Assembly (NCBI RefSeq): GCF_004340785.1
Contig: NZ_SLXS01000004.1
Location: forward strand, 372,001-436,000
DNA: 64,000 nt
DNA from: Tumebacillus sp. BK434
GTDB lineage: Bacteria > Bacillota > Bacilli > Tumebacillales > Tumebacillaceae
Direction: 5' to 3'
In this document: piece by piece, positions 1 through 64,000 of the stretch
Layout: each line of letters starts with the position of its first letter
Numbering within the stretch: position 1 is the first letter of the stretch
Position numbers and translations under genes: made by a program
Notes under the pieces: model-generated
Told to the model about the DNA's origin: nothing
Database searches by the model: none
What the model saw: only the letters and a program-made list of their open reading frames with translations

Positions 1-402
1 GGAGATGAAATTCGGCCCGCGCTGATGCGTCTTCTCGTCGGTCTGCACCCGGGCCCAGACCGTTTCCACTTCGCGCAGGTTGGTCATATGAAACGAGACG
101 AGAAAGTTTGGCCCGACAAACAGGTCGATCTCTTCCGAATTGAGCGTCATCTGATTCAAGGCGTGCAGCACAAAGAAGTGATAATCGTCAAAATGGTCGA
201 TCTTCGGTCGCTGCAAAAAATGAAAACAGTCTTCCACCGCCAGCGGGTGGAACTGGAAATGGTCGCGCAGCAGCAGCCCTTCGCTTTGGGTCGGCGTGGA
301 AAAATCGACCCAGTACCAGGCGAGGTCCGCGCGGTGCAGATCTTGCAGGGTCAGGTTGTTCAGCAGCTCGTGCTGCTTGGTTACGGCTACGATCCGAATC
401 AT
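1..402 (-). CDS. CorA-family divalent metal transporter, N-terminal part (cut by window edge)
   Basis: Reverse-strand reading from ATG at 402 gives about 134 residues beginning MIRIVAVTKQHELLNN and running off the left edge. The stretch FHPLAVEDCFHFLQRPKIDHFDDYHFF and the following VGPNFLVSFH segment match the cytoplasmic N-terminal domain of CorA Mg2+/Co2+ channels. A strong GAGGTGAG ribosome site lies just upstream. The membrane helices and the GMN motif would lie beyond the window. A second, complete CorA lies at 12795-13778, and the two share the HPLAVEDC/HPLAIEDC motif, so they are paralogues. The family is clear; the metal transported is not shown. Confidence 0.88.
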   Translation of the reverse strand, partial: MIRIVAVTKQHELLNNLTLQDLHRADLAWYWVDFSTPTQSEGLLLRDHFQFHPLAVEDCFHFLQRPKIDHFDDYHFFVLHALNQMTLNSEEIDLFVGPNFLVSFHMTNLREVETVWARVQTDEKTHQRGPNFIS

Positions 403-426
403 GTGCTCACCTCGGTGTTATTGTAA

Positions 427-462
427 CAAAAAAACGGCCGCTCCGCAGGGAGGGCCGTTTTC
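427..462 (-). terminator. Rho-independent terminator of the nitrite/sulfite reductase gene
   Basis: AAAACGGCC and GGCCGTTTT arms are followed, on the minus strand, by a T-rich run. It lies between the reductase stop and the CorA start, so it insulates the two genes. Confidence 0.8.
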
Positions 463-479
463 AGCAGGGAAGGGCGGGC

Positions 480-2051
480 TTAGACTGCTGCTGCCGCTTC
501 CAGATAAGCTTTCAATTCTTCATCGGCCACGCGGCCTGCGAATTCGCGGAACGATTCGCCTGCCAGACGGTGCTCGGTGTAGTAGCGCACGATGTTTTCG
601 ATCGTGTACTGCACTTGATCGCCCGGGACTTTCAGGGCGACTTTGCGGTTGAACGTCGCGCCTGCGCCCAAGCCGCCGCCGATCGAGACGTCAAAGGCGT
701 CGACCATCTTGCCGTCGCGGCGCACGAGCGCGCCGGCGAGGCCGATGTCGGCGATCGCCTGCTGGCCGCACTGGTTGGGGCAGCCGTTGACGTGCAGGCG
801 GATCGGCGCGCCAAAGTCCGGGAAGGTCGCGTCGAGGTATTCGGCGATGCCTTTCATGCGCACTTTGGTTTCGACGAGCGCCAGGTTGCAGAACTCGTTG
901 CCGGTGCAGGAGACCGCATGGCCGACAAACGCTGGCGGAGTTGCCGTGAACTGCGCGAGGATCGGCTCTTGCAGCAGCGCGTCCACGTTGGCATCCGGCA
1001 CGTTCGGAATGATGATGTTTTGCGTGTTGGTGGTGCGCAGGTCGCCATTGCCGTATTGCTTCGCCACGCGGGCGAACTCGAGCAGGATGTCGGCGGTGAT
1101 GCGGCCGACCGGCAGCGACAGGCCGACGAAGTTCAGGCCGTCCTGCTTCTGCTTGTGCACCCCGTAGAGGTATGCGCCGTTCCAGTCTTCCTGCACGCGC
1201 TGGCCACCGCGGGTGTAGGTCTTGCCAAGCGTTGCTTCCAGCTCGTCGCAGAATTTTTCTGCGCCCCAGTCGGCGACGAGGAACTTGATGCGGGCATGGT
1301 TGCGCTTCTCGCGATAGCCGTGCTCGCGGTAGACTTTCACCACGCCTTCGATCACTTCAAGCGCTTCTTCCTGGCGCACGAAGATGTTCAGGTTCTGCGC
1401 CATGTGCGGCTTGGCAGACAGGCCGCCGCCGACGAGGATGTGGTAGCCGACTTCATCGCCGAGGCGTGCCGGCACCAGCGCGAGGTCGTTGATCTCCGGG
1501 TGGCCGAGGTCGCGCGGGTCGGCTGCGATCGAGATTTTGAACTTGCGCGGCAGGTTGGAGTATTCCTTGTTGCTGAGGAACTTCTGCTCCACCGCCCACA
1601 CGAGGTCGCGCACGTCAAACAGCTCTTTCGCATCAAGACCGGCCACCGGGGAGGAGATGACGTTGCGCACGACATCGCCGCACGCCTGGATCGGCGACAT
1701 GCCCACTGCGGCCAGACGGTCGAAGATCTCCGGCATGTCTTGGATCTGCAGCCAATGATACTGAATCGCCTGCCGGGTGGTCACATCGACGAGGCCGCGG
1801 CCGAACTTGTTGCCGAGCTCCGCCACGACGACCGCCTGTTCATAGGTCAGCATGCCGCCCGGAATTTTCACGCGCATCATGAAGTACGGATCGGTCTTCG
1901 GCTTTTGCTGATAGATGCCATACCATTTAAAACGGATAAAATCGCCCGGATCGATCGCTTCGAACCCTTCTTTGGCGTAGCGGTGAATATCGTGAAGGAC
2001 ATCTAAGCCGTCTTTTTCCAGTTTCAGTTGTTCTTCTTTGTTCAGTGCCAA
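480..2051 (-). CDS. Ferredoxin-type nitrite/sulfite reductase (siroheme, [4Fe-4S])
   Basis: 523 residues, the usual size of the one-polypeptide nitrite/sulfite reductase family (NirA/CysI-like). It carries two ferrodoxin-like half domains and the siroheme/[4Fe-4S] cysteine set C382-x5-C388 and C424-x3-C428 (SCTGNEFC and NGCPNQCG). The family performs six-electron reduction of sulfite to sulfide or nitrite to ammonia in the cytoplasm; the sequence alone does not settle which. The start is a TTG (2049-2051) with AAGGAGTGAG upstream. The gene stands alone with its own sigma-A promoter and terminator. No siroheme or sulfate activation genes are adjacent, so the substrate stays open. Confidence 0.85.
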   Translation of the reverse strand: MALNKEEQLKLEKDGLDVLHDIHRYAKEGFEAIDPGDFIRFKWYGIYQQKPKTDPYFMMRVKIPGGMLTYEQAVVVAELGNKFGRGLVDVTTRQAIQYHWLQIQDMPEIFDRLAAVGMSPIQACGDVVRNVISSPVAGLDAKELFDVRDLVWAVEQKFLSNKEYSNLPRKFKISIAADPRDLGHPEINDLALVPARLGDEVGYHILVGGGLSAKPHMAQNLNIFVRQEEALEVIEGVVKVYREHGYREKRNHARIKFLVADWGAEKFCDELEATLGKTYTRGGQRVQEDWNGAYLYGVHKQKQDGLNFVGLSLPVGRITADILLEFARVAKQYGNGDLRTTNTQNIIIPNVPDANVDALLQEPILAQFTATPPAFVGHAVSCTGNEFCNLALVETKVRMKGIAEYLDATFPDFGAPIRLHVNGCPNQCGQQAIADIGLAGALVRRDGKMVDAFDVSIGGGLGAGATFNRKVALKVPGDQVQYTIENIVRYYTEHRLAGESFREFAGRVADEELKAYLEAAAAV

Positions 2052-2112
2052 CTGGACTCACTCCTTCTCGGTCAACTCAACTCGAATTTTAATTCCAAGT
2101 ATCCATATACGG

Positions 2113-2141
2113 ATTATAAGTCTTAACCCAGACCCTGTAAA
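2113..2141 (-). promoter_or_regulatory. Sigma-A promoter of the nitrite/sulfite reductase
   Basis: On the minus strand TTTACA (2136-2141), a 17-base spacer and TATAAT (2113-2118) form a near-consensus vegetative promoter about 60 bases before the TTG start. Confidence 0.75.
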
Positions 2142-2250
2142 GCCAAATCCACAGAACTTTCCTTGCGAAAAGAGCTTGTCATTGTCGAAAGATTGTCAGA
2201 AAATAATAATCAGAAACTATAACTTTTTCTGCAAAGGATGACAGGGTGTC

Positions 2251-2445
2251 ATGAATGAAAAGGCGGTGCCGACGTGGCTGCTTGCAGTCCCGGTCGTAGG
2301 TTTGGGGGAGCTGACGTACTGGCTGTACGGTCGGTTTGGGGTAAATCTGGCAGTTCAGGTATCTTTTGGGGCCGCTGTGCTTGCAGCTTTTGTCTTTCTC
2401 ATCATCTATTTCATGCGCTGGAACACTAATCGAAAGAAAAGTTAG
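2251..2445 (+). CDS. Small two-helix membrane protein, unknown function
   Basis: 64 residues. Two hydrophobic segments (about residues 8-27 and 36-57) and a basic tail (RWNTNRKKS) suggest a small integral membrane protein with its C-terminus inside. An AAAGGATG ribosome site precedes the ATG. It is divergent from the reductase and upstream of an enoyl-CoA hydratase with about 100 bases between. I do not recognise a family; the open frame, ribosome site and composition support it being real. Confidence 0.6.
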   Translation: MNEKAVPTWLLAVPVVGLGELTYWLYGRFGVNLAVQVSFGAAVLAAFVFLIIYFMRWNTNRKKS

Positions 2446-2552
2446 AAAATATGACTCCCTAGTATAAAAACCGGAAGGAACTCATATCGGTAGTGTAGAA
2501 GTCATTATAACGCCGTTATTATGGGGACGGCGTGTAGGAGGCACTGCACGAG

Positions 2553-3335
2553 ATGAGTGTTCGAGCATTCACCCGCTTGACGAAAGAAAACGGGATTGCC
2601 ATTTTGACGATCGACAATCCGCCCTTGAACGTGCTCAGTGAAAGAGTCGGCCTGGAAATTCGCGAATGCGTGACCGAGGTCGAGCATGACGAAGAAGTGG
2701 TGGTGTTGATCGTCACAGGTGCCGGACGCGCGTTTATCGCCGGCGCGGACATCAAGGAGTTCCCCTCCAAGATGGCGCGCGGGGAAGCGAAGAAGATGGC
2801 GCTTGAGCATTTCCACACCTATAACCGGCTGGACTTCTTGCCCAAACCGACGATAGCTGCCTTAAATGGCGTGACGCTTGGCGGCGGACTGGAACTGGCG
2901 ATGGCGTGTGACATTCGCATCGCCGGCGAAAGTGTGAAGCTGGGCTTGCCGGAGATCAAGCTCGGATTGTTTCCGGGCGCGGGCGGAACACAGCGGTTGC
3001 CGCGTCTGGTCGGCGAAGGGAGAGCCAAGGAACTGATGTTCATCGGCGACCCGATCACCGCTCAGGAAGCATGGCAGATCGGTTTGGTCAATAAGGTCGT
3101 CCCGGACGACAAAGTCCTGACCAGCGCGCTGGACATGGCAAACGTGCTGGCGACGCGGACCTTGACAGCGCTTTCGCGGATCAAGAAAGCGGTCGATAAG
3201 GGGCTTGAGATGGACCTGACGAGCGGAGTGCTGTACGAAGCGGAACTGCTGGATGAGGTATTCCAGACGGAAGACATTGTGGAAGGCTGCAATGCGTTTT
3301 TGGAAAAGCGTGAACCGAAATTTAAACATCGCTGA
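2553..3335 (+). CDS. Enoyl-CoA hydratase/isomerase family protein
   Basis: 260 residues, standard crotonase size. IAGADIKEF (62-70) and GGGLELAMACD (110-120) build the oxyanion hole. Both catalytic glutamates of true hydratases are present (E114 and E134, the latter in LPEIKLGLFPGAGG), so hydration of trans-2-enoyl-CoA in fatty acid beta-oxidation is the likely reaction. The ATG is preceded by AGGAGG at 2536-2541, itself next to an inverted repeat ACGCCGT/ACGGCGT (2510-2533). The acyl-CoA synthetase follows within 100 bases on the same strand, suggesting a small fatty-acid utilisation operon. Confidence 0.9.
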   Translation: MSVRAFTRLTKENGIAILTIDNPPLNVLSERVGLEIRECVTEVEHDEEVVVLIVTGAGRAFIAGADIKEFPSKMARGEAKKMALEHFHTYNRLDFLPKPTIAALNGVTLGGGLELAMACDIRIAGESVKLGLPEIKLGLFPGAGGTQRLPRLVGEGRAKELMFIGDPITAQEAWQIGLVNKVVPDDKVLTSALDMANVLATRTLTALSRIKKAVDKGLEMDLTSGVLYEAELLDEVFQTEDIVEGCNAFLEKREPKFKHR

Positions 3336-3431
3336 TCGTGTCTCGTGCCTGTCGCGCAAGTTTTGCGGCAGGTACTACCCAGAATCGACCGACTGTTTGG
3401 TTGGAAATCTTGAGGCGAAGAGGTGATCCCT

Positions 3432-4958
3432 GTGAATTTGAGTACGAATTTGCGGCAAACTGCAGAGAAAACGCCGGATGTGACCGCACTGCTTTATCTG
3501 GATCAGAAGATCTCGTACCGCGATTTGAACGCAGATGTTGACCGTTTTGCGGCCGGCCTGGCCAAGCTCGGCATCGGCAAAGGCTCGAACGTCGCTTTGC
3601 TGCTCGGCAACTCGCCGGAATTTGTGATCGCCTATTATGCGATCGTGCGTCTGGGCGCGGTGGCGGTGCCGATCAACCCGCTGTATACGCCGGGCGAGAT
3701 CCAGTTCATCCTCGCCGACTGCGGTGTACAAGCTGTCATCGCCGTCGGACAGATGGCCCCGCTGGCTCCCTTAGTGCTGCAGATGCTGCCGACGTGCAAA
3801 GCGGTGATTCTGGTCGGCGCGGAGCTGGAGATGGAAGGCGTATCGGCGTTTGGTGAGGTGCTGAACAGCGGCGGCGAGGTGCCGACTGTCGAGGCGACGC
3901 CTGACGATATCGCGGTGATTCTGTACACGTCGGGCACGACGGGCCAGCCGAAGGGCGCTCTGCTGTCACATCAGAACCTGTGCTCGAACGCAAACAACAT
4001 CGGCGACTTCCTGAACATGAGCGCAGCAGACATGGTGGTCGCCGTGCTGCCGATGTTCCACGTGTTCTGCATGACGGTCTGCCTCAACGCGCCGCTGTAC
4101 CGCGGGGCGACGATTCTGGTCATGCCGCGCTTCTCGCCGACCGAGACGGCGAAAGCGATTCAGGCGCATCAGGCGACGATGTTTGCAGGGGTGCCGACGA
4201 TGTTCAACTTCCTCGTGCAGCATCCGGAGGTACAGGCGGATGAGCTGAAGTCGCTCAACTTGGCGATCTCCGGTGGCGCGGCGATGCCGGTGGCAGTATT
4301 GGAAGCGTTTGAACAGAAGTTTGGCGTGATCGTATCGGAAGGCTACGGGCTGTCCGAAGCGTCTCCGGTCGTCACCTTCAACCCGCTCGACCGTCCGCGC
4401 AAGCCGGGCACGATCGGCGTCGTGATCCCGGGCGTGGAAGCGCGCGTGGTCGATGAGAACGGCAATGATGTTGGGCCGGGCGTGGTCGGCGAGCTGATCT
4501 GCCGCGGCGACAACGTGATGGTCGGCTACCTGAAGCGTCCGGAAGAGTCGGCGCTGGCGCTGCGTGACGGCTGGCTGTATACGGGCGACATGGCAACGGT
4601 GGACGAGGAAGGCTACTTCTCGATCGTCGACCGCAAGAAGGACATGATCATCGTCGGCGGGTTCAACGTCTACCCGCGCGAAGTGGAAGAAGTCCTGTTC
4701 CGCCACCCAAACGTGCGGGAAGCGGCTGTCGTCGGCGTGCCGGATGCCAACTACGGCGAGAAAGTCCGCGCATTCGTCGCGCTGAAACAGGAAGACGCTT
4801 CGACCGAAGCCGACCTGATCGCACACTGCGAAGCGGTGCTGACCGCCTACAAGGTGCCGAAGGAAGTGTTCATTCTGGAAGAGCTTCCGAAGAACACCAC
4901 GGGAAAGATCCTGCGCCGCGAGCTGAAGAAGAACGAGAACAACCCGGTTTCGAAATAA
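3432..4958 (+). CDS. Long-chain acyl-CoA synthetase (AMP-forming)
   Basis: About 508 residues of the ANL superfamily. The P-loop YTSGTTGQPKGALLSH, the A5 motif YGLSEASPV, A7 YTGD, the hinge DRKKDMIIVGGFNVYPRE and the C-terminal lysine motif PKNTTGKILRREL are all intact. It activates fatty acids to acyl-CoA through an acyl-adenylate. I chose GTG 3432 because AGAGGTGATCC sits at the right distance; an in-frame GTG at 3423 overlaps that ribosome site. With the upstream hydratase it forms a beta-oxidation pair. Chain-length preference cannot be read from the sequence. Confidence 0.88.
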   Translation: MNLSTNLRQTAEKTPDVTALLYLDQKISYRDLNADVDRFAAGLAKLGIGKGSNVALLLGNSPEFVIAYYAIVRLGAVAVPINPLYTPGEIQFILADCGVQAVIAVGQMAPLAPLVLQMLPTCKAVILVGAELEMEGVSAFGEVLNSGGEVPTVEATPDDIAVILYTSGTTGQPKGALLSHQNLCSNANNIGDFLNMSAADMVVAVLPMFHVFCMTVCLNAPLYRGATILVMPRFSPTETAKAIQAHQATMFAGVPTMFNFLVQHPEVQADELKSLNLAISGGAAMPVAVLEAFEQKFGVIVSEGYGLSEASPVVTFNPLDRPRKPGTIGVVIPGVEARVVDENGNDVGPGVVGELICRGDNVMVGYLKRPEESALALRDGWLYTGDMATVDEEGYFSIVDRKKDMIIVGGFNVYPREVEEVLFRHPNVREAAVVGVPDANYGEKVRAFVALKQEDASTEADLIAHCEAVLTAYKVPKEVFILEELPKNTTGKILRRELKKNENNPVSK

Positions 4959-4972
4959 AAAGCGTAAACAAG

Positions 4973-4997
4973 ACCCCGGTAAAAACCGGGGTTTTTG
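4973..4997 (+). terminator. Terminator after acyl-CoA synthetase
   Basis: ACCCCGG / CCGGGGT hairpin with an A-rich loop followed by TTTTT. Confidence 0.85.
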
Positions 4998-5065
4998 GCG
5001 TCTGGGAAACGCATGACGAAATGCGCATGAAGAGAGCCCTTGCGGTGAGGCAAGGGCCCTTGTAT

Positions 5066-5548
5066 TTAAAAGAAGATCTTGTATTCGGAATACCCGTAAT
5101 CGCGAGTGTGCGAAATGGGGCGGGGCTGGAGGCCGGCGGTGTTATGCACGTCGCGGATGAGGGTGGCGAGAAACTCGGTGGAGTCGGGGGAGGAGGCGAT
5201 CTCCTCGGGGGTAAGCCAGTCGACGGTGAGCAGTTCGCGCTCGCAGCGCGTCACAGTGCCGCCGAGCAGCCGGGCGCGAAACACGAGCAAGGTGTCGTGC
5301 TTGCCTTTGCGCAGGACGCCGGTGCGCACGGCGACGACCGCTTCCGGCTCGACGATGAGCCCGGTCTCTTCGCGGACTTCCCGCACTACGGCCGCGTCGA
5401 CCGTCTCATCTGCACGGACGAACCCGCTCGGCAACGTCCAGAGCCCTTTGGTTGCGCTGTATGATTTTTTGACGACGAGGCACTTGCCGGCCTCATTGAT
5501 CACCAGGCCCGATACGGCGAGCCAGATGTTGCCGCGTTTGTCCTCCAC
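5066..5548 (-). CDS. Nudix hydrolase
   Basis: 160 residues from GTG 5548 (GGAG upstream). The Nudix box is complete: G-x5-E-x7-REVREETGL, in GFVRADETVDAAVV-REVREETGL. Nudix proteins hydrolyse nucleoside diphosphates linked to other groups; the substrate here is unknown. It begins 17 bases after the stop of the BtuF-like gene, so the two are probably cotranscribed. The long open frame that continues to 6526 is the shifted shadow of that upstream gene, not an N-terminal fusion. Confidence 0.85.
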   Translation of the reverse strand: MEDKRGNIWLAVSGLVINEAGKCLVVKKSYSATKGLWTLPSGFVRADETVDAAVVREVREETGLIVEPEAVVAVRTGVLRKGKHDTLLVFRARLLGGTVTRCERELLTVDWLTPEEIASSPDSTEFLATLIRDVHNTAGLQPRPISHTRDYGYSEYKIFF

Positions 5549-5565
5549 GCTCCTGCACTCCTTCT

Positions 5566-6354
5566 CTAGGAAAGTTCGGTATCCAGCAGCTCTGCCAGCT
5601 CCTCCAGGCCTTGAAACAGGCGCTGGGACGGTCGGCAGTACAGCCCTTCCTCCAAGACGTACACGCGCCCGTTCTGCACCGCCGGGATCGCAGCGTAGCC
5701 TGCGCGCTCGGTGATCATCGACGTCTTCACCTTGTCGGCGTGCACGCCGCACCAGACGGCAAACATGAAGTCCGGCGCCCGCTCGATCACCTCTTCGTGT
5801 GTGGCGGTGTACGAATCGCCCGGCTTGTCGGCAAACAGGTTGCTGCCGCCGGCGAGCTCGGAGATCGGGGTCAGCCAGTTCAGCGCACCCGGCGTAAAGA
5901 TCGGGCGCGGCCACCATTCCCAGTACAGCTTCGGCGCGTGCTTGCGCGCGGCAGCTTTTTCCTGCACGCGTGCGACTTTCGCCTGCAGCTCCGCCACGAC
6001 TTGCCCGGCGCGCTCCGGCACGCCGCAGACGTTGCCGAGCGTCACGATGTCCGCATAGATCTCTTCGATCGACTTCGGATTGAGCACGAGGTGCGGAATG
6101 TTCAGTTCCTGCAGGCGCTCCACATTTTTCTCCATGCCCGGCACGGAGAGCGAAGCGATCACAAGGTCTGGCTGCAGCTCCTGCAGACGGTCCATGTTGA
6201 TGTTCAGGTCGGGTCCCAGCTTGGGCAGGTCTTTCACTTTTTCGGCCGGCCAGTCGGAGTAATCGTCGACGCCGACCACGAGGTCCATCAGGCCCAGCGC
6301 GTCGAGCAGTTCGGTGTTGCTCGGGCAGATGGAGACGATGCGTTGTTTGGTCAT
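5566..6354 (-). CDS. BtuF-like cobalamin/metal-chelate binding protein without signal peptide
   Basis: 262 residues with the class III periplasmic-binding fold: RIVSICPSNTELLDALG at the N-terminus, PDLVIAS at the end of the first lobe, a long linking helix (about 120-145) and the second lobe to the C-terminus. This is the BtuF/FhuD family that hands B12 or siderophores to ABC importers. It has neither a signal peptide nor a lipobox, and no permease or ATPase is adjacent, so a cytoplasmic role is likely. GGAG precedes the ATG. The Nudix gene follows in the same operon. Confidence 0.75.
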   Translation of the reverse strand: MTKQRIVSICPSNTELLDALGLMDLVVGVDDYSDWPAEKVKDLPKLGPDLNINMDRLQELQPDLVIASLSVPGMEKNVERLQELNIPHLVLNPKSIEEIYADIVTLGNVCGVPERAGQVVAELQAKVARVQEKAAARKHAPKLYWEWWPRPIFTPGALNWLTPISELAGGSNLFADKPGDSYTATHEEVIERAPDFMFAVWCGVHADKVKTSMITERAGYAAIPAVQNGRVYVLEEGLYCRPSQRLFQGLEELAELLDTELS

Positions 6355-6425
6355 GGCTTATTGCTCCTCTCTTGACCAAATGATACAATGAGACATGCAA
6401 TCTGTGTAGATGAGGTGTATATTTT

Positions 6426-6689
6426 ATGGCGATGTTCGTCGTATTGATGCTTTTGTTCCTGATCGCGTCGTTTGGGATTTCGTTTATCATGGATATGTTT
6501 ACGAAAAAATTCCCGTGGACGTCCACTGTGGTGGCGGTCGCACTGGTCGGCTACTACCTCGTGTCCCGCAGCTTTGATGTTGGCGGCGGCGAGATCCTGC
6601 TCTGCGTCGGCGTGATCGGCGGTGCGCTGGCTGCGTCGCTGACGATTCGCACGCTCGTCACTCGCGGCTTCAAGATGTTCGGCGCTTAA
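6426..6689 (+). CDS. Small membrane protein, YuiB-like
   Basis: 87 residues with three hydrophobic segments (about 3-23, 33-48, 52-75). The N-terminus, FLIASFGISFIMDMF, resembles the YuiB family of Bacillus, whose function is not established. AGGTGTATATTTT precedes the ATG at a long spacing, and an extended -10 (TGA-TACAAT, 6381-6389) lies about 35 bases upstream. It is divergent from the BtuF-like gene and shares a bidirectional terminator with ppa. Confidence 0.6.
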   Translation: MAMFVVLMLLFLIASFGISFIMDMFTKKFPWTSTVVAVALVGYYLVSRSFDVGGGEILLCVGVIGGALAASLTIRTLVTRGFKMFGA

Positions 6690-6699
6690 GCCGTACAGA

Positions 6700-6732
6700 A
6701 AAATCCTGAGCGGAATCCGCTCAGGATTTTTG
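6700..6732. terminator. Bidirectional terminator between the YuiB-like gene and ppa
   Basis: AAATCCTGAGCGG / CCGCTCAGGATTT hairpin with A and T runs on both sides; it can serve both converging genes. Confidence 0.88.
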
Positions 6733-6742
6733 TTTGCTTAGC

Positions 6743-7225
6743 TTATTTGCTGTTGCGGGCAGTCGCTTCGTCGAGCAGGCGCTGAGCGGTCTCTACGCCT
6801 TCCCAGCCGTCGATTTGGACAGTCTTGTTCTCGAGGTCTTTGTACACTTGGAAGAAGTGGGAGATCTCTTTCAACACGTGCGGCGCCACATCGTCGAGGC
6901 TATGTACGTTCGCGAAGCGCGGGTCTTGGGTCGGAACGGCCAGCAGCTTCTCGTCTTTGCCTTTGTCGTCGGTCATGATCAGCACGCCGAGAACGCGGGA
7001 TTCGATCACGCAGCCCGGGAAGGTCGGGAAGGTGGTCAGCACGAGGATGTCCAGCGGGTCGCCGTCTTCAGCCAGCGTGTTTTCAATGTAACCGTATTCG
7101 GTCGGGTAGTGCATCGGGGAAAACAGCACGCGGTCGAGCATGAAACGGTTGTTTTCTTTGTCGTATTCGTACTTGTTCTGGGAACCGGTCGGGATTTCGA
7201 TGAAAGCGTTAACGATCATAGCCAT
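6743..7225 (-). CDS. ppa: Inorganic pyrophosphatase (family I)
   Basis: 160 residues from ATG 7225, which has GGAGGTAACAACC upstream; the longer open frame to 7267 lacks a ribosome site. The family I signature DGDPLDILVL with its metal-binding aspartates is intact, as are the substrate residues in MHYPTEYGYIENT. The enzyme hydrolyses pyrophosphate to drive biosynthetic reactions. It is monocistronic with a consensus sigma-A promoter. Many Bacillus species use family II PpaC instead, so the family I enzyme is a mild phylogenetic marker. Confidence 0.93.
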   Translation of the reverse strand: MAMIVNAFIEIPTGSQNKYEYDKENNRFMLDRVLFSPMHYPTEYGYIENTLAEDGDPLDILVLTTFPTFPGCVIESRVLGVLIMTDDKGKDEKLLAVPTQDPRFANVHSLDDVAPHVLKEISHFFQVYKDLENKTVQIDGWEGVETAQRLLDEATARNSK

Positions 7226-7279
7226 GGTTGTTACCTCCTGCTTTTCTCTTCTCTGGTTTCTGGACATGAAACCATTCCA

Positions 7280-7308
7280 ATTATAGCAAGTGCGGACGAA
7301 CCTGACAA
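7280..7308 (-). promoter_or_regulatory. Sigma-A promoter of ppa
   Basis: Minus strand TTGTCA (7303-7308), 17-base spacer, TATAAT (7280-7285). Confidence 0.8.
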
Positions 7309-7443
7309 CGTGACAAGCCTCTCTTCTTCTTTTATCGGCATTTTTGCTGAAGGATGGCGCATATGGTGGGAATATGGCAGGTGGAAGAAAAGGGTAGTCT
7401 GTGCTATACTGAGGCTTGACAAATTATAATCTGGGAGGTGGAT

Positions 7444-7472
7444 TCCTGACGTACGTGTACGTATTGTCAGGA
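7444..7472 (+). promoter_or_regulatory. Leader hairpin that pairs with the ribosome site of the CNNM/CorC gene
   Basis: TCCTGAC (7444-7450) is complementary to GTCAGGA (7466-7472), and an inner palindrome ACGTAC/GTACGT extends the stem. The right arm contains the AGGAG that serves the TTG start at 7481, so the structure can hide the ribosome site. Whether a ligand or protein controls it is unknown. Confidence 0.5.
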
Positions 7473-7480
7473 GCCTAACT

Positions 7481-8818
7481 TTGGAAGACCCTTTTGGCGG
7501 CAGTACTTCAGTTTTTGACTTTCTGTTGATCATCGTTCTTGTGTTGTTGAACGGATTCTTCGTCGCGGCGGAGTTCGCGATGGTCAAGGTGCGTTCAACT
7601 CGGATTGAACAGCTGGTCTTGGAAGGCAACAAACGGGCGGGTTTTGCCCAGCGCATCACCGACAAGCTGGACGCGTACTTGTCAGCAACTCAACTGGGGA
7701 TCACGATCTCGTCGCTGGCCCTCGGCTGGGTGGGGGAACGAACGTTATCGAAAGTGTTCGTCCTCTGGTTTGACGGCTTTGGTCTCAGTGATGCCATGCT
7801 GCATACGGTATCGGCCATCATCTCGTTTTCGATCATCACCTTCATGCACATCGTCCTCGGCGAACTCGCGCCGAAGTCGCTGGCGATCCAGCGCACCGAA
7901 GGCACGGTGCTGTGGACGGCAGGCCCCTTGATCTTCTTCTACAAGCTGATGTTTCCGTTCATCTGGATGCTCAACGGGACGGCCAACGCGTTTTTGCGCT
8001 TGATCGGCATCCGTCCGGCGTCTGACGCGGAGCTGGCGCATAATGAAGAGGAATTGCGGATGATCGTGACGCAAAGTCACGAGAGCGGTGTGATCGACGA
8101 AACTGAACGCACTCTGTTTGACAATATATTTGATTTCTCCAACCGCGTCGCCCGCGAGATCATGGTGCCGCGCACAGACATGAGCTGTCTGTATATCAAC
8201 CGTCCGTTCAAGGACAACTTGGCAAAAGCGGACTCGGAGAAGCATACCCGCTTCCCGCTCGTCCTGGAAGATAAAGACAACATCGTGGGCATCGTCCACA
8301 TCAAGGACCTCTATGCGGTGGCGCTGAGCGGCCGCGACGACATCTCGCTGGAGACGATCGCCCGCAAGCCGCTTACCGTGCCGGAGTCGATGCCGATCAA
8401 AGACGTGCTGAAGATCTTGCAGAAGAACCGCTCTGAGCTGGCGATCGTCATCGACGAATACGGCGGCACGGCGGGGATCGTGACCACCGAGGACATCCTC
8501 GAAGAGCTGGTCGGCGAGATCCAGGACGAATTTGACGAAGAGCGTCCGTTCATCGAAGAGCAGAGCGACCACGTGTCGATCGATGCGCGCATGCTGATCG
8601 ACGAGGTCAACGAATACTTCCACCTCAACATCGAATCGGAAGAGGTGGACACGATCGGCGGCTTCATCTATGCGCAGTTCCAGACTCCGTTTGTCGGCGG
8701 GAAAGTCGCGGTCGACAACTATCAGTTTACGATCACGGAGATGGATTCGCTGCGCGTGACGAGGCTGGCCGTCCGCCGCTTACAAGCGGTGGAAGAAGAA
8801 GATCTGCAGCTTGCGTAA
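7481..8818 (+). CDS. CNNM/CorC (HlyC) family transporter with CBS pair
   Basis: 445 residues. Order: DUF21/CNNM membrane domain with about four helices (residues 1-190), two CBS domains (about 205-335, including the NRSELAIVIDEYGGTAGIVT segment), and a C-terminal CorC_HlyC domain (about 350-440). The family is linked to Mg2+ and Co2+ export or homeostasis; the old name hemolysin is historical. The start is TTG with CAGGAG eight bases upstream, inside a hairpin. A terminator follows. Two CorA genes in the same window make magnesium handling a local theme, though no shared operon exists. Confidence 0.88.
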   Translation: MEDPFGGSTSVFDFLLIIVLVLLNGFFVAAEFAMVKVRSTRIEQLVLEGNKRAGFAQRITDKLDAYLSATQLGITISSLALGWVGERTLSKVFVLWFDGFGLSDAMLHTVSAIISFSIITFMHIVLGELAPKSLAIQRTEGTVLWTAGPLIFFYKLMFPFIWMLNGTANAFLRLIGIRPASDAELAHNEEELRMIVTQSHESGVIDETERTLFDNIFDFSNRVAREIMVPRTDMSCLYINRPFKDNLAKADSEKHTRFPLVLEDKDNIVGIVHIKDLYAVALSGRDDISLETIARKPLTVPESMPIKDVLKILQKNRSELAIVIDEYGGTAGIVTTEDILEELVGEIQDEFDEERPFIEEQSDHVSIDARMLIDEVNEYFHLNIESEEVDTIGGFIYAQFQTPFVGGKVAVDNYQFTITEMDSLRVTRLAVRRLQAVEEEDLQLA

Positions 8819-8837
8819 CCTTCATCTGAATCGAACG

Positions 8838-8865
8838 AAAGCCTGAGCGTATGCTCAGGCTTTTT
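8838..8865 (+). terminator. Terminator after the CNNM/CorC gene
   Basis: AAGCCTGAGC / GCTCAGGCTT hairpin followed by TTTTTC. Confidence 0.87.
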
Positions 8866-8902
8866 CTGTTGAACACTAGAGGGAAAGAAAAGGAGGGTCT
8901 GG

Positions 8903-10426
8903 ATGAAAAAGGTACTGACGTCGCTGCTTGGCAAGTGGCTCCAAGGTCAAGGCATGAACACGCAGCGCGGCGAACAGGATGTGCCGGACGTTCCGTTTGG
9001 CAGCGACGGTCAGGAGAACATCCGCCGCGTGATGCAGGCGTTGGGGAATCCGCCCGATCTGATCAGCGAGTCTTTCCGTTTTCAGAATCTGACCTTTCGG
9101 ATCCTCTATGTCAAAACGATGATCAACTTCGACTTCTTGCAGCGCGACCTGCTCGGACAACTGCAAAAGTTCTCTCACACCGGCCAGTTTGCGATGGGCC
9201 AGAAAAAAAGCACGGCACATCTGCAGGAAGCCTTGGCCTTACTGCTCGAAGGCTGGACGCTGGTCACCTTGCCCGGCCAAGACGGGTTCGTCTGCTTTAA
9301 GACGCAAGATGTGGTCGGCAGAAACGTCGGGCACGCGGAGAACCAATCGATCGTCATCGGGCCGCAAGAGGCGTTTAACGAGTCGCTGGAGTTAAACCTC
9401 TCCTTGATTCGCAAGCGGCTGAGAAGCGAGCAGCTGCGCATCGAAACGCACAAAATCGGTACGCTGACCCATACGACGGTCGCCTTGCTGTCGGTGGATG
9501 GCGTGGTCAACGAAAAGAACTTGCAGGAGATGCGGGAGCGGATCAAACTGGTCGACACAGATGCGCTGCTCGACTCGGGGACGCTGGCGCAATTGATCAA
9601 CGACCAGCCGTTGTCGCCGTTTCCGCAGTTCCACATGGTGGAGCGCCCTGACAGCGTGGTGTCGGCCCTGATCGACGGCAAAGTGATCGTGCTGGTCGAC
9701 GGCACGCCGTATGTGTTGATGGGGCCGAGCGCCTTTATTGAATTCTTTCATTCCCCGGAGGACTATTTCAACCGTTGGGCTTCGTCCAGTCTGGTCCGGC
9801 TGCTCCGCATTTTTGGCGTGTTCGTCTCGATCACCTTTTCGGCGATCTATGTGGCGGTCTTGACGTTTCACTATGAGGTCATTCCGGCGAACATGCTGAA
9901 GACAATCGCGATGTCGCGGGCCCGGGTGCCGTTTCCGCCGCTGTATGAAGCGATGTTTCTGGAACTGACCCTGGAGGTTCTGCGCGAGGCGGGCGCGCGG
10001 CTGCCGACCAAAGTCGGCCAGACGATGGGCATCGTCGGCGGTATCGTCATCGGGCAGGCGGCGGTGACGGCGGGGCTGACCTCGAACGTGATGATCATCA
10101 TCGTCTCCTTGTCGGCCCTGGCGTCGTTTGTGACGCCGTCCTACATGATGAGCAACGCGGTGCGGGTGATCCGCTTCCCGGTGATCCTCTTTGCCGGCTG
10201 GTGGGGCTTCGTCGGGATGATGGTCTGCCTGAACCTGCTGCTGATCCATCTGCTCAACCTGTCGTCGCTCGGAGCGCCGTATATGACGCCGTTTGCGCCG
10301 CTGCGGCTGGCCGATCTGAAGGACACGCTGATCCGGCTGCCCACGCAGATGCTGTCCAGCCGTCCGGCGTTGACACGAGCGCGGCGGGGATTGAAGAAAG
10401 AGCAAGGATCGATGAAGCGAAAGTGA
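8903..10426 (+). CDS. Spore germinant receptor A subunit (GerA family)
   Basis: 507 residues. A soluble N-terminal region (about 1-285) is followed by about five membrane helices (about 290-470) and a basic C-terminal tail, the layout of GerAA/GerKA proteins. VNEKNLQEMRERI and PFPQFHMVERPD-type segments are typical. A-subunits sit in the spore inner membrane and, with B and C subunits, form the nutrient-gated germinant receptor. AAAGGAGGG precedes the ATG. It heads the A-B-C operon, which is expressed in the forespore in known species. The germinant cannot be inferred. Confidence 0.92.
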   Translation: MKKVLTSLLGKWLQGQGMNTQRGEQDVPDVPFGSDGQENIRRVMQALGNPPDLISESFRFQNLTFRILYVKTMINFDFLQRDLLGQLQKFSHTGQFAMGQKKSTAHLQEALALLLEGWTLVTLPGQDGFVCFKTQDVVGRNVGHAENQSIVIGPQEAFNESLELNLSLIRKRLRSEQLRIETHKIGTLTHTTVALLSVDGVVNEKNLQEMRERIKLVDTDALLDSGTLAQLINDQPLSPFPQFHMVERPDSVVSALIDGKVIVLVDGTPYVLMGPSAFIEFFHSPEDYFNRWASSSLVRLLRIFGVFVSITFSAIYVAVLTFHYEVIPANMLKTIAMSRARVPFPPLYEAMFLELTLEVLREAGARLPTKVGQTMGIVGGIVIGQAAVTAGLTSNVMIIIVSLSALASFVTPSYMMSNAVRVIRFPVILFAGWWGFVGMMVCLNLLLIHLLNLSSLGAPYMTPFAPLRLADLKDTLIRLPTQMLSSRPALTRARRGLKKEQGSMKRK

Positions 10427-10436
10427 GGGGTAGAAG

Positions 10437-11540
10437 ATGGCGGCAGGCGGCTCGGCAGAACCGCATAAGCGGATCAATTCCATCCAGTTGTTGTTTTTGC
10501 TGCACACCGTTCCGATCGGGGTCGGGGTATTGGGATTGGTACGTTTTGTCGCCGACCGCAGCAACCATGACGCGGCGCTTGCTATTCTGCTCTCCGGTCT
10601 CTATCCGCAGATCGGGATCCTGTTTATCTGGCTGCTCTTGAAGCGATTCGGTTCCTACGGGCTATATGATGTGTTTCGGCGGTTGTTCGGGCGGTGGCTG
10701 GGCGGTTTGCTGTCGCTGTTGTTTGCGGCGTATTGCCTGTTCGCCACGGTGATGACGCTGCGCACGTTTGTTGAACTGGTCAACGCCTGGCTGTTTCCAA
10801 TGATGCCGGTGTGGGTGTTGACCGTGCTGTTCCTCCTGCCGATCATCTATGCGAGCTATGCGGGTCTGCAACTGCTGGGGCGGTACGCGATCGCCACGTT
10901 TTTTCTCACCGTCTGGATTTTTTTCATGAACTATTTTCCGATTGCGGAGGGCACGGTGTCGCACTTGTTGCCGATCGGCAGCACCGGGCTTACCAGCATC
11001 GTGCAAGGCAGCATGTTGTCCGCCCTGTCCCTGCTCGGCACAGAGCTGTTGCTGGTCTATTATCCGTACATCACGTACAAAAAGGATGTGCTGCCGGCCG
11101 CTTCGATCGCTTCGTGGGGTGTAACGCTCATGTACACGGGAACGGCGGTCACCACGCTGATGTTTTTCTCGCATGATCAGTTGAAAAAGACGATCTGGCC
11201 GCTGCTTACGATGTTCAAACACGTGCAGATCCCGTTTATTGAACGCTTTGAAACGATCATCATCGCCATCTGGCTTGTGCAGATCGTCAATACGTGCAGC
11301 ACCTATCTCTGGGCCGGGATGGAAGGGGTGCAAAAGGTGTTTCGCTTCCAAGCAATCTATTTATACGCTGCTTTCTTTTTGGGCGCGCTGATTCTCTCAA
11401 GTCGGATCGCGGGGCGGATCGAGATCAATTTCTACCTCAACATTCTGTCCAAGACGGGCATGGCGGTGATGGTCGTGCTGCCGGCCCTGCTCTGGCTGTT
11501 CGCCGTCCTGTTCCGCAAAAAAGGGGGAACCGCACCATGA
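10437..11540 (+). CDS. Spore germinant receptor B subunit (GerB-type permease)
   Basis: 367 residues with about ten hydrophobic helices. It belongs to the endospore germination permease branch of the APC amino acid transporter superfamily. B subunits carry the nutrient-binding pocket. The ATG lies 10 bases after the A-subunit stop with GAGGGG upstream, and the stop overlaps the start of the C subunit (ATGA). I see no disruption, so the receptor should be complete. Confidence 0.92.
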   Translation: MAAGGSAEPHKRINSIQLLFLLHTVPIGVGVLGLVRFVADRSNHDAALAILLSGLYPQIGILFIWLLLKRFGSYGLYDVFRRLFGRWLGGLLSLLFAAYCLFATVMTLRTFVELVNAWLFPMMPVWVLTVLFLLPIIYASYAGLQLLGRYAIATFFLTVWIFFMNYFPIAEGTVSHLLPIGSTGLTSIVQGSMLSALSLLGTELLLVYYPYITYKKDVLPAASIASWGVTLMYTGTAVTTLMFFSHDQLKKTIWPLLTMFKHVQIPFIERFETIIIAIWLVQIVNTCSTYLWAGMEGVQKVFRFQAIYLYAAFFLGALILSSRIAGRIEINFYLNILSKTGMAVMVVLPALLWLFAVLFRKKGGTAP

Positions 11541-12649
11541 AGGGAAAACGGGCCGCCCTGCTCGCCCTGTCGCTGTTTTTGACCGGTTGTCAGTCGCAGA
11601 CGTCGCAGCGGATTCTAGAGAAGCTTGGCGTCATCTCGGCCGTCGGCTTTGATCTGCAGGATGGCGACATTTTGTTTGGCACCTATGTGATTCCGAACTT
11701 TACGGAGACCGGCGGGGAGAAGATCGACGTGCTGACCGCGACCGGACATACTTCGAAAGAGCTGCGTTTCAACATGTCCCGCCAGTCGGAGCGGAAACTG
11801 GTCTCGGGACAGATCCGCGCTGTGCTGTACGGGGAGGACTTGGCGAGAAAGGGGCTCTTGCCGATATCGGACACCCTGTTTCGAGACGCGGAGATCGGAT
11901 CGCAGATTCATCTGGCGGTGGTGCAGGGCGAGGCGCGGGATTTTTTTCAAAAGCGCTACCCGGACAAGCCGAGCATCGACTTGTATCTCTACCGGATGAT
12001 GCGCAAGGAGATGGAAGAGAATACGATCCCGAAATCCAACTTGCACCTGTTTATCCACGACGCCTACGGGGTTGGGAAAGACCCGGTCCTGCCCTATCTG
12101 CGGCTGGGCAAAGAAGATGTGATCGTCGACGGTGTGGCGGTATTTCACAACGACAAGATGGTCGGAAGGATCAAAGCGGAAGAGGCCCGGCTGTTGGCCT
12201 ATATGGAAGGGCGCAAGTCGATCGGCGAACTCGATGTGGAGGTGCAGGAGAAGACGAGCAACGGCGAGAAGGCGCATGCGGTGATGATGTATATGGACAT
12301 CGGCCGCAAATTGACAGTCGCCAAAGCGAACGGGAAGCCGTCGTTTCATTTTGACGTGACGATTCGCGGTGCGATCACCGAATACACCGGTTTCCAGGAC
12401 TTGGAGCAGATGCCGGTGGTGAAAAAGCTGGAACAGACCTTTCAGCAAAATCTGCAGGAGCGGATTCAGCATGTCATGGATAAACTGCAAAAAGACTTTC
12501 AGTCCGACCCGCTCGGACTCGGGGAGCTGTACCGGTCGAAAGGGTTTGTGCCGGTGTTGGAGCAGGAGACGTGGTACAAACAGTATGCCGAGGCGAAGAT
12601 CGACGTGAAAGTGAACGTGACGATTCTGCAGACGGGGATGATTCACTAG
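11537..12649 (+). CDS. Spore germinant receptor C subunit (Ger(x)C lipoprotein)
   Basis: 370 residues from ATG 11537, which overlaps the B-subunit stop by four bases. A lipoprotein signal ends in the lipobox LTGC with C18 as the lipid-bearing residue. The remainder is the three-domain Ger(x)C ectodomain, with the characteristic LGVISAVGFDLQDG near the start and IQHVMDKLQKDFQSDPLGLG near the C-terminus. It anchors to the outer face of the spore inner membrane and completes the receptor with the two upstream products. Confidence 0.92.
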   Translation: MKGKRAALLALSLFLTGCQSQTSQRILEKLGVISAVGFDLQDGDILFGTYVIPNFTETGGEKIDVLTATGHTSKELRFNMSRQSERKLVSGQIRAVLYGEDLARKGLLPISDTLFRDAEIGSQIHLAVVQGEARDFFQKRYPDKPSIDLYLYRMMRKEMEENTIPKSNLHLFIHDAYGVGKDPVLPYLRLGKEDVIVDGVAVFHNDKMVGRIKAEEARLLAYMEGRKSIGELDVEVQEKTSNGEKAHAVMMYMDIGRKLTVAKANGKPSFHFDVTIRGAITEYTGFQDLEQMPVVKKLEQTFQQNLQERIQHVMDKLQKDFQSDPLGLGELYRSKGFVPVLEQETWYKQYAEAKIDVKVNVTILQTGMIH

Positions 12650-12703
12650 CGGAAAAGGGAGGCACCTCCGCAGGCGCCCGGACATATTGTAGAGACGGGA
12701 AGA

Positions 12704-12732
12704 TTGACGTGCCGTAGCAGGAAACCTATAAT
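12704..12732 (+). promoter_or_regulatory. Sigma-A promoter of corA
   Basis: TTGACG (12704-12709), 17-base spacer, TATAAT (12727-12732), about 60 bases before the ATG. It sits in the gap after the germination operon and separates the two transcription units. Confidence 0.78.
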
Positions 12733-12794
12733 CCAAAGTAGTAGAATCCAGACGGTTCCTGTCTCAGATTCGGAAGTGTGGGGAGGGCTGCGCT

Positions 12795-13778
12795 ATGATC
12801 AAGACTTATTTTTACAACCATGCAGAGGGCAAGATGTACCACGATGTCGACTTGACGCGCAGAGCCGAACTGTTGCAGGATACGCGAAATCTGCTGTGGA
12901 TTGACCTCTACAACTGCACGGCGGAAGAGCTCAAGCATGTCGGCAACATTTTTGACTTTCACCCGCTGGCGATCGAGGACTGCCTGCACGACAGCCCGCG
13001 CTCGAAAGTTGACCGTTATGAAGATGATGACGATCAATATTATTTCTTCGTCTTTCATGCGCTGCGTTACGATGAGGAGAAAGAGATTGAGATTTCGACG
13101 GAAGAGCTGAACATCTTCCTCGGCAAAAACTATCTGGTCACGATTCACAAGAAACCGCTGCAAACGATCGGGCGCATCGCCGCCGCTTCGCTGCGCAGCC
13201 ATCATTATATGAACCGCGGTCCCGACTTTTTGCTGTATTCGATGGTCGACGGCATCACCGACGAGTATTTCCCAATCTTGGAGCGCATTTCGGCACGGAT
13301 TGATGAGTTGGAAGATGAAATTTACGTGGAACCGGTGCATGAGATCACCGAGGAGTTCCTGGCCCTGAAACGTAACATCGTCTTGATCCGGCGGGTGATA
13401 CAGCCGCAGAAGCGGATCTTTGCGAATGTGAACGGGCGTTATTCGTTTGAGATCGATGAAGAGAACATTCCGTATTACATCGACTTGGTGGACCATCTGG
13501 AGCGCATCTCCGACGGGGTGGAGTCGTATCGCGACTTGATCTCCGGGGCGCTGGAAACCTACTATTCGCTTGTCACTTCCCGTACGAACGACACGATCCG
13601 CATGCTGACGGTCATCTCGACGGTCATGCTGCCGCTGACGTTTATCACCGGCTTCTTCGGGATGAACGTGCCGATCCCGTTTGGCGATTCGTACTTCTCG
13701 ACGGTGATCATCTTCGGCTGTTTGATGGGGATGACATACTGGATGTTGAAGCTGTTTCGCAAGCGCGGATGGATTTGA
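12795..13778 (+). CDS. corA: CorA family magnesium/cobalt transporter
   Basis: 327 residues. An acidic alpha/beta N-terminal domain and long stalk helix lead to two C-terminal transmembrane helices, with the selectivity motif GMN in ITGFFGMNVPIP and the basic tail LFRKRGWI. CorA forms a pentameric Mg2+ channel in the cell membrane. GGGGAGGG precedes the ATG. It is a paralogue of the partial gene at the left edge. It is monocistronic between its own promoter and a bidirectional terminator. Confidence 0.93.
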   Translation: MIKTYFYNHAEGKMYHDVDLTRRAELLQDTRNLLWIDLYNCTAEELKHVGNIFDFHPLAIEDCLHDSPRSKVDRYEDDDDQYYFFVFHALRYDEEKEIEISTEELNIFLGKNYLVTIHKKPLQTIGRIAAASLRSHHYMNRGPDFLLYSMVDGITDEYFPILERISARIDELEDEIYVEPVHEITEEFLALKRNIVLIRRVIQPQKRIFANVNGRYSFEIDEENIPYYIDLVDHLERISDGVESYRDLISGALETYYSLVTSRTNDTIRMLTVISTVMLPLTFITGFFGMNVPIPFGDSYFSTVIIFGCLMGMTYWMLKLFRKRGWI

Positions 13779-13800
13779 TCGGCGATTTGACCATTATGGA

Positions 13801-13832
13801 AAAGCCCCTGCAGATCTGCAGGGGCTTTTTGC
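13801..13832. terminator. Bidirectional terminator between corA and the tautomerase gene
   Basis: AAAAGCCCCTGCAGATCTGCAGGGGCTTTTT is an almost perfect palindrome serving both converging genes. Confidence 0.9.
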
Positions 13833-13841
13833 TGCGGGCAG

Positions 13842-14033
13842 CTATTTGTTTTTGTCGATGATCAGTTCGCCGCCGACGGCGTATTCGTCCGCTTTCATGT
13901 CTTTGATGAAGACGTGGACGCGGTCTTGCGGGATGCCGGCGATCTCGGCGACCGCATCGGTGATGCGTTTGGTGAGTTCGCGCTTTTGCTCGAGCGAGCG
14001 GCCTTCCATCCATTCGATATGTACAAACGGCAT
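13842..14033 (-). CDS. 4-oxalocrotonate tautomerase family protein
   Basis: 63 residues, the typical size. It starts M-P-F-V-H-I, so Pro2 becomes the catalytic N-terminal proline after Met removal. The segment IAGIPQDRVHVFIKDMKADEYAVGG, described here by its ends, is the usual family pattern including the second half of the active site. AAAGGAGGC precedes the ATG. Members tautomerise 2-hydroxymuconate or related enols. No aromatic degradation genes are nearby, so the physiological substrate is open. Confidence 0.87.
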   Translation of the reverse strand: MPFVHIEWMEGRSLEQKRELTKRITDAVAEIAGIPQDRVHVFIKDMKADEYAVGGELIIDKNK

Positions 14034-14189
14034 GTTGTGCGCCTCCTTTTTGGTGGTCGAGTGTTCCTGTTCATTATACACCTGCCGGGGAGGGCATGCA
14101 CCCAATTTAGACGGGCATGGGTGATTGTCCCCTGCAAAAAGCGGAGTAGGTGAGTAGGATGGAGTATCAACTGAAAAGGAGGAATTTCG

Positions 14190-14309
14190 ATGTCTGGAAA
14201 AGGTGTAACTTACGGTGGATACGGGATGTTTGGGGGCTTTACTCGCTGGGCGATCGTATTCCTGATCATTTTCGTGCTGTTCATTCTGCTTATGCCGGAA
14301 GCGTATTAA
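14190..14309 (+). CDS. Small Gly/Tyr-rich membrane protein (YjcZ-like, sporulation type)
   Basis: 39 residues. The Gly/Tyr-rich head (MSGKGVTYGGYGMFGG) is followed by TRW and one transmembrane helix (AIVFLIIFVLFILLM). AAAGGAGGAATTTCG precedes the ATG, giving a strong start. It resembles the YjcZ/YhfH class of tiny spore proteins. A close paralogue sits at 25912-26037; both contain FGG-[FY]-TRWA-[IV]-VFLIIFVLF. Function is unknown; a spore membrane role is inference from family resemblance. Confidence 0.75.
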   Translation: MSGKGVTYGGYGMFGGFTRWAIVFLIIFVLFILLMPEAY

Positions 14310-14328
14310 GCTTTGGAAAGGAAACGTA

Positions 14329-14361
14329 AGAGCCGAGGGGTGTGCCTCTCGGTTCTTTTGT
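14329..14361 (+). terminator. Terminator after the small spore-type gene
   Basis: AAGAGCCGAG / CTCGGTTCTT hairpin with GU pairing, then TTTGTT. Confidence 0.65.
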
Positions 14362-14379
14362 TAGAGGGGAGGGGGAGAG

Positions 14380-15180
14380 GTGCCAAAGCGGACAGGAACG
14401 AGCAAAGGCAGGAAAAAGCCGGCCCGGTCTGCATTGCGGAAGCCGTGGGTGCTCGATGAAGGACTGCGGCAGCTGATCCGCGGAGAAGCGGCGAAGTTGA
14501 AGCTGTCAGAAGAGGAGTATCTGCGGCTGATGACCCACTTTTCAGAAGTGGTGCGCACGTCGATCTTGCCGGCCGGAGTGCTGGACGGCGGGTTTTTGAC
14601 GATGATCCTGCAGAACCCGATGGTGATGGATATGCTGAAGGGCATGATTCAGAAAATGCTGTCGGGGGCGATGAACAAGAGCAAGTCGGTAAGTTCCGAT
14701 TCGAGCGGCGGGCTGCCAGCTCCGCAGATGCCCTACGGGCAACGCCAAGGGATGCAGCCGCCTGCGATGCGCGCGCCGCAAGGATTTGGAGGTCCCCAGG
14801 GCTTTAGAGGCCCGCAAGGCATGGGAGGCCCGCAAGGCATGGGAGGCCCGCAAGGTATGGGAGGCCCGCAAGGTATGGGAGGCCCACAAGGTATGGGAGG
14901 CCTGCCAGGCATGGGTGGTCTGCGAGGCATGGGAGGCCCGCAAGGTATGGGAGGCCTGCCAGGAATGGGTGGTCTGCAAGGCATGGGTGGCCCGCAGAGC
15001 TTTGGAGGCCAGGGCGGACCTGGGATGCTGGGGATGCCTTCGGGACAGCAGCAGGCACACGGAGCTCCAGGCGGAGCAGCTGAATCGCAGTCGAACGGTG
15101 CAGACGGAAGCGCAGAGGACGGGATGGGGCTGGATATGGACTCGATCGCACGGATGGTCGGGCAGTTTTTGAAGAAATAG
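14380..15180 (+). CDS. Gly/Met/Gln hexapeptide-repeat protein, unknown function
   Basis: 266 residues from GTG 14380 (GGGGGAGAG upstream). Three parts: a basic start (KRTGTSKGRKKPARS) and helical domain to about residue 105; a low-complexity region where GGPQGM-like hexapeptides repeat 12 times (about residues 137-208); and an acidic tail ending DSIARMVGQFLKK. The repeat is collagen-like only in glycine content, with Gly at two adjacent positions rather than every third. I do not recognise the N-terminal domain. A surface or spore-coat role is possible but not shown. Confidence 0.7.
   Translation: MPKRTGTSKGRKKPARSALRKPWVLDEGLRQLIRGEAAKLKLSEEEYLRLMTHFSEVVRTSILPAGVLDGGFLTMILQNPMVMDMLKGMIQKMLSGAMNKSKSVSSDSSGGLPAPQMPYGQRQGMQPPAMRAPQGFGGPQGFRGPQGMGGPQGMGGPQGMGGPQGMGGPQGMGGLPGMGGLRGMGGPQGMGGLPGMGGLQGMGGPQSFGGQGGPGMLGMPSGQQQAHGAPGGAAESQSNGADGSAEDGMGLDMDSIARMVGQFLKK
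14788..15003 (+). repeat. Twelve tandem 18-bp units coding for GGPQGM-like hexapeptides
   Basis: Units such as GGAGGCCCGCAAGGCATG repeat 12 times in frame, with drift towards GGCCTGCCAGG and GGTGGTCTGC variants. Because the unit is a multiple of three, copy-number change keeps the frame. Confidence 0.9.
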
Positions 15181-15186
15181 AACGGG

Positions 15187-15217
15187 AAAGCGGCGGTCCA
15201 GAATGGGCCGCCGCTTT
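15187..15217 (+). terminator. Terminator after the hexapeptide-repeat gene
   Basis: AAGCGGCGG / CCGCCGCTT hairpin followed by TTTTGC. Confidence 0.8.
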
Positions 15218-15230
15218 TGCTGACCGGTGA

Positions 15231-15482
15231 CTAGACGCGAAAGACCGGGCCTTTGGACAGGCTGGGCAGGTGGGTGGTGTTGGAGTTGACTTCTGCCGAA
15301 TGCGTCATGCCGATCTGCAAGGCTCCGCTGAGATTGTCGATCCTGATCTTGTCGAAATTGAACTCGATCTTGTCGATCACCAGCGTCTTCGCCGCCAGCA
15401 TCAGCCGGATGTGCTGATTCTCGCGCTCCAATTCCTCCACGCGCCGCCGCAGGTAATAATTCTCCTGGAGGAGATGATGCAT
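15231..15482 (-). CDS. Short GerPC-like coiled-coil protein
   Basis: 83 residues from ATG 15482, eight bases after AAAGGAGG; the longer ATG at 15506 contains that ribosome site and has none of its own. Residues about 3-35 form a charged coiled coil (LRRRVEELERENQHI). Then KIEFNFDKIRIDNLSGALQIG resembles the core of GerPC (consensus-like IEYKFDQLKVE-LEGTLNIG). GerP proteins affect coat permeability to germinants. This protein is less than half the usual GerPC length and stands alone, so the assignment is a resemblance only. Confidence 0.6.
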   Translation of the reverse strand: MHHLLQENYYLRRRVEELERENQHIRLMLAAKTLVIDKIEFNFDKIRIDNLSGALQIGMTHSAEVNSNTTHLPSLSKGPVFRV

Positions 15483-15560
15483 CGCCAAGACCTCCTTTTG
15501 GTGCATTGTATGGGTTGGTTGGGCACAGTGTGACTGGAAAAATATTTAGTATGTCATATA

Positions 15561-15590
15561 TCGACTGGTCTGCATAGAATGTGATATACT
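15561..15590 (+). promoter_or_regulatory. Probable extended -10 promoter for the 57-residue protein
   Basis: TCGACT (15561-15566), 18-base spacer, TGA-TATACT (-10 at 15585-15590), about 42 bases before the ATG. Confidence 0.5.
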
Positions 15591-15631
15591 TATCTCAGGG
15601 ATTGAACGAATTAGTGGAGGGGATTTCCGGA

Positions 15632-15805
15632 ATGCAGGAATATTTGGCTCGCAAGCGTGAAGAAATGATGTCGTATGTGCAAGAATGCGAACAGCGCTTT
15701 GGCATGTCCAGTTCCGAATTTGTTTCGTACTATCGCGAACTTGAGTCCCACGGGACCGAAGAAGAATATGACTGGTATGTGTGCCTGAACTTTTTGAGCG
15801 CGTAA
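15632..15805 (+). CDS. Small acidic protein, unknown
   Basis: 57 residues from ATG 15632, preceded by GTGGAGGGGAT. It looks helical and soluble, rich in Glu, Tyr and Ser (for example SSSEFVSYYRELESHGTEEEYDWY). No family recognised. Its own promoter, ribosome site and terminator support a real gene. The open frame extends upstream to 15581, but that part has no ribosome site. Confidence 0.65.
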   Translation: MQEYLARKREEMMSYVQECEQRFGMSSSEFVSYYRELESHGTEEEYDWYVCLNFLSA

Positions 15806-15851
15806 TTGTCTGCGCAAGATGAAAACGTTTACACACTCCATCGCATACTAC

Positions 15852-15884
15852 AAAGGGCGTGCCGTCTAGGCACGCCCCTTTTTT
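15852..15884 (+). terminator. Terminator of the 57-residue gene
   Basis: GGGCGTGCC / GGCACGCCC hairpin followed by CTTTTTTA. Its T-run reaches the stop codon of the converging HD-GYP gene. Confidence 0.85.
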
Positions 15885-16884
15885 ATTTGGCAACCGGTAC
15901 TTTTTCAATGACTTCCGTAACGAATAAGGTAGAATGATCGAGCAGATGAATCAGTTCGGATGTTGCGAACAGCTTGACGACCGGGCGCAAGGGCAGCCCT
16001 TTGGGGACGGCGATGACTTTGCCTTCCTGGCCGTCGTTCAGGCGCACCGACGTGCCGACCGGGTACGGTGCAATGTTGCGGACAAACGCGGTGATGATCT
16101 TCTGGTCATAGCCGGTGTACTCCGACATGATCTTCTCCAGCGCATAATGCGGCAGGACGTGCGTCCCGTCTTCGGCGTTGGTCAGGTGATCGTACATGTC
16201 TGCGAGGGCACAGATCTGCGCATACTCGTGCACCGCGTCTCCTTTTAAGCTGCGCGGGAAGCCCGATCCGTCGATGCGCTCGTGGTGCTGGACGGCGACG
16301 GCAGCCGACAGGGTGTGGAGCATCGGGTAGCGGCGCAGGAGGTTGAAGCCTTCCATCGGATGGTCGAGCGGGTTATCGGTCAGCGCATAGCCGATGTCGT
16401 GCAACAGCGACCCGATCGCCACCTGCTTCACGCGCAGCATATCATAGCCAAGACCGATCGCAGTCAGCGTCGCGAGGATGCAGACGTTGACCGAATGCGC
16501 ATAGCGGTAAGCGGCGCTGGAGCGGATGTCGGTGAACTGTACCATGCAGCCGCGGTTGGCGAGCAGATCGTCGGTGATCTGGTTGGCGACGCGGATCAGC
16601 TCGTCGATGTTCAGCGGTTTCTTCGCGGCTGCCAGATCGAATGCCAGCTGCACGATGCGCGTCGCTCCTTGGCGGACTACATCGGAGACCGGATCGATGT
16701 CTTCGATCGTGCCCAAGAATTCATCTTCGACATAGACGGACAGGATGCCGTACGCTTCTAAACGTTGTTTGTATGCCAGCTTGACCGATGCACCTCGGTT
16801 CAGCAGTATCGACTGGTCGGGCGCATAGATCGGACGGGCGATTTTATGAGCTTCGGACAGTTCATGTAACGAGAGCATTTTCAC
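15883..16884 (-). CDS. HD-GYP domain protein, probable cyclic-di-GMP phosphodiesterase
   Basis: 333 residues from GTG 16884 (AGGAGG nine bases upstream). The N-terminal 120 residues are variable. The HD-GYP domain follows, with LLHDIGY as the HD pair and HHERIDGSGFPRSLKG as the GYP region, where Phe replaces Tyr in the GYP triplet. A C-terminal part of about 60 residues (YPVGTSVRLNDGQEGKVIAV) resembles the small beta domain often attached to Firmicute HD-GYP proteins. It should hydrolyse c-di-GMP in the cytoplasm. It has no membrane segments, unlike the second HD-GYP at 45835-47109. Confidence 0.87.
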   Translation of the reverse strand: MKMLSLHELSEAHKIARPIYAPDQSILLNRGASVKLAYKQRLEAYGILSVYVEDEFLGTIEDIDPVSDVVRQGATRIVQLAFDLAAAKKPLNIDELIRVANQITDDLLANRGCMVQFTDIRSSAAYRYAHSVNVCILATLTAIGLGYDMLRVKQVAIGSLLHDIGYALTDNPLDHPMEGFNLLRRYPMLHTLSAAVAVQHHERIDGSGFPRSLKGDAVHEYAQICALADMYDHLTNAEDGTHVLPHYALEKIMSEYTGYDQKIITAFVRNIAPYPVGTSVRLNDGQEGKVIAVPKGLPLRPVVKLFATSELIHLLDHSTLFVTEVIEKVPVAK

Positions 16885-17076
16885 AATATAAATCCTCCTG
16901 ACGGTAGAACAAGGAATCGTAAGGTACTACTATTTTACTATACTTCCTAGGAGTTTTGAACTAGATTTTTTAATCGGGGTAAGAATGACTGATGTTGCCG
17001 TGTTGAGTTTTTATAAGGAACGAAGGATTCTGCTCTGCCATAGCTTGATAGGGTGAGCGGCAAAGGAGGGGAGTCT

Positions 17077-17958
17077 GTGGACGAGTTGACGTTTCGCCAA
17101 GCGGACCGTGCCGATGTGCCGAAGATGGCGGGCCTGTTTACGAAACGCCCGCCCAAAGAGCGCGTCGCACGGATGACTCGGCGCTTCGGACGGGAACCGG
17201 ACGGCTGGTATGTCGCGGAGCTCAAAGGCGAGATCGTCGGCTGTTGCCAGGCGGTCTTCCCGCGTCCGAAGGACTGCTGGCTGCAATGGATGCGCATCGG
17301 TCCGAACACCCAAGGGAGCGGCGTCGGCGGCGCGTTTGCCGACTATTTGGATCGTCAGGTGCTGGCCAAAGGCGCAGAGGTGGTGCGGCTGAACACGCTG
17401 CCCGGCAATGTGCGCGTGCACGCGATGATGGGCGGAGTGCGCGGCTATACGGAGTGGGCGCGGTGGACGAGATGGAACCGGCTCGCGCAAAAGCCGGCGC
17501 TCGGGCTGGCCCGGCTGCGCCAGGTAGCGCACGCAGACGATGCGGAGGATGTGTTGGCCTGGCTGGAAGGGCAGGTCGGCTATCAGGCGTCTTTTGCGGC
17601 GGTGACCTGCCCGGATGATTTTCGCAAGACGGTGTCGCTCGACCGCAGCCTGCTGCAGGAGCTGATCCGCGGCAAAAAGCGCGGCGGTTGCGTGCTGGCA
17701 GGTGCGGACGGGGACATGGAAGCGGCCGCTCTGTACGCGGTGCAGGGGCAGGAGCTGCGCATCCTGCAGCTGGTCGCGGCGACGACGGCAGGCGGATTGG
17801 CAGCAGCAGCCGGTGCGATTCGGGAAGCGAAGCCGGTCGAGCGGGTATCGATCCAACTGGCCGGGGCCTCGACTGAGCTGATGCGGGCGATTCAGCGCTC
17901 GTTTGCCGGGCCGCATCTGAAAAAGCACGAGTTTTATGTGTTTGGAAAACGCTTGTAA
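17077..17958 (+). CDS. GNAT family N-acetyltransferase
   Basis: 293 residues from GTG 17077, chosen because AAAGGAGGGG lies six bases upstream and inside the longer open frame from 17053. The first 150 residues carry a GNAT fold: LQWMRIGPNTQGSGVGGAFADYL is the beta4/acetyl-CoA-binding motif A (Q-x-x-G-x-G/A), here in the form TQGSGVGG. The C-terminal half is a second, degenerate domain, giving a double-size GNAT. The acceptor substrate is unknown. It is a single gene ended by a terminator. Confidence 0.78.
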   Translation: MDELTFRQADRADVPKMAGLFTKRPPKERVARMTRRFGREPDGWYVAELKGEIVGCCQAVFPRPKDCWLQWMRIGPNTQGSGVGGAFADYLDRQVLAKGAEVVRLNTLPGNVRVHAMMGGVRGYTEWARWTRWNRLAQKPALGLARLRQVAHADDAEDVLAWLEGQVGYQASFAAVTCPDDFRKTVSLDRSLLQELIRGKKRGGCVLAGADGDMEAAALYAVQGQELRILQLVAATTAGGLAAAAGAIREAKPVERVSIQLAGASTELMRAIQRSFAGPHLKKHEFYVFGKRL

Positions 17959-17964
17959 CAGCAG

Positions 17965-17997
17965 AAAACCGCTTGGCGAGGGCCAGGCGGTTTTTCA
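17965..17997 (+). terminator. Terminator after the GNAT gene
   Basis: AAAACCGCTTGGC / GCCAGGCGGTTTT hairpin with one GU pair, then T-rich. Confidence 0.82.
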
Positions 17998-18001
17998 AAG
18001 C

Positions 18002-18787
18002 TCAGTGCGGGGGCTGCGAGAGGTCTTTCGCCGTTTGACGGAGCAGCACATTCAAGATGCGCCGTTCGTCCTCTTTTTGAAACAGGGCCGGCTCGCTGGC
18101 TGCATAGCGGCGGATGCAAAGCTCAGGGTGATGGTCGAGGGTGCCGCTGCGCAACAGGGACAAGGTAAACGCGGCGTCGGCGAGCAGGAAGCCTTCGCCG
18201 GGATAGGAAGTCGGATAGCCGATCGATTTTAAAAGTTTCGCCGGGAGCAGCGGCGGGGCTGTGCGGTGTTCTTTTTTGAAGCGGCTGAGAAAGCGCGTTT
18301 TGGAGCGGGTGTTGGCACCGGCCACCGTGCGGATCACGCGGTCGCCTTGCGGGGTGTTTTCCCACAGTTCAAGGTCGCCGTAGACGCCGACGGTGCGGGA
18401 AGGGGCTTTGGCTAGTTTTTTCTCCATCAGGGCGATCTCGCCGCGCTCGAAGCGGTCACCCGCCTGCAGGACCAGCGCATTGCGCCCGTTGATGTGCGGC
18501 AGGGCGAGGTTGACGAGGCGGGATTTGCCGCAGGGAATGGAGGGGGTGAGCACGCGCAGAGAGAAACGGTCGGGCCAGTGTTTGAGCGAAAGTGCTCCCG
18601 GATCATAATACGGATCATCGGCGAGCAGCAGGCAGTCGATGCTGACGCCTTGCTGGCGCTGGATGCTCTGGAGTGATTTTTTGAACAGGGTGTTGTCGAG
18701 TCCATACAGCAAAAGGGAGGTCGATGGCAGGAGATCTTTGGCCCTGAAGCGAAGTGTGGAAAGATCGGCAGTAGGGTTTCGTCTCAT
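18002..18787 (-). CDS. Glycosyltransferase family 2-like protein, tentative
   Basis: 261 residues with CAGGAGGTTCCC before the ATG. The first half resembles a GT-A fold: SLLLYGLDNTLFKKSLQSIQ matches the opening of GT2 enzymes, and NLALPHINGRNALVLQAGDRF resembles the segment that leads to the DxD metal site, but here it reads QAGD, so a standard DxD is missing. If it is a glycosyltransferase it may be inactive or diverged. It is a lone gene. Fold assignment is by pattern only. Confidence 0.5.
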   Translation of the reverse strand: MRRNPTADLSTLRFRAKDLLPSTSLLLYGLDNTLFKKSLQSIQRQQGVSIDCLLLADDPYYDPGALSLKHWPDRFSLRVLTPSIPCGKSRLVNLALPHINGRNALVLQAGDRFERGEIALMEKKLAKAPSRTVGVYGDLELWENTPQGDRVIRTVAGANTRSKTRFLSRFKKEHRTAPPLLPAKLLKSIGYPTSYPGEGFLLADAAFTLSLLRSGTLDHHPELCIRRYAASEPALFQKEDERRILNVLLRQTAKDLSQPPH

Positions 18788-18898
18788 GGGAACCTCCTGT
18801 GGTTTGTCAATTGGTTATACTATATGTGGACACGGGGACAGACGGAAACCCTGTCAAACGCCCGAAGTTGCGGCGGGGAAGAGATAGGAGCAATGCTG

Positions 18899-19333
18899 AT
18901 GGCGACACATGAACATCCGATGGAGTATTTGCTGTTTTTGAAATACGTGAATGAAGTGGATTATTTTGAAGCGCATGAGGTGCTGGAAGGATATTGGCAC
19001 AGCGACCGGATCGATTTTTATAAAGGGCTGATTCAACTGGCCGTCGGGCTGTATCATCTCAATTCGGGCAACACGGCCGGATTTCGGCAGCTGCTCACCC
19101 GCGCGCGGCAGCTGTTGATGCCGTATGCGCCGGAGTTTCGGGCGCTGGATGTGAAGCGGGTGCTCGCCTATGTGGACGACTGTCTGGAACGGGTGCCGAA
19201 CGTGGTGGAGATGGAGCGGGAAGACGTGAAGCAGTTGGGGGTGGAGCCGATTCAGTTGTGGCTGGAGGACGGGACGCCGATTCCTGAAGTCGTGCCGCCG
19301 GAGTTTCTGGATGGTGAGGAAGCGGATGAGTAA
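18899..19333 (+). CDS. DUF309 domain protein
   Basis: 144 residues from ATG 18899, eight bases after TAGGAG. The family motif is clear: YFEAHEVLEGYWH followed by DFYKGLIQLAVGLYHL, an all-helical bundle whose conserved His, Glu and Trp line one face. The biochemical role of DUF309 is not established. The gene overlaps the start of the ferredoxin gene by eight bases, so the two are translationally coupled. Confidence 0.85.
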   Translation: MATHEHPMEYLLFLKYVNEVDYFEAHEVLEGYWHSDRIDFYKGLIQLAVGLYHLNSGNTAGFRQLLTRARQLLMPYAPEFRALDVKRVLAYVDDCLERVPNVVEMEREDVKQLGVEPIQLWLEDGTPIPEVVPPEFLDGEEADE

Positions 19334-19670
19334 GGTCAAGGTGCTTCCGCACGACAAGACGGTGGACGTGCGCGACGGCGTGCTGTTTCTGGCTGCCGTC
19401 CGCGCGGCGAAAGCGGTGCTGCCGAGCAAATGCGGCGGGAACGGAGCCTGCGGGACGTGCAAGCTGCAGGTGGAGTCGACCAAGCAGCTCGACCCGCCGA
19501 CCAAGACGGAGTCGCGGATGCTGTCCGCGCGGCAGATCCAGGACGGATACCGCCTTGGCTGCCAGGCCAAAGTCAGAGGCGACGCTGTGGTGACCCTGCC
19601 CGAGGACCCGCTGCGCCGGGTCATCCGGATGCAGTTGGAAGCGGCGCGGCGGGAAGAACGAGGGGAATAG
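19326..19670 (+). CDS. [2Fe-2S] ferredoxin (plant/adrenodoxin-type fold)
   Basis: 114 residues from ATG 19326, with GGTGAGGAAG upstream inside the DUF309 gene. The cluster ligands are KCGGNGACGTCK (C-x5-C-x2-C) plus the distal cysteine in YRLGCQAKV, as in [2Fe-2S] ferredoxins. A basic helix ends the protein. It would carry single electrons; its partner is unknown. Coupling to DUF309 is the only contextual hint. Confidence 0.87.
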   Translation: MSKVKVLPHDKTVDVRDGVLFLAAVRAAKAVLPSKCGGNGACGTCKLQVESTKQLDPPTKTESRMLSARQIQDGYRLGCQAKVRGDAVVTLPEDPLRRVIRMQLEAARREERGE

Positions 19671-19671
19671 T

Positions 19672-19699
19672 GGAGGCACTCCGTGAGGGAGTGTCTTTC
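19672..19699 (+). terminator. Terminator after the ferredoxin gene
   Basis: GGCACTCC / GGGAGTGTC hairpin followed by TTTCGTTTT. Confidence 0.65.
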
Positions 19700-19721
19700 G
19701 TTTTGGGCTGAAGCCCGATTC

Positions 19722-19762
19722 CATATCAAAAAGAAAACGCCTCTGCAGCAGGCAGAGGCGTT
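19722..19762 (-). terminator. Terminator of the ABC exporter operon
   Basis: AACGCCTCTGC / GCAGAGGCGTT arms with a T-rich tail (TTCTTTTTG) on the minus strand. Confidence 0.85.
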
Positions 19763-19768
19763 AGAAAG

Positions 19769-21817
19769 TTAGGCTTCCGCCGGCGACAGGGCCGCGGCAG
19801 CTTCGTGTTCGAAGTCTTCTTTGTATTGCAGCTGGTACAGGTTGTAGTACATGCCGCCTTGGGCGAGCAGGGCTTGGTGGTTGCCCATTTCGCGGATCGT
19901 GCCTTTGTGCATGACGATGATCTTGTCGGCATTTTGGATCGTGGACAGACGGTGAGCGACGACGATGGTCGTTCGATCCTGGGTCAGCTTTTGCAGCGCG
20001 TCTTGGATCAGGCTCTCCGTCTCGGTGTCGATGTTGGCTGTCGCTTCGTCGAGCACGAGGATCTTCGGATCGAACGCCAAGGCGCGGGCGAACGCGATCA
20101 GCTGGCGTTCGCCGGCCGAGAAGGTGGCACCGCGCTCTAAGACCGGTTCGTCTAATTTCCCGGGTAATTTGTTGATTAACTTGTCGGCGTTGACGAAGCG
20201 CACCGCCTCTTCGATCTGCCGGTCGGTGATCGATGGCTCCTGCAGGCGAACGTTGTCGCGGATCGTGCCAGTGAAGAGGAAGACGTCCTGCAGCACGACG
20301 GAGATCGCGCGGCGCAGGTCTTCTTTGCGCACGTCTTTGATGTTCACGCCATCGATGAGGATCTCGCCTTTCTGGATGTCGTAAAAGCGGGAGAGCAGGT
20401 TGAGAATCGAGCTTTTCCCCGCCCCGGTCGCACCGACGAAAGCGACCGTCTCGCCCGGTTCGATCGTGAACGACACATCGCGCAGCACCCAGTTTTCACC
20501 GCTGTATGCAAACCAGACGTTTTTGAACTCGACGCGGCCTTTGATGTTCGGGAACGGCTGGGGCTGGGCCGGGTTCTTGATCATATCGTCGGTGTCGAGC
20601 AGTTGGAACAAGCGCTCCGACGAGGCCATCGCCGACTGCAGGATGTTGTATTTCTCCGACAGGTCGTTGATCGGCTGGAAGAACTGCTGGGTGTAGTTGA
20701 TGAACATGTACAGCACACCGATCTGCAGGGCGTTGTCGAGCACTTTGCCGCCGCCGTACCAGATCAGGATCGCCAAGGCGAGCTGCGCGAACAGTTCCAT
20801 CGACGGGCGGAAGATCGCAAACGTCTTCAGCTCCTGCCAGCTCGCTTTGAAATACTCGTCGTTCGTTTTCTCAAACTCCTGATGCATCCGCTTCTCTTGG
20901 CGGAAGATCTGGATGATGCGCATCCCGGAGATGTTTTCGGCCAGCGTCGCGTTGATCTGCGCCAGCTTGACGCGGGTGTCGCGGAAGGCGACACGGGCGT
21001 AATGGCGGTAGATCTGCGAGACGATGATCACGAACGGCACGCAGGCCATCGAGATCAACGCCAGCTTGACGTTGGTCTGGAACATGATCAGGATGATGCC
21101 GAGCAGCAGGAACACGTCTTTGAACAGCGTGACCAGCATGTTCGAATACATTTCGTTCAACGCTTCCGTGTCGTTCATGACGCGGGTGACCAGACGCCCG
21201 ACCGGGTTGCGGTCGAAGAAGGCGAGGGACAGCTTTTGCAGATGGGAGAACAATTGCTGGCGGATGTTGAAGATGATCCGCTGCCCCGTCCATTGCAGAA
21301 CGATCGTCTGGACGTAGTTGAGCACAAATGAACCGAGGATCAGGGCCAGATAGATCAGGCCGATCGCCACCAGCGCGTCGATCTCGGTGTCTTTGAACAA
21401 GTCGACTTCGGCGGCGCTCATCGGAATGCGGTTCGTCTCAGCGCCGGTTGCGTTTTCAACCACCATCACATACTGATCTTGCGCGGCCGTTTCGATGCGG
21501 TAGCGCTCGCGGTCGGCGGGCGGTGTTTCGAAATCGCTCTCCCGCACCAGCACCTGGCCTTGGAAGCTGTAATGTTCCTCGTCCGGCAATTCGGCCGGGG
21601 AAGAAGCGACAAACTCCGTATGGAACACGTTCATGTGATCGTCGATCGCGACTTTGATCAGGTACGGGCGTGCCAGATCGGATACGGTGATCAACAGGAG
21701 CAGGATGATCGAAAGCAGCATCCAGTATTTATACGGTTTCACATATCCGAGGAGGCGACGCATCAGCCGACCGTCATAGGATTTCTCTAATTTTTCTTCT
21801 TCATGGATGTTCGACAT
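19769..21817 (-). CDS. Heterodimeric multidrug ABC exporter, BmrD/YheH-like subunit
   Basis: 682 residues: six-helix exporter domain then nucleotide-binding domain. An extracytoplasmic insertion of about 90 residues between helices 1 and 2 (about 60-150) matches the large YheH/BmrD subunit rather than ordinary half-transporters. Walker A is GATGAGKSS and Walker B is ILVLDEATANID with the catalytic Glu intact, while the signature is the non-consensus FSAGERQ. It pairs with the BmrC-like product encoded 11 bases upstream. In Bacillus the complex exports drugs and Hoechst dye. Confidence 0.88.
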   Translation of the reverse strand: MSNIHEEEKLEKSYDGRLMRRLLGYVKPYKYWMLLSIILLLLITVSDLARPYLIKVAIDDHMNVFHTEFVASSPAELPDEEHYSFQGQVLVRESDFETPPADRERYRIETAAQDQYVMVVENATGAETNRIPMSAAEVDLFKDTEIDALVAIGLIYLALILGSFVLNYVQTIVLQWTGQRIIFNIRQQLFSHLQKLSLAFFDRNPVGRLVTRVMNDTEALNEMYSNMLVTLFKDVFLLLGIILIMFQTNVKLALISMACVPFVIIVSQIYRHYARVAFRDTRVKLAQINATLAENISGMRIIQIFRQEKRMHQEFEKTNDEYFKASWQELKTFAIFRPSMELFAQLALAILIWYGGGKVLDNALQIGVLYMFINYTQQFFQPINDLSEKYNILQSAMASSERLFQLLDTDDMIKNPAQPQPFPNIKGRVEFKNVWFAYSGENWVLRDVSFTIEPGETVAFVGATGAGKSSILNLLSRFYDIQKGEILIDGVNIKDVRKEDLRRAISVVLQDVFLFTGTIRDNVRLQEPSITDRQIEEAVRFVNADKLINKLPGKLDEPVLERGATFSAGERQLIAFARALAFDPKILVLDEATANIDTETESLIQDALQKLTQDRTTIVVAHRLSTIQNADKIIVMHKGTIREMGNHQALLAQGGMYYNLYQLQYKEDFEHEAAAALSPAEA

Positions 21818-21828
21818 GCTGTCACCCC

Positions 21829-23595
21829 CTAGTCGTTCGCTGCGATTTTGTCTTCGAGCAGTTGCTTCTGATAGAGTTCGAAATAGAGGCCGCGAAGCTC
21901 CAGCAGCTGGTCGTGCGTGCCGCGTTCAATGATCGTGCCTTCGTCGAGGACGAGGATCTCATCCGCGTCTTTGATCGTCGAGATGCGGTGCGCGATGATC
22001 AGCGAGGTGCGGGCTTGCATGATCTGCTTCAAACGCAGCAGAATCTCTTCTTCGGTGTGCGTGTCAACGGCAGACAGGCTGTCGTCGAGGATCAGGATCT
22101 TCGGGTTCTTGATCACGGCACGGGCGATCGACACGCGCTGTTTCTGGCCGCCGGACAACGTGACGCCGCGCTCGCCGAGCATGGTGTCATAGCCGTGTTC
22201 GAAATCGACGATGTTGCTGTGCACCTGCGCCAAAGCGGCTGCCGCTTCGACTTGTTCCTGCGTGTGACCGTTCGCCGCACCGGAGAAAGCGATGTTGTCG
22301 CGGATCGACTTCGAGAACAGGAAGTTCTCCTGCGGCACATAGCCGATGTTTTCGCGCAAGGTGGCCAAAGGCACCCGGGTGATGTCCACACCGTCGAGGT
22401 ACAAGGCGCCTTGGGGCGCGTTGTACAGGCGGAGCAGCAGGTTCATCAATGTCGATTTGCCCGAGCCGGTGCGGCCGATGATCGCCACCGTCTTGCCCGC
22501 TTGAATCGAGATGTTGATGTTGTTCAACACAGGTCTCTCAGCGCCCGGATAGGTGAAGGTGAGGTTCTTGAACTCGATGTTGCCTTCGAGGTCGGTCTTG
22601 TCATGGCGCGCCTCTTCACCGTCGTAGATCTCCGGCAGCGTGTGCAGCACTTCGTTGATCCGCTTCATCGAAGCCGCCCCGCGCTGCCACATGTTGATGA
22701 CCCAGCCGATCGCCATCATCGGCCAGGTCATCAGGCCGAGGTAGGTGTTAAAAGCGACGAAGTCGCCGAGCGAGATCGTGCCGCGCACGACGAGGATGCC
22801 GCCGTAGGACAGCGCGATCAGGAAGGACAGCGCCGTGACCAGCTGCACGATCGGGTTGTAGATGCCGTTGACTTTGATCAGGTTGAGGTTGGCTTTGAAG
22901 TTCTCGTTGTTTTCCGCCGTGAACTTGTTGATCTCTTTTTCTTCCTGCACGAACGACTTGACGACGCGCACGCCGGCGAAGTTCTCCTGCACGCGGTCGG
23001 TCAGCGACCCGAATGCCGCCTGCACCTCTCCGAAGCGGCGATGGATCACCCGCCCGAACAAGGTGACGATCAGCGCGAGGAACGGCATCGGCGCCAGCGC
23101 CGCCAAGGTCAGCTGCCAGCCGACCGTGTAGACCATCATGATCAGCGTAAAGGTCAGGACGAACGCCGGGTCGACCGCGGAAAGAAAGCCCGGCCCCAGC
23201 GCCTGGCGAATCGCGCCCAAGTCGTTGGTCGCGTGCGCCATCAGGTCGCCCGTCTTGTGATGGTTGAAGTAGTTCGGGGACAAGTTCTGCAGATGCTGAT
23301 AAAACTTGTCGCGCAGATAGACTTCCGCTTTGCGCGAGTTCCCCATGATGTAGATGCGCCAATAATACCGGGCGAGGGCGGAGAACACCGCCGCGCCAAA
23401 AATGATCGCAGCGTACATCAGAATGCCGGAGCGGTCCAGCCCGCCGCCGCGCAGGTCATCGACGAACAATCCAAGCATTTTCGGTGTGATCAAGCCGATC
23501 ACGTCGACAAAAAAGACCCAGAAGATGCCGAGGAGAAAGGAACTTTTGTGCGCGATGAAAAATTCTTTGAGTGTAATAAATTCTTTCATCATCAT
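21829..23595 (-). CDS. Heterodimeric multidrug ABC exporter, BmrC/YheI-like subunit
   Basis: 588 residues with six membrane helices and an ATPase domain: Walker A GRTGSGKST, consensus signature LSGGQKQR, and Walker B ILILDDSLSAVD in which Asp replaces the catalytic Glu. This is the mirror image of its partner, so the dimer has one consensus and one degenerate ATP site. AAAGGAAG precedes three tandem ATG codons; the first is used here. No BmrB-like attenuation leader is evident in the 60-base gap upstream. Confidence 0.88.
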   Translation of the reverse strand: MMMKEFITLKEFFIAHKSSFLLGIFWVFFVDVIGLITPKMLGLFVDDLRGGGLDRSGILMYAAIIFGAAVFSALARYYWRIYIMGNSRKAEVYLRDKFYQHLQNLSPNYFNHHKTGDLMAHATNDLGAIRQALGPGFLSAVDPAFVLTFTLIMMVYTVGWQLTLAALAPMPFLALIVTLFGRVIHRRFGEVQAAFGSLTDRVQENFAGVRVVKSFVQEEKEINKFTAENNENFKANLNLIKVNGIYNPIVQLVTALSFLIALSYGGILVVRGTISLGDFVAFNTYLGLMTWPMMAIGWVINMWQRGAASMKRINEVLHTLPEIYDGEEARHDKTDLEGNIEFKNLTFTYPGAERPVLNNINISIQAGKTVAIIGRTGSGKSTLMNLLLRLYNAPQGALYLDGVDITRVPLATLRENIGYVPQENFLFSKSIRDNIAFSGAANGHTQEQVEAAAALAQVHSNIVDFEHGYDTMLGERGVTLSGGQKQRVSIARAVIKNPKILILDDSLSAVDTHTEEEILLRLKQIMQARTSLIIAHRISTIKDADEILVLDEGTIIERGTHDQLLELRGLYFELYQKQLLEDKIAAND

Positions 23596-23655
23596 CTTCC
23601 TTTATGCTAACATTTGGACAATTGCGAGTAAAAAGTCAAAGTTCTGAGGTATTGT

Positions 23656-23925
23656 ATGGTCTACGTATATCTTTTAGAATGCGGGGACGGAACGCTGTAC
23701 ACGGGGATCACACCCGATCTGTGGAAGCGCATCCTCCTCCACGAAAAGGGCAAAGGCGCGAAATACACGCGCGGACGCGGCCCGCTCACACTGCGCTATG
23801 TGGAAGTCCAGCCGGACCTCAGCAGCGCCTTGCGCCGGGAGCGCGAGATCAAACGCTTCAAGCGGGTGAACAAAGAGTTGCTGATCCAGTCGATCTGCCT
23901 GCTGCCGCCACCAGAACGTTCGTGA
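23656..23925 (+). CDS. GIY-YIG domain protein (YazA/UPF0213-like)
   Basis: 89 residues, a bare GIY-YIG nuclease domain. VYLLECGDGTLYTGIT carries the two strands (here VYL and YTG), followed by the conserved Arg/Lys helix and the distal Glu in KYTRGRGPLTLRYVE. These stand-alone domains resemble structure-specific nucleases, but their cellular role is not settled. TGAGG precedes the ATG. It is divergent from the exporter operon. Confidence 0.85.
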   Translation: MVYVYLLECGDGTLYTGITPDLWKRILLHEKGKGAKYTRGRGPLTLRYVEVQPDLSSALRREREIKRFKRVNKELLIQSICLLPPPERS

Positions 23926-23943
23926 GACGAAATAAACGTTCGG

Positions 23944-23974
23944 AGAAAATGCGCTCTCAGCTGCAGAGCGCATC
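23944..23974 (-). terminator. Terminator of the Cys-containing regulator gene
   Basis: ATGCGCTCT / AGAGCGCAT hairpin; on the minus strand it is followed by TTTCTCC. Confidence 0.7.
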
Positions 23975-23989
23975 AAGGGCGGCGGAATG

Positions 23990-24631
23990 TTAAGCTTGTG
24001 GTTCTTCGATCTGGTGAATCTTGAACACGCAGCAGCTGCCGCCTTCGGCGAGGCACTGCGAGCGGTTGACATCGGTGCCGAGCACGCGGCGAAACACGTT
24101 CGTCTCGCAGGCGCAGGTCTCAGGATAGACCTTCGAAACTTGCGCGATCGGGCAGTTGTACTCGACGATCTCATAGGAGCCGTCTGTCTTGCGCTCCCAT
24201 TTGGCGAGATAGCCTTTGCTGTTTTGCATCTCGGCGAGCGTCTGCACCTTCTCCTCCAGCGATTTGCCGGCGAGCATTTCATCCAATTGTGCAGACAGGC
24301 GATCTTCGCGCTGGTCGAAAATGGCCTTGATCTTGTCCTCCCCGTCGACGCGGACAATGTCTTCTAAAATGTCCAGCATCAGGGAATGATAATTCTTGGG
24401 AAAGAGATCATCCGCTTCTTCCGTCAACTGATACACCTTAGCGGGGCGTCCCATCGGCTGGCGGATGGTGGTCGGGTAGATCAAATTGTCCCGCTCCAGC
24501 GTGGCGATGTGACGGCGAATGGCCATCTCGGTGATCCCGATGCGTTCGGCCAGATCGCCCGCGCTCATCGGGCCTTCGGTCCGCAGGATCGTGATGATCG
24601 TTTTGCGGGTGTTGGTCTCTTGATTGGACAT
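23990..24631 (-). CDS. Winged-helix regulator with C-terminal cysteine cluster (SufR-like)
   Basis: 213 residues. An N-terminal winged helix (about 8-70, MSAGDLAERIGITEMAIRRH) precedes a helical middle and a C-terminal domain with six cysteines: C160, C173, C175, C193, C200 and C201. The C160-x12-C173 spacing recalls SufR-type iron-sulfur repressors. Sensing of an Fe-S cluster or metal is therefore plausible but unproven. The gene is divergent from the Ca2+/H+ exchanger, and its targets are unknown. Confidence 0.7.
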   Translation of the reverse strand: MSNQETNTRKTIITILRTEGPMSAGDLAERIGITEMAIRRHIATLERDNLIYPTTIRQPMGRPAKVYQLTEEADDLFPKNYHSLMLDILEDIVRVDGEDKIKAIFDQREDRLSAQLDEMLAGKSLEEKVQTLAEMQNSKGYLAKWERKTDGSYEIVEYNCPIAQVSKVYPETCACETNVFRRVLGTDVNRSQCLAEGGSCCVFKIHQIEEPQA

Positions 24632-24807
24632 AAACGTTCACCCTTCCGGAACTATTATGAACAGTATATACGTTTTCGTGCCCGAAGTAAATTTCTATAT
24701 ATAAAAGGTTAGAAAATGGGTGAGAGGCACTCGGGATGGGTAGTTTTGCATTTTGAGAAGCCTCTTGCCAGACTCAGTTCAGTAGCCGATTGAGGAGGAA
24801 TGTTACG

Positions 24808-25854
24808 ATGCAGAGACTCATGTTGATTCTGCTTGCGATCATGCTTCCGCTCAGCGTGATCGGTAAATTGATGCACTGGAGCGAAGTGGCGCTGTTTGCG
24901 ATCGCCTGCGCCGCGATCATCCCGCTGGCCGGGGTGATGGGGCGCGCCACCGAAAGCATCGCCATCCACAGCGGCCCGAAGATCGGCGGTCTGATGAATG
25001 CGACGTTCGGGAATGCGGTGGAATTGATCATCGCCTTCTTCGCGCTGCGCGAGGGCTTGATCGGGGTGGTGCAGGCATCGCTTACCGGCTCGATCATCGG
25101 CAACCTGCTGCTGGTCGCCGGGCTGTCGATGCTGATCGGAGGCATCAAATACCCGCAGCAAAAGTTTAACCGCACGATCGCAGGCACCAACGCGGCGATG
25201 ATGCTGCTCGGCGTGGTCATCGCGCTGGTCATTCCGGCGATCTTCGGGCTCGCCCACCCAAGCGAAGACGACATCAAGATCTCGATCGGCGTCTCGATCG
25301 TCGTGATCGTCCTCTATTTGCTCGGCCTGTTCTTCTCCCTCGTCACGCACCGCAGCCTGTTCAACTATACGGAGGATATGCACGCAGAGGAGGCGGAATG
25401 GAGCGTCGGGAAAGCGGTCGGGGTTCTCGCGCTGGCCACAGCGGCCGTCGCGTACGAATCGGAGCTGCTCGTCCACACGATTGAAGCGGTGTCGCAGCAG
25501 TTCGGCTGGTCGGAAGTGTTTATCGGCGTGATCATCGTCGCGATCATCGGCAATGCGGCTGAGCACTCCACGGCGATTCTGATGGCGTGGCGCAACAAGA
25601 TGGACCTCGCCTTGGAGATCGCCGTCGGCTCCTCCCTGCAGATCGCGATGTTCGTCACCCCGGTGCTGGTGTTTCTGTCGCTGATCCTCGGCAACCCGAT
25701 GACGCTCGTCTTCACATGGCCGGAGCTGGCGGCGATGGTCTTGGCGGTCTTTCTGATCAACTTCCTCGCCCAGGACGGCGAGTCGAACTGGCTGGAAGGC
25801 GCGATGGCGCTTGGCGCCTATGTGATCATCGGCATCGGTTTCTACTACCTGTAG
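24808..25854 (+). CDS. Calcium/proton exchanger (CaxA/ChaA family)
   Basis: 348 residues from ATG 24808 with GAGGAGGAATG upstream; the frame opens earlier at a TTG inside that ribosome site. About eleven membrane helices in two inverted halves, each with the family alpha-repeat: MNATFGNAVELI and IVAIIGNAAEHS, whose Glu residues bind Ca2+. It exports Ca2+ in exchange for protons across the cell membrane. Single gene with a strong terminator. Confidence 0.92.
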   Translation: MQRLMLILLAIMLPLSVIGKLMHWSEVALFAIACAAIIPLAGVMGRATESIAIHSGPKIGGLMNATFGNAVELIIAFFALREGLIGVVQASLTGSIIGNLLLVAGLSMLIGGIKYPQQKFNRTIAGTNAAMMLLGVVIALVIPAIFGLAHPSEDDIKISIGVSIVVIVLYLLGLFFSLVTHRSLFNYTEDMHAEEAEWSVGKAVGVLALATAAVAYESELLVHTIEAVSQQFGWSEVFIGVIIVAIIGNAAEHSTAILMAWRNKMDLALEIAVGSSLQIAMFVTPVLVFLSLILGNPMTLVFTWPELAAMVLAVFLINFLAQDGESNWLEGAMALGAYVIIGIGFYYL

Positions 25855-25867
25855 CAGCATACACGCC

Positions 25868-25903
25868 AAAAGGCGCGCACGTTTTGCGTGCGCGCCTTAT
25901 TAG
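25868..25903. terminator. Bidirectional terminator between the exchanger and the small spore-type gene
   Basis: AAGGCGCGCACG / CGTGCGCGCCTT hairpin with AT-rich flanks on both sides. Confidence 0.85.
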
Positions 25904-25911
25904 GTTTCGGC

Positions 25912-26037
25912 TTAGTATGCGCCGTCAATACCCGGAACGAGCAGGAAGAACAGCACGAAGATGATCAAAAACACGACCGCCCAACGGGTGTAGCCACCAA
26001 ATACCCCAAAACCATAACCTCCAGCATGACCTGACAT
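25912..26037 (-). CDS. Small Gly/Tyr-rich membrane protein, second YjcZ-like copy
   Basis: 41 residues: MSGHAGGYGFGVFGGY head, TRW, one transmembrane helix (AVVFLIIFVLFFLLV) and a short tail ending DGAY. TGGAGGGATG precedes the ATG. It is paralogous to 14190-14309. Genes of this kind in related spore formers are expressed in the mother cell or spore. Role unknown. Confidence 0.75.
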   Translation of the reverse strand: MSGHAGGYGFGVFGGYTRWAVVFLIIFVLFFLLVPGIDGAY

Positions 26038-26160
26038 GTTACATCCCTCCATTAGGTGTTTGTGGTTGTAGTAGTGGTGCCGTCTTACAGTGATAGTACA
26101 TGCGGAAAGGGCAATTTTTGTACAAGACAAACGTCTAGCAGGCGCGCCTATTTTGGGTAT

Positions 26161-26190
26161 GAAAAAACCGCAGCCCTGATGAGCTGCGGC
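26161..26190 (-). terminator. Terminator of the lytic transglycosylase gene
   Basis: CCGCAGC / GCTGCGG hairpin followed on the minus strand by TTTTTTC. Confidence 0.85.
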
Positions 26191-26198
26191 GGTGAGTG

Positions 26199-26822
26199 TT
26201 ATACGGTTTGCAAACTGCTCAGGATGTTCCGGACATAGCGCTGCGTTTCGCCAAACGGCGGAATGCCGCCATAGCGGTCGACGTTGCCGGGGCCCGCGTT
26301 ATACGCGGCCAAAGCGGTCGCCACATCGCCGTTGTAGCGGTCGAGCATCTGTTTCAGATAGCGGACGCCACCGTCGAGGTTCTGGGCCGGATCATAGACG
26401 TTCTCGACGCCAAGTCCGCTCGCGGTGCCGGGCATCAGCTGCATCAGGCCGCCTGCGCCGACGGAAGACGTTGCATAGGGGTTGAAGCCGGACTCCTGGC
26501 GCACGACTGCGCGCACCAGCTGTGGATCTACGCCGTAGCGCTCTGCGGCGTCCTGAATCAGGCCGTCATAATCGGAAGCGCCAAAGCGGGTGCTGAAAGG
26601 ACCGAGCTGGCCGGTTGCACCCAGCGCAAACGGCAGCCGGAGCGAGCGCTGTGCCGCATCGGCTGCGGAACTGTCGTCGCCTGCGGAAGTGTTCATCCCG
26701 GCGAGCAGTTCAGCAAACAGCATGGAGAAATCTGTGCTGGCGGCAGATGTTGTTGTTGAAGATGTGCCGAGCGGAGACACCATTTGCGACCGCATCAAGG
26801 CAGCAAGTAATTTAACGTCCAT
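26199..26822 (-). CDS. Lytic transglycosylase (SLT domain)
   Basis: 207 residues from ATG 26822 (ACGAGGTG upstream). A linker of about 90 residues rich in Ser, Thr and Ala precedes the SLT domain, with the catalytic Glu in [12 protein letters not shown], then [14 protein letters not shown] and [19 protein letters not shown]. The family cleaves peptidoglycan glycan strands to anhydromuropeptides. There is no signal peptide, as in other Bacillus YjbJ-like enzymes. Spore or cell-wall remodelling is likely. Confidence 0.88.
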
Positions 26823-26915
26823 GTTGCACCTCGTTTCCACTGCTGTTTTTAGTTTACTCGAAAACTTTGCTTCGGTAAACTGGTAACAGAGTCAGTCGGA
26901 GGAGGAGAGCGCAAC

Positions 26916-27491
26916 ATGTGGCGCAGCTTATTAAAATTTTTCGTGAACGGGATCCTGACGATCGTGCCGATCGGTCTGGTGATCTACGTGGTGGTGCAAA
27001 GCTTCCAGTTTCTCGACAGCCTGCTCGGGAACTCGCTGCGGGAGAAGATCGGCGACGTGTACGTGCCGGGATTCGGCATTTTGCTCACGCTGGTGCTGAT
27101 TACGCTGGTCGGCTGGCTGACCACGTACTGGTTCAGTGCGCAACTGATCGGAATCGTCGAGTCGATCCTGCAGCGAATTCCGTTTGTCAAAACGCTCTAT
27201 AAAGTGATCCGCGAGACGATCGAGTCGTTCGTCGGCGAGAAAAAGTCGTTTTCGAAAGTGGCGCTCGTCACCTTGCCAAACAACCCGATGAAGATGCTCG
27301 GTTTCATCACCAGCGAAAATGTGGGCAAGCTGAGCGACGATCTGGTCGACCACATCGCCATCTACGTGCCGCAGACGTTTCAGGTCGCGGGCGTGACGTT
27401 CCTCGTGCCGAAGGAGCATGTGGAGATTCTCGATGTGTCGCCGGAAGAAGCGATGCGCTTTATCCTGTCGGGCGGTGTGTCCGGCTCATGA
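26916..27491 (+). CDS. DUF502 family membrane protein
   Basis: 191 residues. Two N-terminal transmembrane helices (about 7-28 and 50-72) are followed by a soluble domain carrying IPFVKTLYKVIRETIESF and the LVTLPNNPMKMLGFIT stretch that defines DUF502. Function is not established. GGAGGAGGAG precedes the ATG. The stop overlaps the nhaC start (ATGA), so the two are coupled. Confidence 0.85.
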   Translation: MWRSLLKFFVNGILTIVPIGLVIYVVVQSFQFLDSLLGNSLREKIGDVYVPGFGILLTLVLITLVGWLTTYWFSAQLIGIVESILQRIPFVKTLYKVIRETIESFVGEKKSFSKVALVTLPNNPMKMLGFITSENVGKLSDDLVDHIAIYVPQTFQVAGVTFLVPKEHVEILDVSPEEAMRFILSGGVSGS

Positions 27492-28888
27492 ACACAGGCG
27501 AAGAACGGGCAGGAGGGGGCTTCGCGTTTGGCCTGGCAGCGCTGCCGTTTCTGTGCAGCATCGGCGGGCTGTTGCTGTGCATCTACGCGCTGGAGCTGCC
27601 GTTGTATCTGGCGTTGTTACTGGGGTGGGGTGTGGCGGTTGCGATCGCTGTGTCCCACCGCTTTTCGTGGCGGGATGTTTGGCGCGGGACGTATCAGGGC
27701 ATGAAGAGCACGCTGCTTGTGATCGGCATCTTGCTGTTGATCGCCGGCGTGATCTCGTCGTGGCTGATCTCGGGCACGGTGCCGGGGCTGATCTATTACG
27801 GCATGCAGTTCATCCAGCCGGAATACCTCGTGGTGATGGCCTTTTTGCTGACCGCAGGCACGTCGATCGTGCTGGGATCGTCGGTCGGCACCTTGTCGAC
27901 GATGGGGGCGGCGATCGCAGGTCTTGGGCTGGTCTTTGGCATCTCGCCGGGGCTGATCGGCGGCGCCTTGATCTCCGGCGCGATGGTCGGCGACCGGATG
28001 TCGCCGGTGTCCGGCGCATTTCATCTGCTCTCCTCGATGACGGGGACCAAGCCGGAGCACAACTACAAGCCGCTGCTGTCGACGGGGCTGCCGATGCTCT
28101 TGATCTGCACGGGGCTCTTTTTCTGGCTCGGGCACGGCGCCGGTGCGGGGGCGCCGGCCGATCCGCAGAACACGCCGCTGGTCAGCGCCTTGACCGGGCA
28201 GTACGACTTGCCATGGTTCGTGCTGCTCCCACCCGCGATGGTGCTGCTGCTCGCCGCTTTGCGGGTGCCGATCCACTGGAACCTGTCGCTTGGCATCGTG
28301 ACCGGCGCGGTCTTAGCGATCTGGGTGCAGGGCGAGTCGGTCGCGGCGGTGCTGCGCGCCGTCTGGTTCGGTTTTGAGCTGCGCGAGGGCGGCAACTCGC
28401 TGCTGCACGGCGGCGGGGTGTGGCCGATGCTCAATCAAGCGCTCCTGATCTTCTGCGCCGGGATGTTAAACGGGGTGATGGAAGCGACCGGCATGATGCA
28501 GACCCTGTTGCAAAAGCTGCTCGGGGGCATCGAGCGCTACCTCGGATTGATCGTCTCCTCGATGCTGCTGTCGGTGTCGATGGCGCTGCTCGCCTGCAAC
28601 CAGGCTTTGGCGATCATCGTGCCCGGCCGCGCTTTGCGCCCGGTCTATGACCGGCTGCAGGTGCCGCCACGCGAGCTGGTGCGGGCGCTCGGCGACTCCG
28701 GCGTCGTCGCTTCGGCGCTGATTCCGTGGAACCTGCACGGCATTTTATGCTCGGCCGCGATGGGGATCGCGACGATGACTTTTTTTCCGTATGCCTTCTA
28801 TTTGCTCGGCCTTCCGCTTTTAACTCTTTTATTGTCCATTTGGAAGAATCGATTGAATTCTAATAGGATTACGACGATTCTCAATTGA
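27488..28888 (+). CDS. Na+/H+ antiporter, NhaC family
   Basis: 466 residues with about twelve hydrophobic helices. The family motif GDRMSPVSGAFHLLSSM is present in the middle, and GTSIVLGSSVGTLSTMGAA precedes it. Members exchange Na+ or malate/lactate with protons. The start ATG overlaps the DUF502 stop by four bases. The PerR-type gene promoter overlaps the last codons. Confidence 0.87.
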   Translation: MNTGEERAGGGFAFGLAALPFLCSIGGLLLCIYALELPLYLALLLGWGVAVAIAVSHRFSWRDVWRGTYQGMKSTLLVIGILLLIAGVISSWLISGTVPGLIYYGMQFIQPEYLVVMAFLLTAGTSIVLGSSVGTLSTMGAAIAGLGLVFGISPGLIGGALISGAMVGDRMSPVSGAFHLLSSMTGTKPEHNYKPLLSTGLPMLLICTGLFFWLGHGAGAGAPADPQNTPLVSALTGQYDLPWFVLLPPAMVLLLAALRVPIHWNLSLGIVTGAVLAIWVQGESVAAVLRAVWFGFELREGGNSLLHGGGVWPMLNQALLIFCAGMLNGVMEATGMMQTLLQKLLGGIERYLGLIVSSMLLSVSMALLACNQALAIIVPGRALRPVYDRLQVPPRELVRALGDSGVVASALIPWNLHGILCSAAMGIATMTFFPYAFYLLGLPLLTLLLSIWKNRLNSNRITTILN

Positions 28889-28913
28889 CAAGCGCTTTCA
28901 TAGTTAGTAAAAT
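28885..28913 (+). promoter_or_regulatory. Consensus sigma-A promoter of the first PerR-type gene
   Basis: TTGACA (28885-28890), 17-base spacer, TAAAAT (28908-28913). The -35 overlaps the stop codon of the NhaC gene. Confidence 0.82.
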
Positions 28914-28985
28914 TTAAAGTGGATGGGGTTATCTTTTGTGATCGCAATATTTTGTGTTGCACGAGAGAGAAAGAGGGGGATCTAA

Positions 28986-29441
28986 ATGAAAAGGAAGAGC
29001 TACAGTCAGTCGCTCGCTGATCTGAAAGGCCGCGGTATTCGTCTGACACCGCAGAGGCAAATCATTCTGCAGTATCTGAAAGAAACCGAGGAGCATCCGA
29101 CAGCCGAGCAAGTGTATCACAAAATAGGGGAACAGTTTCCGGGCATTTCGCTGGCGACTGTGTACAACACCTTGAACATGCTCAAGGAATTAGGGGTAAT
29201 CCGCGAATTGTCGTATGGAGATGTCTCCAGCCGTTACGACGGCAACGATTCGGAGCATGCACACCTGGTGTGTGAACATTGTGCCCAAGTGCTGGACATC
29301 GCATCTCCGCCGGAAGAGGCGGTACTCACCAAGAATGTACAACAAGCCGGATTTACGGTGTCTTCATATCGCTTGGAGTATTATGGAACTTGTGCGTCGT
29401 GTGCGCAAAGCGCGCCGTACCAAAAAGATCACGCTTCGTAA
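28986..29441 (+). CDS. Fur-family regulator, PerR type (copy 1)
   Basis: 151 residues. A winged helix (RLTPQRQIILQYL to LATVYNTLNMLKELG) and a dimerisation domain. Every PerR metal ligand is at the Bacillus subtilis position: H37, D85, H91, H93 and D104 for the Fe/Mn site, and C96, C99, C136 and C139 for the structural zinc. In known PerR the Fe-bound His37 and His91 are oxidised by peroxide, which releases DNA. AGAAAGAGGGGG precedes the ATG. A paralogue follows 123 bases downstream. Confidence 0.87.
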   Translation: MKRKSYSQSLADLKGRGIRLTPQRQIILQYLKETEEHPTAEQVYHKIGEQFPGISLATVYNTLNMLKELGVIRELSYGDVSSRYDGNDSEHAHLVCEHCAQVLDIASPPEEAVLTKNVQQAGFTVSSYRLEYYGTCASCAQSAPYQKDHAS

Positions 29442-29465
29442 GTCACATGATTCCATATGCATGAA

Positions 29466-29498
29466 AGGGCCTGCACAGGGGTGTGCAGGCTCTTTTCT
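29466..29498 (+). terminator. Terminator between the two PerR-type genes
   Basis: GCCTGCAC / GTGCAGGC hairpin followed by TCTTTTCTT. Confidence 0.78.
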
Positions 29499-29516
29499 TG
29501 GAGCTGCTTTATCTGG

Positions 29517-29535
29517 TACAATGGAATTATTATAA
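29517..29535 (+). promoter_or_regulatory. Extended -10 promoter with overlapping candidate PerR box, for PerR copy 2
   Basis: TGG-TACAAT is an extended -10 (-10 at 29517-29522). ATGGAATTATTATAA at 29521-29535 matches 12 of 15 bases of the PerR box TTATAATTATTATAA, and would cover the start of transcription. Confidence 0.6.
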
Positions 29536-29564
29536 GAATTCACATACTGGTGAGGTGAAGCGAG

Positions 29565-30023
29565 ATGCTGAGAAGCTCGTTTACAGAGTCCCTCGCTGAT
29601 CTGAAGTCTCGCGGCGTGCGTCTGACACCGCAGCGGCAGATGATCCTGCGTTATTTGAAAGAGACGCACGAACATCCGACAGCCGAACAGATTTATCATC
29701 AGGTCAGCCAGGAGTTTTCCGGAATCAGCATGGCGACCGTTTACAATACCCTGCACCGTCTGAAGGAGCTTGGCGTGATCCGCGAGCTGTCCTACGGTGA
29801 CATGTCGAGCCGCTATGACGGCAACGACTCGGAGCACGCGCATCTGGTCTGCGAAGGCTGCGGCAAGGTAAGCGACGTGCCCTGTCCGCCGAAAGCAGCG
29901 CTGGAGACGCCGGAACTGGCTGAGCTTGGCTATGCGGTCGGTTCGTACCGGCTGGAGTTTTACGGCATTTGCCCGAGCTGCCAGGCGCATGAGGTGCGCC
30001 CGCAGGATTCTGAGCTGAACTAA
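29565..30023 (+). CDS. Fur-family regulator, PerR type (copy 2)
   Basis: 152 residues, collinear with copy 1 and identical to it across much of the DNA-binding domain (for example HPTAEQ-[VI]-YH, YDGNDSEHAHLVCE). All PerR ligands are again at H37, D85, H91, H93, D104, C96, C99, C136 and C139. GTGAGGTGAAGCGAG precedes the ATG. It has its own promoter, with a PerR-box-like site that suggests feedback by one or both paralogues. The two recognition helices differ slightly (LATVYNTLNML against MATVYNTLHRL). Confidence 0.87.
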   Translation: MLRSSFTESLADLKSRGVRLTPQRQMILRYLKETHEHPTAEQIYHQVSQEFSGISMATVYNTLHRLKELGVIRELSYGDMSSRYDGNDSEHAHLVCEGCGKVSDVPCPPKAALETPELAELGYAVGSYRLEFYGICPSCQAHEVRPQDSELN

Positions 30024-30056
30024 AGCGTCCCGTCCGTGCGGCGGGGCGTTTTTTAT
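30023..30056 (+). terminator. Terminator after PerR copy 2
   Basis: GCGTCCCG / CGGGGCG arms followed by TTTTTTA. Confidence 0.75.
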
Positions 30057-30123
30057 CGGATGCGTTTTGAGGGGACATGGTTTTTGCAGGACAAGCGTTT
30101 GGCGTGGAGAGGAGCAGGCGAGG

Positions 30124-31020
30124 ATGGGATACGTGTTTGTGGTCGCTGCGATGCTGATCTGGGGCAGCGTGGGGATCTTTGGCCGCTGGGCCGACCAGCC
30201 GGCGACGGTGATCGTGCTGTACCGCGTGCTGTCCGCCTGTGTGGTGCTCGGCTTGTATCAGGCCGTGCGCGGCGGCGGGCTCAAGCGAGCCTGGCAGGAA
30301 GCGGCCGGGCAATACGCGTGGGTGATGTTTGGCGGTGTGGTGCTGGCTTTGAACTGGATCTTCTTCTTTCAGGCGGTGCAGATGACGTCGCTGGCCAATG
30401 CGGTGCTGTCCTACTATGTGGCACCCGTGTTGGTCACGCTGCTCGCCCCCGTTTTGTTAAAAGAAAAGCTGGAGCGGCGCACGCTCTTGTTTGTCGGGAT
30501 GGCCTTCCTCGGGACGCTGATCATGAACCCGCTCGGCGAAGTCGGCGGCGATCATCTGCTCGGCATGCTCTCGGGCTTAACCGCCGCGTTTTTCTACGCG
30601 ATGGTGACGATCTCCGGGAAAAAAGTGACCGGGATGCAGGCGCACACGCTCGTGCTCTGGCAGACGGGAACGGCGACCCTCGTGCTGCTGCCTTACGTGC
30701 TGTGGCAGGGGATGGCAATGCCGTCGCTCCCGTCGCTCGGCGTGATGGTGACGATCGGCTTGGTGCATACGGCGCTTGCGTTGACGCTTTATTTCCTCGG
30801 TCTGAACCGGGTGAAAGTGCAGCACGTCGGGGTGCTCGGCTATCTCGATCCGGTGAGCGCGATCTTGTTTGCCTACCTGTTTTTTGGCGAAGCGCCGAGT
30901 ATGGAAACCTGGATTGGTGGCATCCTAATTCTGGTAAGTTCCTATTTGATTTTGCGCAGCAAGGAAACGGGAGGACATCTCGATGGCAGCCGAACAGAAG
31001 CGCAGAATGCGACCGATTGA
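30124..31020 (+). CDS. EamA/DMT-family transporter
   Basis: 298 residues from ATG 30124 with GGAGAGGAGC upstream; the earlier in-frame ATG at 30067 lacks a ribosome site. Ten hydrophobic helices in two EamA repeats (about 1-135 and 145-285), each opening with the typical AAMLIWGSVGIFGR and LLGMLSGLTAAFFYA patterns. The family exports amino acids or other metabolites; substrate unknown. The end overlaps a small membrane protein gene. Confidence 0.86.
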   Translation: MGYVFVVAAMLIWGSVGIFGRWADQPATVIVLYRVLSACVVLGLYQAVRGGGLKRAWQEAAGQYAWVMFGGVVLALNWIFFFQAVQMTSLANAVLSYYVAPVLVTLLAPVLLKEKLERRTLLFVGMAFLGTLIMNPLGEVGGDHLLGMLSGLTAAFFYAMVTISGKKVTGMQAHTLVLWQTGTATLVLLPYVLWQGMAMPSLPSLGVMVTIGLVHTALALTLYFLGLNRVKVQHVGVLGYLDPVSAILFAYLFFGEAPSMETWIGGILILVSSYLILRSKETGGHLDGSRTEAQNATD

Positions 31021-31159
31021 AAAAGGGGTCTTGTACTTCATCCTGCTAGGCGGTCTGGTCGGCGTGGGATTCATGTTTTATTTGAATGCGCACGTCGACG
31101 ACTGGAAGGTGCAACTGAACAGCAACATGGACAGTGAAAAAGCCCAATCCCTCCGCTAG
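30983..31159 (+). CDS. Small single-pass membrane protein, unknown
   Basis: 58 residues: a basic N-terminus (MAAEQKRRMRPIEKG), one transmembrane helix (VLYFILLGGLVGVGFMFYL) and a polar tail. GGGAGGACATCTCG precedes the ATG, which lies within the end of the EamA gene in another frame. The last codons and the stop lie in the stem and loop of the following terminator. No family recognised. Coupled translation with EamA is likely. Confidence 0.68.
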   Translation: MAAEQKRRMRPIEKGVLYFILLGGLVGVGFMFYLNAHVDDWKVQLNSNMDSEKAQSLR

Positions 31160-31181
31160 CTGAGGGATTGGGCTTTTTCTG
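31137..31181. terminator. Bidirectional terminator overlapping the end of the small membrane protein gene
   Basis: A 16-base stem (31138-31153 with 31162-31177; AAAAGCCCAATCCCTC against its complement) is flanked by A and T runs. It serves the plus-strand EamA unit and the converging FtsA-like gene. The TAG stop at 31157-31159 is in the loop. Confidence 0.9.
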
Positions 31182-31182
31182 A

Positions 31183-33387
31183 TCAGACCCACTCCATGAT
31201 GATCAGGTCGCCGTGTTTGATCGGTGTGAGAAAGGTCGCCGGCAGCGCGTTGACGGTCAGCTTCAGGTCGAGCGCGCCGGGCGGGCGTTCGTCTTCGATG
31301 CGGATGTAGCGGAACAGGTCGCTCAGCACCGGCTGCCATTCCGGCGTCTCGGCCGTTTCGCCGCCCTGCGGCTGCCGGTTGAAGAGCAGCGTGTCTCCGT
31401 CGCGGACGAGGTCGTCGAGCGATGCCGGTTTGCCGTTTACGTAGATCGGCGGGCGCGGACCTTCGAGGTTGATCGGGCGGTTGTTGCAGAGCACGCCGAT
31501 CGTCAGCCCCGGATGCAGGCTCTCGTCATAGAAGAACCGCACGTTGTAGATCGGGTCGGGCGCCGGGCCGAACTGCAGCATGTCACCGCTGTGCACCGGC
31601 GTCTCCAGCGCGGCCGCCGCGTCGTTGAGCAGCAGTTCATACGGCTGGTGGGGCAAGGTGACGCTTTCGCCGTCGAGGGTGACCGTAAAGCCGTGCGGGC
31701 GGTCGAGCAGTTCCAATTCCCATGCTTCGAGATCGGGCAGCGCCTGCAGGACGTGCTCCACCGTCCGCGGGCGTTCGACGGTGATCTTGGCGCGGTCGAG
31801 GACCGGCGTGTCGGGTGCGGCCAGCTCGCCGTTCATCAGCAGGCGGGCCGGGAGCATGTGCTCCTGGCCGCGGAAAAACACGGTCAGCGGCTCCGGCAGC
31901 AGATGGGCAGGCAAGATGTCGGCGATCACGGCCGACGCATCTTCCCCGGACACGCCGCCGAGCACTTCCAGCTCGTCGCCGTGCTGGATGACATCGTCGA
32001 GCTTGGCCGACTGGCCGTTCAAGAGCAGTTGGGCCGGGGTGCCGAGCGTGCCGCGGATCACTTTCAGTTCGCCTTGCACCTCTATGCTGAGTGCGAGGCC
32101 GGGGCGTCCGTGCAGTTTGCGGATGTCGACATCGGCGGCGATCAGCGCGTCGCCGACGGTGATCTGGCGGAACTCAAACAGGCGCAAGGACTTGCCGTTG
32201 ACGCGGATCGCCACCGAGGAGACCGGGTGCTGCAAGGCAGCCAGGGCGATGCCGATCGGCGTGACAGCCTGCGGGCCGGAGAGCGCTTCGTGCTGGGCGG
32301 CGAGCTGTTTGATCGCATCGGTGCTGCGGATCGCAACGCGCTCCTTGGGCAGCTTGAGCTCGGCGGCCAGCAGCGGGGCGAGCATCGGGGTTTGCGAACC
32401 GCCGCCGACCAGCATGACGGCGGCGGGCGCTTTGTGGTTGAGCTTGAACACTTCATAAGCGATCTGGGTGGCGAGGCTGCGCACCTCTTCCTGAATCGAC
32501 TCGATCACATCGCGCGCAGGCAGGTCGTATTCCATGCCCAACACGTCGGAGAACTGCACCTGCTCCTCGGTCATCAACTGGCGCTTGAGCAGCTCCGCGT
32601 CCGGAAAGTCGAGCAGGTGTCGCTGCGACAGCGCTTCGGTGATCTCATCGCCCGCCACCGGCACCATGCCGTAGGCGACGACGGTGCCTTCGGCGGTCAA
32701 GGCGATGTCGGACGTGCCGGCGCCGATGTCGACGAGCACGAGGTTCAGCTTGCGCATCGACGGCGGGATCAGCGCGTTGATCGCCGCGATCGGCTCCAAA
32801 GTCAGCGCCGCCATCTCGAGGTCGGCGCGCTCCAAAGCCATCTGCAGAGAGTCGATGACGACGCGGGGCAGGAAGGTGGCGATGATCTCAACGCTCGCTT
32901 TCAGGCCGAACTGGTCTTCGAGCGAGCCGATCACGCTGTCGTCGAGCAGGTAATGCACGACGGTGTAGCCGACACAGTGATAGCGGGCCGCATCGGGCGC
33001 CATCTCCTGCAGTTGACGCTCCGCCTGCTGGACGGCGGTAAGCTCCAAGGCGAGGATGACGTCGCGGGTGACGCGCTCGCCTTGGATGTCGCGGTCGACG
33101 CGGGTGCGGATCGTTTTCAGAGCGCGTCCGGCCGCGGCGACTGCTACTTTGCGCAGCGGGCCGGTCGTGCGCTCCAACTCCGTTTTGACTTGACGAATCA
33201 CATCGGCGACGAGGGCGACGTCGTGGATCTGCCCGTCGAGCATGGCGCGGGTGACGTGCTCCTTCTCCACGGTGGCGGCGACTTCGAGCAGCCCGGCGCC
33301 GTTGAAGCGGGCGACGAGGCCGACGACGGTGCGCGTGCCGATGTCGAGTGCAAAGATCTGTTCATCCTGCGAGTGGTGCTGGGTCAA
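31183..33387 (-). CDS. FtsA-like actin-fold ATPase with five C-terminal beta-grasp-like repeats
   Basis: About 734 residues. The first 390 form an FtsA/PilM-type actin fold: phosphate 1 ALDIGTRTVVGLV, phosphate 2 LVDIGAGTSDIAL, adenosine motif MLVGGGSQTPML. The last 340 hold five copies of a roughly 60-residue unit ending in a pattern like LLxNGxxAxLDDxVxxGDxLxF, for example LLLNGQSAKLDDVIQHGDEL and IYVNGKPASLDDLVRDGDTL. That pattern recalls ThiS/TGS-like beta-grasp modules. The true FtsA has no such tail. TTG 33387 fits AAGGGGG best; TTG 33393 or 33408 are possible. Role unknown; a cell envelope or division scaffold is inference. Confidence 0.72.
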   Translation of the reverse strand: MTQHHSQDEQIFALDIGTRTVVGLVARFNGAGLLEVAATVEKEHVTRAMLDGQIHDVALVADVIRQVKTELERTTGPLRKVAVAAAGRALKTIRTRVDRDIQGERVTRDVILALELTAVQQAERQLQEMAPDAARYHCVGYTVVHYLLDDSVIGSLEDQFGLKASVEIIATFLPRVVIDSLQMALERADLEMAALTLEPIAAINALIPPSMRKLNLVLVDIGAGTSDIALTAEGTVVAYGMVPVAGDEITEALSQRHLLDFPDAELLKRQLMTEEQVQFSDVLGMEYDLPARDVIESIQEEVRSLATQIAYEVFKLNHKAPAAVMLVGGGSQTPMLAPLLAAELKLPKERVAIRSTDAIKQLAAQHEALSGPQAVTPIGIALAALQHPVSSVAIRVNGKSLRLFEFRQITVGDALIAADVDIRKLHGRPGLALSIEVQGELKVIRGTLGTPAQLLLNGQSAKLDDVIQHGDELEVLGGVSGEDASAVIADILPAHLLPEPLTVFFRGQEHMLPARLLMNGELAAPDTPVLDRAKITVERPRTVEHVLQALPDLEAWELELLDRPHGFTVTLDGESVTLPHQPYELLLNDAAAALETPVHSGDMLQFGPAPDPIYNVRFFYDESLHPGLTIGVLCNNRPINLEGPRPPIYVNGKPASLDDLVRDGDTLLFNRQPQGGETAETPEWQPVLSDLFRYIRIEDERPPGALDLKLTVNALPATFLTPIKHGDLIIMEWV

Positions 33388-33413
33388 GGTCAAGACCCCC
33401 TTTTCCAAAAAGA

Positions 33414-34619
33414 TTATCGGGTGATGACCGAGAAGCCTTTTTCCTGCAAGCGCTTCAATATCCGGTCTTGATGCGCATGGTCGCGCGTTTCGATGTCGAT
33501 CTCCACTTCCGCTTCGCCGAGCATTACGCGCGAGCCCATGCGGTGGTGCTGAATGCCGATGATGTTGGCGCGCTCGGTGGCGAAGATGCCGAGGATCTCC
33601 TGCAGCACGCCCGGCTTGTCGGGCACGGTGGTGTTGATGCGCAGGTAGCGTCCCGCTTCGACGAGGCCGCGCTCGATGATGCGCGACAGGAAGTTCACAT
33701 CGACGTTGCCGCCGGAGAGCAGCACGGCCGTCTTCTTGTCGCGGAAGGGCAGCTTGTCGTACAGCGCGGCGGCGAGGCCGGTCGCGCCAGCCCCTTCGAC
33801 GACCAGCTTGTTGCGCTCGATCGCGAGCAGCATGGCGCGGGCGATCTCCTCTTCTTCGACGGTGACGATGTGGTCGACATACTGTTGGGTCAGCTGGTAG
33901 GTGATGTCGCCAGGGCGGCGCACGCAGATGCCGTCGGCGATCGTGGCGACCGTCTCCAGCGTGCCGATCTCGCCTTGGTCGATCGAGGTCTTCATGCAGG
34001 CGGCGCCGGCCGCTTCCACACCGACGATCGTGATGTCCGGCTTGGCGAGCTTGGCGGCGAGCGCGATGCCTGCGATCAAGCCGCCGCCGCCGACCGGCGC
34101 GACCAGCACGTCGATGTCGGGAAGTTGCTCCAGCACCTCGAGCGCGATCGTGCCTTGTCCGGCGATCACCGCCGGGTCGTCAAAAGCGTGGACGAATGTC
34201 ATGCCGCGCTCCTGCTGCAGCTCCAGCGCTTTGGCGTACGCTTCGTCGTAGTTGCTGCCGTGCAGGATGACTTGCGCGCCGTAGCGGGCGGTCGCTTCGA
34301 CTTTGGAGAGCGGCGCTGCTTCCGGCATGACGATGATGCAGGGGATGCCGGCGTTATTCGCGCCGTACGCGACGCCTTGGGCGTGGTTGCCCGCCGATGC
34401 GGCGATCACGCCGCGCTGGCGCTCCGCTTCGGTCAGCGTGGCGATCTTGTGGAACGCGCCGCGAATCTTGAACGAGCCCGTCTTCTGCAAATTCTCCAGC
34501 TTCATATAAATCTGGTTGTGCGACAAGTCGGAAAACGTCTTCGAATAGTCGAGCGGCGTGTTGTGGATGACGCCTTGTAAATTGGCGCGGGCAGCGAGAA
34601 AATCGGTCATTGTAAGCAA
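33414..34619 (-). CDS. ilvA: Threonine ammonia-lyase (threonine deaminase) with ACT domain
   Basis: 401 residues from TTG 34619 (AAAGGTG upstream); ATG 34610 is an alternative. The PLP lysine is K51 in SFKIRGA, and the phosphate-binding loop is VGGGGLIAGIAL. The C-terminal 75 residues form one ACT domain (TTVPDKPGVLQEIL), as in the shorter TdcB-ACT type rather than the two-ACT biosynthetic form. It converts threonine to 2-oxobutanoate and ammonia for isoleucine synthesis. The ACT domain implies amino acid control. It is divergent from hisC. Confidence 0.9.
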   Translation of the reverse strand: MLTMTDFLAARANLQGVIHNTPLDYSKTFSDLSHNQIYMKLENLQKTGSFKIRGAFHKIATLTEAERQRGVIAASAGNHAQGVAYGANNAGIPCIIVMPEAAPLSKVEATARYGAQVILHGSNYDEAYAKALELQQERGMTFVHAFDDPAVIAGQGTIALEVLEQLPDIDVLVAPVGGGGLIAGIALAAKLAKPDITIVGVEAAGAACMKTSIDQGEIGTLETVATIADGICVRRPGDITYQLTQQYVDHIVTVEEEEIARAMLLAIERNKLVVEGAGATGLAAALYDKLPFRDKKTAVLLSGGNVDVNFLSRIIERGLVEAGRYLRINTTVPDKPGVLQEILGIFATERANIIGIQHHRMGSRVMLGEAEVEIDIETRDHAHQDRILKRLQEKGFSVITR

Positions 34620-34653
34620 GAGGAAAGCACACCTTTCTGTGAGGACACTTCTA

Positions 34654-34682
34654 TTGTCAATGGTTTTTTTATGTGCTATAAT
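34654..34682 (+). promoter_or_regulatory. Consensus sigma-A promoter of hisC
   Basis: TTGTCA (34654-34659), 17-base T-rich spacer, TATAAT (34677-34682). The transcript would have a leader of about 115 bases in which I see no known riboswitch or T-box. Confidence 0.8.
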
Positions 34683-34805
34683 CAGGGTTAAAATTTGTCA
34701 CTTTGACGTGGTGCAGTAGGAAAGCCCAGACAAAAGCTGACAAGTTTCCCCTTCATTCTACCATGAAATTCACGCATGAAAACAGCGTTCGGGAGGCATC
34801 GGTTC

Positions 34806-35927
34806 ATGTCACAAGAAATTTTGAACAACGTGCGGAAAAATCTGTTTGCGATCAAGCCTTACAGCCCGGGCAAACCGATCTCCGACGTGAAGCGGGAGTT
34901 TGGCTTGACCGATGTCACCAAACTGGCTTCGAACGAAAATCCGCTCGGCCCGTCACCGAAGGCGCAGGCGGCGATCTTGGCAGCGGTGGCGAATGTGAAC
35001 CGCTACCCGGACGGCGGCGCGGTCTCTTTAAAAGAAGCGCTGAGTGCCAATACAGGCATTCCTACGGAGCAGATTCTCGTCGGCAACGGGTCGGACGACC
35101 TGATCAAGCTGACGTCGGAGACGTTTTTGCATCCGGGCGATGAGATCGTCGTGCCGTCACCGTCGTTTTCGCAGTATTGGTTCGGCGCGCAGCTGATGGA
35201 CGCCAAAACGGTGGCGGTGCCGCTGACTGCCGGTTTTGAGTACGACTTGGAAGCGATGCTGAACGCCGTGACGGAGAAGACGAAAATTCTCTATCTCTGC
35301 TCGCCGAACAACCCGACCGGCACGTACCTCCGCGAGGCGGATCTGCAGCGCTTTCTCGACCGGGTGCCGTCCCGCGTCCTGGTGATTCTCGACGAAGCGT
35401 ACAATGAATACGTGACTGAGGGCGATACTGCACAAGGAATTGATTTCCTGAAGCGGGGGTACAATGTTCTTGTCATGCGCACGTTCTCAAAGATGTACGC
35501 GCTGGCGGGACTGCGCCTCGGCTACGTGCTGGGCCGTTCGGAAGTGCTCGATGCGATCAACCGCACGCGCGAGCCGTTCAATGTAAACATGCTGGCACAG
35601 GTCGCCGCGGTGGCCGCACTGGACGATGCGGAGCACGTGGAAGCGTCGCGGCAGCTGAACCGGGCAGGATTCGCACAGCTGCAGGCCGGGCTCGGCCAGC
35701 TCGGATATGATGTGGTGCCGACCCAAGGGAACTTCCTGATCTTTGATACCAGACTGGATGACAACAAGCTGTTTGACGCTCTTTTGCGCGAAGGGGTGAT
35801 CACGCGCAGCGGGACTGCGCTCGGGATTCCGGGCTATCTGCGCGTTTCGATCGGGCTGCCGGAAGAGAATGAGCGCTTCCTTGCCGCATTCGAAAAGGTG
35901 GTTTCCAGCCTCGCGCAAAAGGTGTAG
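34806..35927 (+). CDS. hisC: Histidinol-phosphate aminotransferase
   Basis: 373 residues from ATG 34806, with GGGAGG upstream; the frame opens earlier at 34776 without a ribosome site. A class I/II PLP enzyme: KLASNENPLGPSP at the N-terminus, SPNNPTGTYL, the DEAYNEY loop and the PLP lysine in RTFSKMYALAGLRLGY. HisC transaminates imidazole acetol phosphate in histidine synthesis, and in Firmicutes it often also serves tyrosine and phenylalanine synthesis. Its position before the chorismate mutase-DAHP synthase gene favours that dual use. Confidence 0.88.
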   Translation: MSQEILNNVRKNLFAIKPYSPGKPISDVKREFGLTDVTKLASNENPLGPSPKAQAAILAAVANVNRYPDGGAVSLKEALSANTGIPTEQILVGNGSDDLIKLTSETFLHPGDEIVVPSPSFSQYWFGAQLMDAKTVAVPLTAGFEYDLEAMLNAVTEKTKILYLCSPNNPTGTYLREADLQRFLDRVPSRVLVILDEAYNEYVTEGDTAQGIDFLKRGYNVLVMRTFSKMYALAGLRLGYVLGRSEVLDAINRTREPFNVNMLAQVAAVAALDDAEHVEASRQLNRAGFAQLQAGLGQLGYDVVPTQGNFLIFDTRLDDNKLFDALLREGVITRSGTALGIPGYLRVSIGLPEENERFLAAFEKVVSSLAQKV

Positions 35928-35970
35928 AATAATATTTGACTTGATCTACTTATGAGCTGAGGAGAGTGAG

Positions 35971-37065
35971 ATGAGCATGAGCAAAGTGAGATTTGAGGAA
36001 TTGCGTGCGCAGTTGGATGAGGTGAACCTCGAGATTCTGGAGGTGCTGAACCGCCGCGCCGAGTTGGTGTCGGAGATCGGTCTGCTCAAGAGCGGCAAGG
36101 GGACGGAGCGGTTCGACCCGATCCGTGAGAAGGAGATGCTGGACAAGGTGGTCGAAGCGAACAAGGGCCCGTTCCCGGATGATACGATTCGCCATCTGTT
36201 CAAGCAGATCTTCCAAGCCTCGCTTGGGCTGCAAGAAGAGGAGAAGAAGTCGCTGTTGATCTCCCGCAAGAACAAATCACAGGATACGGTCGTCCAGATC
36301 GGACCGCTGACGATCGGCGCCGGAAATCCGGTGATCATCTCCGGGCCATGCTCGGTGGAGACGGAAGGGCAGATGGAAGCGGTCGCTTCGCATCTGCAAG
36401 GCGAAGGCATTCTGCTGCTGCGCGGCGGCGCGTACAAGCCGCGCACCTCGCCGTATGATTTCCAAGGCCTGGGCAAAGAGGGACTGAAGATCCTGAGCGC
36501 GACGGCGAAGCGCCACGGCATGGTCTGCGTGTCGGAGATCGTCGCACCGGAAGATGTGGAAATGGCCTGCGAGTTTCTCGACGTGATTCAGATCGGTGCC
36601 CGCAACATGCAGAACTTCGAGCTGCTCAAGGCGGCCGGTTCGGTGCGCAAGCCGGTACTGCTGAAGCGCGGGCTGTCGGCGACGATCGAAGAGCTGCTCT
36701 ACGCGGCGGAGTACATCGCGTCGCGCGGCAACGATCAGATCATCCTGTGTGAGCGCGGCATCCGCACCTATGAGAAAGCGACGCGCAACACGCTCGACAT
36801 TTCGGCGGTGCCGATCTTGAAGCAGGAGACGCATCTGCCGGTCGTCGTCGACGTGTCGCACTCGACGGGGCGCAAAGACATCATGTTCCCGATCGCCAAA
36901 GCCGCGCTTGCGGTCGGAGCGGACGGCCTGATCGTCGAAGCGCACAACGAGCCGGCGGTCGCCCTGTCTGACGCCAAGCAGCAGCTCGACTTGAATCAGT
37001 TCAGCACGCTGATGAACCAGCTTCGTGAGAGCGGGTACCTGAAGGACACGGTCAACGCGAAGTAA
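35971..37065 (+). CDS. aroA: Bifunctional chorismate mutase / 3-deoxy-7-phosphoheptulonate synthase
   Basis: 364 residues: an AroQ-type chorismate mutase (about 1-90, [22 protein letters not shown]) fused to a KDO8P-type DAHP synthase (about 105-360, with [26 protein letters not shown] and [11 protein letters not shown]). This is the Bacillus AroA(G) arrangement, in which the mutase domain acts as sensor of chorismate and prephenate. It starts the shikimate pathway. GAGGAGAGTGAG precedes the ATG; an ATG two codons on is equally possible. Probably cotranscribed with hisC, 43 bases upstream. Confidence 0.92.
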
Positions 37066-37078
37066 CAGTGTAGGATAT

Positions 37079-37112
37079 GAAAAGCCCTGGCCGCCGCGTC
37101 AGGGCTTTTTGC
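37079..37112 (+). terminator. Terminator after aroA
   Basis: AAAGCCCTG / CAGGGCTTT hairpin followed by TTTGCG. Confidence 0.83.
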
Positions 37113-37185
37113 GTGGAGGTGTGGAGCCAACGAGCCATGCTCGCAGCGGCGCTTACAGCGGCGCGAAGGCAAATACGTGCGCATG

Positions 37186-37219
37186 CAAAAAAGAGCCCGG
37201 CGGTCTTCGCCGGGCTCTT
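37186..37219 (-). terminator. Terminator of the copper protein operon
   Basis: AAGAGCCCGGCG / CGCCGGGCTCTT hairpin with TTTTTTGC on the minus strand. Confidence 0.85.
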
Positions 37220-37226
37220 GCTGATA

Positions 37227-37877
37227 TTAGCGTTTGCGGAACAGGGAGATCAAGGCGACGAGCAGGGCAGCGCCGGACAGGACGAACGGCCAGGTGTTGC
37301 TGGTGCTGGTCTCAGCAGCTTGCTCACCGGCTGACGCTTCCTCGCCGTGTTTGTGCTCCGTACCGGTGCCGCTGGTGCCGCCGTGGTGGTCTTCGCCGGC
37401 AGCCGCCTGGGTCAGGGTGGTGACAGACGCCGGATTGTCTGAGTCGGGCGCGCCGGCCCACTCGACGACGGTGTTGTCCGCATAGGTCTGATATGCCTTG
37501 AAGACCAGCGTACCCTCCCCGGCTTCTTTCGGGTTGGCGCCGACGAATTCAAACTCGACAAACTCATGTTGCTTGATGCCGCCGCCTGCCGGAGCGGTCC
37601 ACGTGATCGCTTTGTTCACGCCTTCGGGATCTTTTTCAAACTCGTAGCTCCAGCCGGCGATCGGCTTGACGGTGGAAACTTTCATCCCCGCCGGGAACTC
37701 GACTTTCACTTTTGTGGTGTTGATCTCTTTTTCAACCGGCACGCGCACGGTGTATTTTTCATAAGCGCCCGTCTTGGTCTCTTTCGGCCAGACGGTGACG
37801 TGCGCAGAAGCGGTCCCCGCAAGCAGTGTAAAAGCAGCAGTCGTGATCACAGCAGCAGCGATCTGTTTCATTTTCAT
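37227..37877 (-). CDS. YcnI-like copper-binding membrane-anchored protein (DUF1775)
   Basis: 216 residues. A signal peptide ends at ASA, so the mature protein begins with His26 (HVTVWPKETKTG). In the family that N-terminal His coordinates Cu(II). The DUF1775 domain runs to about residue 160, followed by a His/Thr/Gly-rich linker, one transmembrane helix (WPFVLSGAALLVALISLF) and a basic tail. It should sit on the outside of the membrane. AGGAGG precedes the ATG. It lies 20 bases downstream of the CopCD gene, as in the ycnKJI cluster of Bacillus. Confidence 0.86.
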   Translation of the reverse strand: MKMKQIAAAVITTAAFTLLAGTASAHVTVWPKETKTGAYEKYTVRVPVEKEINTTKVKVEFPAGMKVSTVKPIAGWSYEFEKDPEGVNKAITWTAPAGGGIKQHEFVEFEFVGANPKEAGEGTLVFKAYQTYADNTVVEWAGAPDSDNPASVTTLTQAAAGEDHHGGTSGTGTEHKHGEEASAGEQAAETSTSNTWPFVLSGAALLVALISLFRKR

Positions 37878-37897
37878 ATGATAATTCCTCCTCAAAG

Positions 37898-39136
37898 TCA
37901 GGGATAGGCGATCATGCTCATGCCAACGCCCGCCAGAATCACCAGCAGGCCAAAGATCCATTCGATGCGCAGCAGCGGGTAAGACAGCCCTGCCGCATCT
38001 TTCCGCCAGCGCCGCGATTGTACGAGCGCAAGCGCCAGCATGACGGCCATCAGGCTGATCTTGCTGAACAGCAGCCCGCTCCACAACGTCCCGGCGGCCA
38101 GCACTGCGCTCCAGTCGGTCTGCACGGCGACCATCAGCACGCCCGACAAGGCGACGAGCAGCGAGGAGCCGAGAAACACGCGCAGGAAGAAGGAGCGGAA
38201 GCGGCTTTTTTCAAGGAGTTGCCGCCAGAGCAGCAGCAGATAGAGCAGCCCGCCGAGCCACAGCGCGATCGACAGCAGATGCAGCATGCGCAGGGCCAGC
38301 GCCAGCCAGACCGGCTCGATGGCGAGCGCATGTCCGCTTTGCGCCATGTTCAGCGTGAGCAGCGTGAAGAGCAGCGCCGGCCAGCTTTTCATCATGCCGG
38401 GCACGGCGAGCAGCACGAGCAGCAGCAGTTGCAACAGCACCATCACCAAAAACGGCGTTTCGGTCAACAGGCCCAACTCGCCCTGCAGGAACACGCGTTG
38501 CAACGCATTTTCTTCCAGCATGATCAGGGTGGTGATAAGCTCGCCAAGCGACAAGAGCAGCAAGAGTGCCCAGCCGATTTTCTTCCAGCGCCCGAGCAGG
38601 TCGGACGCCTGCGGCACCTCCATGCGCCGGGCGTACAGGGACAAGAGATAAAGTCCCGTCGCGATCAGCACCATGCTTTCGGCCCCGTCGTGCGCGACCA
38701 CGTGCAGCGTTTCGACCGTCTTGTTCTCGCGAGTGCCGTCTTCCGCGATCGGTGCGATGTCTGCGGAGACATGTCCCAGCGCAAATGACAATTCGCCGTT
38801 GATCAGATGGCCGTCCTCGGAGATGATCGACCAGCGCAGGCGGTAACTGCCTGGCTCGAGATCAGAAGGCAGCTCGGCATACGTTTCGGCCGCGTTGCCT
38901 TTGGTCAGTTGGGGCGGGGGCAGTTCGATGCGTTCCGCCTCCCAGTTATAAAGGTTCAGCTCGATAAGTTCGGGGGATAATGTTTCGCTGAACAGCAGCT
39001 TCACCGTGCCCGGATTCTGCTTCAGCACCGCCCCTTCCACAGGCGTGCTTTGCACAAGCGTGGCATGGGCGAAGGCCGGGGTGGTGAACAAGCAGAGAAA
39101 CAGCAGGCACAACCCGAGCAGCGCGCTTTTTTTCAT
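37898..39136 (-). CDS. CopC-CopD fusion copper transporter (YcnJ-like)
   Basis: 412 residues. The signal peptide ends AFA before His24, giving a mature N-terminal His for CopC copper binding (HATLVQSTPVEG). The CopC domain covers about 24-120 and includes the second His in SEDGHLINGELSFAL. The remainder is a CopD domain with about eight helices. YcnJ imports copper in Bacillus subtilis. GGGATGA is a weak ribosome site. It forms an operon with the YcnI-like gene. No YcnK repressor is seen here. Confidence 0.88.
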   Translation of the reverse strand: MKKSALLGLCLLFLCLFTTPAFAHATLVQSTPVEGAVLKQNPGTVKLLFSETLSPELIELNLYNWEAERIELPPPQLTKGNAAETYAELPSDLEPGSYRLRWSIISEDGHLINGELSFALGHVSADIAPIAEDGTRENKTVETLHVVAHDGAESMVLIATGLYLLSLYARRMEVPQASDLLGRWKKIGWALLLLLSLGELITTLIMLEENALQRVFLQGELGLLTETPFLVMVLLQLLLLVLLAVPGMMKSWPALLFTLLTLNMAQSGHALAIEPVWLALALRMLHLLSIALWLGGLLYLLLLWRQLLEKSRFRSFFLRVFLGSSLLVALSGVLMVAVQTDWSAVLAAGTLWSGLLFSKISLMAVMLALALVQSRRWRKDAAGLSYPLLRIEWIFGLLVILAGVGMSMIAYP

Positions 39137-39316
39137 GGCGTCATCCCATTTCGTATGTGTGATCGGTATGACTTTACTATACGTGCGAGGGACGGGGGTC
39201 TGTATGGCTCTATCGGGCTATCTTTGTGAACGGACTTTACCGCTTTGTGAACATTTTCAGATAGATGGATTGACGGAAACCTCCATTCGATGGAAAATGA
39301 AACCGAAAGAGGTGAG

Positions 39317-40036
39317 ATGATGGAAATAGAATTGATCTCTGTGCTCGCATTCGGTTTCTTGCTTGGGATGAAGCATGCGATTGAACCGGACCATGTCATT
39401 GCCGTGTCAACGATCGCATCGCAAAGCCAAAAGCTGTGGCGCGCTTCGCTGGCCGGGGTGTTCTGGGGCATTGGCCACACGGCGACCCTGTTTGTGGTCG
39501 GCCTGCTGCTCATGCTGATGAAAAATGAAATTCCGGAAACGCTGGCGATGACGCTGGAGTTTGCGGTCGGCATCATGCTCGTCTACCTCGGGCTGAACGC
39601 GGTGTTCCAATTCCGCAAGCGCAAGATTCACGCCCACTCGCACACCCACGGCGGCGTGGAACACAATCATTTTCATTCGCATGAACAGGTATCCGCTCAT
39701 GAACATCCACATCCTCGCGTCTCCTATCTGAAATCGGTCTTTATCGGCTTTGTTCATGGTTTGGCTGGCAGTGCGGCCATGCTGCTGTTGACGCTGGAGA
39801 CGGTGGACACCGTCTGGCAGGCGATGTCGTTCATTCTGGTCTTTGGCCTCGGCACGGTCTTGTCGATGCTGCTGTTCACGACGGCGATCTCCGTTCCGTT
39901 CCTGATGACGCAGGACAAACCGCGCTTCCACAGCGTGCTGATCCGCACGACCGGCGCGTTCTCCGCAGTCTTTGGCGTGTATTACATGTACGGCGTCGGA
40001 GTCACCGACGGACTGTTCAAACTCTGGTTCTCTTAA
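39317..40036 (+). CDS. UreH/NiCoT-like metal transporter with histidine-rich loop
   Basis: 239 residues. Six membrane helices; the NiCoT signature H-x4-D-H is in LGMKHAIEPDHVIAVS. A cytoplasmic loop at about 105-145 is rich in histidine (HAHSHTHGGVEHNHFHSHE), as in nickel or cobalt carriers. AAAGAGGTGAG precedes two tandem ATG codons. It is divergent from the copper operon. The metal could be nickel, cobalt or another; no urease or hydrogenase is in the window. Confidence 0.83.
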   Translation: MMEIELISVLAFGFLLGMKHAIEPDHVIAVSTIASQSQKLWRASLAGVFWGIGHTATLFVVGLLLMLMKNEIPETLAMTLEFAVGIMLVYLGLNAVFQFRKRKIHAHSHTHGGVEHNHFHSHEQVSAHEHPHPRVSYLKSVFIGFVHGLAGSAAMLLLTLETVDTVWQAMSFILVFGLGTVLSMLLFTTAISVPFLMTQDKPRFHSVLIRTTGAFSAVFGVYYMYGVGVTDGLFKLWFS

Positions 40037-40051
40037 ATAGCTTCAGTATCG

Positions 40052-40090
40052 ACAAAAAAGCCATGATCTTTTCACAGATCATGGCTTTTC
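40052..40090. terminator. Bidirectional terminator between the NiCoT-like and response regulator genes
   Basis: AAAAGCCATGATC / GATCATGGCTTTT hairpin. The response regulator stop codon lies in one arm. Confidence 0.88.
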
Positions 40091-40729
40091 CCGTTGAAAT
40101 CCGTGCCGCACCGCATAGGCGGCAAGCTGCACGCGGTTGTCGAGGCTTAATTTGTCGAGAATGTTCTTGATGTGGTTCTTGACGGTGTTTTCGGCGATCA
40201 CCAGCCGCTCGGCGACTTGTTTGTTCGTGTCGCCGCCGGCGACGCAGGCCAGGATCTCCCGCTCGCGCCCGGTCAGGACGGCAGGCGAAGGCTCGTTCGG
40301 CGCTTTTTCCGATCGGAAGCTGTGCATCAAACGGCCGGCCATCTCGCGGGGGATCTCGCCGTTTTCATCGAGCAGGGTGTGCAGGTAGTGCATCCAGTCG
40401 TCCGGGTCGAGGTTCTTCAGCAGGTAGCCTTGGGCCCCGTATTGGATCGCCGTGAACAGGTCGGCCACATCGTCCGACACGGTCAGCATGACGATCTTGA
40501 CGGCGCTGTTCGCCTTCTTGATCAGGCGGGTCGCTTCCAACCCGCTCAACTTCGGCATGTTGATGTCCATCAGCACGAGGTCGGGCGACAGTTCGGCGCA
40601 GAGCTCGACCGCCTCCTGCCCATTTTTTGCTTCTCCAATCAATTCGAACGGTTCCACGCCTTCGAGCAGCGTTCGCACGGCGTCGCGGGACAAGGGATGA
40701 TCGTCAGCGATCAGCACGCGGCAGGTCAT
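40079..40729 (-). CDS. Response regulator, NarL/LuxR type
   Basis: 216 residues from ATG 40729, overlapping the kinase stop by four bases. The receiver domain carries DD near residue 10 and phospho-acceptor D55 (LVLMDINMP). The C-terminal LuxR helix-turn-helix includes LTGREREILACVAGGDTNKQVAERL. It should be activated by the adjacent kinase. The targets are unknown; the cbb3 oxidase genes lie directly upstream on the same strand. Confidence 0.9.
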   Translation of the reverse strand: MTCRVLIADDHPLSRDAVRTLLEGVEPFELIGEAKNGQEAVELCAELSPDLVLMDINMPKLSGLEATRLIKKANSAVKIVMLTVSDDVADLFTAIQYGAQGYLLKNLDPDDWMHYLHTLLDENGEIPREMAGRLMHSFRSEKAPNEPSPAVLTGREREILACVAGGDTNKQVAERLVIAENTVKNHIKNILDKLSLDNRVQLAAYAVRHGFQREKP

Positions 40730-41535
40730 CGTCCCAGCCTCCCTTTGCATGAAGTAAACAGCAACTGCGTCCCGCCTGACGGGGTACCGGTGATGTCGAA
40801 ATCGGCGCCGAGCTTCTGTGCCCGCTCCTGCATCATCGTCAGGCCATACCCTTGGCGCGCTTCCAGCGGAGCGGCGATCCCGCGCCCGTCATCGGTGATC
40901 GCCAGCTGCCAGCCGCCTGTCGCCGTCTCCTGCAGCGTCAAGTCGACCTGCTTCGCGCCGGAGTGCTTGCGAATGTTGGCAAACGCCTCTTGGATGATGC
41001 CGAACAGCTGCACCTGCTCCGTCGCGGTAAAACGGTCATCGGGCAGCCCCAGCCGCGGCGTGACGTCGATCCCGGTCAAGGTGGTGAAGTCGCCGAGCCA
41101 CTTTTCCAGCCGCAGCCGCAGCGAACTGCCTTCTTCCGGCAAGGCGCGGAGGTTGAAGATCGCCTGGCGCACCTGCTGGTCGATGGTGGCGACGGCTGCG
41201 CTCGCTTCGTCGAGGCGGCCTTTTTTTAATTTCACGTTCAGGAAAAACAGGGTCTGGGCGATGCCGTCATGGAGCTCCTGCGCGAGGCGCTCCCGCTCCT
41301 CGTACACGGCGCGCTTGGCCTGTTCTTCGGCGAGGCGGGCGTTCATGCGCTCGAGCATGCGGAACATCCAGGTGGCGAAGAGAAACGATAAGATCAAGGT
41401 CAGGATCGTGATGTAAAGATTGCCTTCTTCCATCGTCATCACATCGAGCAGATAATCGTGCCGGATGTATTCGAAGCCGCCGATCAAAAAGGTCGGCAGC
41501 AGAATGCTGAACATCTTGAGCGTGCGGTACGTCAT
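40726..41535 (-). CDS. Sensor histidine kinase, HisKA_3 (NarX/DesK-like)
   Basis: 269 residues. Two N-terminal membrane helices (about 8-25 and 40-60) with a very short outside loop, then the phospho-acceptor His in ERLAQELHDGIAQTLF and a HATPase domain (QEAFANIRKHS, TDDGRGI, GYGLTMMQERA). No PAS, GAF or Fe-S sensor domain is present, so the signal is likely sensed in the membrane. AAGGACGG precedes the ATG. Coupled to the response regulator. Confidence 0.9.
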   Translation of the reverse strand: MTYRTLKMFSILLPTFLIGGFEYIRHDYLLDVMTMEEGNLYITILTLILSFLFATWMFRMLERMNARLAEEQAKRAVYEERERLAQELHDGIAQTLFFLNVKLKKGRLDEASAAVATIDQQVRQAIFNLRALPEEGSSLRLRLEKWLGDFTTLTGIDVTPRLGLPDDRFTATEQVQLFGIIQEAFANIRKHSGAKQVDLTLQETATGGWQLAITDDGRGIAAPLEARQGYGLTMMQERAQKLGADFDITGTPSGGTQLLFTSCKGRLGR

Positions 41536-41604
41536 AGCAACCGTCCTTTTTGTCAGAATCGCTTCTAACGTACCACTCCCTTACGCATCTGGCAATGGTC
41601 CGCC

Positions 41605-42081
41605 TCAGCGCACCAGCACCGAATCGGCGCCGTGGTCCTGGAAGAGCTGTTCGACCATCTGGCGGTTGTCATCGGTCACTTCGGCGGTGAGCAGGATCTT
41701 GCCATGCGCCACTTGATCATGATAGTGCTGGGCGTTGGGCGGGGAGATGCCGATGTCGACCAGCGCCCCGACCATCCCTCCGCTCCACGAGCCGTAGAAC
41801 GCACCGGCCAGTGGGCCGAGCGTGATCAGCAGGTTGCCTGCCGTCGGATAAAGGGCGGTGGCGAACCCGGCGGTGAGGCCGAGCACCGCCCCGATGCCGG
41901 TGCCGATCAAGGTGCCGTCGATGATGTTATCCGTCTCGACTTGCTGTTCCACATAGTCGGGCAGTTGGTCCGCTTTGGAGATCGCCGAGACTTTGTCCTG
42001 CGGGACATACGGGGACAGGGCGGAGATCGCCGCCCGTGCCGCTTCCTGCGTCTCAAACAGACCGAACACGTGCTGTGCCAT
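41605..42081 (-). CDS. General stress 17M-like glycine-zipper protein
   Basis: 158 residues from ATG 42081 with GAGGTGAACGGG upstream. It opens VFGLFETQEAARAAISAL, typical of general stress protein 17M, and the middle has two glycine-rich hydrophobic stretches (LIGTGIGAVLGLTAGFATALY and the following LGPLAGAFYG region). The C-terminal part resembles a ferredoxin-like half. It starts 10 bases after the cytochrome c stop and so belongs to the oxidase operon. Function unknown. Confidence 0.7.
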   Translation of the reverse strand: MAQHVFGLFETQEAARAAISALSPYVPQDKVSAISKADQLPDYVEQQVETDNIIDGTLIGTGIGAVLGLTAGFATALYPTAGNLLITLGPLAGAFYGSWSGGMVGALVDIGISPPNAQHYHDQVAHGKILLTAEVTDDNRQMVEQLFQDHGADSVLVR

Positions 42082-42091
42082 CCCGTTCACC

Positions 42092-42640
42092 TCACTTTAA
42101 GCTTTTGATGTAGAGAAAGAGCGACTCGACCTGCTTGTCGTTCAGACCGAGGCTGGGCGGCGCCGGCATCCCTTTGTCGGGACGGCCGTTGTGCAGCACC
42201 TGCTTCAGACCGTCATCGCCCAGCCGCCCGGCCGCTCCGGCCAGACCGGGGCCGATCTTGCGCTCGGCGGTGATGTTGTGGCATGCCGCACAGGACGTGG
42301 CGAACGTGTCCGCCCCCGCCTCCACCGACGGCTCGGTGGACGGCGCCGCTTGCATCCGGTCATCGGTCGGCGCGGCGAACAAAGCGTAGTACAAGCCCCA
42401 AAAGGCGAGGGCGGCGTAGACGAACTTCAGGAATGTCGGGACTTTGGCATGTCCCATCTTGATATCGGAGACGACGTCGTAGTGGCCTTTGTCTTGGTGC
42501 GTCTCCACTTCTTCGTCGCTCATGAAGACTTGTGACTGCGGAGTTGGCGCCGGGGTCTGGGGCGACTGCTGTTCAGGGTCCTCCGCGAACTTGCCGGCGG
42601 AATCCTTCGTTTGATCGTTGGGATCGCGCGGGTCTGCCAT
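42092..42640 (-). CDS. CcoP-like membrane-anchored monoheme cytochrome c
   Basis: 182 residues. An acidic, Pro/Gln-rich N-terminal tail of about 65 residues precedes one membrane helix (about 68-88, FLKFVYAALAFWGLYYALF) and a single cytochrome c domain with CAACH and a distal Met (KGMPAPPSLGL). Proteobacterial CcoP usually carries two hemes; this has one. Position after ccoN, ccoO and ccoS supports the third subunit of the cbb3 oxidase. Confidence 0.8.
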   Translation of the reverse strand: MADPRDPNDQTKDSAGKFAEDPEQQSPQTPAPTPQSQVFMSDEEVETHQDKGHYDVVSDIKMGHAKVPTFLKFVYAALAFWGLYYALFAAPTDDRMQAAPSTEPSVEAGADTFATSCAACHNITAERKIGPGLAGAAGRLGDDGLKQVLHNGRPDKGMPAPPSLGLNDKQVESLFLYIKSLK

Positions 42641-42664
42641 GTGCGTGCCCCTCCTTTCTCAAGA

Positions 42665-42823
42665 TCAATACTCGTCTTGTACGAACTCATCTTGCAGCAT
42701 GCGGTATTTGATGCCTTCCACATCTTCGTACTGCCCGTCCCGATAGGACCACCAGATCATCAGTCCCGCCCCGCATGTCATGCACAGGCAGACGGCGATC
42801 AGCAGCCAGGCTGCAGTGTTCAT
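42665..42823 (-). CDS. ccoS: CcoS-like cbb3 oxidase assembly protein
   Basis: 52 residues: ATG 42823 with AAGGAGGAAG upstream, stop at 42665. One transmembrane helix (AAWLLIAVCLCMTCGAGLMI) and then SYRDGQYEDVEGIKYRMLQD, which matches the CcoS pattern of SGQFDDLEGPAHRILFDD. CcoS is needed for cofactor insertion into CcoN. The gene sits between ccoO and the ccoP-like gene, exactly where a small oxidase protein is expected. A CcoQ role is the alternative; the motif favours CcoS. Confidence 0.75.
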   Translation of the reverse strand: MNTAAWLLIAVCLCMTCGAGLMIWWSYRDGQYEDVEGIKYRMLQDEFVQDEY

Positions 42824-42849
42824 CGTATCTTCCTCCTTCAGCGGCCTGC

Positions 42850-43356
42850 TCAGTCTTTGTTTTGCGGAGCGGGCTTCAAACTCAACAGGTAGGCGACCAG
42901 ATCGTCACGATCTTGTTTGCTTAGAAACGTGTATTTCGGCATGATCGAGCCGGCCCCGCCGATCTTTTGCGGGTTGAGCAGATGGGCGTGCTGCCAGTCG
43001 GCCGAGTAGCGCTGGCCGACCCACATCAGGTCCGGCCCGGTGCGGATCGTGCCGGTGACGACCGGCTGGTCGTAGTAGTAGTCTCCGGGCAAGGAGACCG
43101 GGCCCAGCTTGGAGTCGGCGCGTACCGGGCGCACCTGCTGGGAATGGCAGTAGTTGCAACCTTCGCGGATGTAGACATGCCGGCCGCGCGCTTCCGCCGA
43201 ATCGGTCGGGTAGTTTTTCAGCTTGGCGGTCTGGGTAGGGGTCGTGACCCCTTCATCAAAATAGGGGAGGACGAGGGTGCCGATCACCCCCATCATCACC
43301 AGCAGGGCAGCTCCGATCAGCAAAATGCCGGGATTTTTCTCAGCATCATTGGCCAT
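42850..43356 (-). CDS. ccoO: cbb3-type cytochrome c oxidase, CcoO-like monoheme subunit
   Basis: 168 residues. One N-terminal membrane helix (about 9-30) and a cytochrome c domain with the CcoO motif YIREGCNYCHSQQVRPV (heme attached at CNYCH) and the distal Met in GSIMPKYTFL. It passes electrons to the binuclear centre of CcoN. Shorter than proteobacterial CcoO (about 200-240). It starts 19 bases after ccoN. Confidence 0.88.
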   Translation of the reverse strand: MANDAEKNPGILLIGAALLVMMGVIGTLVLPYFDEGVTTPTQTAKLKNYPTDSAEARGRHVYIREGCNYCHSQQVRPVRADSKLGPVSLPGDYYYDQPVVTGTIRTGPDLMWVGQRYSADWQHAHLLNPQKIGGAGSIMPKYTFLSKQDRDDLVAYLLSLKPAPQNKD

Positions 43357-43375
43357 GTGCGTACACCTCGTTTCC

Positions 43376-44803
43376 TTAGGATGTCTTCATGAAGATCTCG
43401 TCGTCCGCCGTCACGTGGCGGCCAGCTGTCACCGTCTTGAACACGTTCCAGACGAAGAAGACCTGACCGAGGAACATCATCGTCCCGCCGACAGCGCGCG
43501 AGATCAGGAAGATGTGCAGGGATTCCATCATTTCCACAAACGACGCGCCGAGCTGCTTGCCGTCCATCCACTCGAAGCCTTGGATGATGCCTGCCGTCCA
43601 CATCGCGAAGGCGAAGATGACAAACCCGAGCACCGACAGCCAGTAGTGCCAGTTCATCAGTGCGCGCGAGTAGATGTGGCGGTAAGCCACGCGCGGCAGG
43701 ATGTAATAAAAGGCGGAAAACTGGATCAGCGAGAAGCCGGCGAACAGCGGCATGTGTGCATGCCCGACCGTCCAATAGGTGAAGTGCAGGATCGCGTGCG
43801 GCCCCATCAGCGACTGGAACGGCCCTTGGATGCAGGCCAGCCCGTAGAACAGGGTGCCGGTCATCAGGAACTTCAGTGAAATGTTTTGCGAGACTTTGTA
43901 CCAGACGCCCTTCATCGTCCCGACCACGTTGGCGAGCACCGACCAGACCGGGATCAGCAGCAAGAGCGACGGGATGATCCCCGCCTTCATCAGCCAGAAC
44001 GGAATCGGCCCGTTGATCAGATGGTGCGGACCGTTCCACACGTAAAACGCGGCGATCGTCCAGAAGCCAATCAGGGACAGTTTGTGCGAGTAGATCGGGC
44101 GCTGGGTCAGCTTCGGCAGCAGGTAATACAAGGTGCCGACTCCGACGGGCGTGATCCACAGGCCGATGATATTGTGCATGTAAAAGTACTGATAGTTCAT
44201 CTGTGCCGATCCCGGACCGGCCCAGCCGGCCGGGATGTTGCCGACGATGTAGACGATGGCGAGAAACATGACCGACGCGATCCAATACCAGAGCGAGACG
44301 TACAGCACCCGCTCCTTGCGGTGCACGGCCGTCATGAACAAGTTCCATAAGGTCAGCGCCACACAGATCACGACCCCGATGTCAAAGAGCAACGGCATCT
44401 CGCCGTACTCGACACCGGTCTGATAGCCGGCGAGGATCGAGCCGGCGCCCACGATGTAGTTGAGATTCCAGTACGCTGCGGTGAACAAACCAACTTTTTC
44501 GCTGTACAGTTGCGTTTTGCACAGCACCGGCACCCCGTAGAGCGTGATGCCGAAGAACATGGTGGTCATCCAGCCGATCACGGCGGTGTTGACGTGCACA
44601 GGACGCAGCCTGCCGTATTGGAAATACTCCTGGAAGAACCGCGAGCCGGTCAGAAAGTCGGGATTGACCGACTTCAGGGCGACAATCAACCCTAACACCA
44701 TGCTGGCCAGCAAGTAAAACAGAGCGGTGTAGAAGAAAAATTTCACCGTCAGGCTGCCTTTGGGAAAAGGGGAAGCAGCGGTGAGGGAGGTGCTTTGTGC
44801 CAT
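43376..44803 (-). CDS. ccoN: cbb3-type cytochrome c oxidase subunit I (CcoN)
   Basis: 475 residues from ATG 44803, with AAAGGAGATTCAACC upstream; the frame extends to 45127 without a good start. Twelve hydrophobic helices. Heme and copper ligands are visible: PVHVNTAVIGW, WNGPHHLINGP (the His pair), and YWTVGHAHMPLF near the C-terminus. This is the catalytic oxygen-reducing subunit, of high affinity in known cbb3 enzymes. It heads the ccoN-O-S-P-like and stress-protein operon. Assembly genes ccoG, ccoH and ccoI are not in the window. Confidence 0.92.
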   Translation of the reverse strand: MAQSTSLTAASPFPKGSLTVKFFFYTALFYLLASMVLGLIVALKSVNPDFLTGSRFFQEYFQYGRLRPVHVNTAVIGWMTTMFFGITLYGVPVLCKTQLYSEKVGLFTAAYWNLNYIVGAGSILAGYQTGVEYGEMPLLFDIGVVICVALTLWNLFMTAVHRKERVLYVSLWYWIASVMFLAIVYIVGNIPAGWAGPGSAQMNYQYFYMHNIIGLWITPVGVGTLYYLLPKLTQRPIYSHKLSLIGFWTIAAFYVWNGPHHLINGPIPFWLMKAGIIPSLLLLIPVWSVLANVVGTMKGVWYKVSQNISLKFLMTGTLFYGLACIQGPFQSLMGPHAILHFTYWTVGHAHMPLFAGFSLIQFSAFYYILPRVAYRHIYSRALMNWHYWLSVLGFVIFAFAMWTAGIIQGFEWMDGKQLGASFVEMMESLHIFLISRAVGGTMMFLGQVFFVWNVFKTVTAGRHVTADDEIFMKTS

Positions 44804-44959
44804 GGTTGAATCTCCTTTCACTTGCAGGTATGCCGTTAAATGGGTTCCTTTAAAATGTTCCCAATGGCGGTAGGAGTATGCATGGCTGGCATGAGGTGCA
44901 GCGGGGAGGCATAGTGTAGTACGGAGCAGTGGAGAGACGACCTGAAGGGGGAGAAGTTG

Positions 44960-45808
44960 ATGATCTACGCGTCGCGGTTCCTGCGGCTCGTCAGCCCCTA
45001 TCTGCGCGGCCCGGATGTGACTGCATTGCAGGAGCGGCTCGTGGAGCTCGGGTTGATGTACGACCCGCCGGACGGCGTGTACGGACCGATGACGCTCGAC
45101 GCGGTGCGGCGCTTTCAAGAGCTGCAAGGCTTGCAGCAGGACGGCGTGGTCGGCCCGGAGACGTGGTCGGCGATCGGCATCAGCGAGCCGGGCGTGCAGT
45201 TAAACGCCGCGCAGGCAGGAGAGTACCGCATCCAGATCGACACGGAGCGCTTCGTGCTTTACCTATACAAATCGGCCCATCTCGTCAAAACGTACTCGGT
45301 CGGCGTCGGCACCATGACCATGCCGACACCGCTTGGCGATTGGAAGATCACCCAAAAGGCGCTCAATCCCGGCGGCCCGTTCGGCACGCGCTGGATGCGC
45401 CTGTCGATCCCGTTTGGCGGCTACGGCATCCACGGCACCGACAATCCGTATTCGATCGGCAAAGCCGTCTCGCACGGCTGTGTGCGGATGTACAACAAAG
45501 ACGTGGATGAGCTCTATGAATTGGTCCCGATCGGCACGCTGGTCAAAATCACAGGCGAAGCGCAGACGTCCCGCATCCTGCGCATCGGCGTGCCCTATGG
45601 CAACGATGTGATCGAAGCGCAGCGCATGCTGCAGAGCCTCGGCTACTACAAAGGCGACCTCGACGGGCTGTACGGCCCGAATACGGCGGCTGCCGTGCGC
45701 TCCTTTCAGGCGGACAAAGACCTCGTCGTCGACGGTATCGTCGGTCCGAACACGCTGGAGAGCATCGTCCAGCACTACGACGAAGCGCTCGGCGTGCGCA
45801 ATCCGTAA
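44960..45808 (+). CDS. L,D-transpeptidase (YkuD) with two flanking peptidoglycan-binding domains
   Basis: 282 residues from ATG 44960 with AGGGGGAG upstream. Order: PG_binding_1 repeat (about 15-70), YkuD catalytic domain (about 90-205) with HGTDNPYSIGKAVSHGCVRM holding the active-site His and Cys, and a second PG_binding_1 repeat (about 215-275). The enzyme forms or edits L,D cross-links in peptidoglycan. It has no signal peptide, as in spore-associated YkuD proteins. A terminator follows. Confidence 0.9.
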   Translation: MIYASRFLRLVSPYLRGPDVTALQERLVELGLMYDPPDGVYGPMTLDAVRRFQELQGLQQDGVVGPETWSAIGISEPGVQLNAAQAGEYRIQIDTERFVLYLYKSAHLVKTYSVGVGTMTMPTPLGDWKITQKALNPGGPFGTRWMRLSIPFGGYGIHGTDNPYSIGKAVSHGCVRMYNKDVDELYELVPIGTLVKITGEAQTSRILRIGVPYGNDVIEAQRMLQSLGYYKGDLDGLYGPNTAAAVRSFQADKDLVVDGIVGPNTLESIVQHYDEALGVRNP

Positions 45809-45809
45809 A

Positions 45810-45848
45810 CAAAAAAAAGCACCCGACCTTATGGTCAGGTGCTTTCTT
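45810..45848. terminator. Bidirectional terminator between the transpeptidase and HD-GYP genes
   Basis: AAGCACCCGACC / GGTCAGGTGCTT hairpin with a one-base bulge and A and T runs. The HD-GYP stop codon is in the right arm. Confidence 0.82.
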
Positions 45849-47109
45849 GTCGTGCGGCTGCCGCTTCGGCGATCTGCGCTTCCCGCTGCAACACGCGCAA
45901 AAACGCTTCCACCGCCGGCGGCCAGAACTGCGTGCCACATCCTTCGGCGAGGATGCTCGCCGCTTTGGCGACCGGCATGGCGCTGCGGTAGGCGCGGTTG
46001 CTCGTCATCGCGTCGAAAGCATCGGCGACGGATGTCAGCTTGGCGAACAGCGGGATCTCCGCCTCGGTCAAGCCGTGCGGATAGCCGCGCCCGTCGGGGC
46101 GCTCATGATGGGAGAGCACGATCTCCAGCATCTTCTCGCGCTCTTCGGCGTTCAGATCGTCGAGCGTCGCCCCGCGCAGGAGCTCTTCGCCGATCACCGG
46201 ATGCTGTTTCATCACGTCATACTCTTCCTGGGTCAGCTTGCCCGGCTTGATCAGCACGCTGTCCGGGATGCCGATCTTGCCGATGTCATGGAGCAGCCCG
46301 CCAAGACGGATGATGTCGAGGTCTTTTTCGGACAGCCCCAGCTCCCGGCCGATCTGCACCGCATAGTGGGCGACGCGCTCCGAGTGGCCCGCCGTGTACG
46401 GGTCGCGCTTCTCCAGCGCCGACGCGAAGGCGAGCAGCACTTGCTGATTGGCTTTGGTGATCTGGGCGTTCAGCGCCTCGACTTCGAGGATCTTCTTCTG
46501 GACGGTCTGCGCCTGCAGGATGCCGACGGTGCGCCAGTAATAGAGTCCGATCAGCGCGCACATGATCGTGCCGTTCATCAGCAAGCTGAGCTGCCAGGTT
46601 GCTCCCAGCGTATCGATGTACGCCGCGCAGATGAAATACAGGCTCAAGTACAGCGAGTCGATCAGATTGAACTTGAGCAGCTGGCGTTTCCAGCCGCCGA
46701 CGCGCAGCGACACGCGAAACAGCCAGGACGACATGGCGACGGTGACCAGCTGCGTGATGCAGAGCGTCAGAAACATCGCCGGAAAAATGCCCAGCGGATT
46801 GTCTAAGGAAAACACCGTTTCCGTTAAGAAATGGGATACCTCGTAGATCGTCACTGCCTGGGTGATAAACAAAAGTAAATTCTTCGGCTTGTACGGCAGG
46901 CCGTGTTTGTACAGTTCCAAAGAGTACAAAACCAGCAAAATCATCACCGAGAACAACAGCACCGGCCAGCCGCCAATCAAGGAGGCGGCGATCCAGCACA
47001 AAATGTGCCCGTCATCGCGGAAGTTGCCGTGATTCCCAACCGGAACATAGTAGTACATGTTGTAGGCAGCGTACGTTAAGATAGCAAAAAGCAGATATTC
47101 CAGCAACAT
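45835..47109 (-). CDS. Membrane HD-GYP protein, probable cyclic-di-GMP phosphodiesterase
   Basis: 424 residues from ATG 47109, eight bases after GGGGGG; the longer frame to 47202 has no ribosome site and runs through the acuC terminator. An N-terminal membrane domain of about six helices (about 1-205) leads via a coiled coil (ALNAQITKANQQ) to a complete HD-GYP domain: AGHSERVAHYA, LLHDIGKIGIPD, HHERPDGRGYPHGL, with the classic GYP. It should hydrolyse c-di-GMP in response to a membrane or extracellular cue. Confidence 0.88.
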   Translation of the reverse strand: MLLEYLLFAILTYAAYNMYYYVPVGNHGNFRDDGHILCWIAASLIGGWPVLLFSVMILLVLYSLELYKHGLPYKPKNLLLFITQAVTIYEVSHFLTETVFSLDNPLGIFPAMFLTLCITQLVTVAMSSWLFRVSLRVGGWKRQLLKFNLIDSLYLSLYFICAAYIDTLGATWQLSLLMNGTIMCALIGLYYWRTVGILQAQTVQKKILEVEALNAQITKANQQVLLAFASALEKRDPYTAGHSERVAHYAVQIGRELGLSEKDLDIIRLGGLLHDIGKIGIPDSVLIKPGKLTQEEYDVMKQHPVIGEELLRGATLDDLNAEEREKMLEIVLSHHERPDGRGYPHGLTEAEIPLFAKLTSVADAFDAMTSNRAYRSAMPVAKAASILAEGCGTQFWPPAVEAFLRVLQREAQIAEAAAARQEST

Positions 47110-47170
47110 TTGCAAGACCCCCCAATCGCTTGCATAAAACTCCATTCGATAACAGATTAAAAAATCCTGC

Positions 47171-47219
47171 AAACAAAACAGCCCCTTGATAAAAAAATCC
47201 AAATAATCAGCAAGGGGCC
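47171..47219 (-). terminator. Probable large-loop terminator of the acuABC operon
   Basis: GCCCCTTG / CAAGGGGC arms with a 22-base loop, followed on the minus strand by TGTTTTGTTTG. Confidence 0.6.
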
Positions 47220-47234
47220 GTTAATGGTGATTTG

Positions 47235-48395
47235 TCAAAACAGAAGTGGAGTTCCATTAAGAACTCGGCGCACGGTGATTTCATTCTTCTCTTCGATGAT
47301 CGCCCGGCGGGGGATCGGCTCAAAGCTGCCGGGCGGATCGATAAAGTGCGCGGGCAAAGGATCTGGCGATTCGCTCTGCCAGCGGGACAGCCAGGCGTCC
47401 GGCACGCGCTCCGGCAAAGGGTCGCCGTTTAGCTCCGCCCAGAGCATCGTCCACGCCCGCGGCACGACGCGCCAGATGTCATACCCGCCGCCGCCGACAG
47501 CGACGAGGCGCCCGTCGCACAGCTCTTCGGCCAGCATCCGCGTGACTTGCGGCATCTCGCGGTAGATGCGCGTCGTCGCCGAGAGATGGGTCAGCGGGTC
47601 GTAGTGGTGCGCGTCACAGCCGTTCTGGTGGATGATGATGTCGGGGGCGAACTTCTGCAACGTCGGGATGACGACGGAGCGCATGGCGTTCATCCACGAA
47701 TCGTCTTCTGTGAACGCTTCCAGCGGCACGTTCAGCGAATAGCCGTAGCCGCGCCCTTCGCCGCGCTCGACGATCTCGCCGGTGCCGGGGTAGAGGTATT
47801 TGCCCGTCTCATGCAGGGAGAGCGTCAACACGTCCGGATCTTCATAGAAGATCCACTGCACGCCGTCGCCGTGGTGGGCATCGGTGTCGATGTACGCGAC
47901 GCGGGCGCCGTACGTTTCGCGCAGATAGGCGATGGCGACGGCGATGTCGTTGTAGACGCAAAATCCGGACGCCTCCGCCCGCCGCGCATGATGCAGGCCG
48001 CCCGCCATGTTCAGCGCATGGCGAGCGGCGCCGGACATCACCAGTTCGGCTGCAACCAGCGTTCCGCCGGCGATCAGCGATGTGGCGTCGTGCATCCCGG
48101 TGAAGATTGGCGTATCCTCGGTGCCCAGACCCCAGCGGGCAAAATCGTCCGGGTCGGCATCGGCTGCCGATGCGGCGATCACCGCCTCCAGATAGCGCGG
48201 GTCATGCACGCGGGCCAGCTCCTCAAACGTCGCCGGGCGCGGCGTGACGATCTGGCCGGGATCGAGCAGATCCAGCGTGCGGATCAGATCGAGCGTCATC
48301 TCCAAGCGTTTCGGATTGAACGGATGGTCTTCCGTAAATTTATACCGGGTAAACGCGTCGCTGTACACAAACGCGCTGTTTCCGTTTCCAGCCAT
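47235..48395 (-). CDS. acuC: AcuC, histone-deacetylase-family protein deacetylase
   Basis: 386 residues. Zinc hydrolase of the HDAC fold: GGLHHARRAEASGFCVYND, then YIDTDAHHGDGVQWIFY with the Asp-His zinc ligands, and QNGCDAHHYDPLTHL. In Bacillus, AcuC removes the acetyl group from acetyl-CoA synthetase lysine and so reactivates it. It is the third gene of acuA-B-C, three bases after acuB, facing acsA on the other strand. Confidence 0.93.
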   Translation of the reverse strand: MAGNGNSAFVYSDAFTRYKFTEDHPFNPKRLEMTLDLIRTLDLLDPGQIVTPRPATFEELARVHDPRYLEAVIAASAADADPDDFARWGLGTEDTPIFTGMHDATSLIAGGTLVAAELVMSGAARHALNMAGGLHHARRAEASGFCVYNDIAVAIAYLRETYGARVAYIDTDAHHGDGVQWIFYEDPDVLTLSLHETGKYLYPGTGEIVERGEGRGYGYSLNVPLEAFTEDDSWMNAMRSVVIPTLQKFAPDIIIHQNGCDAHHYDPLTHLSATTRIYREMPQVTRMLAEELCDGRLVAVGGGGYDIWRVVPRAWTMLWAELNGDPLPERVPDAWLSRWQSESPDPLPAHFIDPPGSFEPIPRRAIIEEKNEITVRRVLNGTPLLF

Positions 48396-48398
48396 GCG

Positions 48399-49049
48399 CT
48401 ACACCTCGCCGTCTGTCACCGCGCACGGGTGCATCTTGACGCGGTATCCGGCCGCTTCGATGTCTTGGATGAAGCCGCGCGGGTCCATCGTCCGAATCCG
48501 GAAGACGATCGTCTTGTAGCCTTCTTTTCCGCCGGGGAAGACCATCACGGCCGATGTGTTGATGCGCCGGGCGCGCAGCAGGTCGGAGATCTGGGCGAGC
48601 ATGCCCGACTTGTCGGGCACTTCCACTTCGATCCGCGAGGTCGGAGCGTTGACCCCCATCATCTCGACTAAGGTGCGCAGCACGTCGCGCTCGGTGACGA
48701 TGCCGACCAGCTTGTTTTGGCTGACGACCGGCAGGCAGCCGATGAAGTGCTTGTAAATCTGCGACGCGGCGTCTTCGGCAAAATCGAGCGGATGCGCCGT
48801 GATCACCTCGTTGACCATCAACTGCTCGACCCGCACGTCGCAGAGGATCGAGTTATCGCCCGCCTGGTCCAGACTGGACGGCGCGGCGGCGCGCAGGTCG
48901 CGGTCGGAGATCAGGCCGACGAGAAAGCCGTCCTTGACCACGGGCAGATGCCGCAAGCGGTGGCGGCGCGAGATGTCGAGCGCTTCCTGCAAGGTGTTGT
49001 CGGGCGCAAGAGTCACCACGTCACGAGTCATGATCTGTTCTACGAGCAT
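48399..49049 (-). CDS. acuB: AcuB, CBS-pair and ACT domain protein
   Basis: 216 residues: two CBS domains (MTRDVVTLAPDNTLQEAL and LMVNEVITAHPLDFAEDAA) and a C-terminal ACT domain (VEVPDKSGMLAQISDLL). AcuB is conserved between AcuA and AcuC in Bacillus and is thought to sense nucleotide state; its mechanism is not settled. It begins 38 bases after acuA. Confidence 0.9.
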   Translation of the reverse strand: MLVEQIMTRDVVTLAPDNTLQEALDISRRHRLRHLPVVKDGFLVGLISDRDLRAAAPSSLDQAGDNSILCDVRVEQLMVNEVITAHPLDFAEDAASQIYKHFIGCLPVVSQNKLVGIVTERDVLRTLVEMMGVNAPTSRIEVEVPDKSGMLAQISDLLRARRINTSAVMVFPGGKEGYKTIVFRIRTMDPRGFIQDIEAAGYRVKMHPCAVTDGEV

Positions 49050-49087
49050 GTTGTCATCTCCCTCGCTAGTACTCGCGAAATACTTGC

Positions 49088-49720
49088 TTAATAGAAGAAG
49101 CGGTTCTTGAAGCGAACCTCGTTGAATTTCTCGATCGCATCGAGATCGATGCGCGATCCGATGCGGGCCATCAGCATGTTCGCCGGATGGGAGGTGATCT
49201 CCGGGTCATCGGTCGCAAACATCTCCATCCCGACCGAACCCATGATCTTTTTCATCACTTCTTTATAATCCCAGACGCTCAGTCCGGTGGTTTCCAAATC
49301 CCAGTGCCAGTAATACTCGGTTGAGATCACAATATAATCATCCATCGCGTCGTCGCGAAACGAGATGTCGAGCAGCGCTTTGGCGACGCTTCTGCCCCGG
49401 TACGGTGCGGCGACTTCGATCGCGCCAAGCTCGATCAGATTGTCCATCTGCGCCTCCGCCCAGCGCTCCATCGGATCGGGGTAGAGGTAGGTGACATAGC
49501 CGGCGACGACCGAGCCATGCCGGGCGATGATGATTCGCCCTTCCGGCAGCCCGGCGATGCCGATCACCGCCTGCTTTTGTTTTTCCGGCACGCGAAAGGC
49601 GGACAGGCCCTCGTGAAACTCATAAGCGGCCAGCCGCTCCGGCTCGACCGGACCTTCGATGATCAGTTCGCCGCCCGCAGTGGCGACCGTCTTGCTGAAG
49701 TAAGTCTTGGGATGTTCCAT
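49088..49720 (-). CDS. acuA: AcuA, GNAT protein acetyltransferase
   Basis: 210 residues from ATG 49720 with GGAGGTGAATCC upstream, the same length as Bacillus subtilis AcuA; the earlier ATG at 49750 overlaps that ribosome site. The GNAT core is seen in IEVAAPYRGRSVAKALLD (acetyl-CoA binding R-x-x-G/R-x-A/S). AcuA acetylates and inactivates AcsA. Together with AcuC it gives reversible control of acetate use. Confidence 0.92.
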   Translation of the reverse strand: MEHPKTYFSKTVATAGGELIIEGPVEPERLAAYEFHEGLSAFRVPEKQKQAVIGIAGLPEGRIIIARHGSVVAGYVTYLYPDPMERWAEAQMDNLIELGAIEVAAPYRGRSVAKALLDISFRDDAMDDYIVISTEYYWHWDLETTGLSVWDYKEVMKKIMGSVGMEMFATDDPEITSHPANMLMARIGSRIDLDAIEKFNEVRFKNRFFY

Positions 49721-49823
49721 GGAAGGATTCACCTCCGTTGATGTCTCCAATTATACAATAATTTTTTGTCGAAGCCGCACATACAATCTACATAGAATCT
49801 ACTAGAAAGAGGAAAACTATTCG

Positions 49824-49866
49824 TTGTGGCACTTTGTTAACTTGTGCTACAATGTGTAGCAACAAG
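49824..49866 (+). promoter_or_regulatory. acsA promoter with an overlapping dyad
   Basis: TTGTGG (49824-49829), 18-base spacer and extended -10 TGC-TACAAT (49845-49853). CTTGT-GCTACA-ATG-TGTAGC-AACAAG (49841-49866) is a near-perfect inverted repeat over the -10 and start region, so it may be an operator. Confidence 0.55.
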
Positions 49867-49913
49867 ATGAATGCGAATTTCGAATATTTTGGAGACGAAG
49901 GAGGGATCGGAGG

Positions 49914-51641
<1,728 letters not shown>

Positions 51642-51647
51642 GCGCAC

Positions 51648-51693
51648 CAAAAAGCATCTCTGCCGGTACTTGGGCAGAGATGCTTTTTGTTTT
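51648..51693 (+). terminator. Terminator after acsA
   Basis: AAAAAGCATCTCTGCC / GGCAGAGATGCTTTTT hairpin, then TTTG. Confidence 0.9.
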
Positions 51694-51801
51694 GCAAGTC
51701 GCTTTTGGAAAAATATTTGCAAGATGGGTGAAACCACGGAGCTGGTTGATCCGTACTATATAGCAAAAGCAGGTATCCATACTCTTGGGAGGTAGAAATA
51801 G

Positions 51802-52470
51802 ATGGCCCTTTTTAAACGACTGCGCGATTTGACGATGGCAAACATCAACGCATTGCTCGACAAAGCGGAAGATCCGGTGAAAATGCTCGATCAATATCTG
51901 CGCGACATGGAAGAAGACATCCAAGACGCTGAGTCGGCGGTGGCCAAGCAGATTGCGGTGGAGAAAAAGCTGCAGCAGCAGTACCTCGAAGCGGAAGAGC
52001 TCGCGACGAAGCGTGAAGCGCAAGCCCTGCAGGCGCTGGAAGCGGGCAATGAAGACCTGGCGCGCCGCGCGCTGGTCGACAAAAAGGCGATGGCCGAAAA
52101 GGCGGCCGATTTCAAAGCGCAGTACGAGAGCGCGAAAACGGTGGCCGACGGCCTGCGCGGCAAGCTCGGCGAGATGAAAGAGCAGCTCGGCGAAATGAAA
52201 AACAAGCGAGACACCTTGAAAGCCCGTGCAGAAGCGGCGAAGGCGCAAAAGCAGATCAACCAGACCCTCTCCGGCATCGGCTCCAACAACGCGGCGGCAG
52301 GCTTCTCCCGCATGGAAGACAAAGTGCTCCAGCTCGAAGCGGAAGCCGAAGCTTCGAATGAAGTGTCGGGCAGCAAGTCCCTCGACCGCGAGTTCGCCGA
52401 GCTGAACAAAAACAACACTTCGGAGATCGATGCGGAACTGGAAGCGCTGAAAGCAAAACTGAAAAAGTAA
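51802..52470 (+). CDS. PspA/IM30 family membrane-stress protein
   Basis: 222 residues, almost all coiled coil, with the amphipathic N-terminal helix MALFKRLRDLTMANINALLDK and the LDQYLRDMEEDIQDAES segment typical of PspA, LiaH and Vipp1. The family builds ESCRT-III-like assemblies that protect the cell membrane under stress. TGGGAGG precedes the ATG. It stands alone; the usual Lia or Psp regulators are not adjacent. Confidence 0.9.
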   Translation: MALFKRLRDLTMANINALLDKAEDPVKMLDQYLRDMEEDIQDAESAVAKQIAVEKKLQQQYLEAEELATKREAQALQALEAGNEDLARRALVDKKAMAEKAADFKAQYESAKTVADGLRGKLGEMKEQLGEMKNKRDTLKARAEAAKAQKQINQTLSGIGSNNAAAGFSRMEDKVLQLEAEAEASNEVSGSKSLDREFAELNKNNTSEIDAELEALKAKLKK

Positions 52471-52484
52471 GCCGCATCATCCTC

Positions 52485-52521
52485 ACAAGCTCGGGCGCTC
52501 AACAGGCCAGAGCTTGTTTTG
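52485..52521 (+). terminator. Terminator after the PspA gene
   Basis: ACAAGCTC / GAGCTTGT hairpin followed by TTTG. Confidence 0.7.
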
Positions 52522-52542
52522 ATGATCCCAATTCCACAGGCC

Positions 52543-52577
52543 ATTCTAAAAGCCCTGCTCGCTTCGGAGCAGGGCTG
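52543..52577 (-). terminator. Terminator of the 83-residue protein gene
   Basis: AGCCCTGCTC / GAGCAGGGCT arms followed on the minus strand by TTTAGAAT. Confidence 0.72.
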
Positions 52578-52586
52578 TTTCTATTG

Positions 52587-52838
52587 TTACAGATCGGGAA
52601 GATCGGCGCTGTCAGGATGGGCGATTTCGTCGGTGAAGGCCGGGTTCTCGTCGAAGAAGCGATTGTTGGTCTGCTGGCCCGGCTCCCACGGCGTGGATTT
52701 GCCGAGCGGCTGGTCATTAAACACCGATGCGCCGTACGGCCCTTCCGGAAACTCTTCCGGCACCAGCGTGTTGCTCACCGACTGCACATATTCCAGCTCA
52801 TAGTTGCGAAACCATTTGCGCTTGCCTTTCTTTTCCAT
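52587..52838 (-). CDS. Small soluble protein, unknown
   Basis: 83 residues. A basic start (MEKKGKRKWFRNYE) is followed by an acidic, Pro/Asn-rich remainder with no membrane segment and little predicted helix; it may be disordered. TTGGAGGTGTAG precedes the ATG. It is divergent from spoVAF. No family recognised; a spore core or coat protein is one possibility. Confidence 0.65.
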   Translation of the reverse strand: MEKKGKRKWFRNYELEYVQSVSNTLVPEEFPEGPYGASVFNDQPLGKSTPWEPGQQTNNRFFDENPAFTDEIAHPDSADLPDL

Positions 52839-52875
52839 GATCTACACCTCCAATTCTGCAAAGTAGCGTTCCCAT

Positions 52876-52906
52876 GTTTGAACCGCTTCATCCAAGGTTC
52901 ATACTG
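52876..52906 (+). promoter_or_regulatory. Candidate forespore (sigma-G/F type) promoter of spoVAF
   Basis: CATACTG at 52900-52906 matches the CATACTA -10 class of forespore sigma factors, 34 bases before the GTG start. The -35 (GTTTGA, 52876-52881) is weak. Context adds support, but a mapped start is lacking. Confidence 0.4.
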
Positions 52907-52940
52907 GTGGGTATTGGAAAGCACAAAGGAGGTGCTGCCC

Positions 52941-54416
52941 GTGCCTGACATCGTCGAAACTCCGCAAAAGCGCGCCCTCAACACCGAGATTCAGCAAAAC
53001 ATCGACATTCTGAACCAAGAGCTGGGCGTGAAAAAAAGTTTCGATATGATCTGCCGGGAGCTGCAATACGGCGGCAAGCGGTTCGCGTTGTATTTTGTCG
53101 ACGGTTTCGCCAAAGACGACATCATGAACCGCATCATGGAGCATCTGGCCAACCTTCCGCAAGATGCGCTGACCAGCGACGTGATCAAAAAACTGCTCGA
53201 AACGCAGATCGGCTACCTCGAAGTCGAGATCGTCGAGGACCTGGAAGCGGTCAAGACGGCCGTCCTCTCCGGTCCGCTCGTCTTTCTGCTCGACGGGGAA
53301 ACGAAAGCGATCTCGATCGACGCCCGCACCTATCCGGCGCGCGGTCCGGCCGAACCGGATCTCGAACGGGTCGTGCGCGGCTCCCGCGACGGATTTGTGG
53401 AGACGATGATCTTCAACACCGCCCTGACCCGCCGCCGCGTCCGCGACCCGGGGCTGCGCATGGAGTACGTGCAGGTCGGCAAGCGCTCGAAAACGGATAT
53501 CGTCATCTCCTACATTGAAGACGTCGCCAATCCCGACCTTGTCCAATTGATCAAAAACAAGCTCCAAGAAATCATCATCGACGGTCTGCCGATGGCGGAA
53601 AAGACGATCGAAGAGCTGATGTTCGGCCGCAACTGGAACCCGTATCCACTGGTGCGCTATACGGAGCGCCCCGACGTGGCGGCGGTGCATCTGCTCGAAG
53701 GGCATGTCCTGATCTATGTCGACACCTCGCCGAGCGTGATGATCACGCCGACGACCTTTTTCCATCATGTGCAGCACGCCGAGGAGTTCCGCCAGAAGCC
53801 GATCATCGGCGTCTATGTGCGCTGGCTGCGCTTTCTCGCCATCCTGTTCTCGATCCTGCTCAGTCCGCTCTGGATGGGGCAGGTGATGAACCAGACGTTT
53901 ATGCCGAGTTTCTTCGAATTTACGATTCCGGAGCAGCAACTTGCGATCTCCCTGTTCTGGCAGCTGATCTTCGCCGAGATCGGGCTGGCGATGCTGCGCA
54001 TGGCCGCCGTGCATACGCCAAATCCGCTCGGCGCGGCGCTCGGTCTCGTCGCCGCCTTGATGATCGGGCAGGTCGCGATCGAGATCGGCTTCTTCTCCAA
54101 CGAAGTCATCCTCTTCACGGCGATCGCTGCGATGGGCACGTTCGCCACGCCGAGCTATGAACTGTCGCTGGCCAACCAGCTCGTGCGGCTGGGGCTGCTC
54201 GTGATCACCGGGATCTTCGGTTTTTTTGGATTCATCGCCGGCATCGTGCTCTGGCTGGTCCTGCTCATTCGTACCAAGTCGCTCGATACGCCGTACTTCT
54301 GGCCGCTCGTGCCGTTCAACTGGAACGCGCTGGTGCACGTGCTGTTCCGCTCGCCTGTCGAATGGAACACCAAGCGTCCCAAGATCCTGCACCCGCGTGA
54401 CGACACCCGCAAGTAA
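52941..54416 (+). CDS. spoVAF: Stage V sporulation protein AF (SpoVAF)
   Basis: 491 residues from GTG 52941 with AAAGGAGGTG upstream; the frame opens much earlier but without a start. It is a GerA-type A-subunit homologue: soluble N-terminal half, then about five membrane helices (about 290-455). The length matches Bacillus subtilis SpoVAF (493), and the typical GKRFALYFVDGFAKDDIM and LEVEIVEDLEAV are present. In Bacillus it ends the spoVA operon; here no other spoVA gene precedes it and an aminotransferase gene follows after 15 bases. Confidence 0.88.
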   Translation: MPDIVETPQKRALNTEIQQNIDILNQELGVKKSFDMICRELQYGGKRFALYFVDGFAKDDIMNRIMEHLANLPQDALTSDVIKKLLETQIGYLEVEIVEDLEAVKTAVLSGPLVFLLDGETKAISIDARTYPARGPAEPDLERVVRGSRDGFVETMIFNTALTRRRVRDPGLRMEYVQVGKRSKTDIVISYIEDVANPDLVQLIKNKLQEIIIDGLPMAEKTIEELMFGRNWNPYPLVRYTERPDVAAVHLLEGHVLIYVDTSPSVMITPTTFFHHVQHAEEFRQKPIIGVYVRWLRFLAILFSILLSPLWMGQVMNQTFMPSFFEFTIPEQQLAISLFWQLIFAEIGLAMLRMAAVHTPNPLGAALGLVAALMIGQVAIEIGFFSNEVILFTAIAAMGTFATPSYELSLANQLVRLGLLVITGIFGFFGFIAGIVLWLVLLIRTKSLDTPYFWPLVPFNWNALVHVLFRSPVEWNTKRPKILHPRDDTRK

Positions 54417-54431
54417 AAGGAGAGTTCGCCG

Positions 54432-55670
54432 ATGAGAGATCGCGTGATCGAACAGTATGAACAATTTATCAACCCCGGCCTGGCCCGGCTGCTGCGCGTA
54501 ATGGGGCTGGCACAGGTGGAGGACGAAGCGCGCGGCTCCCGCGTGCGCGACACAGACGGGACGACCTATCTTGACTGTGTCGGCGGATATGGCGCCTATT
54601 CCTTTGGGCATCGTAACCAGAGAATTCTCGAAGCGGTCTCCGCACAGCTGCACCGGATGCCGCTGGCGAGCAAAGTGCTGCTGTCCAAGCCGATGGCCGA
54701 TCTGGCCGAAAAACTGGCTCAGCTCACGCCGGGCGACCTGCGCTACAGCTTCTTTTGCAACTCGGGAGCGGAAGCGGTGGAAGCGGCGCTGAAGCTGGCC
54801 CGCCTGAGCACCGGGCGCAAGAAGATCGTCGCCGCGATCGGCGGTTTTCACGGCAAGACGTTCGGCGCGCTGTCCGCTTCTGGCAAAGACACGTACCGCG
54901 AACCGTTTCAGCCGCTGTTGGACGGCTTTTTGCATGTGCCGTTTGGCGACGCCGAGCTGCTGCGCCAACGGGTCGATGCAGAGACGGCGGCGGTGATTTT
55001 GGAGCCGGTGCAGGGCGAGGCGGGCGTGATCCTGCCGCCGCCGGGCTACCTGCAGCAAGTGCGGGCGATCTGCGATGCGTCCGGGGCGCTGTTCATCGCC
55101 GATGAAGTGCAGACCGGGCTTGGCCGCACGGGGAAACGATTCGCCGTCGAGCATGACGGGGTCGTGCCGGATATCCTCGTTTTGGCAAAAGCGCTCGGCG
55201 GCGGCGTGATGCCGATCGGCGCGGTGGTCGCCCGCCCGGAGCTCTATGAGCAGTATGCAGCGGCGCCGCTCTTGCACACCTCGACCTTCGGCGGCAATCC
55301 GCTGGCCTGCGCGGCCGCCAACGCCGCGCTGGACGTGCTGGTCTCCGAAAAGTTGGAGGAGCAGGCGGCGTGGAAAGGCGAGTACCTGCTGACCAAGTTG
55401 CGCGGCCTGCAGGAGCGCTATCCGGGCACGATCCAAGAGGTGCGCGGCATCGGCTTGCTGATTGGGCTTGAGTTCACGTCCGATGCGCTGGGCGGGCTGA
55501 TCTTGAGCGAGATGATCGCCGGCGGCGTGCTGACGGCGTTTGCGCTGAACAACCTCAGCGTCACCCGCATCGAGCCGCCGCTGGTGATCGAGCAGCACGA
55601 GATCGATCAGGTCGTGCAGGTGCTGGAAGCGGCGCTGCAGTCGGGGGTTCAGCAGCTGCAAATCTCGTAA
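54432..55670 (+). CDS. PatA/YgjG-like class III aminotransferase
   Basis: 412 residues. PLP-binding lysine is K253 in LAKALGGGVMPIG, with D224 in IADEVQTGLGRTGK and the cofactor loop in FFCNSGAEAVEAALKLAR. The sequence follows putrescine aminotransferase (YgjG) closely, including VPFGDAE and PPPGYL. The family moves an omega-amino group between an amine and a 2-oxo acid, via an aldehyde. AAAAGGAGAG precedes the ATG, 15 bases after spoVAF, and no terminator lies between. An acyl reductase in the same operon could supply the aldehyde. Substrate unproven. Confidence 0.87.
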   Translation: MRDRVIEQYEQFINPGLARLLRVMGLAQVEDEARGSRVRDTDGTTYLDCVGGYGAYSFGHRNQRILEAVSAQLHRMPLASKVLLSKPMADLAEKLAQLTPGDLRYSFFCNSGAEAVEAALKLARLSTGRKKIVAAIGGFHGKTFGALSASGKDTYREPFQPLLDGFLHVPFGDAELLRQRVDAETAAVILEPVQGEAGVILPPPGYLQQVRAICDASGALFIADEVQTGLGRTGKRFAVEHDGVVPDILVLAKALGGGVMPIGAVVARPELYEQYAAAPLLHTSTFGGNPLACAAANAALDVLVSEKLEEQAAWKGEYLLTKLRGLQERYPGTIQEVRGIGLLIGLEFTSDALGGLILSEMIAGGVLTAFALNNLSVTRIEPPLVIEQHEIDQVVQVLEAALQSGVQQLQIS

Positions 55671-55687
55671 AGCTGCAAATTTCGTTA
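55654..55687 (+). repeat. 17-bp tandem duplication across the aminotransferase stop codon
   Basis: AGCTGCAAATCTCGTAA (55654-55670) is followed directly by AGCTGCAAATTTCGTTA (55671-55687), 15 of 17 identical. Confidence 0.75.
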
Positions 55688-55704
55688 GAAAGGGGTGAAG
55701 GGAC

Positions 55705-56148
55705 ATGCCGAGTGTGGAAGTGAGCGAACTGATCGCCGGAGAGCGCAGCCGCGTATACGGTCTGATCTCCGATATGGAATCCTATCCGCGCTTCATGCCT
55801 TCCCTGAACAAGCTGGAGGTCGTCGAGAAAGGCGAGGGCTGGACGGTCACCTCGTGGGACACCTCGATCTCCGGCATGAATTTCCGCTGGCTGGAGCGCG
55901 ATGAATTCGACCCGGGCAACGGCCGCATCACCTACCGCCAAGTCAGCGGCGACCTGAAGCGGTTCGAAGGGGAGTGGCGCGTGGAAGAGGCGGACGGGCA
56001 GTGCAAAGTGACGCTCGTCGTCGATTTTGATTTTGGTGTGCCGATGCTGTCCTCCCTGCTCAACCCGGTCGCGACTTTGAAACTGCGCCAAAACGGGGAA
56101 GCGATGCTGCGCGCGATCAAGTCGCGCTGTGAAACGGAGAGGAAGTAG
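55705..56148 (+). CDS. SRPBCC/START-like lipid-binding protein
   Basis: 147 residues with AAAGGGGTGAAGG before the ATG. The pattern VYGLISDMESYPRFMPSLNKLEVVE is that of Coq10/polyketide-cyclase START domains, which hold hydrophobic ligands in a helix-grip cavity. No catalytic residues can be assigned. It lies between the aminotransferase and the acyl reductase, directly adjacent to the latter, so binding of a lipid intermediate is a reasonable inference. Confidence 0.82.
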   Translation: MPSVEVSELIAGERSRVYGLISDMESYPRFMPSLNKLEVVEKGEGWTVTSWDTSISGMNFRWLERDEFDPGNGRITYRQVSGDLKRFEGEWRVEEADGQCKVTLVVDFDFGVPMLSSLLNPVATLKLRQNGEAMLRAIKSRCETERK

Positions 56149-57243
56149 ATGGGCAAGTTCGGCTTTGTGATTCACCCGTTTGACACCCGTGACGTGGCGC
56201 GCAAATATCCGCTGGTCGACCGTTTTTCCAGCGAGTGGGTGGAGTCGTTTCTGAAACACGCCCCGCCGATCAACGCCCAGCACATGCAGAACATCCGCGT
56301 GCGCGGGGCGGAAGCGGAAGGGTGGCTGGTCGCGACCACCTTGACCTCCCGCCAGCTGCTCGACCTGCCCGTGCCGTTTGTGCTGCGCAAAATCATCGCC
56401 GCCTGCAAGAAAGCGGAGCGGCAAGGGGCGCAGATCATTGGCCTTGGCGCCTTAACTTCGGTCGTCGGGGACGCCGGCATCAGCGTCGCCCGCCAGTTGT
56501 CGATCCCGGTGACGACCGGCAATTCCTATACGGTCGCCACGGCGATTCAGGCGACCTGTCAGGCGGCAGGACTGATGGGCATCGACCTCGGTCGCGCCAA
56601 TCTCTGCGTCGTCGGCGCAACCGGGGCGATCGGCGCGGTCTGCGCCCGGATGATGGCGGCCTCGGTCGGTCGGCTGATTTTGACGGCACGCAACGAGGAG
56701 AAGCTGGAAGGGCTGGCCGGGCTGATTTTTTCCGAGTCCGCCGTGCTCGCCGACATTCAGCCTGACCTGCGCGAGGCGGTGCGGGAAGCGGACATCGTGC
56801 TCGCCGTGTCCTCAGCGGCGGAAGAGCTGATCCATCCGGAAGACTTGAAGCCGGGCGCGGTGGTCTGCGATGTGGCGCGCCCCCGCGATGTGTCGCGGCG
56901 GGTGGCGGCGGAGCGCGACGACGTGCTGGTCATCGAAGGCGGCCTCGTCGAGGTGCCGGGCGGCTGGGAGGGCAAGCCGTTTTCGTTTGGCCTCCCGCAC
57001 GGGATCGTCTACGCCTGCATGGCGGAGACGATGCTCCTCGCGCTGGAAGGGCGCTATGAATGCTTTACGCTCGGGCGCTCGATCGGCGTGGAGCAGGTGC
57101 GCGAGATCGATGCGCTGGCCCGCAAGCACGGCTTCCAGCTGGCGGCCTTTCGCTCGTTTGAACGGCTGCTCTCCCCGGAGCAGATCGGCGGCATCCGCCA
57201 GCGCGCCGATCTGAAGCGCAAGAAAAAAATCCTTGCCCCGTAA
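56149..57243 (+). CDS. Acyl-(acyl carrier protein) reductase-like protein (cyanobacterial AAR homologue)
   Basis: 364 residues. NADPH-binding Rossmann motif VVGATGAIGAVCARMM at 154-169, preceded by FTTGN-like VTTGNSYTVA. The C-terminal YACMAETMLLALEG aligns with the cyanobacterial MFACFAEAMLLEFEG, whose Cys is the acyl-thioester nucleophile; here it is Cys290. The FTLGRSIGVEQVREIDALARKHGFQ tail also matches. The reaction known for the family is acyl-ACP or acyl-CoA to fatty aldehyde. Its start ATG abuts the preceding stop. No aldehyde deformylating oxygenase is adjacent. A shikimate-dehydrogenase-like annotation is the likely automatic call. Confidence 0.8.
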   Translation: MGKFGFVIHPFDTRDVARKYPLVDRFSSEWVESFLKHAPPINAQHMQNIRVRGAEAEGWLVATTLTSRQLLDLPVPFVLRKIIAACKKAERQGAQIIGLGALTSVVGDAGISVARQLSIPVTTGNSYTVATAIQATCQAAGLMGIDLGRANLCVVGATGAIGAVCARMMAASVGRLILTARNEEKLEGLAGLIFSESAVLADIQPDLREAVREADIVLAVSSAAEELIHPEDLKPGAVVCDVARPRDVSRRVAAERDDVLVIEGGLVEVPGGWEGKPFSFGLPHGIVYACMAETMLLALEGRYECFTLGRSIGVEQVREIDALARKHGFQLAAFRSFERLLSPEQIGGIRQRADLKRKKKILAP

Positions 57244-57263
57244 ATTCGGGCAGGGATTTTTGT
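57225..57263. terminator. Bidirectional terminator after the acyl reductase gene
   Basis: AAAAATCCTTGCCC / GGGCAGGGATTTTT hairpin with A and T runs; also serves the converging hsp20 gene. Confidence 0.85.
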
Positions 57264-57294
57264 TCGTTTCAAAGAAATGGATACGAGCGAAGAA

Positions 57295-57690
57295 TTAAGA
57301 AAAATCGACAGGCACATGCGTGCCCGGCTGCAGCGAGTCTTTCGGCATCTTCACGCGCAACATGCCGTCTTGATAGCTCGCCTCGACCCGGTCTGGCACG
57401 ACGGCGACCGGCAGCGGCACGGAGCGGGAGAATTTGCCGTACATCCGCTCGCTGTAAAACAGGTCATCTCCTTCCTTTTCCGGCAGTTCGCGGGTCACTT
57501 CACCGCGGATGGTGATCATCGTGCTCTGCACGCGCACATCGAGATGCTCCGGGTGCCTGAGTCCTGGGACCTCCGCCAGCACGACGACATGGTTGGGGGT
57601 CTGGCGCACTTCCACGCGCGGGCCGAGCTCGCCGTAGGGCAGCAGTTTGTGCAGCATCGGCAGCACCTGCTCTTGGAAAAAATGGTTCAT
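57295..57690 (-). CDS. Small heat-shock protein, Hsp20 family
   Basis: 131 residues from ATG 57690 (GAGAGGAGTGGTGAC upstream). An alpha-crystallin domain occupies about 28-118: VVVLAEVPGL, the loop LPEKEGDDLFYSERMYGKFSR and the hallmark near the end, SYQDGMLRVKMPK (A/S-x-x-x-G-x-L). It binds unfolding proteins without ATP. No CIRCE or HrcA box is visible upstream. Divergent from trxA. Confidence 0.87.
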   Translation of the reverse strand: MNHFFQEQVLPMLHKLLPYGELGPRVEVRQTPNHVVVLAEVPGLRHPEHLDVRVQSTMITIRGEVTRELPEKEGDDLFYSERMYGKFSRSVPLPVAVVPDRVEASYQDGMLRVKMPKDSLQPGTHVPVDFS

Positions 57691-57742
57691 GTCACCACTC
57701 CTCTCTCTGTCGGTTCGCTGTAATAAGTTTGTGGTATGATGG

Positions 57743-57771
57743 TTGAGAACCACATATAGTATGGATACAAA
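57743..57771 (+). promoter_or_regulatory. Sigma-A promoter of trxA
   Basis: TTGAGA (57743-57748), 17-base spacer, TACAAA (57766-57771). A second, extended -10 type TGGTATGAT lies at 57732-57740, and TGTGGT-N13-ACCACA brackets the region. Confidence 0.6.
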
Positions 57772-57819
57772 TCGATTCTGCACATACGTGCTTTTGCGAA
57801 TGGAGATGGGGGGACCCTC

Positions 57820-58134
57820 ATGGCGATTCAAAATGCCACCGATTCGAATTTTAACGAATTGATCGCGCAAGGAACGGCAGTTGTGGAGTTTTGGGCGCCC
57901 TGGTGCGGCCCGTGCCGGATGCTGGCCCCCGTTCTCGATGAGCTGGACCGGGAGCTCGGATCGAAGCTCCGGGTCATGAAAGTCAATGTAGACGAGTACG
58001 GACAGCTCGCTGCGCGGTTTCAGGTGATGAGCATTCCGCTGATCGTGCTCTTTAAAAACGGCAAGCCGGTGGAGAAAATCCACGGTTTCCAATCGAAAAA
58101 GGCCCTGCTCGACACGATCAGGCCGCATCTGTAA
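57820..58134 (+). CDS. trxA: Thioredoxin
   Basis: 104 residues. The active site WCGPC is at residues 28-32 (FWAPWCGPCRML) and the cis-proline is in MSIPLIVLF. It reduces cytosolic disulfides, coupled to thioredoxin reductase. GGGGGGACC precedes the ATG. uvrC follows downstream after a terminator, as trxA-uvrC in Bacillus. Confidence 0.94.
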   Translation: MAIQNATDSNFNELIAQGTAVVEFWAPWCGPCRMLAPVLDELDRELGSKLRVMKVNVDEYGQLAARFQVMSIPLIVLFKNGKPVEKIHGFQSKKALLDTIRPHL

Positions 58135-58161
58135 GCATCGCGCACAGGCGGTGCTTTTTTT
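58135..58161 (+). terminator. Terminator after trxA
   Basis: GCATCGC / GCGGTGC hairpin with one GU pair and a run of seven Ts. An extended -10 (TGG-TATGAT, 58163-58171) for uvrC follows at once. Confidence 0.75.
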
Positions 58162-58196
58162 GTGGTATGATGTAGGGATGAGGAGGGGGGAGGTCT

Positions 58197-59981
58197 ATGG
58201 ACACTCGCGAACAGATTCGTGAAAAGCTGAAGCTTCTGCCCGACAAACCGGGCGTCTACCTGATGAAAAGCCACGACGGCGAGATCATTTACGTCGGGAA
58301 AGCCAAAGTCTTGAAGAACCGCGTGCGCTCCTATTTCAACGGCGCGCATTCCGGCAAGACCCAGTTGCTCGTCTCGAACATCGCCGATTTCGAATATATC
58401 GTCACCAACACGGAAGTCGAGGCGCTGGTGCTGGAAGGCACGCTGATCAAAAAGCACCTGCCGATCTACAACATCAACCTGAAGGACGACAAGGCGTACC
58501 CGTATATCAAGATCACCGCCGACGAGCATCCGCGGCTGGAGATCACGCGCCGCGTGCAAAAGGACAAGGGCAAATACTTCGGCCCGTACCCGAACGCCAG
58601 CGCCGCGACGGAGACGAAAAAGCTGCTCGACCGGCTGTATCCGCTGCGCAAATGCAAGACCTTGAAAGACAAAGTCTGCCTGTATTATCACATCAACCAA
58701 TGTGTCGCTCCATGCGAATATCCGGTCGAGCCGGAGACGTATGCGGGCATGATCAAAGAGATCTCCAAATTCCTCAACGGCGGCCATGAGGAGATCAAGA
58801 AGAACCTGCAGGACAAGATGATGCAGGAAGCGGAGAATCTGAATTTTGAGCGCGCCAAAGAGCTGCGCGACCAGATCGCGCAGATCGACCGCGTGATGGA
58901 GAAGCAGAAGGTCGACTTGCACGACAACGTCGACCGCGATGTGTTCGGCTATCACGCCGATAAAGAATACATGTGCGTGCAGGTCTTCTACATGCGCCAG
59001 GGCAAGATGATCGAGCGCGCGGTGGAGATCTTCCACTACCACGGCGACGAGATGGACGATTTCCTCTCGTATGTCGCCCAATTTTACATCGACAACCACG
59101 ACCTGCCCCAAGAGATCCTCCTGCCGCGCGAAGGCGAAGGCACCGAGCTGATCGGCCAGTGGCTGACTTCGGTCAAAGTCCGCTACCCGCAGCGCGGCTC
59201 GAAAAAGCAGCTCGTCGACATGGCGAACGAAAACGCCCGCATCGCGCTGGATGAGCGGTTCAAGCTGATGGACCGCGACACGTCGCGCACGGTGAAAGCG
59301 ATCGAAGAGCTCGGCGAAGTGATGATGATTCCGACGCCGCGCCGGATCGAAGCGTTCGATAACTCAAACATCCAAGGCACCGATGCGGTGGCGGCGATGA
59401 TCGTTTTTGACGACGGACGTCCGAACAAAAAGGAATACCGTAAATACAAGATCAAGACGGTGGAAGGCCCGAACGACTACGCCTCGATGCAAGAGGTGGT
59501 GCGCCGCCGCTACACCCGTCTGCTCAAAGAAAATTCCCCGCTGCCCGACCTGATCGTCATCGACGGCGGCAAAGGGCACATCAACGCCGCGCTGGAAGTG
59601 CTCGAAGACGAGCTCGGCCTCGACATCCCGGTCTGCGGCCTGGCCAAAGACGAGAAGCACCGCACGTCGCAGCTGTTCCTCGGCCACGACCCTGTGCCGG
59701 TGTCGATCGACCGCAGTTCGCAGGCGTTTTATCTGCTGACCCGCGTGCAGGAGGAAGTGCATCGCTTTGCGATCACCTTCCATCGCCAGCAGCACGGGAA
59801 GAATGCGATCCGCTCGATCCTCGACGACATCCCGGGCGTCGGCGAAAAGCGCCGCAAAGAGCTGCTCAAGCATTTCGGGTCGCTTCCGGCGATCAAAAAC
59901 GCGCCGGTCGAAGAGTTTCGCAAAATCGGCATTGGCGATAAGTTGGCGAAAGAAATTCTTGCCTATCTTGCACAAGTTTAG
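58197..59981 (+). CDS. uvrC: UvrABC excinuclease subunit C
   Basis: 594 residues. The GIY-YIG nuclease ([20 protein letters not shown]) makes the 3' incision; a UVR motif is at about 205-240; the RNase H-like EndoV domain, with [20 protein letters not shown], makes the 5' incision; the C-terminal helix-hairpin-helix ends the protein. It acts with UvrA and UvrB in nucleotide excision repair. GAGGGGGGAGG precedes the ATG. Complete. Confidence 0.95.
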
Positions 59982-59996
59982 ACCCTGTGTTAGAAT
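59968..59996 (+). promoter_or_regulatory. Sigma-A promoter of the lysine riboswitch transcript
   Basis: TTGCAC (59968-59973), 17-base spacer, TAGAAT (59991-59996). The -35 lies in the last codons of uvrC. Confidence 0.78.
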
Positions 59997-60043
59997 GAGG
60001 GGCAGTTAAACAATTTAAGATTACAAATCTCATCTCTTATGAG

Positions 60044-60232
60044 GTGAGTAGAGGCGCGTTGCATCATCAGTACCGCGGGGAGAGCCCGAGAAGCTCTGGG
60101 AACCGCTATGGGAAAGGGATCATCGCCGAAGTCTGGGCCTGTTCACGGAAGGCGCACGGCTGGGTCTGCATTTAAGAGATGCAGAACTGTCACACAGGAG
60201 CGACCCAACGCCTGTGTGGAGTACTATCTCAC
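60044..60232 (+). ncRNA. Lysine riboswitch (L box) aptamer
   Basis: The gap of about 390 bases between uvrC and the aspartokinase holds an L box. Conserved pieces in order: GTAGAGGCGC, AAGGGATCATCGCCGAAG, GGCTGGGTCTGCATT, ACTGTCA and GGAGTACTATCTC, with P1 formed by GTGAGTAG and CTATCTCAC. A terminator follows before the aspartokinase gene. Binding of lysine should stop transcription. Confidence 0.92.
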
Positions 60233-60267
60233 ATTTCGGGGGAGAGAGGGGATCACCACGACTATGC

Positions 60268-60306
60268 GCAGCCATAGAAGGACATCCTTCTACTGGCTGT
60301 TTTTAT
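60268..60306 (+). terminator. Riboswitch-controlled terminator before the aspartokinase gene
   Basis: CAGCCATAGAAGGA / TCCTTCTACTGGCTG hairpin, then TTTTTA. Confidence 0.8.
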
Positions 60307-60371
60307 TTGCGTGACTCTCCGTCCTGTGAGACTGAAGTTCCCGAAAATTCAAGAATGGGAGTGGAGAAACA

Positions 60372-61625
60372 GTGGCGTTGATCGTACAAAAATATGGCGG
60401 CTCTTCGGTCGCCAACCCGGAGCGCATCAAGCGCGTGGCGAGCCGGGTGGCGGAGACTGCACAAGCCGGCAACCGAGTGGTGGTCGTCGTTTCGGCGATG
60501 GGAGACACCACCGACGATCTGATTGGATTGGCCGCACAGCTGACCGGGAATCCGTCGGCTCGCGAGATGGATATGCTGCTCACCACCGGCGAGCAGATCT
60601 CGATCGCTCTTCTGGCGATGGCGGTGCAGACGCTCGGACTGCAAAGCGTCTCGCTGACCGGAGGCATGGCCGGCATCAGCACCGAAGCGGTGCACGGCAA
60701 GGCGCGCATCACCGGCATCGACCCGGCGCGGATTCACCGTGAACTGGAGGCGGGGCAGGTGGTGATCGTTGCCGGATTCCAAGGGATGAGCGAGCTTGGC
60801 AACATCACGACGCTTGGCCGCGGCGGATCGGATACGACGGCGGTGGCGCTGGCCGCTGCGATCGGCGCCGACCTCTGCGAGATCTACACCGACGTCGACG
60901 GCGTATACACGACCGATCCGCGCGTGGTGAAGGCGGCGAAGAAGCTCGACCGCATCTCCTATGACGAAATGCTTGAACTCGCCAACCTCGGCGCCGGGGT
61001 GCTGCATCCGCGGGCGGTGGAGTTTGCGAAACAATATCACGTGGCGCTGATGGTGCGCTCCAGCTTTAACAAAAACACCGGGACGCTGGTCGAGGAGGAA
61101 GCTCAGATGGAACAGGGAATGATCGTGCGTGGCATCGCCCACGATATGAACGTGGTCAAGGTGTCGCTCGTCGGCGTGAAGAGCCGCATCGGCAACTTGC
61201 ATCAAATCTTCCGCGCGCTGGCGGAAGCGTCGGTCAACGTCGACATCATCGTCACGTCGGTGGCGCATGAAGGGGTGTCTGACATCTCCTTCACCATCGA
61301 GCACGGCGACTTGGACACGGCCGTTCCGGTGCTGGAGAGCCTGCTGCCTGAATTTGGCGGGGCCGGTTTGGAAATGGAAGAAGATCTGGCGAAAGTGTCG
61401 ATCGTCGGTGCCGGCATGATCTCCAATCCGGGCGTTGCCGCGCAGATGTTTGGCGCGTTGGCGGAAGCGGGTATCGGGATCAAGATGGTCTCAACGTCGG
61501 AGATCAAAGTCTCTTGCGTCATCGACAGAGCGCACGCCCATGAAGCGGTGCAGGTGCTGCACTCGACGTTCGGTCTGGACAGCGCCGAGACGGCCATCGT
61601 GTCCGGCTTGAGCGGGAATGAGTAA
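60372..61625 (+). CDS. lysC: Aspartokinase, full length with ACT domains
   Basis: 417 residues from GTG 60372 (GGGAGTGGAG upstream). Kinase domain about 1-245: KYGGSSVA, VSAMGDTTDD, GRGGSDTTAVALA and IYTDVDGVYTTDP. Two ACT domains follow (about 265-405; NVVKVSLVGV and AKVSIVGAGM), so it should have allosteric feedback. It phosphorylates aspartate at the head of the lysine, threonine and methionine pathway. The lysine riboswitch upstream sets its expression to lysine supply. The other aspartokinase in this window lacks ACT domains. Confidence 0.92.
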   Translation: MALIVQKYGGSSVANPERIKRVASRVAETAQAGNRVVVVVSAMGDTTDDLIGLAAQLTGNPSAREMDMLLTTGEQISIALLAMAVQTLGLQSVSLTGGMAGISTEAVHGKARITGIDPARIHRELEAGQVVIVAGFQGMSELGNITTLGRGGSDTTAVALAAAIGADLCEIYTDVDGVYTTDPRVVKAAKKLDRISYDEMLELANLGAGVLHPRAVEFAKQYHVALMVRSSFNKNTGTLVEEEAQMEQGMIVRGIAHDMNVVKVSLVGVKSRIGNLHQIFRALAEASVNVDIIVTSVAHEGVSDISFTIEHGDLDTAVPVLESLLPEFGGAGLEMEEDLAKVSIVGAGMISNPGVAAQMFGALAEAGIGIKMVSTSEIKVSCVIDRAHAHEAVQVLHSTFGLDSAETAIVSGLSGNE

Positions 61626-61633
61626 AAGAGGAA

Positions 61634-61662
61634 TTGACAGCCGTTTTTTGGCATAGTAAGAT
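61634..61662 (+). promoter_or_regulatory. Sigma-A promoter of the SAM riboswitch transcript
   Basis: TTGACA (61634-61639), 17-base spacer, TAAGAT (61657-61662). Confidence 0.8.
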
Positions 61663-61694
61663 ATAGAAAATCTTGTTTGACAACTCAATAGATC

Positions 61695-61815
61695 AACTCT
61701 TATCGAGAGCGGCGGAGGGACTGGCCCTGTGAAGCCCGGCAACCTCGTTTGTGTACCGACACAAGCGAAGAGGTGCTAAATCCAGCAGACTTTTAGAGTC
61801 TGACAGATAAGAGGT
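61695..61815 (+). ncRNA. SAM-I riboswitch (S box) aptamer
   Basis: ACTCTTATCGAGAGCGGCGG opens the aptamer; GGGACTGGCCCTGTGAAGCC, CCGGCAACC, GGTGCTAAATCCAGCA and the closing GATAAGAGG follow. These are the conserved S-box elements, with P1 pairing ACTCTTATC and GATAAGAGG. SAM binding should end transcription. Confidence 0.95.
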
Positions 61816-61833
61816 GCGGAGTCCGATAAATGG

Positions 61834-61866
61834 AACCCCCTCTTCAATTTGAAGCGGGGGTTTTTG
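61834..61866 (+). terminator. Riboswitch-controlled terminator before the second aspartokinase gene
   Basis: AACCCCCTCTTC / GAAGCGGGGGTT hairpin followed by TTTGTTTT. Confidence 0.85.
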
Positions 61867-61902
61867 TTTTGCCCCTGTGACAGGAAACGGAGTGAACACA
61901 GC

Positions 61903-62652
61903 GTGGCATTGATCGTACAGAAATTTGGTGGCACCTCGCTTGCCGGGCCGGAGCAGATCCGGCAGGCAGCCTGTCGCGTGCAGGAGACGGTGCGCAACGG
62001 CTATGAAGCGGTCGTTGTGGTCTCGGCGATGGGACATACGACAGATCAACTCCTCGGGCTGGCCGGGCAATTGACCGATCAGCCTTGTCGCCGCGAGCTC
62101 GACATGCTGCTGGTGACCGGGGAGCAGGTCTCGGCAGCCTTGCTCGCCTTGGCCTTGCAAGCGCTCGGCGTGCCCAGCGTGTCCCTGAACGGTGCGATGG
62201 CGGGGATTCGCACCGAAGACTTGCACGGGGAGGCGCAGATTCTGAGCATCGACCCGCTCCGCATCCGGGCGGAGCTGCAGGCCGGCCGGGTGGTGATCGT
62301 GACCGGATTTCAAGGCGTGAACCCGGCCGGCGACCCGACGACGCTCGGGCGCGGCGGTTCGGACACTTCTGCGGTGGCGCTGGCGGCCGCCTTGAAGGCG
62401 GAGCTGTGTGAGATCTGCACCGATGTGGATGGGGTCTACACCGCCGATCCTAACGTCGTGCCGACCGCCCGCATGATCGATCGCCTGAGCTATGAAGAGA
62501 TGCTGGAGCTGGCGACCGGCGGCGCGGTGGTGCTCCATCCCCGGGCGGTGGAGACGGCGAAAGCGAATCGGGTGCCGGTCACGGTGCGCTCCTCGTTCCA
62601 TGCCGGAGCGGGCACATGGATCGGTGAAACAAAGGAGGAAGCGGGACGATGA
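61903..62652 (+). CDS. Aspartokinase, catalytic domain only (no ACT domains)
   Basis: 249 residues from GTG 61903 with GGAGTGA upstream. The kinase motifs are intact: KFGGTSLA, VSAMGHTTD, GRGGSDTSAVALA and CTDVDGVYTADP. The chain stops at TKEEAGR, just after the kinase core, so both ACT domains found in its 417-residue paralogue are absent. The stop overlaps the metX start (ATGA). The SAM riboswitch is upstream. It feeds the methionine branch and should lack end-product inhibition by lysine or threonine. That it is a functional enzyme is inferred from the intact motifs. Confidence 0.88.
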   Translation: MALIVQKFGGTSLAGPEQIRQAACRVQETVRNGYEAVVVVSAMGHTTDQLLGLAGQLTDQPCRRELDMLLVTGEQVSAALLALALQALGVPSVSLNGAMAGIRTEDLHGEAQILSIDPLRIRAELQAGRVVIVTGFQGVNPAGDPTTLGRGGSDTSAVALAAALKAELCEICTDVDGVYTADPNVVPTARMIDRLSYEEMLELATGGAVVLHPRAVETAKANRVPVTVRSSFHAGAGTWIGETKEEAGR

Positions 62653-63638
62653 GCGTGCTGCAGATTGGCGCAGTGGAATTGGAAAGCGGGGCGGTGCTGC
62701 CCGATGTGGAGATCGCGTATGCGGCGTACGGTACGCTTAACGAACGCGGCGACAATGCGATTCTCGTCTGCCACGCCTTGACCGGAGATGCGCAGGCCGA
62801 CCAGTGGTGGGCGCCGCTGATCGGACCGGGGAAGGTCTTGGACATCAATCGGTATTATGTGGTCTGTTCGAACGTGCTCGGCGGCTGTGCAGGCTCGACC
62901 GGGCCCAAGACGCGCCCGGCGTTCCCGACGGTGACCATCCGCGACATGGTCGCGGCGCAGAAGCGCTTGCTGGAGCAGCTCGGCGTGCGTTGCCTGCAGT
63001 TGGTGCTCGGCGGCTCGATGGGCGGGTTGCAGGCGATCGAATGGGCGGTCAGCGATCCGAAGTTCGTGCGCCGCTGTGCCCCGATCGCGGCGTCTGCAAA
63101 GCTCTCGGCGCTGGCGATCGCTTACAACCACGTCATGCGTGAAGCGATCCTGATCGGCGGCCCGGCCGGCTTTGCCCTGGCCCGCAAGATTGGCATGATC
63201 ACCTACCGTTCCTTTGACCTGTTCGAAGCGCGCTTCGGGCGCGAGGTGAAACATCCGCAAGCGCCGCTTGGCGAGACGGTGTTTCAGATCGAAAGCTATC
63301 TCGAACACATGGGGCAAAAGCTGCTCGGGCGTTTTGATGCAAGCTCCTACCTTTGCCTGCTCCAAGCGATGAACCTGCACGACATCGGACGCGGGCGGGG
63401 CGGAGAGATCGAAGCGCTGAAGCGGATCGAAGCGGATGTGCTGTGGGTCGGGATCGACACCGACCACCTCTATCCGCCGCAGGAGCAGAGGTCTTGGGCG
63501 AGACGCCTGGCCAGACTGGGCAAAAACGTCACCTATCGCGAGCTGTACTCGGAGTACGGACACGACGCCTTTTTGGTGGAAGGCGAGCAGTTGAGCGCGC
63601 TGATCGAAGAATTCTTGGCGGAAACGGGAGGGAATTGA
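62649..63638 (+). CDS. metX: Homoserine O-acetyltransferase
   Basis: 329 residues, alpha/beta hydrolase fold. The nucleophile Ser is in LVLGGSMGGLQAIEW, the Asp in VGIDTDHLYPP and the His in YGHDAFLVEG. MetX activates homoserine for methionine synthesis with acetyl-CoA (some homologues use succinyl-CoA). It overlaps the aspartokinase stop by four bases and is followed directly by hom, so three enzymes of the branch lie under one SAM riboswitch. Slightly shorter than the usual 350-380, at the N-terminal end. Confidence 0.9.
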   Translation: MSVLQIGAVELESGAVLPDVEIAYAAYGTLNERGDNAILVCHALTGDAQADQWWAPLIGPGKVLDINRYYVVCSNVLGGCAGSTGPKTRPAFPTVTIRDMVAAQKRLLEQLGVRCLQLVLGGSMGGLQAIEWAVSDPKFVRRCAPIAASAKLSALAIAYNHVMREAILIGGPAGFALARKIGMITYRSFDLFEARFGREVKHPQAPLGETVFQIESYLEHMGQKLLGRFDASSYLCLLQAMNLHDIGRGRGGEIEALKRIEADVLWVGIDTDHLYPPQEQRSWARRLARLGKNVTYRELYSEYGHDAFLVEGEQLSALIEEFLAETGGN

Positions 63639-63639
63639 C

Positions 63640-64000
63640 ATGAAAAAACAGGTAAAAGTAGGTTTGCTGGGACTGGGCACGGTAGGCGGCGGGGTGTATA
63701 AGACTTTGCTGAAAAACAGAGTGACGATCCTCGAGCGCACCGGCTGTGCCGTGGAAGTGGTCAACGTCCTCGTCCGCGACCGTGAGAAGGAGCGCGGCTT
63801 TGTGATCGATGACAAGGTGCTGTGTTTGGAGCCGCAGGAGCTGCTCGGCGATGAGCAGATCGACATTTATATTGAAGTGATCGGCGGCATCCATCCCGCC
63901 AAAGAGATCATCGAAGCCGCCTTGACCAGTAAGCGCCATGTGATCACCGCCAACAAAGAGCTGATGGCCAAACACGGCGCACAGCTGCTGCGATTGGCTG
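63640..64000 (+). CDS. hom: Homoserine dehydrogenase, N-terminal part (cut by window edge)
   Basis: The visible 120 residues start MKKQVKVGLLGLGTVGGG, with the Rossmann GxGxxG loop, and run to HVITANKELMAKHGAQLL, the substrate-binding motif of homoserine dehydrogenase. GGGAGGGAATTGAC precedes the ATG, one base after the metX stop. It reduces aspartate semialdehyde to homoserine. The remainder lies outside the window. Confidence 0.93.
   Translation, partial: MKKQVKVGLLGLGTVGGGVYKTLLKNRVTILERTGCAVEVVNVLVRDREKERGFVIDDKVLCLEPQELLGDEQIDIYIEVIGGIHPAKEIIEAALTSKRHVITANKELMAKHGAQLLRLA

Follow-up and report, generated by a model that had tools for sequence, protein, structure and literature searches.

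Among described proteins, the closest in fold to the one reported here are FtsA (e.g. PDB 7q6i, 7q6d and 1e4g), which binds a peptide of FtsN in its 1A-1C cleft (PMC7613929), and PilM (TIGR01175; PDB 2ych). A further actin-like family, FcmB, is presented in PMC12645912 as the fifth in bacteria, descended from plasmid-partitioning actins and tied to cell shape in filamentous cyanobacteria. On the side of the beta-grasp fold, the relevant systems are the ThiS, MoaD, SAMP1 and TGS domains and the multi-ubiquitin-domain proteins (PDB 9cd2, 9d59 and 9d5a).

A gene in a stretch of 64,000 nucleotides from Tumebacillus sp. BK434 (the window) encodes an actin-type head with a long beta-grasp-related tail, and we refer to this protein and its orthologues as the long form. 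The long form shares with FtsA the actin fold over ~346–364 aligned residues and the same ATP-site residues, and differs from it in an extra tail of ~350 residues, the lack of an amphipathic C-terminus and of a conserved R/E pair in subdomain 2B, a score below the family cut-off, and its position in a separate clade. PilM is the second-best fold (Z 30.9), but the long form scores 51.6 bits against a PilM cut-off of 133 (NCBIfam), and PilM has no such tail. The first tail unit resembles the ThiS/MoaD/SAMP1/TGS domains by profile and by predicted structure, whereas the C-terminal diglycine of the sulphur carriers is lacking (the window protein ends in MEWV), unit 1 has an extra hairpin, and the units stand in tandem. 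Tandem ubiquitin-fold modules are also the feature shared with the multi-ubiquitin-domain proteins, which have no actin-type head and match the tail with low TM-scores (0.11 and 0.18). With FcmB the likeness is that of a further actin-like family, the two being set side by side by description and not by sequence. The individual folds are known; a literature search covering part of what is in print returned no paper naming the family and no description of their combination, of the separate clade or of a linkage to min and rodA genes, and the family is apparently uncharacterised.

The long-form gene is a single open reading frame on the minus strand with its stop at 31183, as seen from the ORF listing and the translation (Table 1). 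An earlier note, made from the sequence and naming no strand, had placed the frame at 31183–33408; the frame is real and its stop holds, but the TTG start at 33408, which adds seven residues, is probably too early. The TTG at 33387 is likelier because it is preceded by a putative Shine-Dalgarno-like AAGGGGG. Residue numbers below follow the resulting 734-residue protein (734-numbering) unless marked as 741-numbering. Full-length long forms are present in 34 of 61 related genomes (own included), the others being 33–92% identical to the window protein, and an antisense or annotation artefact was rejected on this ground.

Table 1. Features of the long-form gene and of its neighbours in the window (window coordinates).
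Feature	Coordinates	Strand	Basis
Whole gene	31183..33387	-	734 residues and stop; likely TTG start; orthologues share the same end
SD-like AAGGGGG (putative)	33396..33402	-	8 bases ahead of TTG 33387; sequence reading
Head, residues 1-386, FtsA/PilM-type actin fold	32230..33387	-	AlphaFold2, Foldseek, VIA, Pfam FtsA 47.6 bits
Phosphate-1 motif DIGT, residues 15-18	33334..33345	-	Invariant in 34 aligned rows
Family motif EH..R.M.DGQIHD, residues 43-56	33220..33261	-	Mostly invariant in 34 and 78 rows
Phosphate-2 motif DIGAGT, residues 220-225	32713..32730	-	34-row ortholog alignment
Adenosine motif GGGS, residues 328-331	32395..32406	-	34-row ortholog alignment
Tail unit 1, residues 388-482, beta-grasp with extra hairpin (predicted)	31942..32226	-	Pfam ThiS; VIA Z 8.2 to SAMP1
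Tail unit 2, residues 483-540	31768..31941	-	hhalign against other units 95.9-98.8%
Tail unit 3, residues 541-610	31558..31767	-	hhalign against other units 97.3-99.1%
Tail unit 4, residues 611-672	31372..31557	-	hhalign against other units 96.7-99.1%
Tail unit 5, residues 682-734, strand at end (predicted)	31186..31344	-	hhalign against other units 95.9-97.3%
Threonine-dehydratase-like gene (PALP and ACT), directly upstream	33414..34619	-	Pfam; gap from coordinates
aroA-type DAHP synthase/chorismate mutase	35971..37065	+	Pfam; two genes intervene in the window; conserved neighbour elsewhere (synteny)

The head has the FtsA-type actin fold that the earlier note had read from three nucleotide motifs, as borne out by an AlphaFold2 model and by Foldseek and VIA searches with it. 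The model, built from 78 sequences, has a mean pLDDT of 89.7 and a pTM of 0.66, so that the single domains can be trusted more than their arrangement. Ranks 1–17 in Foldseek are all FtsA, followed by PilM, and VIA gives Z-scores of up to 36.6 for FtsA (rmsd 2.4 over 346 residues of the predicted model for the top match), 30.9 for PilM and 24.6 for MreB/Mbl; Pfam matches MreB_Mbl and PilM_2 in addition to FtsA. The three motifs are present, none of their D, G and T residues varying across an alignment of 34 orthologues, and comparison of 131 long heads with 16 canonical FtsA sequences shows that the ATP-site residues are common to both, while many other residues conserved in canonical FtsA are not retained. 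We infer that the head binds ATP, and it may polymerise. The motif EH..R.M.DGQIHD, also found in other long forms, is not shared with canonical FtsA and may line a ligand or peptide cleft.

The tail was described in the earlier note as five repeats, and this is well supported. With unit borders that we set from the predicted model, all ten unit pairs give hhalign profile-profile probabilities of 95.9–99.1%, compared to maxima of 9.61% when units are aligned with the head (30 comparisons) and of 7.23% for head against head (15 comparisons), and a chance origin of the repeats was therefore rejected. The structure prediction that had been proposed for the tail likewise recovers repeat units when it is modelled alone (pLDDT 92.4): a hairpin, helix, inserted hairpin and two strands in unit 1, and a helix, hairpin, strand and strand in units 2–4, with unit 5 being shorter. 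The suggested likeness to ThiS/TGS modules holds for unit 1, both in structure searches and in a Pfam search with the window protein, where ThiS is matched at residues 461–488 (741-numbering) and its 22.9 bits just exceed the gathering score of 22.5; it holds less well for units 2–5, slices of which match ThiS in only 1, 5, 5 and 6 of 26 members, with weak E-values, even though these units are homologous to unit 1. Across 78 aligned tails Pfam matches ThiS in 64, TGS in 45 (both at E ≤ 0.1, best 1.8e-13), Ub-Mut7C in 44 and S4 in 15. The sole Foldseek match to the tail at E ≤ 0.001 is the multi-ubiquitin protein 9cd2, with a low TM-score, followed by SAMP1, TGS domains and ThiS with probabilities near 1 and E-values of 0.01 to 0.07. 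VIA places SAMP1 at the top (Z 8.2, 65 residues, rmsd 1.9) and haptocorrin/transcobalamin domains at 7.7, in a list that bears on unit 1 only and whose rows from Z 7.2 to 8.2 are tied and include unrelated-looking domains. Unit 1 is thus, by its predicted structure, a beta-grasp domain of the ThiS/SAMP1/TGS type, and units 2–5 are by sequence its homologues, their own fold being less certain. An S4 identity, suggested by a match to the S4 protein YabO at E 0.21 in a PDB profile search, was rejected, ThiS, TGS and Ub-Mut7C all being commoner than S4 among the tails.

The number of units varies. A pooled profile from one third of the alignment rows, which misses diverged or contig-cut units, counts five in 72 and four in 5 of 77 Bacilli-type sequences; in a second set of 72 loci (see below) it counts five in 29, four in 26, three in 12, two in 4 and one in 1. 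Long forms of ~585–600 residues have about three units and those of ~720 residues mostly five, such that the arm overall comprises about three to five beta-grasp-related modules. No second protein with such a tail was found in the genome of the window, the other two matches having E-values of 0.31 and 0.35.

The long form is not a member of FtsA, on four grounds. The window protein reaches 93.7 bits, half the NCBIfam FtsA (TIGR01174) cut-off of 175.85, with two other members at 109.9 and 83.2. The C-terminal amphipathic membrane helix is absent, the last 14 residues having moments of 0.42–0.83 (mean 0.65, n = 16) in canonical FtsA versus a mean of 0.23 in the long forms (n = 77) and 0.34 in the window protein, where AlphaFold2 predicts a strand at the end. 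The 2B R and E, which we take to be residues with a role in FtsZ contact, are invariant in all 16 canonical sequences (21 FtsA loci less five with no acceptable ORF) and are not kept in 131 long heads, where A (0.30) and E (0.20) are the most frequent letters, in a gappy part of the alignment. Finally, in a tree of 49 heads (PilM left out; midpoint root for drawing only) the long forms (100/99), canonical FtsA (97/95) and MreB (100/99) are separate, their stems measuring 3.4, 2.0 and 4.0 changes per column. The lack of both the membrane helix and the 2B residues argues against a plain Z-ring tether. As the earlier note had presumed, the organism's own ftsA lies elsewhere, on another contig (G000:C7:159280-160371, 384 bits), and is followed by ftsZ (C7:160575-161546). 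A recent duplication of this ftsA was rejected, given 25% identity over residues 16–362 and the separate clade. The long form thus resembles FtsA and PilM in fold and probably works like an actin protein of the FtsA/PilM type, but forms a clade of its own.

The family is a large one and no one-off, and about half of the genomes sampled from the phylum have a member. A scan of named contigs gave at least 592 confirmed relatives, the best 80 of which come from Bacillaceae, Brevibacillus, Kurthia, Sporosarcina, Heliobacterium, Kyrpidia, a Negativicutes MAG and others; Anoxybacillus is also among the genera. Among 398 sampled genomes, 215 carry the long form (E ≤ 1e-30), four of them with two matches and the rest with one. 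Counting canonical FtsA as matches over the NCBIfam cut-off at E ≤ 1e-60, 134 genomes have both proteins, 81 the long form only (some of these being incomplete), 81 canonical FtsA only, and 102 neither. Sixteen of the 81 long-only genomes were re-searched at a lax threshold, and in all 16 the long form comes out as the top FtsA match (its position agreeing with the phylum scan in 12 and with a separate look-up in 4), the remaining matches being partial, in ORFs of 274–399 residues, and MreB-like by range; FtsZ was found in all 16. The long form is not generally needed, as it is absent from 183 of the 398 genomes, and in 102 of those 183 there is no canonical FtsA over the cut-off either.

In the window, the threonine-dehydratase-like gene directly upstream is likely to be in the same transcript as the long form. 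Among the best 80 of the at least 592 named loci, an aroA-type gene lies on the opposite strand no more than three genes upstream in 72, ytxJ, ytxH or ytxG is additionally found within four genes downstream in 61, and ytxH is a neighbour in 56. At the locus profiled for this arrangement (L090) the neighbours are a DAHP synthase/chorismate mutase, a LacI-type regulator, YtxH, DUF948, YtxJ, a Mur ligase and an FtsK/SpoIIIE protein; we take the DUF948 gene to be ytxG by its position, and the names ccpA, ytxG, sftA and SpoIVFB for neighbours are putative assignments. Division phenotypes are reported for B. subtilis ytxG, and binding to GpsB for S. aureus YtxG (PMC12716459). Because in the Bacilli the long-form gene runs towards ytxJ/H/G (convergent) and away from aroA (divergent), it forms no operon with them. 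A crosslinking model, PDB 9a51, pairs YtxH with the actin homologue Mbl according to its title, and this pairing together with the nearness of ytxH makes YtxH a candidate partner of the long form.

Different arrangements emerge from the second set of loci, mostly non-Bacilli and about one per family, which we picked from the stronger listed matches of the phylum scan; in this set as in the first, neighbour genes are the longest ORFs, called with no gene finder, and profiles were run on one locus per arrangement. In 6 of the 72, spanning four GTDB families that are possibly related, the long-form gene has minE as its immediate upstream and rodA as its immediate downstream neighbour, all on one strand. 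Profiles at one of these (L179) confirm MinC, MinD, MinE, a RodA-family protein, a PBP2-like transpeptidase, MreC, MreB and an M50 protease, the gene for which follows in these loci and is presumably of the SpoIVFB type; three of the six show mreB/mreC upstream, and the stretches of the other three start inside PBP2. Another setting has an MreB-family gene a few genes upstream (L172, by profile, and L192). A CheR-type methyltransferase gene is in the neighbourhood in 13 loci; in 9 a single-domain version of it immediately precedes the long form in the same orientation (profiled example: L191:3-815, ahead of a long form at L191:842-3001). In three loci the long form precedes a ctsR-mcsA-mcsB-clpC-like cluster, and most of the second set share no clear division theme.

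The likeliest role of the long form is that of a cytosolic scaffold linking either the selection of the division site or wall synthesis by the rod complex to the cytoskeleton, with the tail docking its partners, a reading to which we give an even chance. The protein would be an actin-type ATPase scaffold not anchored to the membrane by itself, the head of which may accommodate, in the 1A-1C cleft, a short peptide from the cytoplasmic part of a membrane protein, on the model of FtsA and FtsN, and possibly form filaments by analogy with FtsA. The multivalent beta-grasp arm would replace the membrane helix and FtsZ contact of FtsA and offer several docking sites for division or elongation proteins, and Min, RodA/PBP2 and MreB would be linked to the cytoskeleton during ordinary growth. 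Since the gene lies inside a cell-shape and division-site cluster in some bacteria, it may be an overlooked component of division or shape; counting against such a scaffold are the min-rodA setting in only 6 of 72 loci, the want of a division theme at most of the others, the gene orientations in the Bacilli that preclude an operon there, the threonine-dehydratase-like neighbour in the window, and the absence from 183 of 398 genomes. If the scaffold reading is true, the machinery for division or shape includes an unstudied actin-type protein in about half of the genomes sampled from the phylum, with a new route by which an actin homologue recruits partners through a multivalent beta-grasp arm, and the protein becomes a candidate for whatever takes the place of FtsA in lineages that lack it. 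A stronger version, in which an ancient separate actin-like family replaces FtsA where it is missing, as an ATP-dependent hub for Min, the rod complex and the Z-ring with a ubiquitin-fold array in place of the membrane helix, we regard as rather unlikely.

The distribution of the long form could also be accounted for by a divergent FtsA, one that has kept its function as a membrane tether of FtsZ and stands in where the canonical protein is missing, as in the 81 of 215 carriers without a canonical FtsA over the cut-off, of which the 16 re-searched have ftsZ and the long form as best FtsA match. The absence of the C-terminal amphipathic helix and of the conserved 2B R/E pair speaks against this, as do the 134 carriers that also have canonical FtsA, and we consider it quite improbable. 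A role in sporulation, at polar division or engulfment, fits too, given the enrichment of Spo0A among carriers (199 of 215, versus 146 of 183 non-carriers, a count blind to kinship) and the M50 protease gene of the min-rodA loci, but those 146 genomes have Spo0A without the long form, and 16 carriers, 13 of them at least 90% complete, lack a Spo0A match. Sporulation thus seems not to be required, and a strictly sporulation-bound gene was rejected; the broader sporulation role we hold to be improbable. Kurthia, which carries the long form, is not known to form spores.

A PilM-like role of the long form, as the platform of a pilus or of a secretion machine, is suggested by the second-best fold and by the CheR-type gene directly upstream in 9 of 72 loci; it is very improbable in view of the score of 51.6 bits against a cut-off of 133, and inspection of the common neighbour clusters revealed no pilN-type family. 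The ilvA-like and aroA-like neighbours in the window, together with an NCBIfam EutJ match of 36.8 bits to the window protein and the TGS (45 of 78) and S4 (15 of 78) matches of the tails, point instead to a EutJ/reactivase-type regulatory or chaperone-like ATPase for amino-acid enzymes, or to a ribosome- or RNA-linked protein acting through TGS/S4-like units. However, ilvA is not the common neighbour elsewhere, the EutJ score is far below that of FtsA, and ThiS matches outnumber those to S4, so that this too has a low probability.

Two further observations concern the window itself. An antisense open frame of 752 codons (31213–33471, plus strand) overlaps the long-form gene and is probably a by-product of G+C-rich codon use. 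At 28986–29441 and 29565–30023, also on the plus strand, there is a tandem pair of genes, which we take to be Fur/PerR-like, with products identical at 97 of 151 residues.
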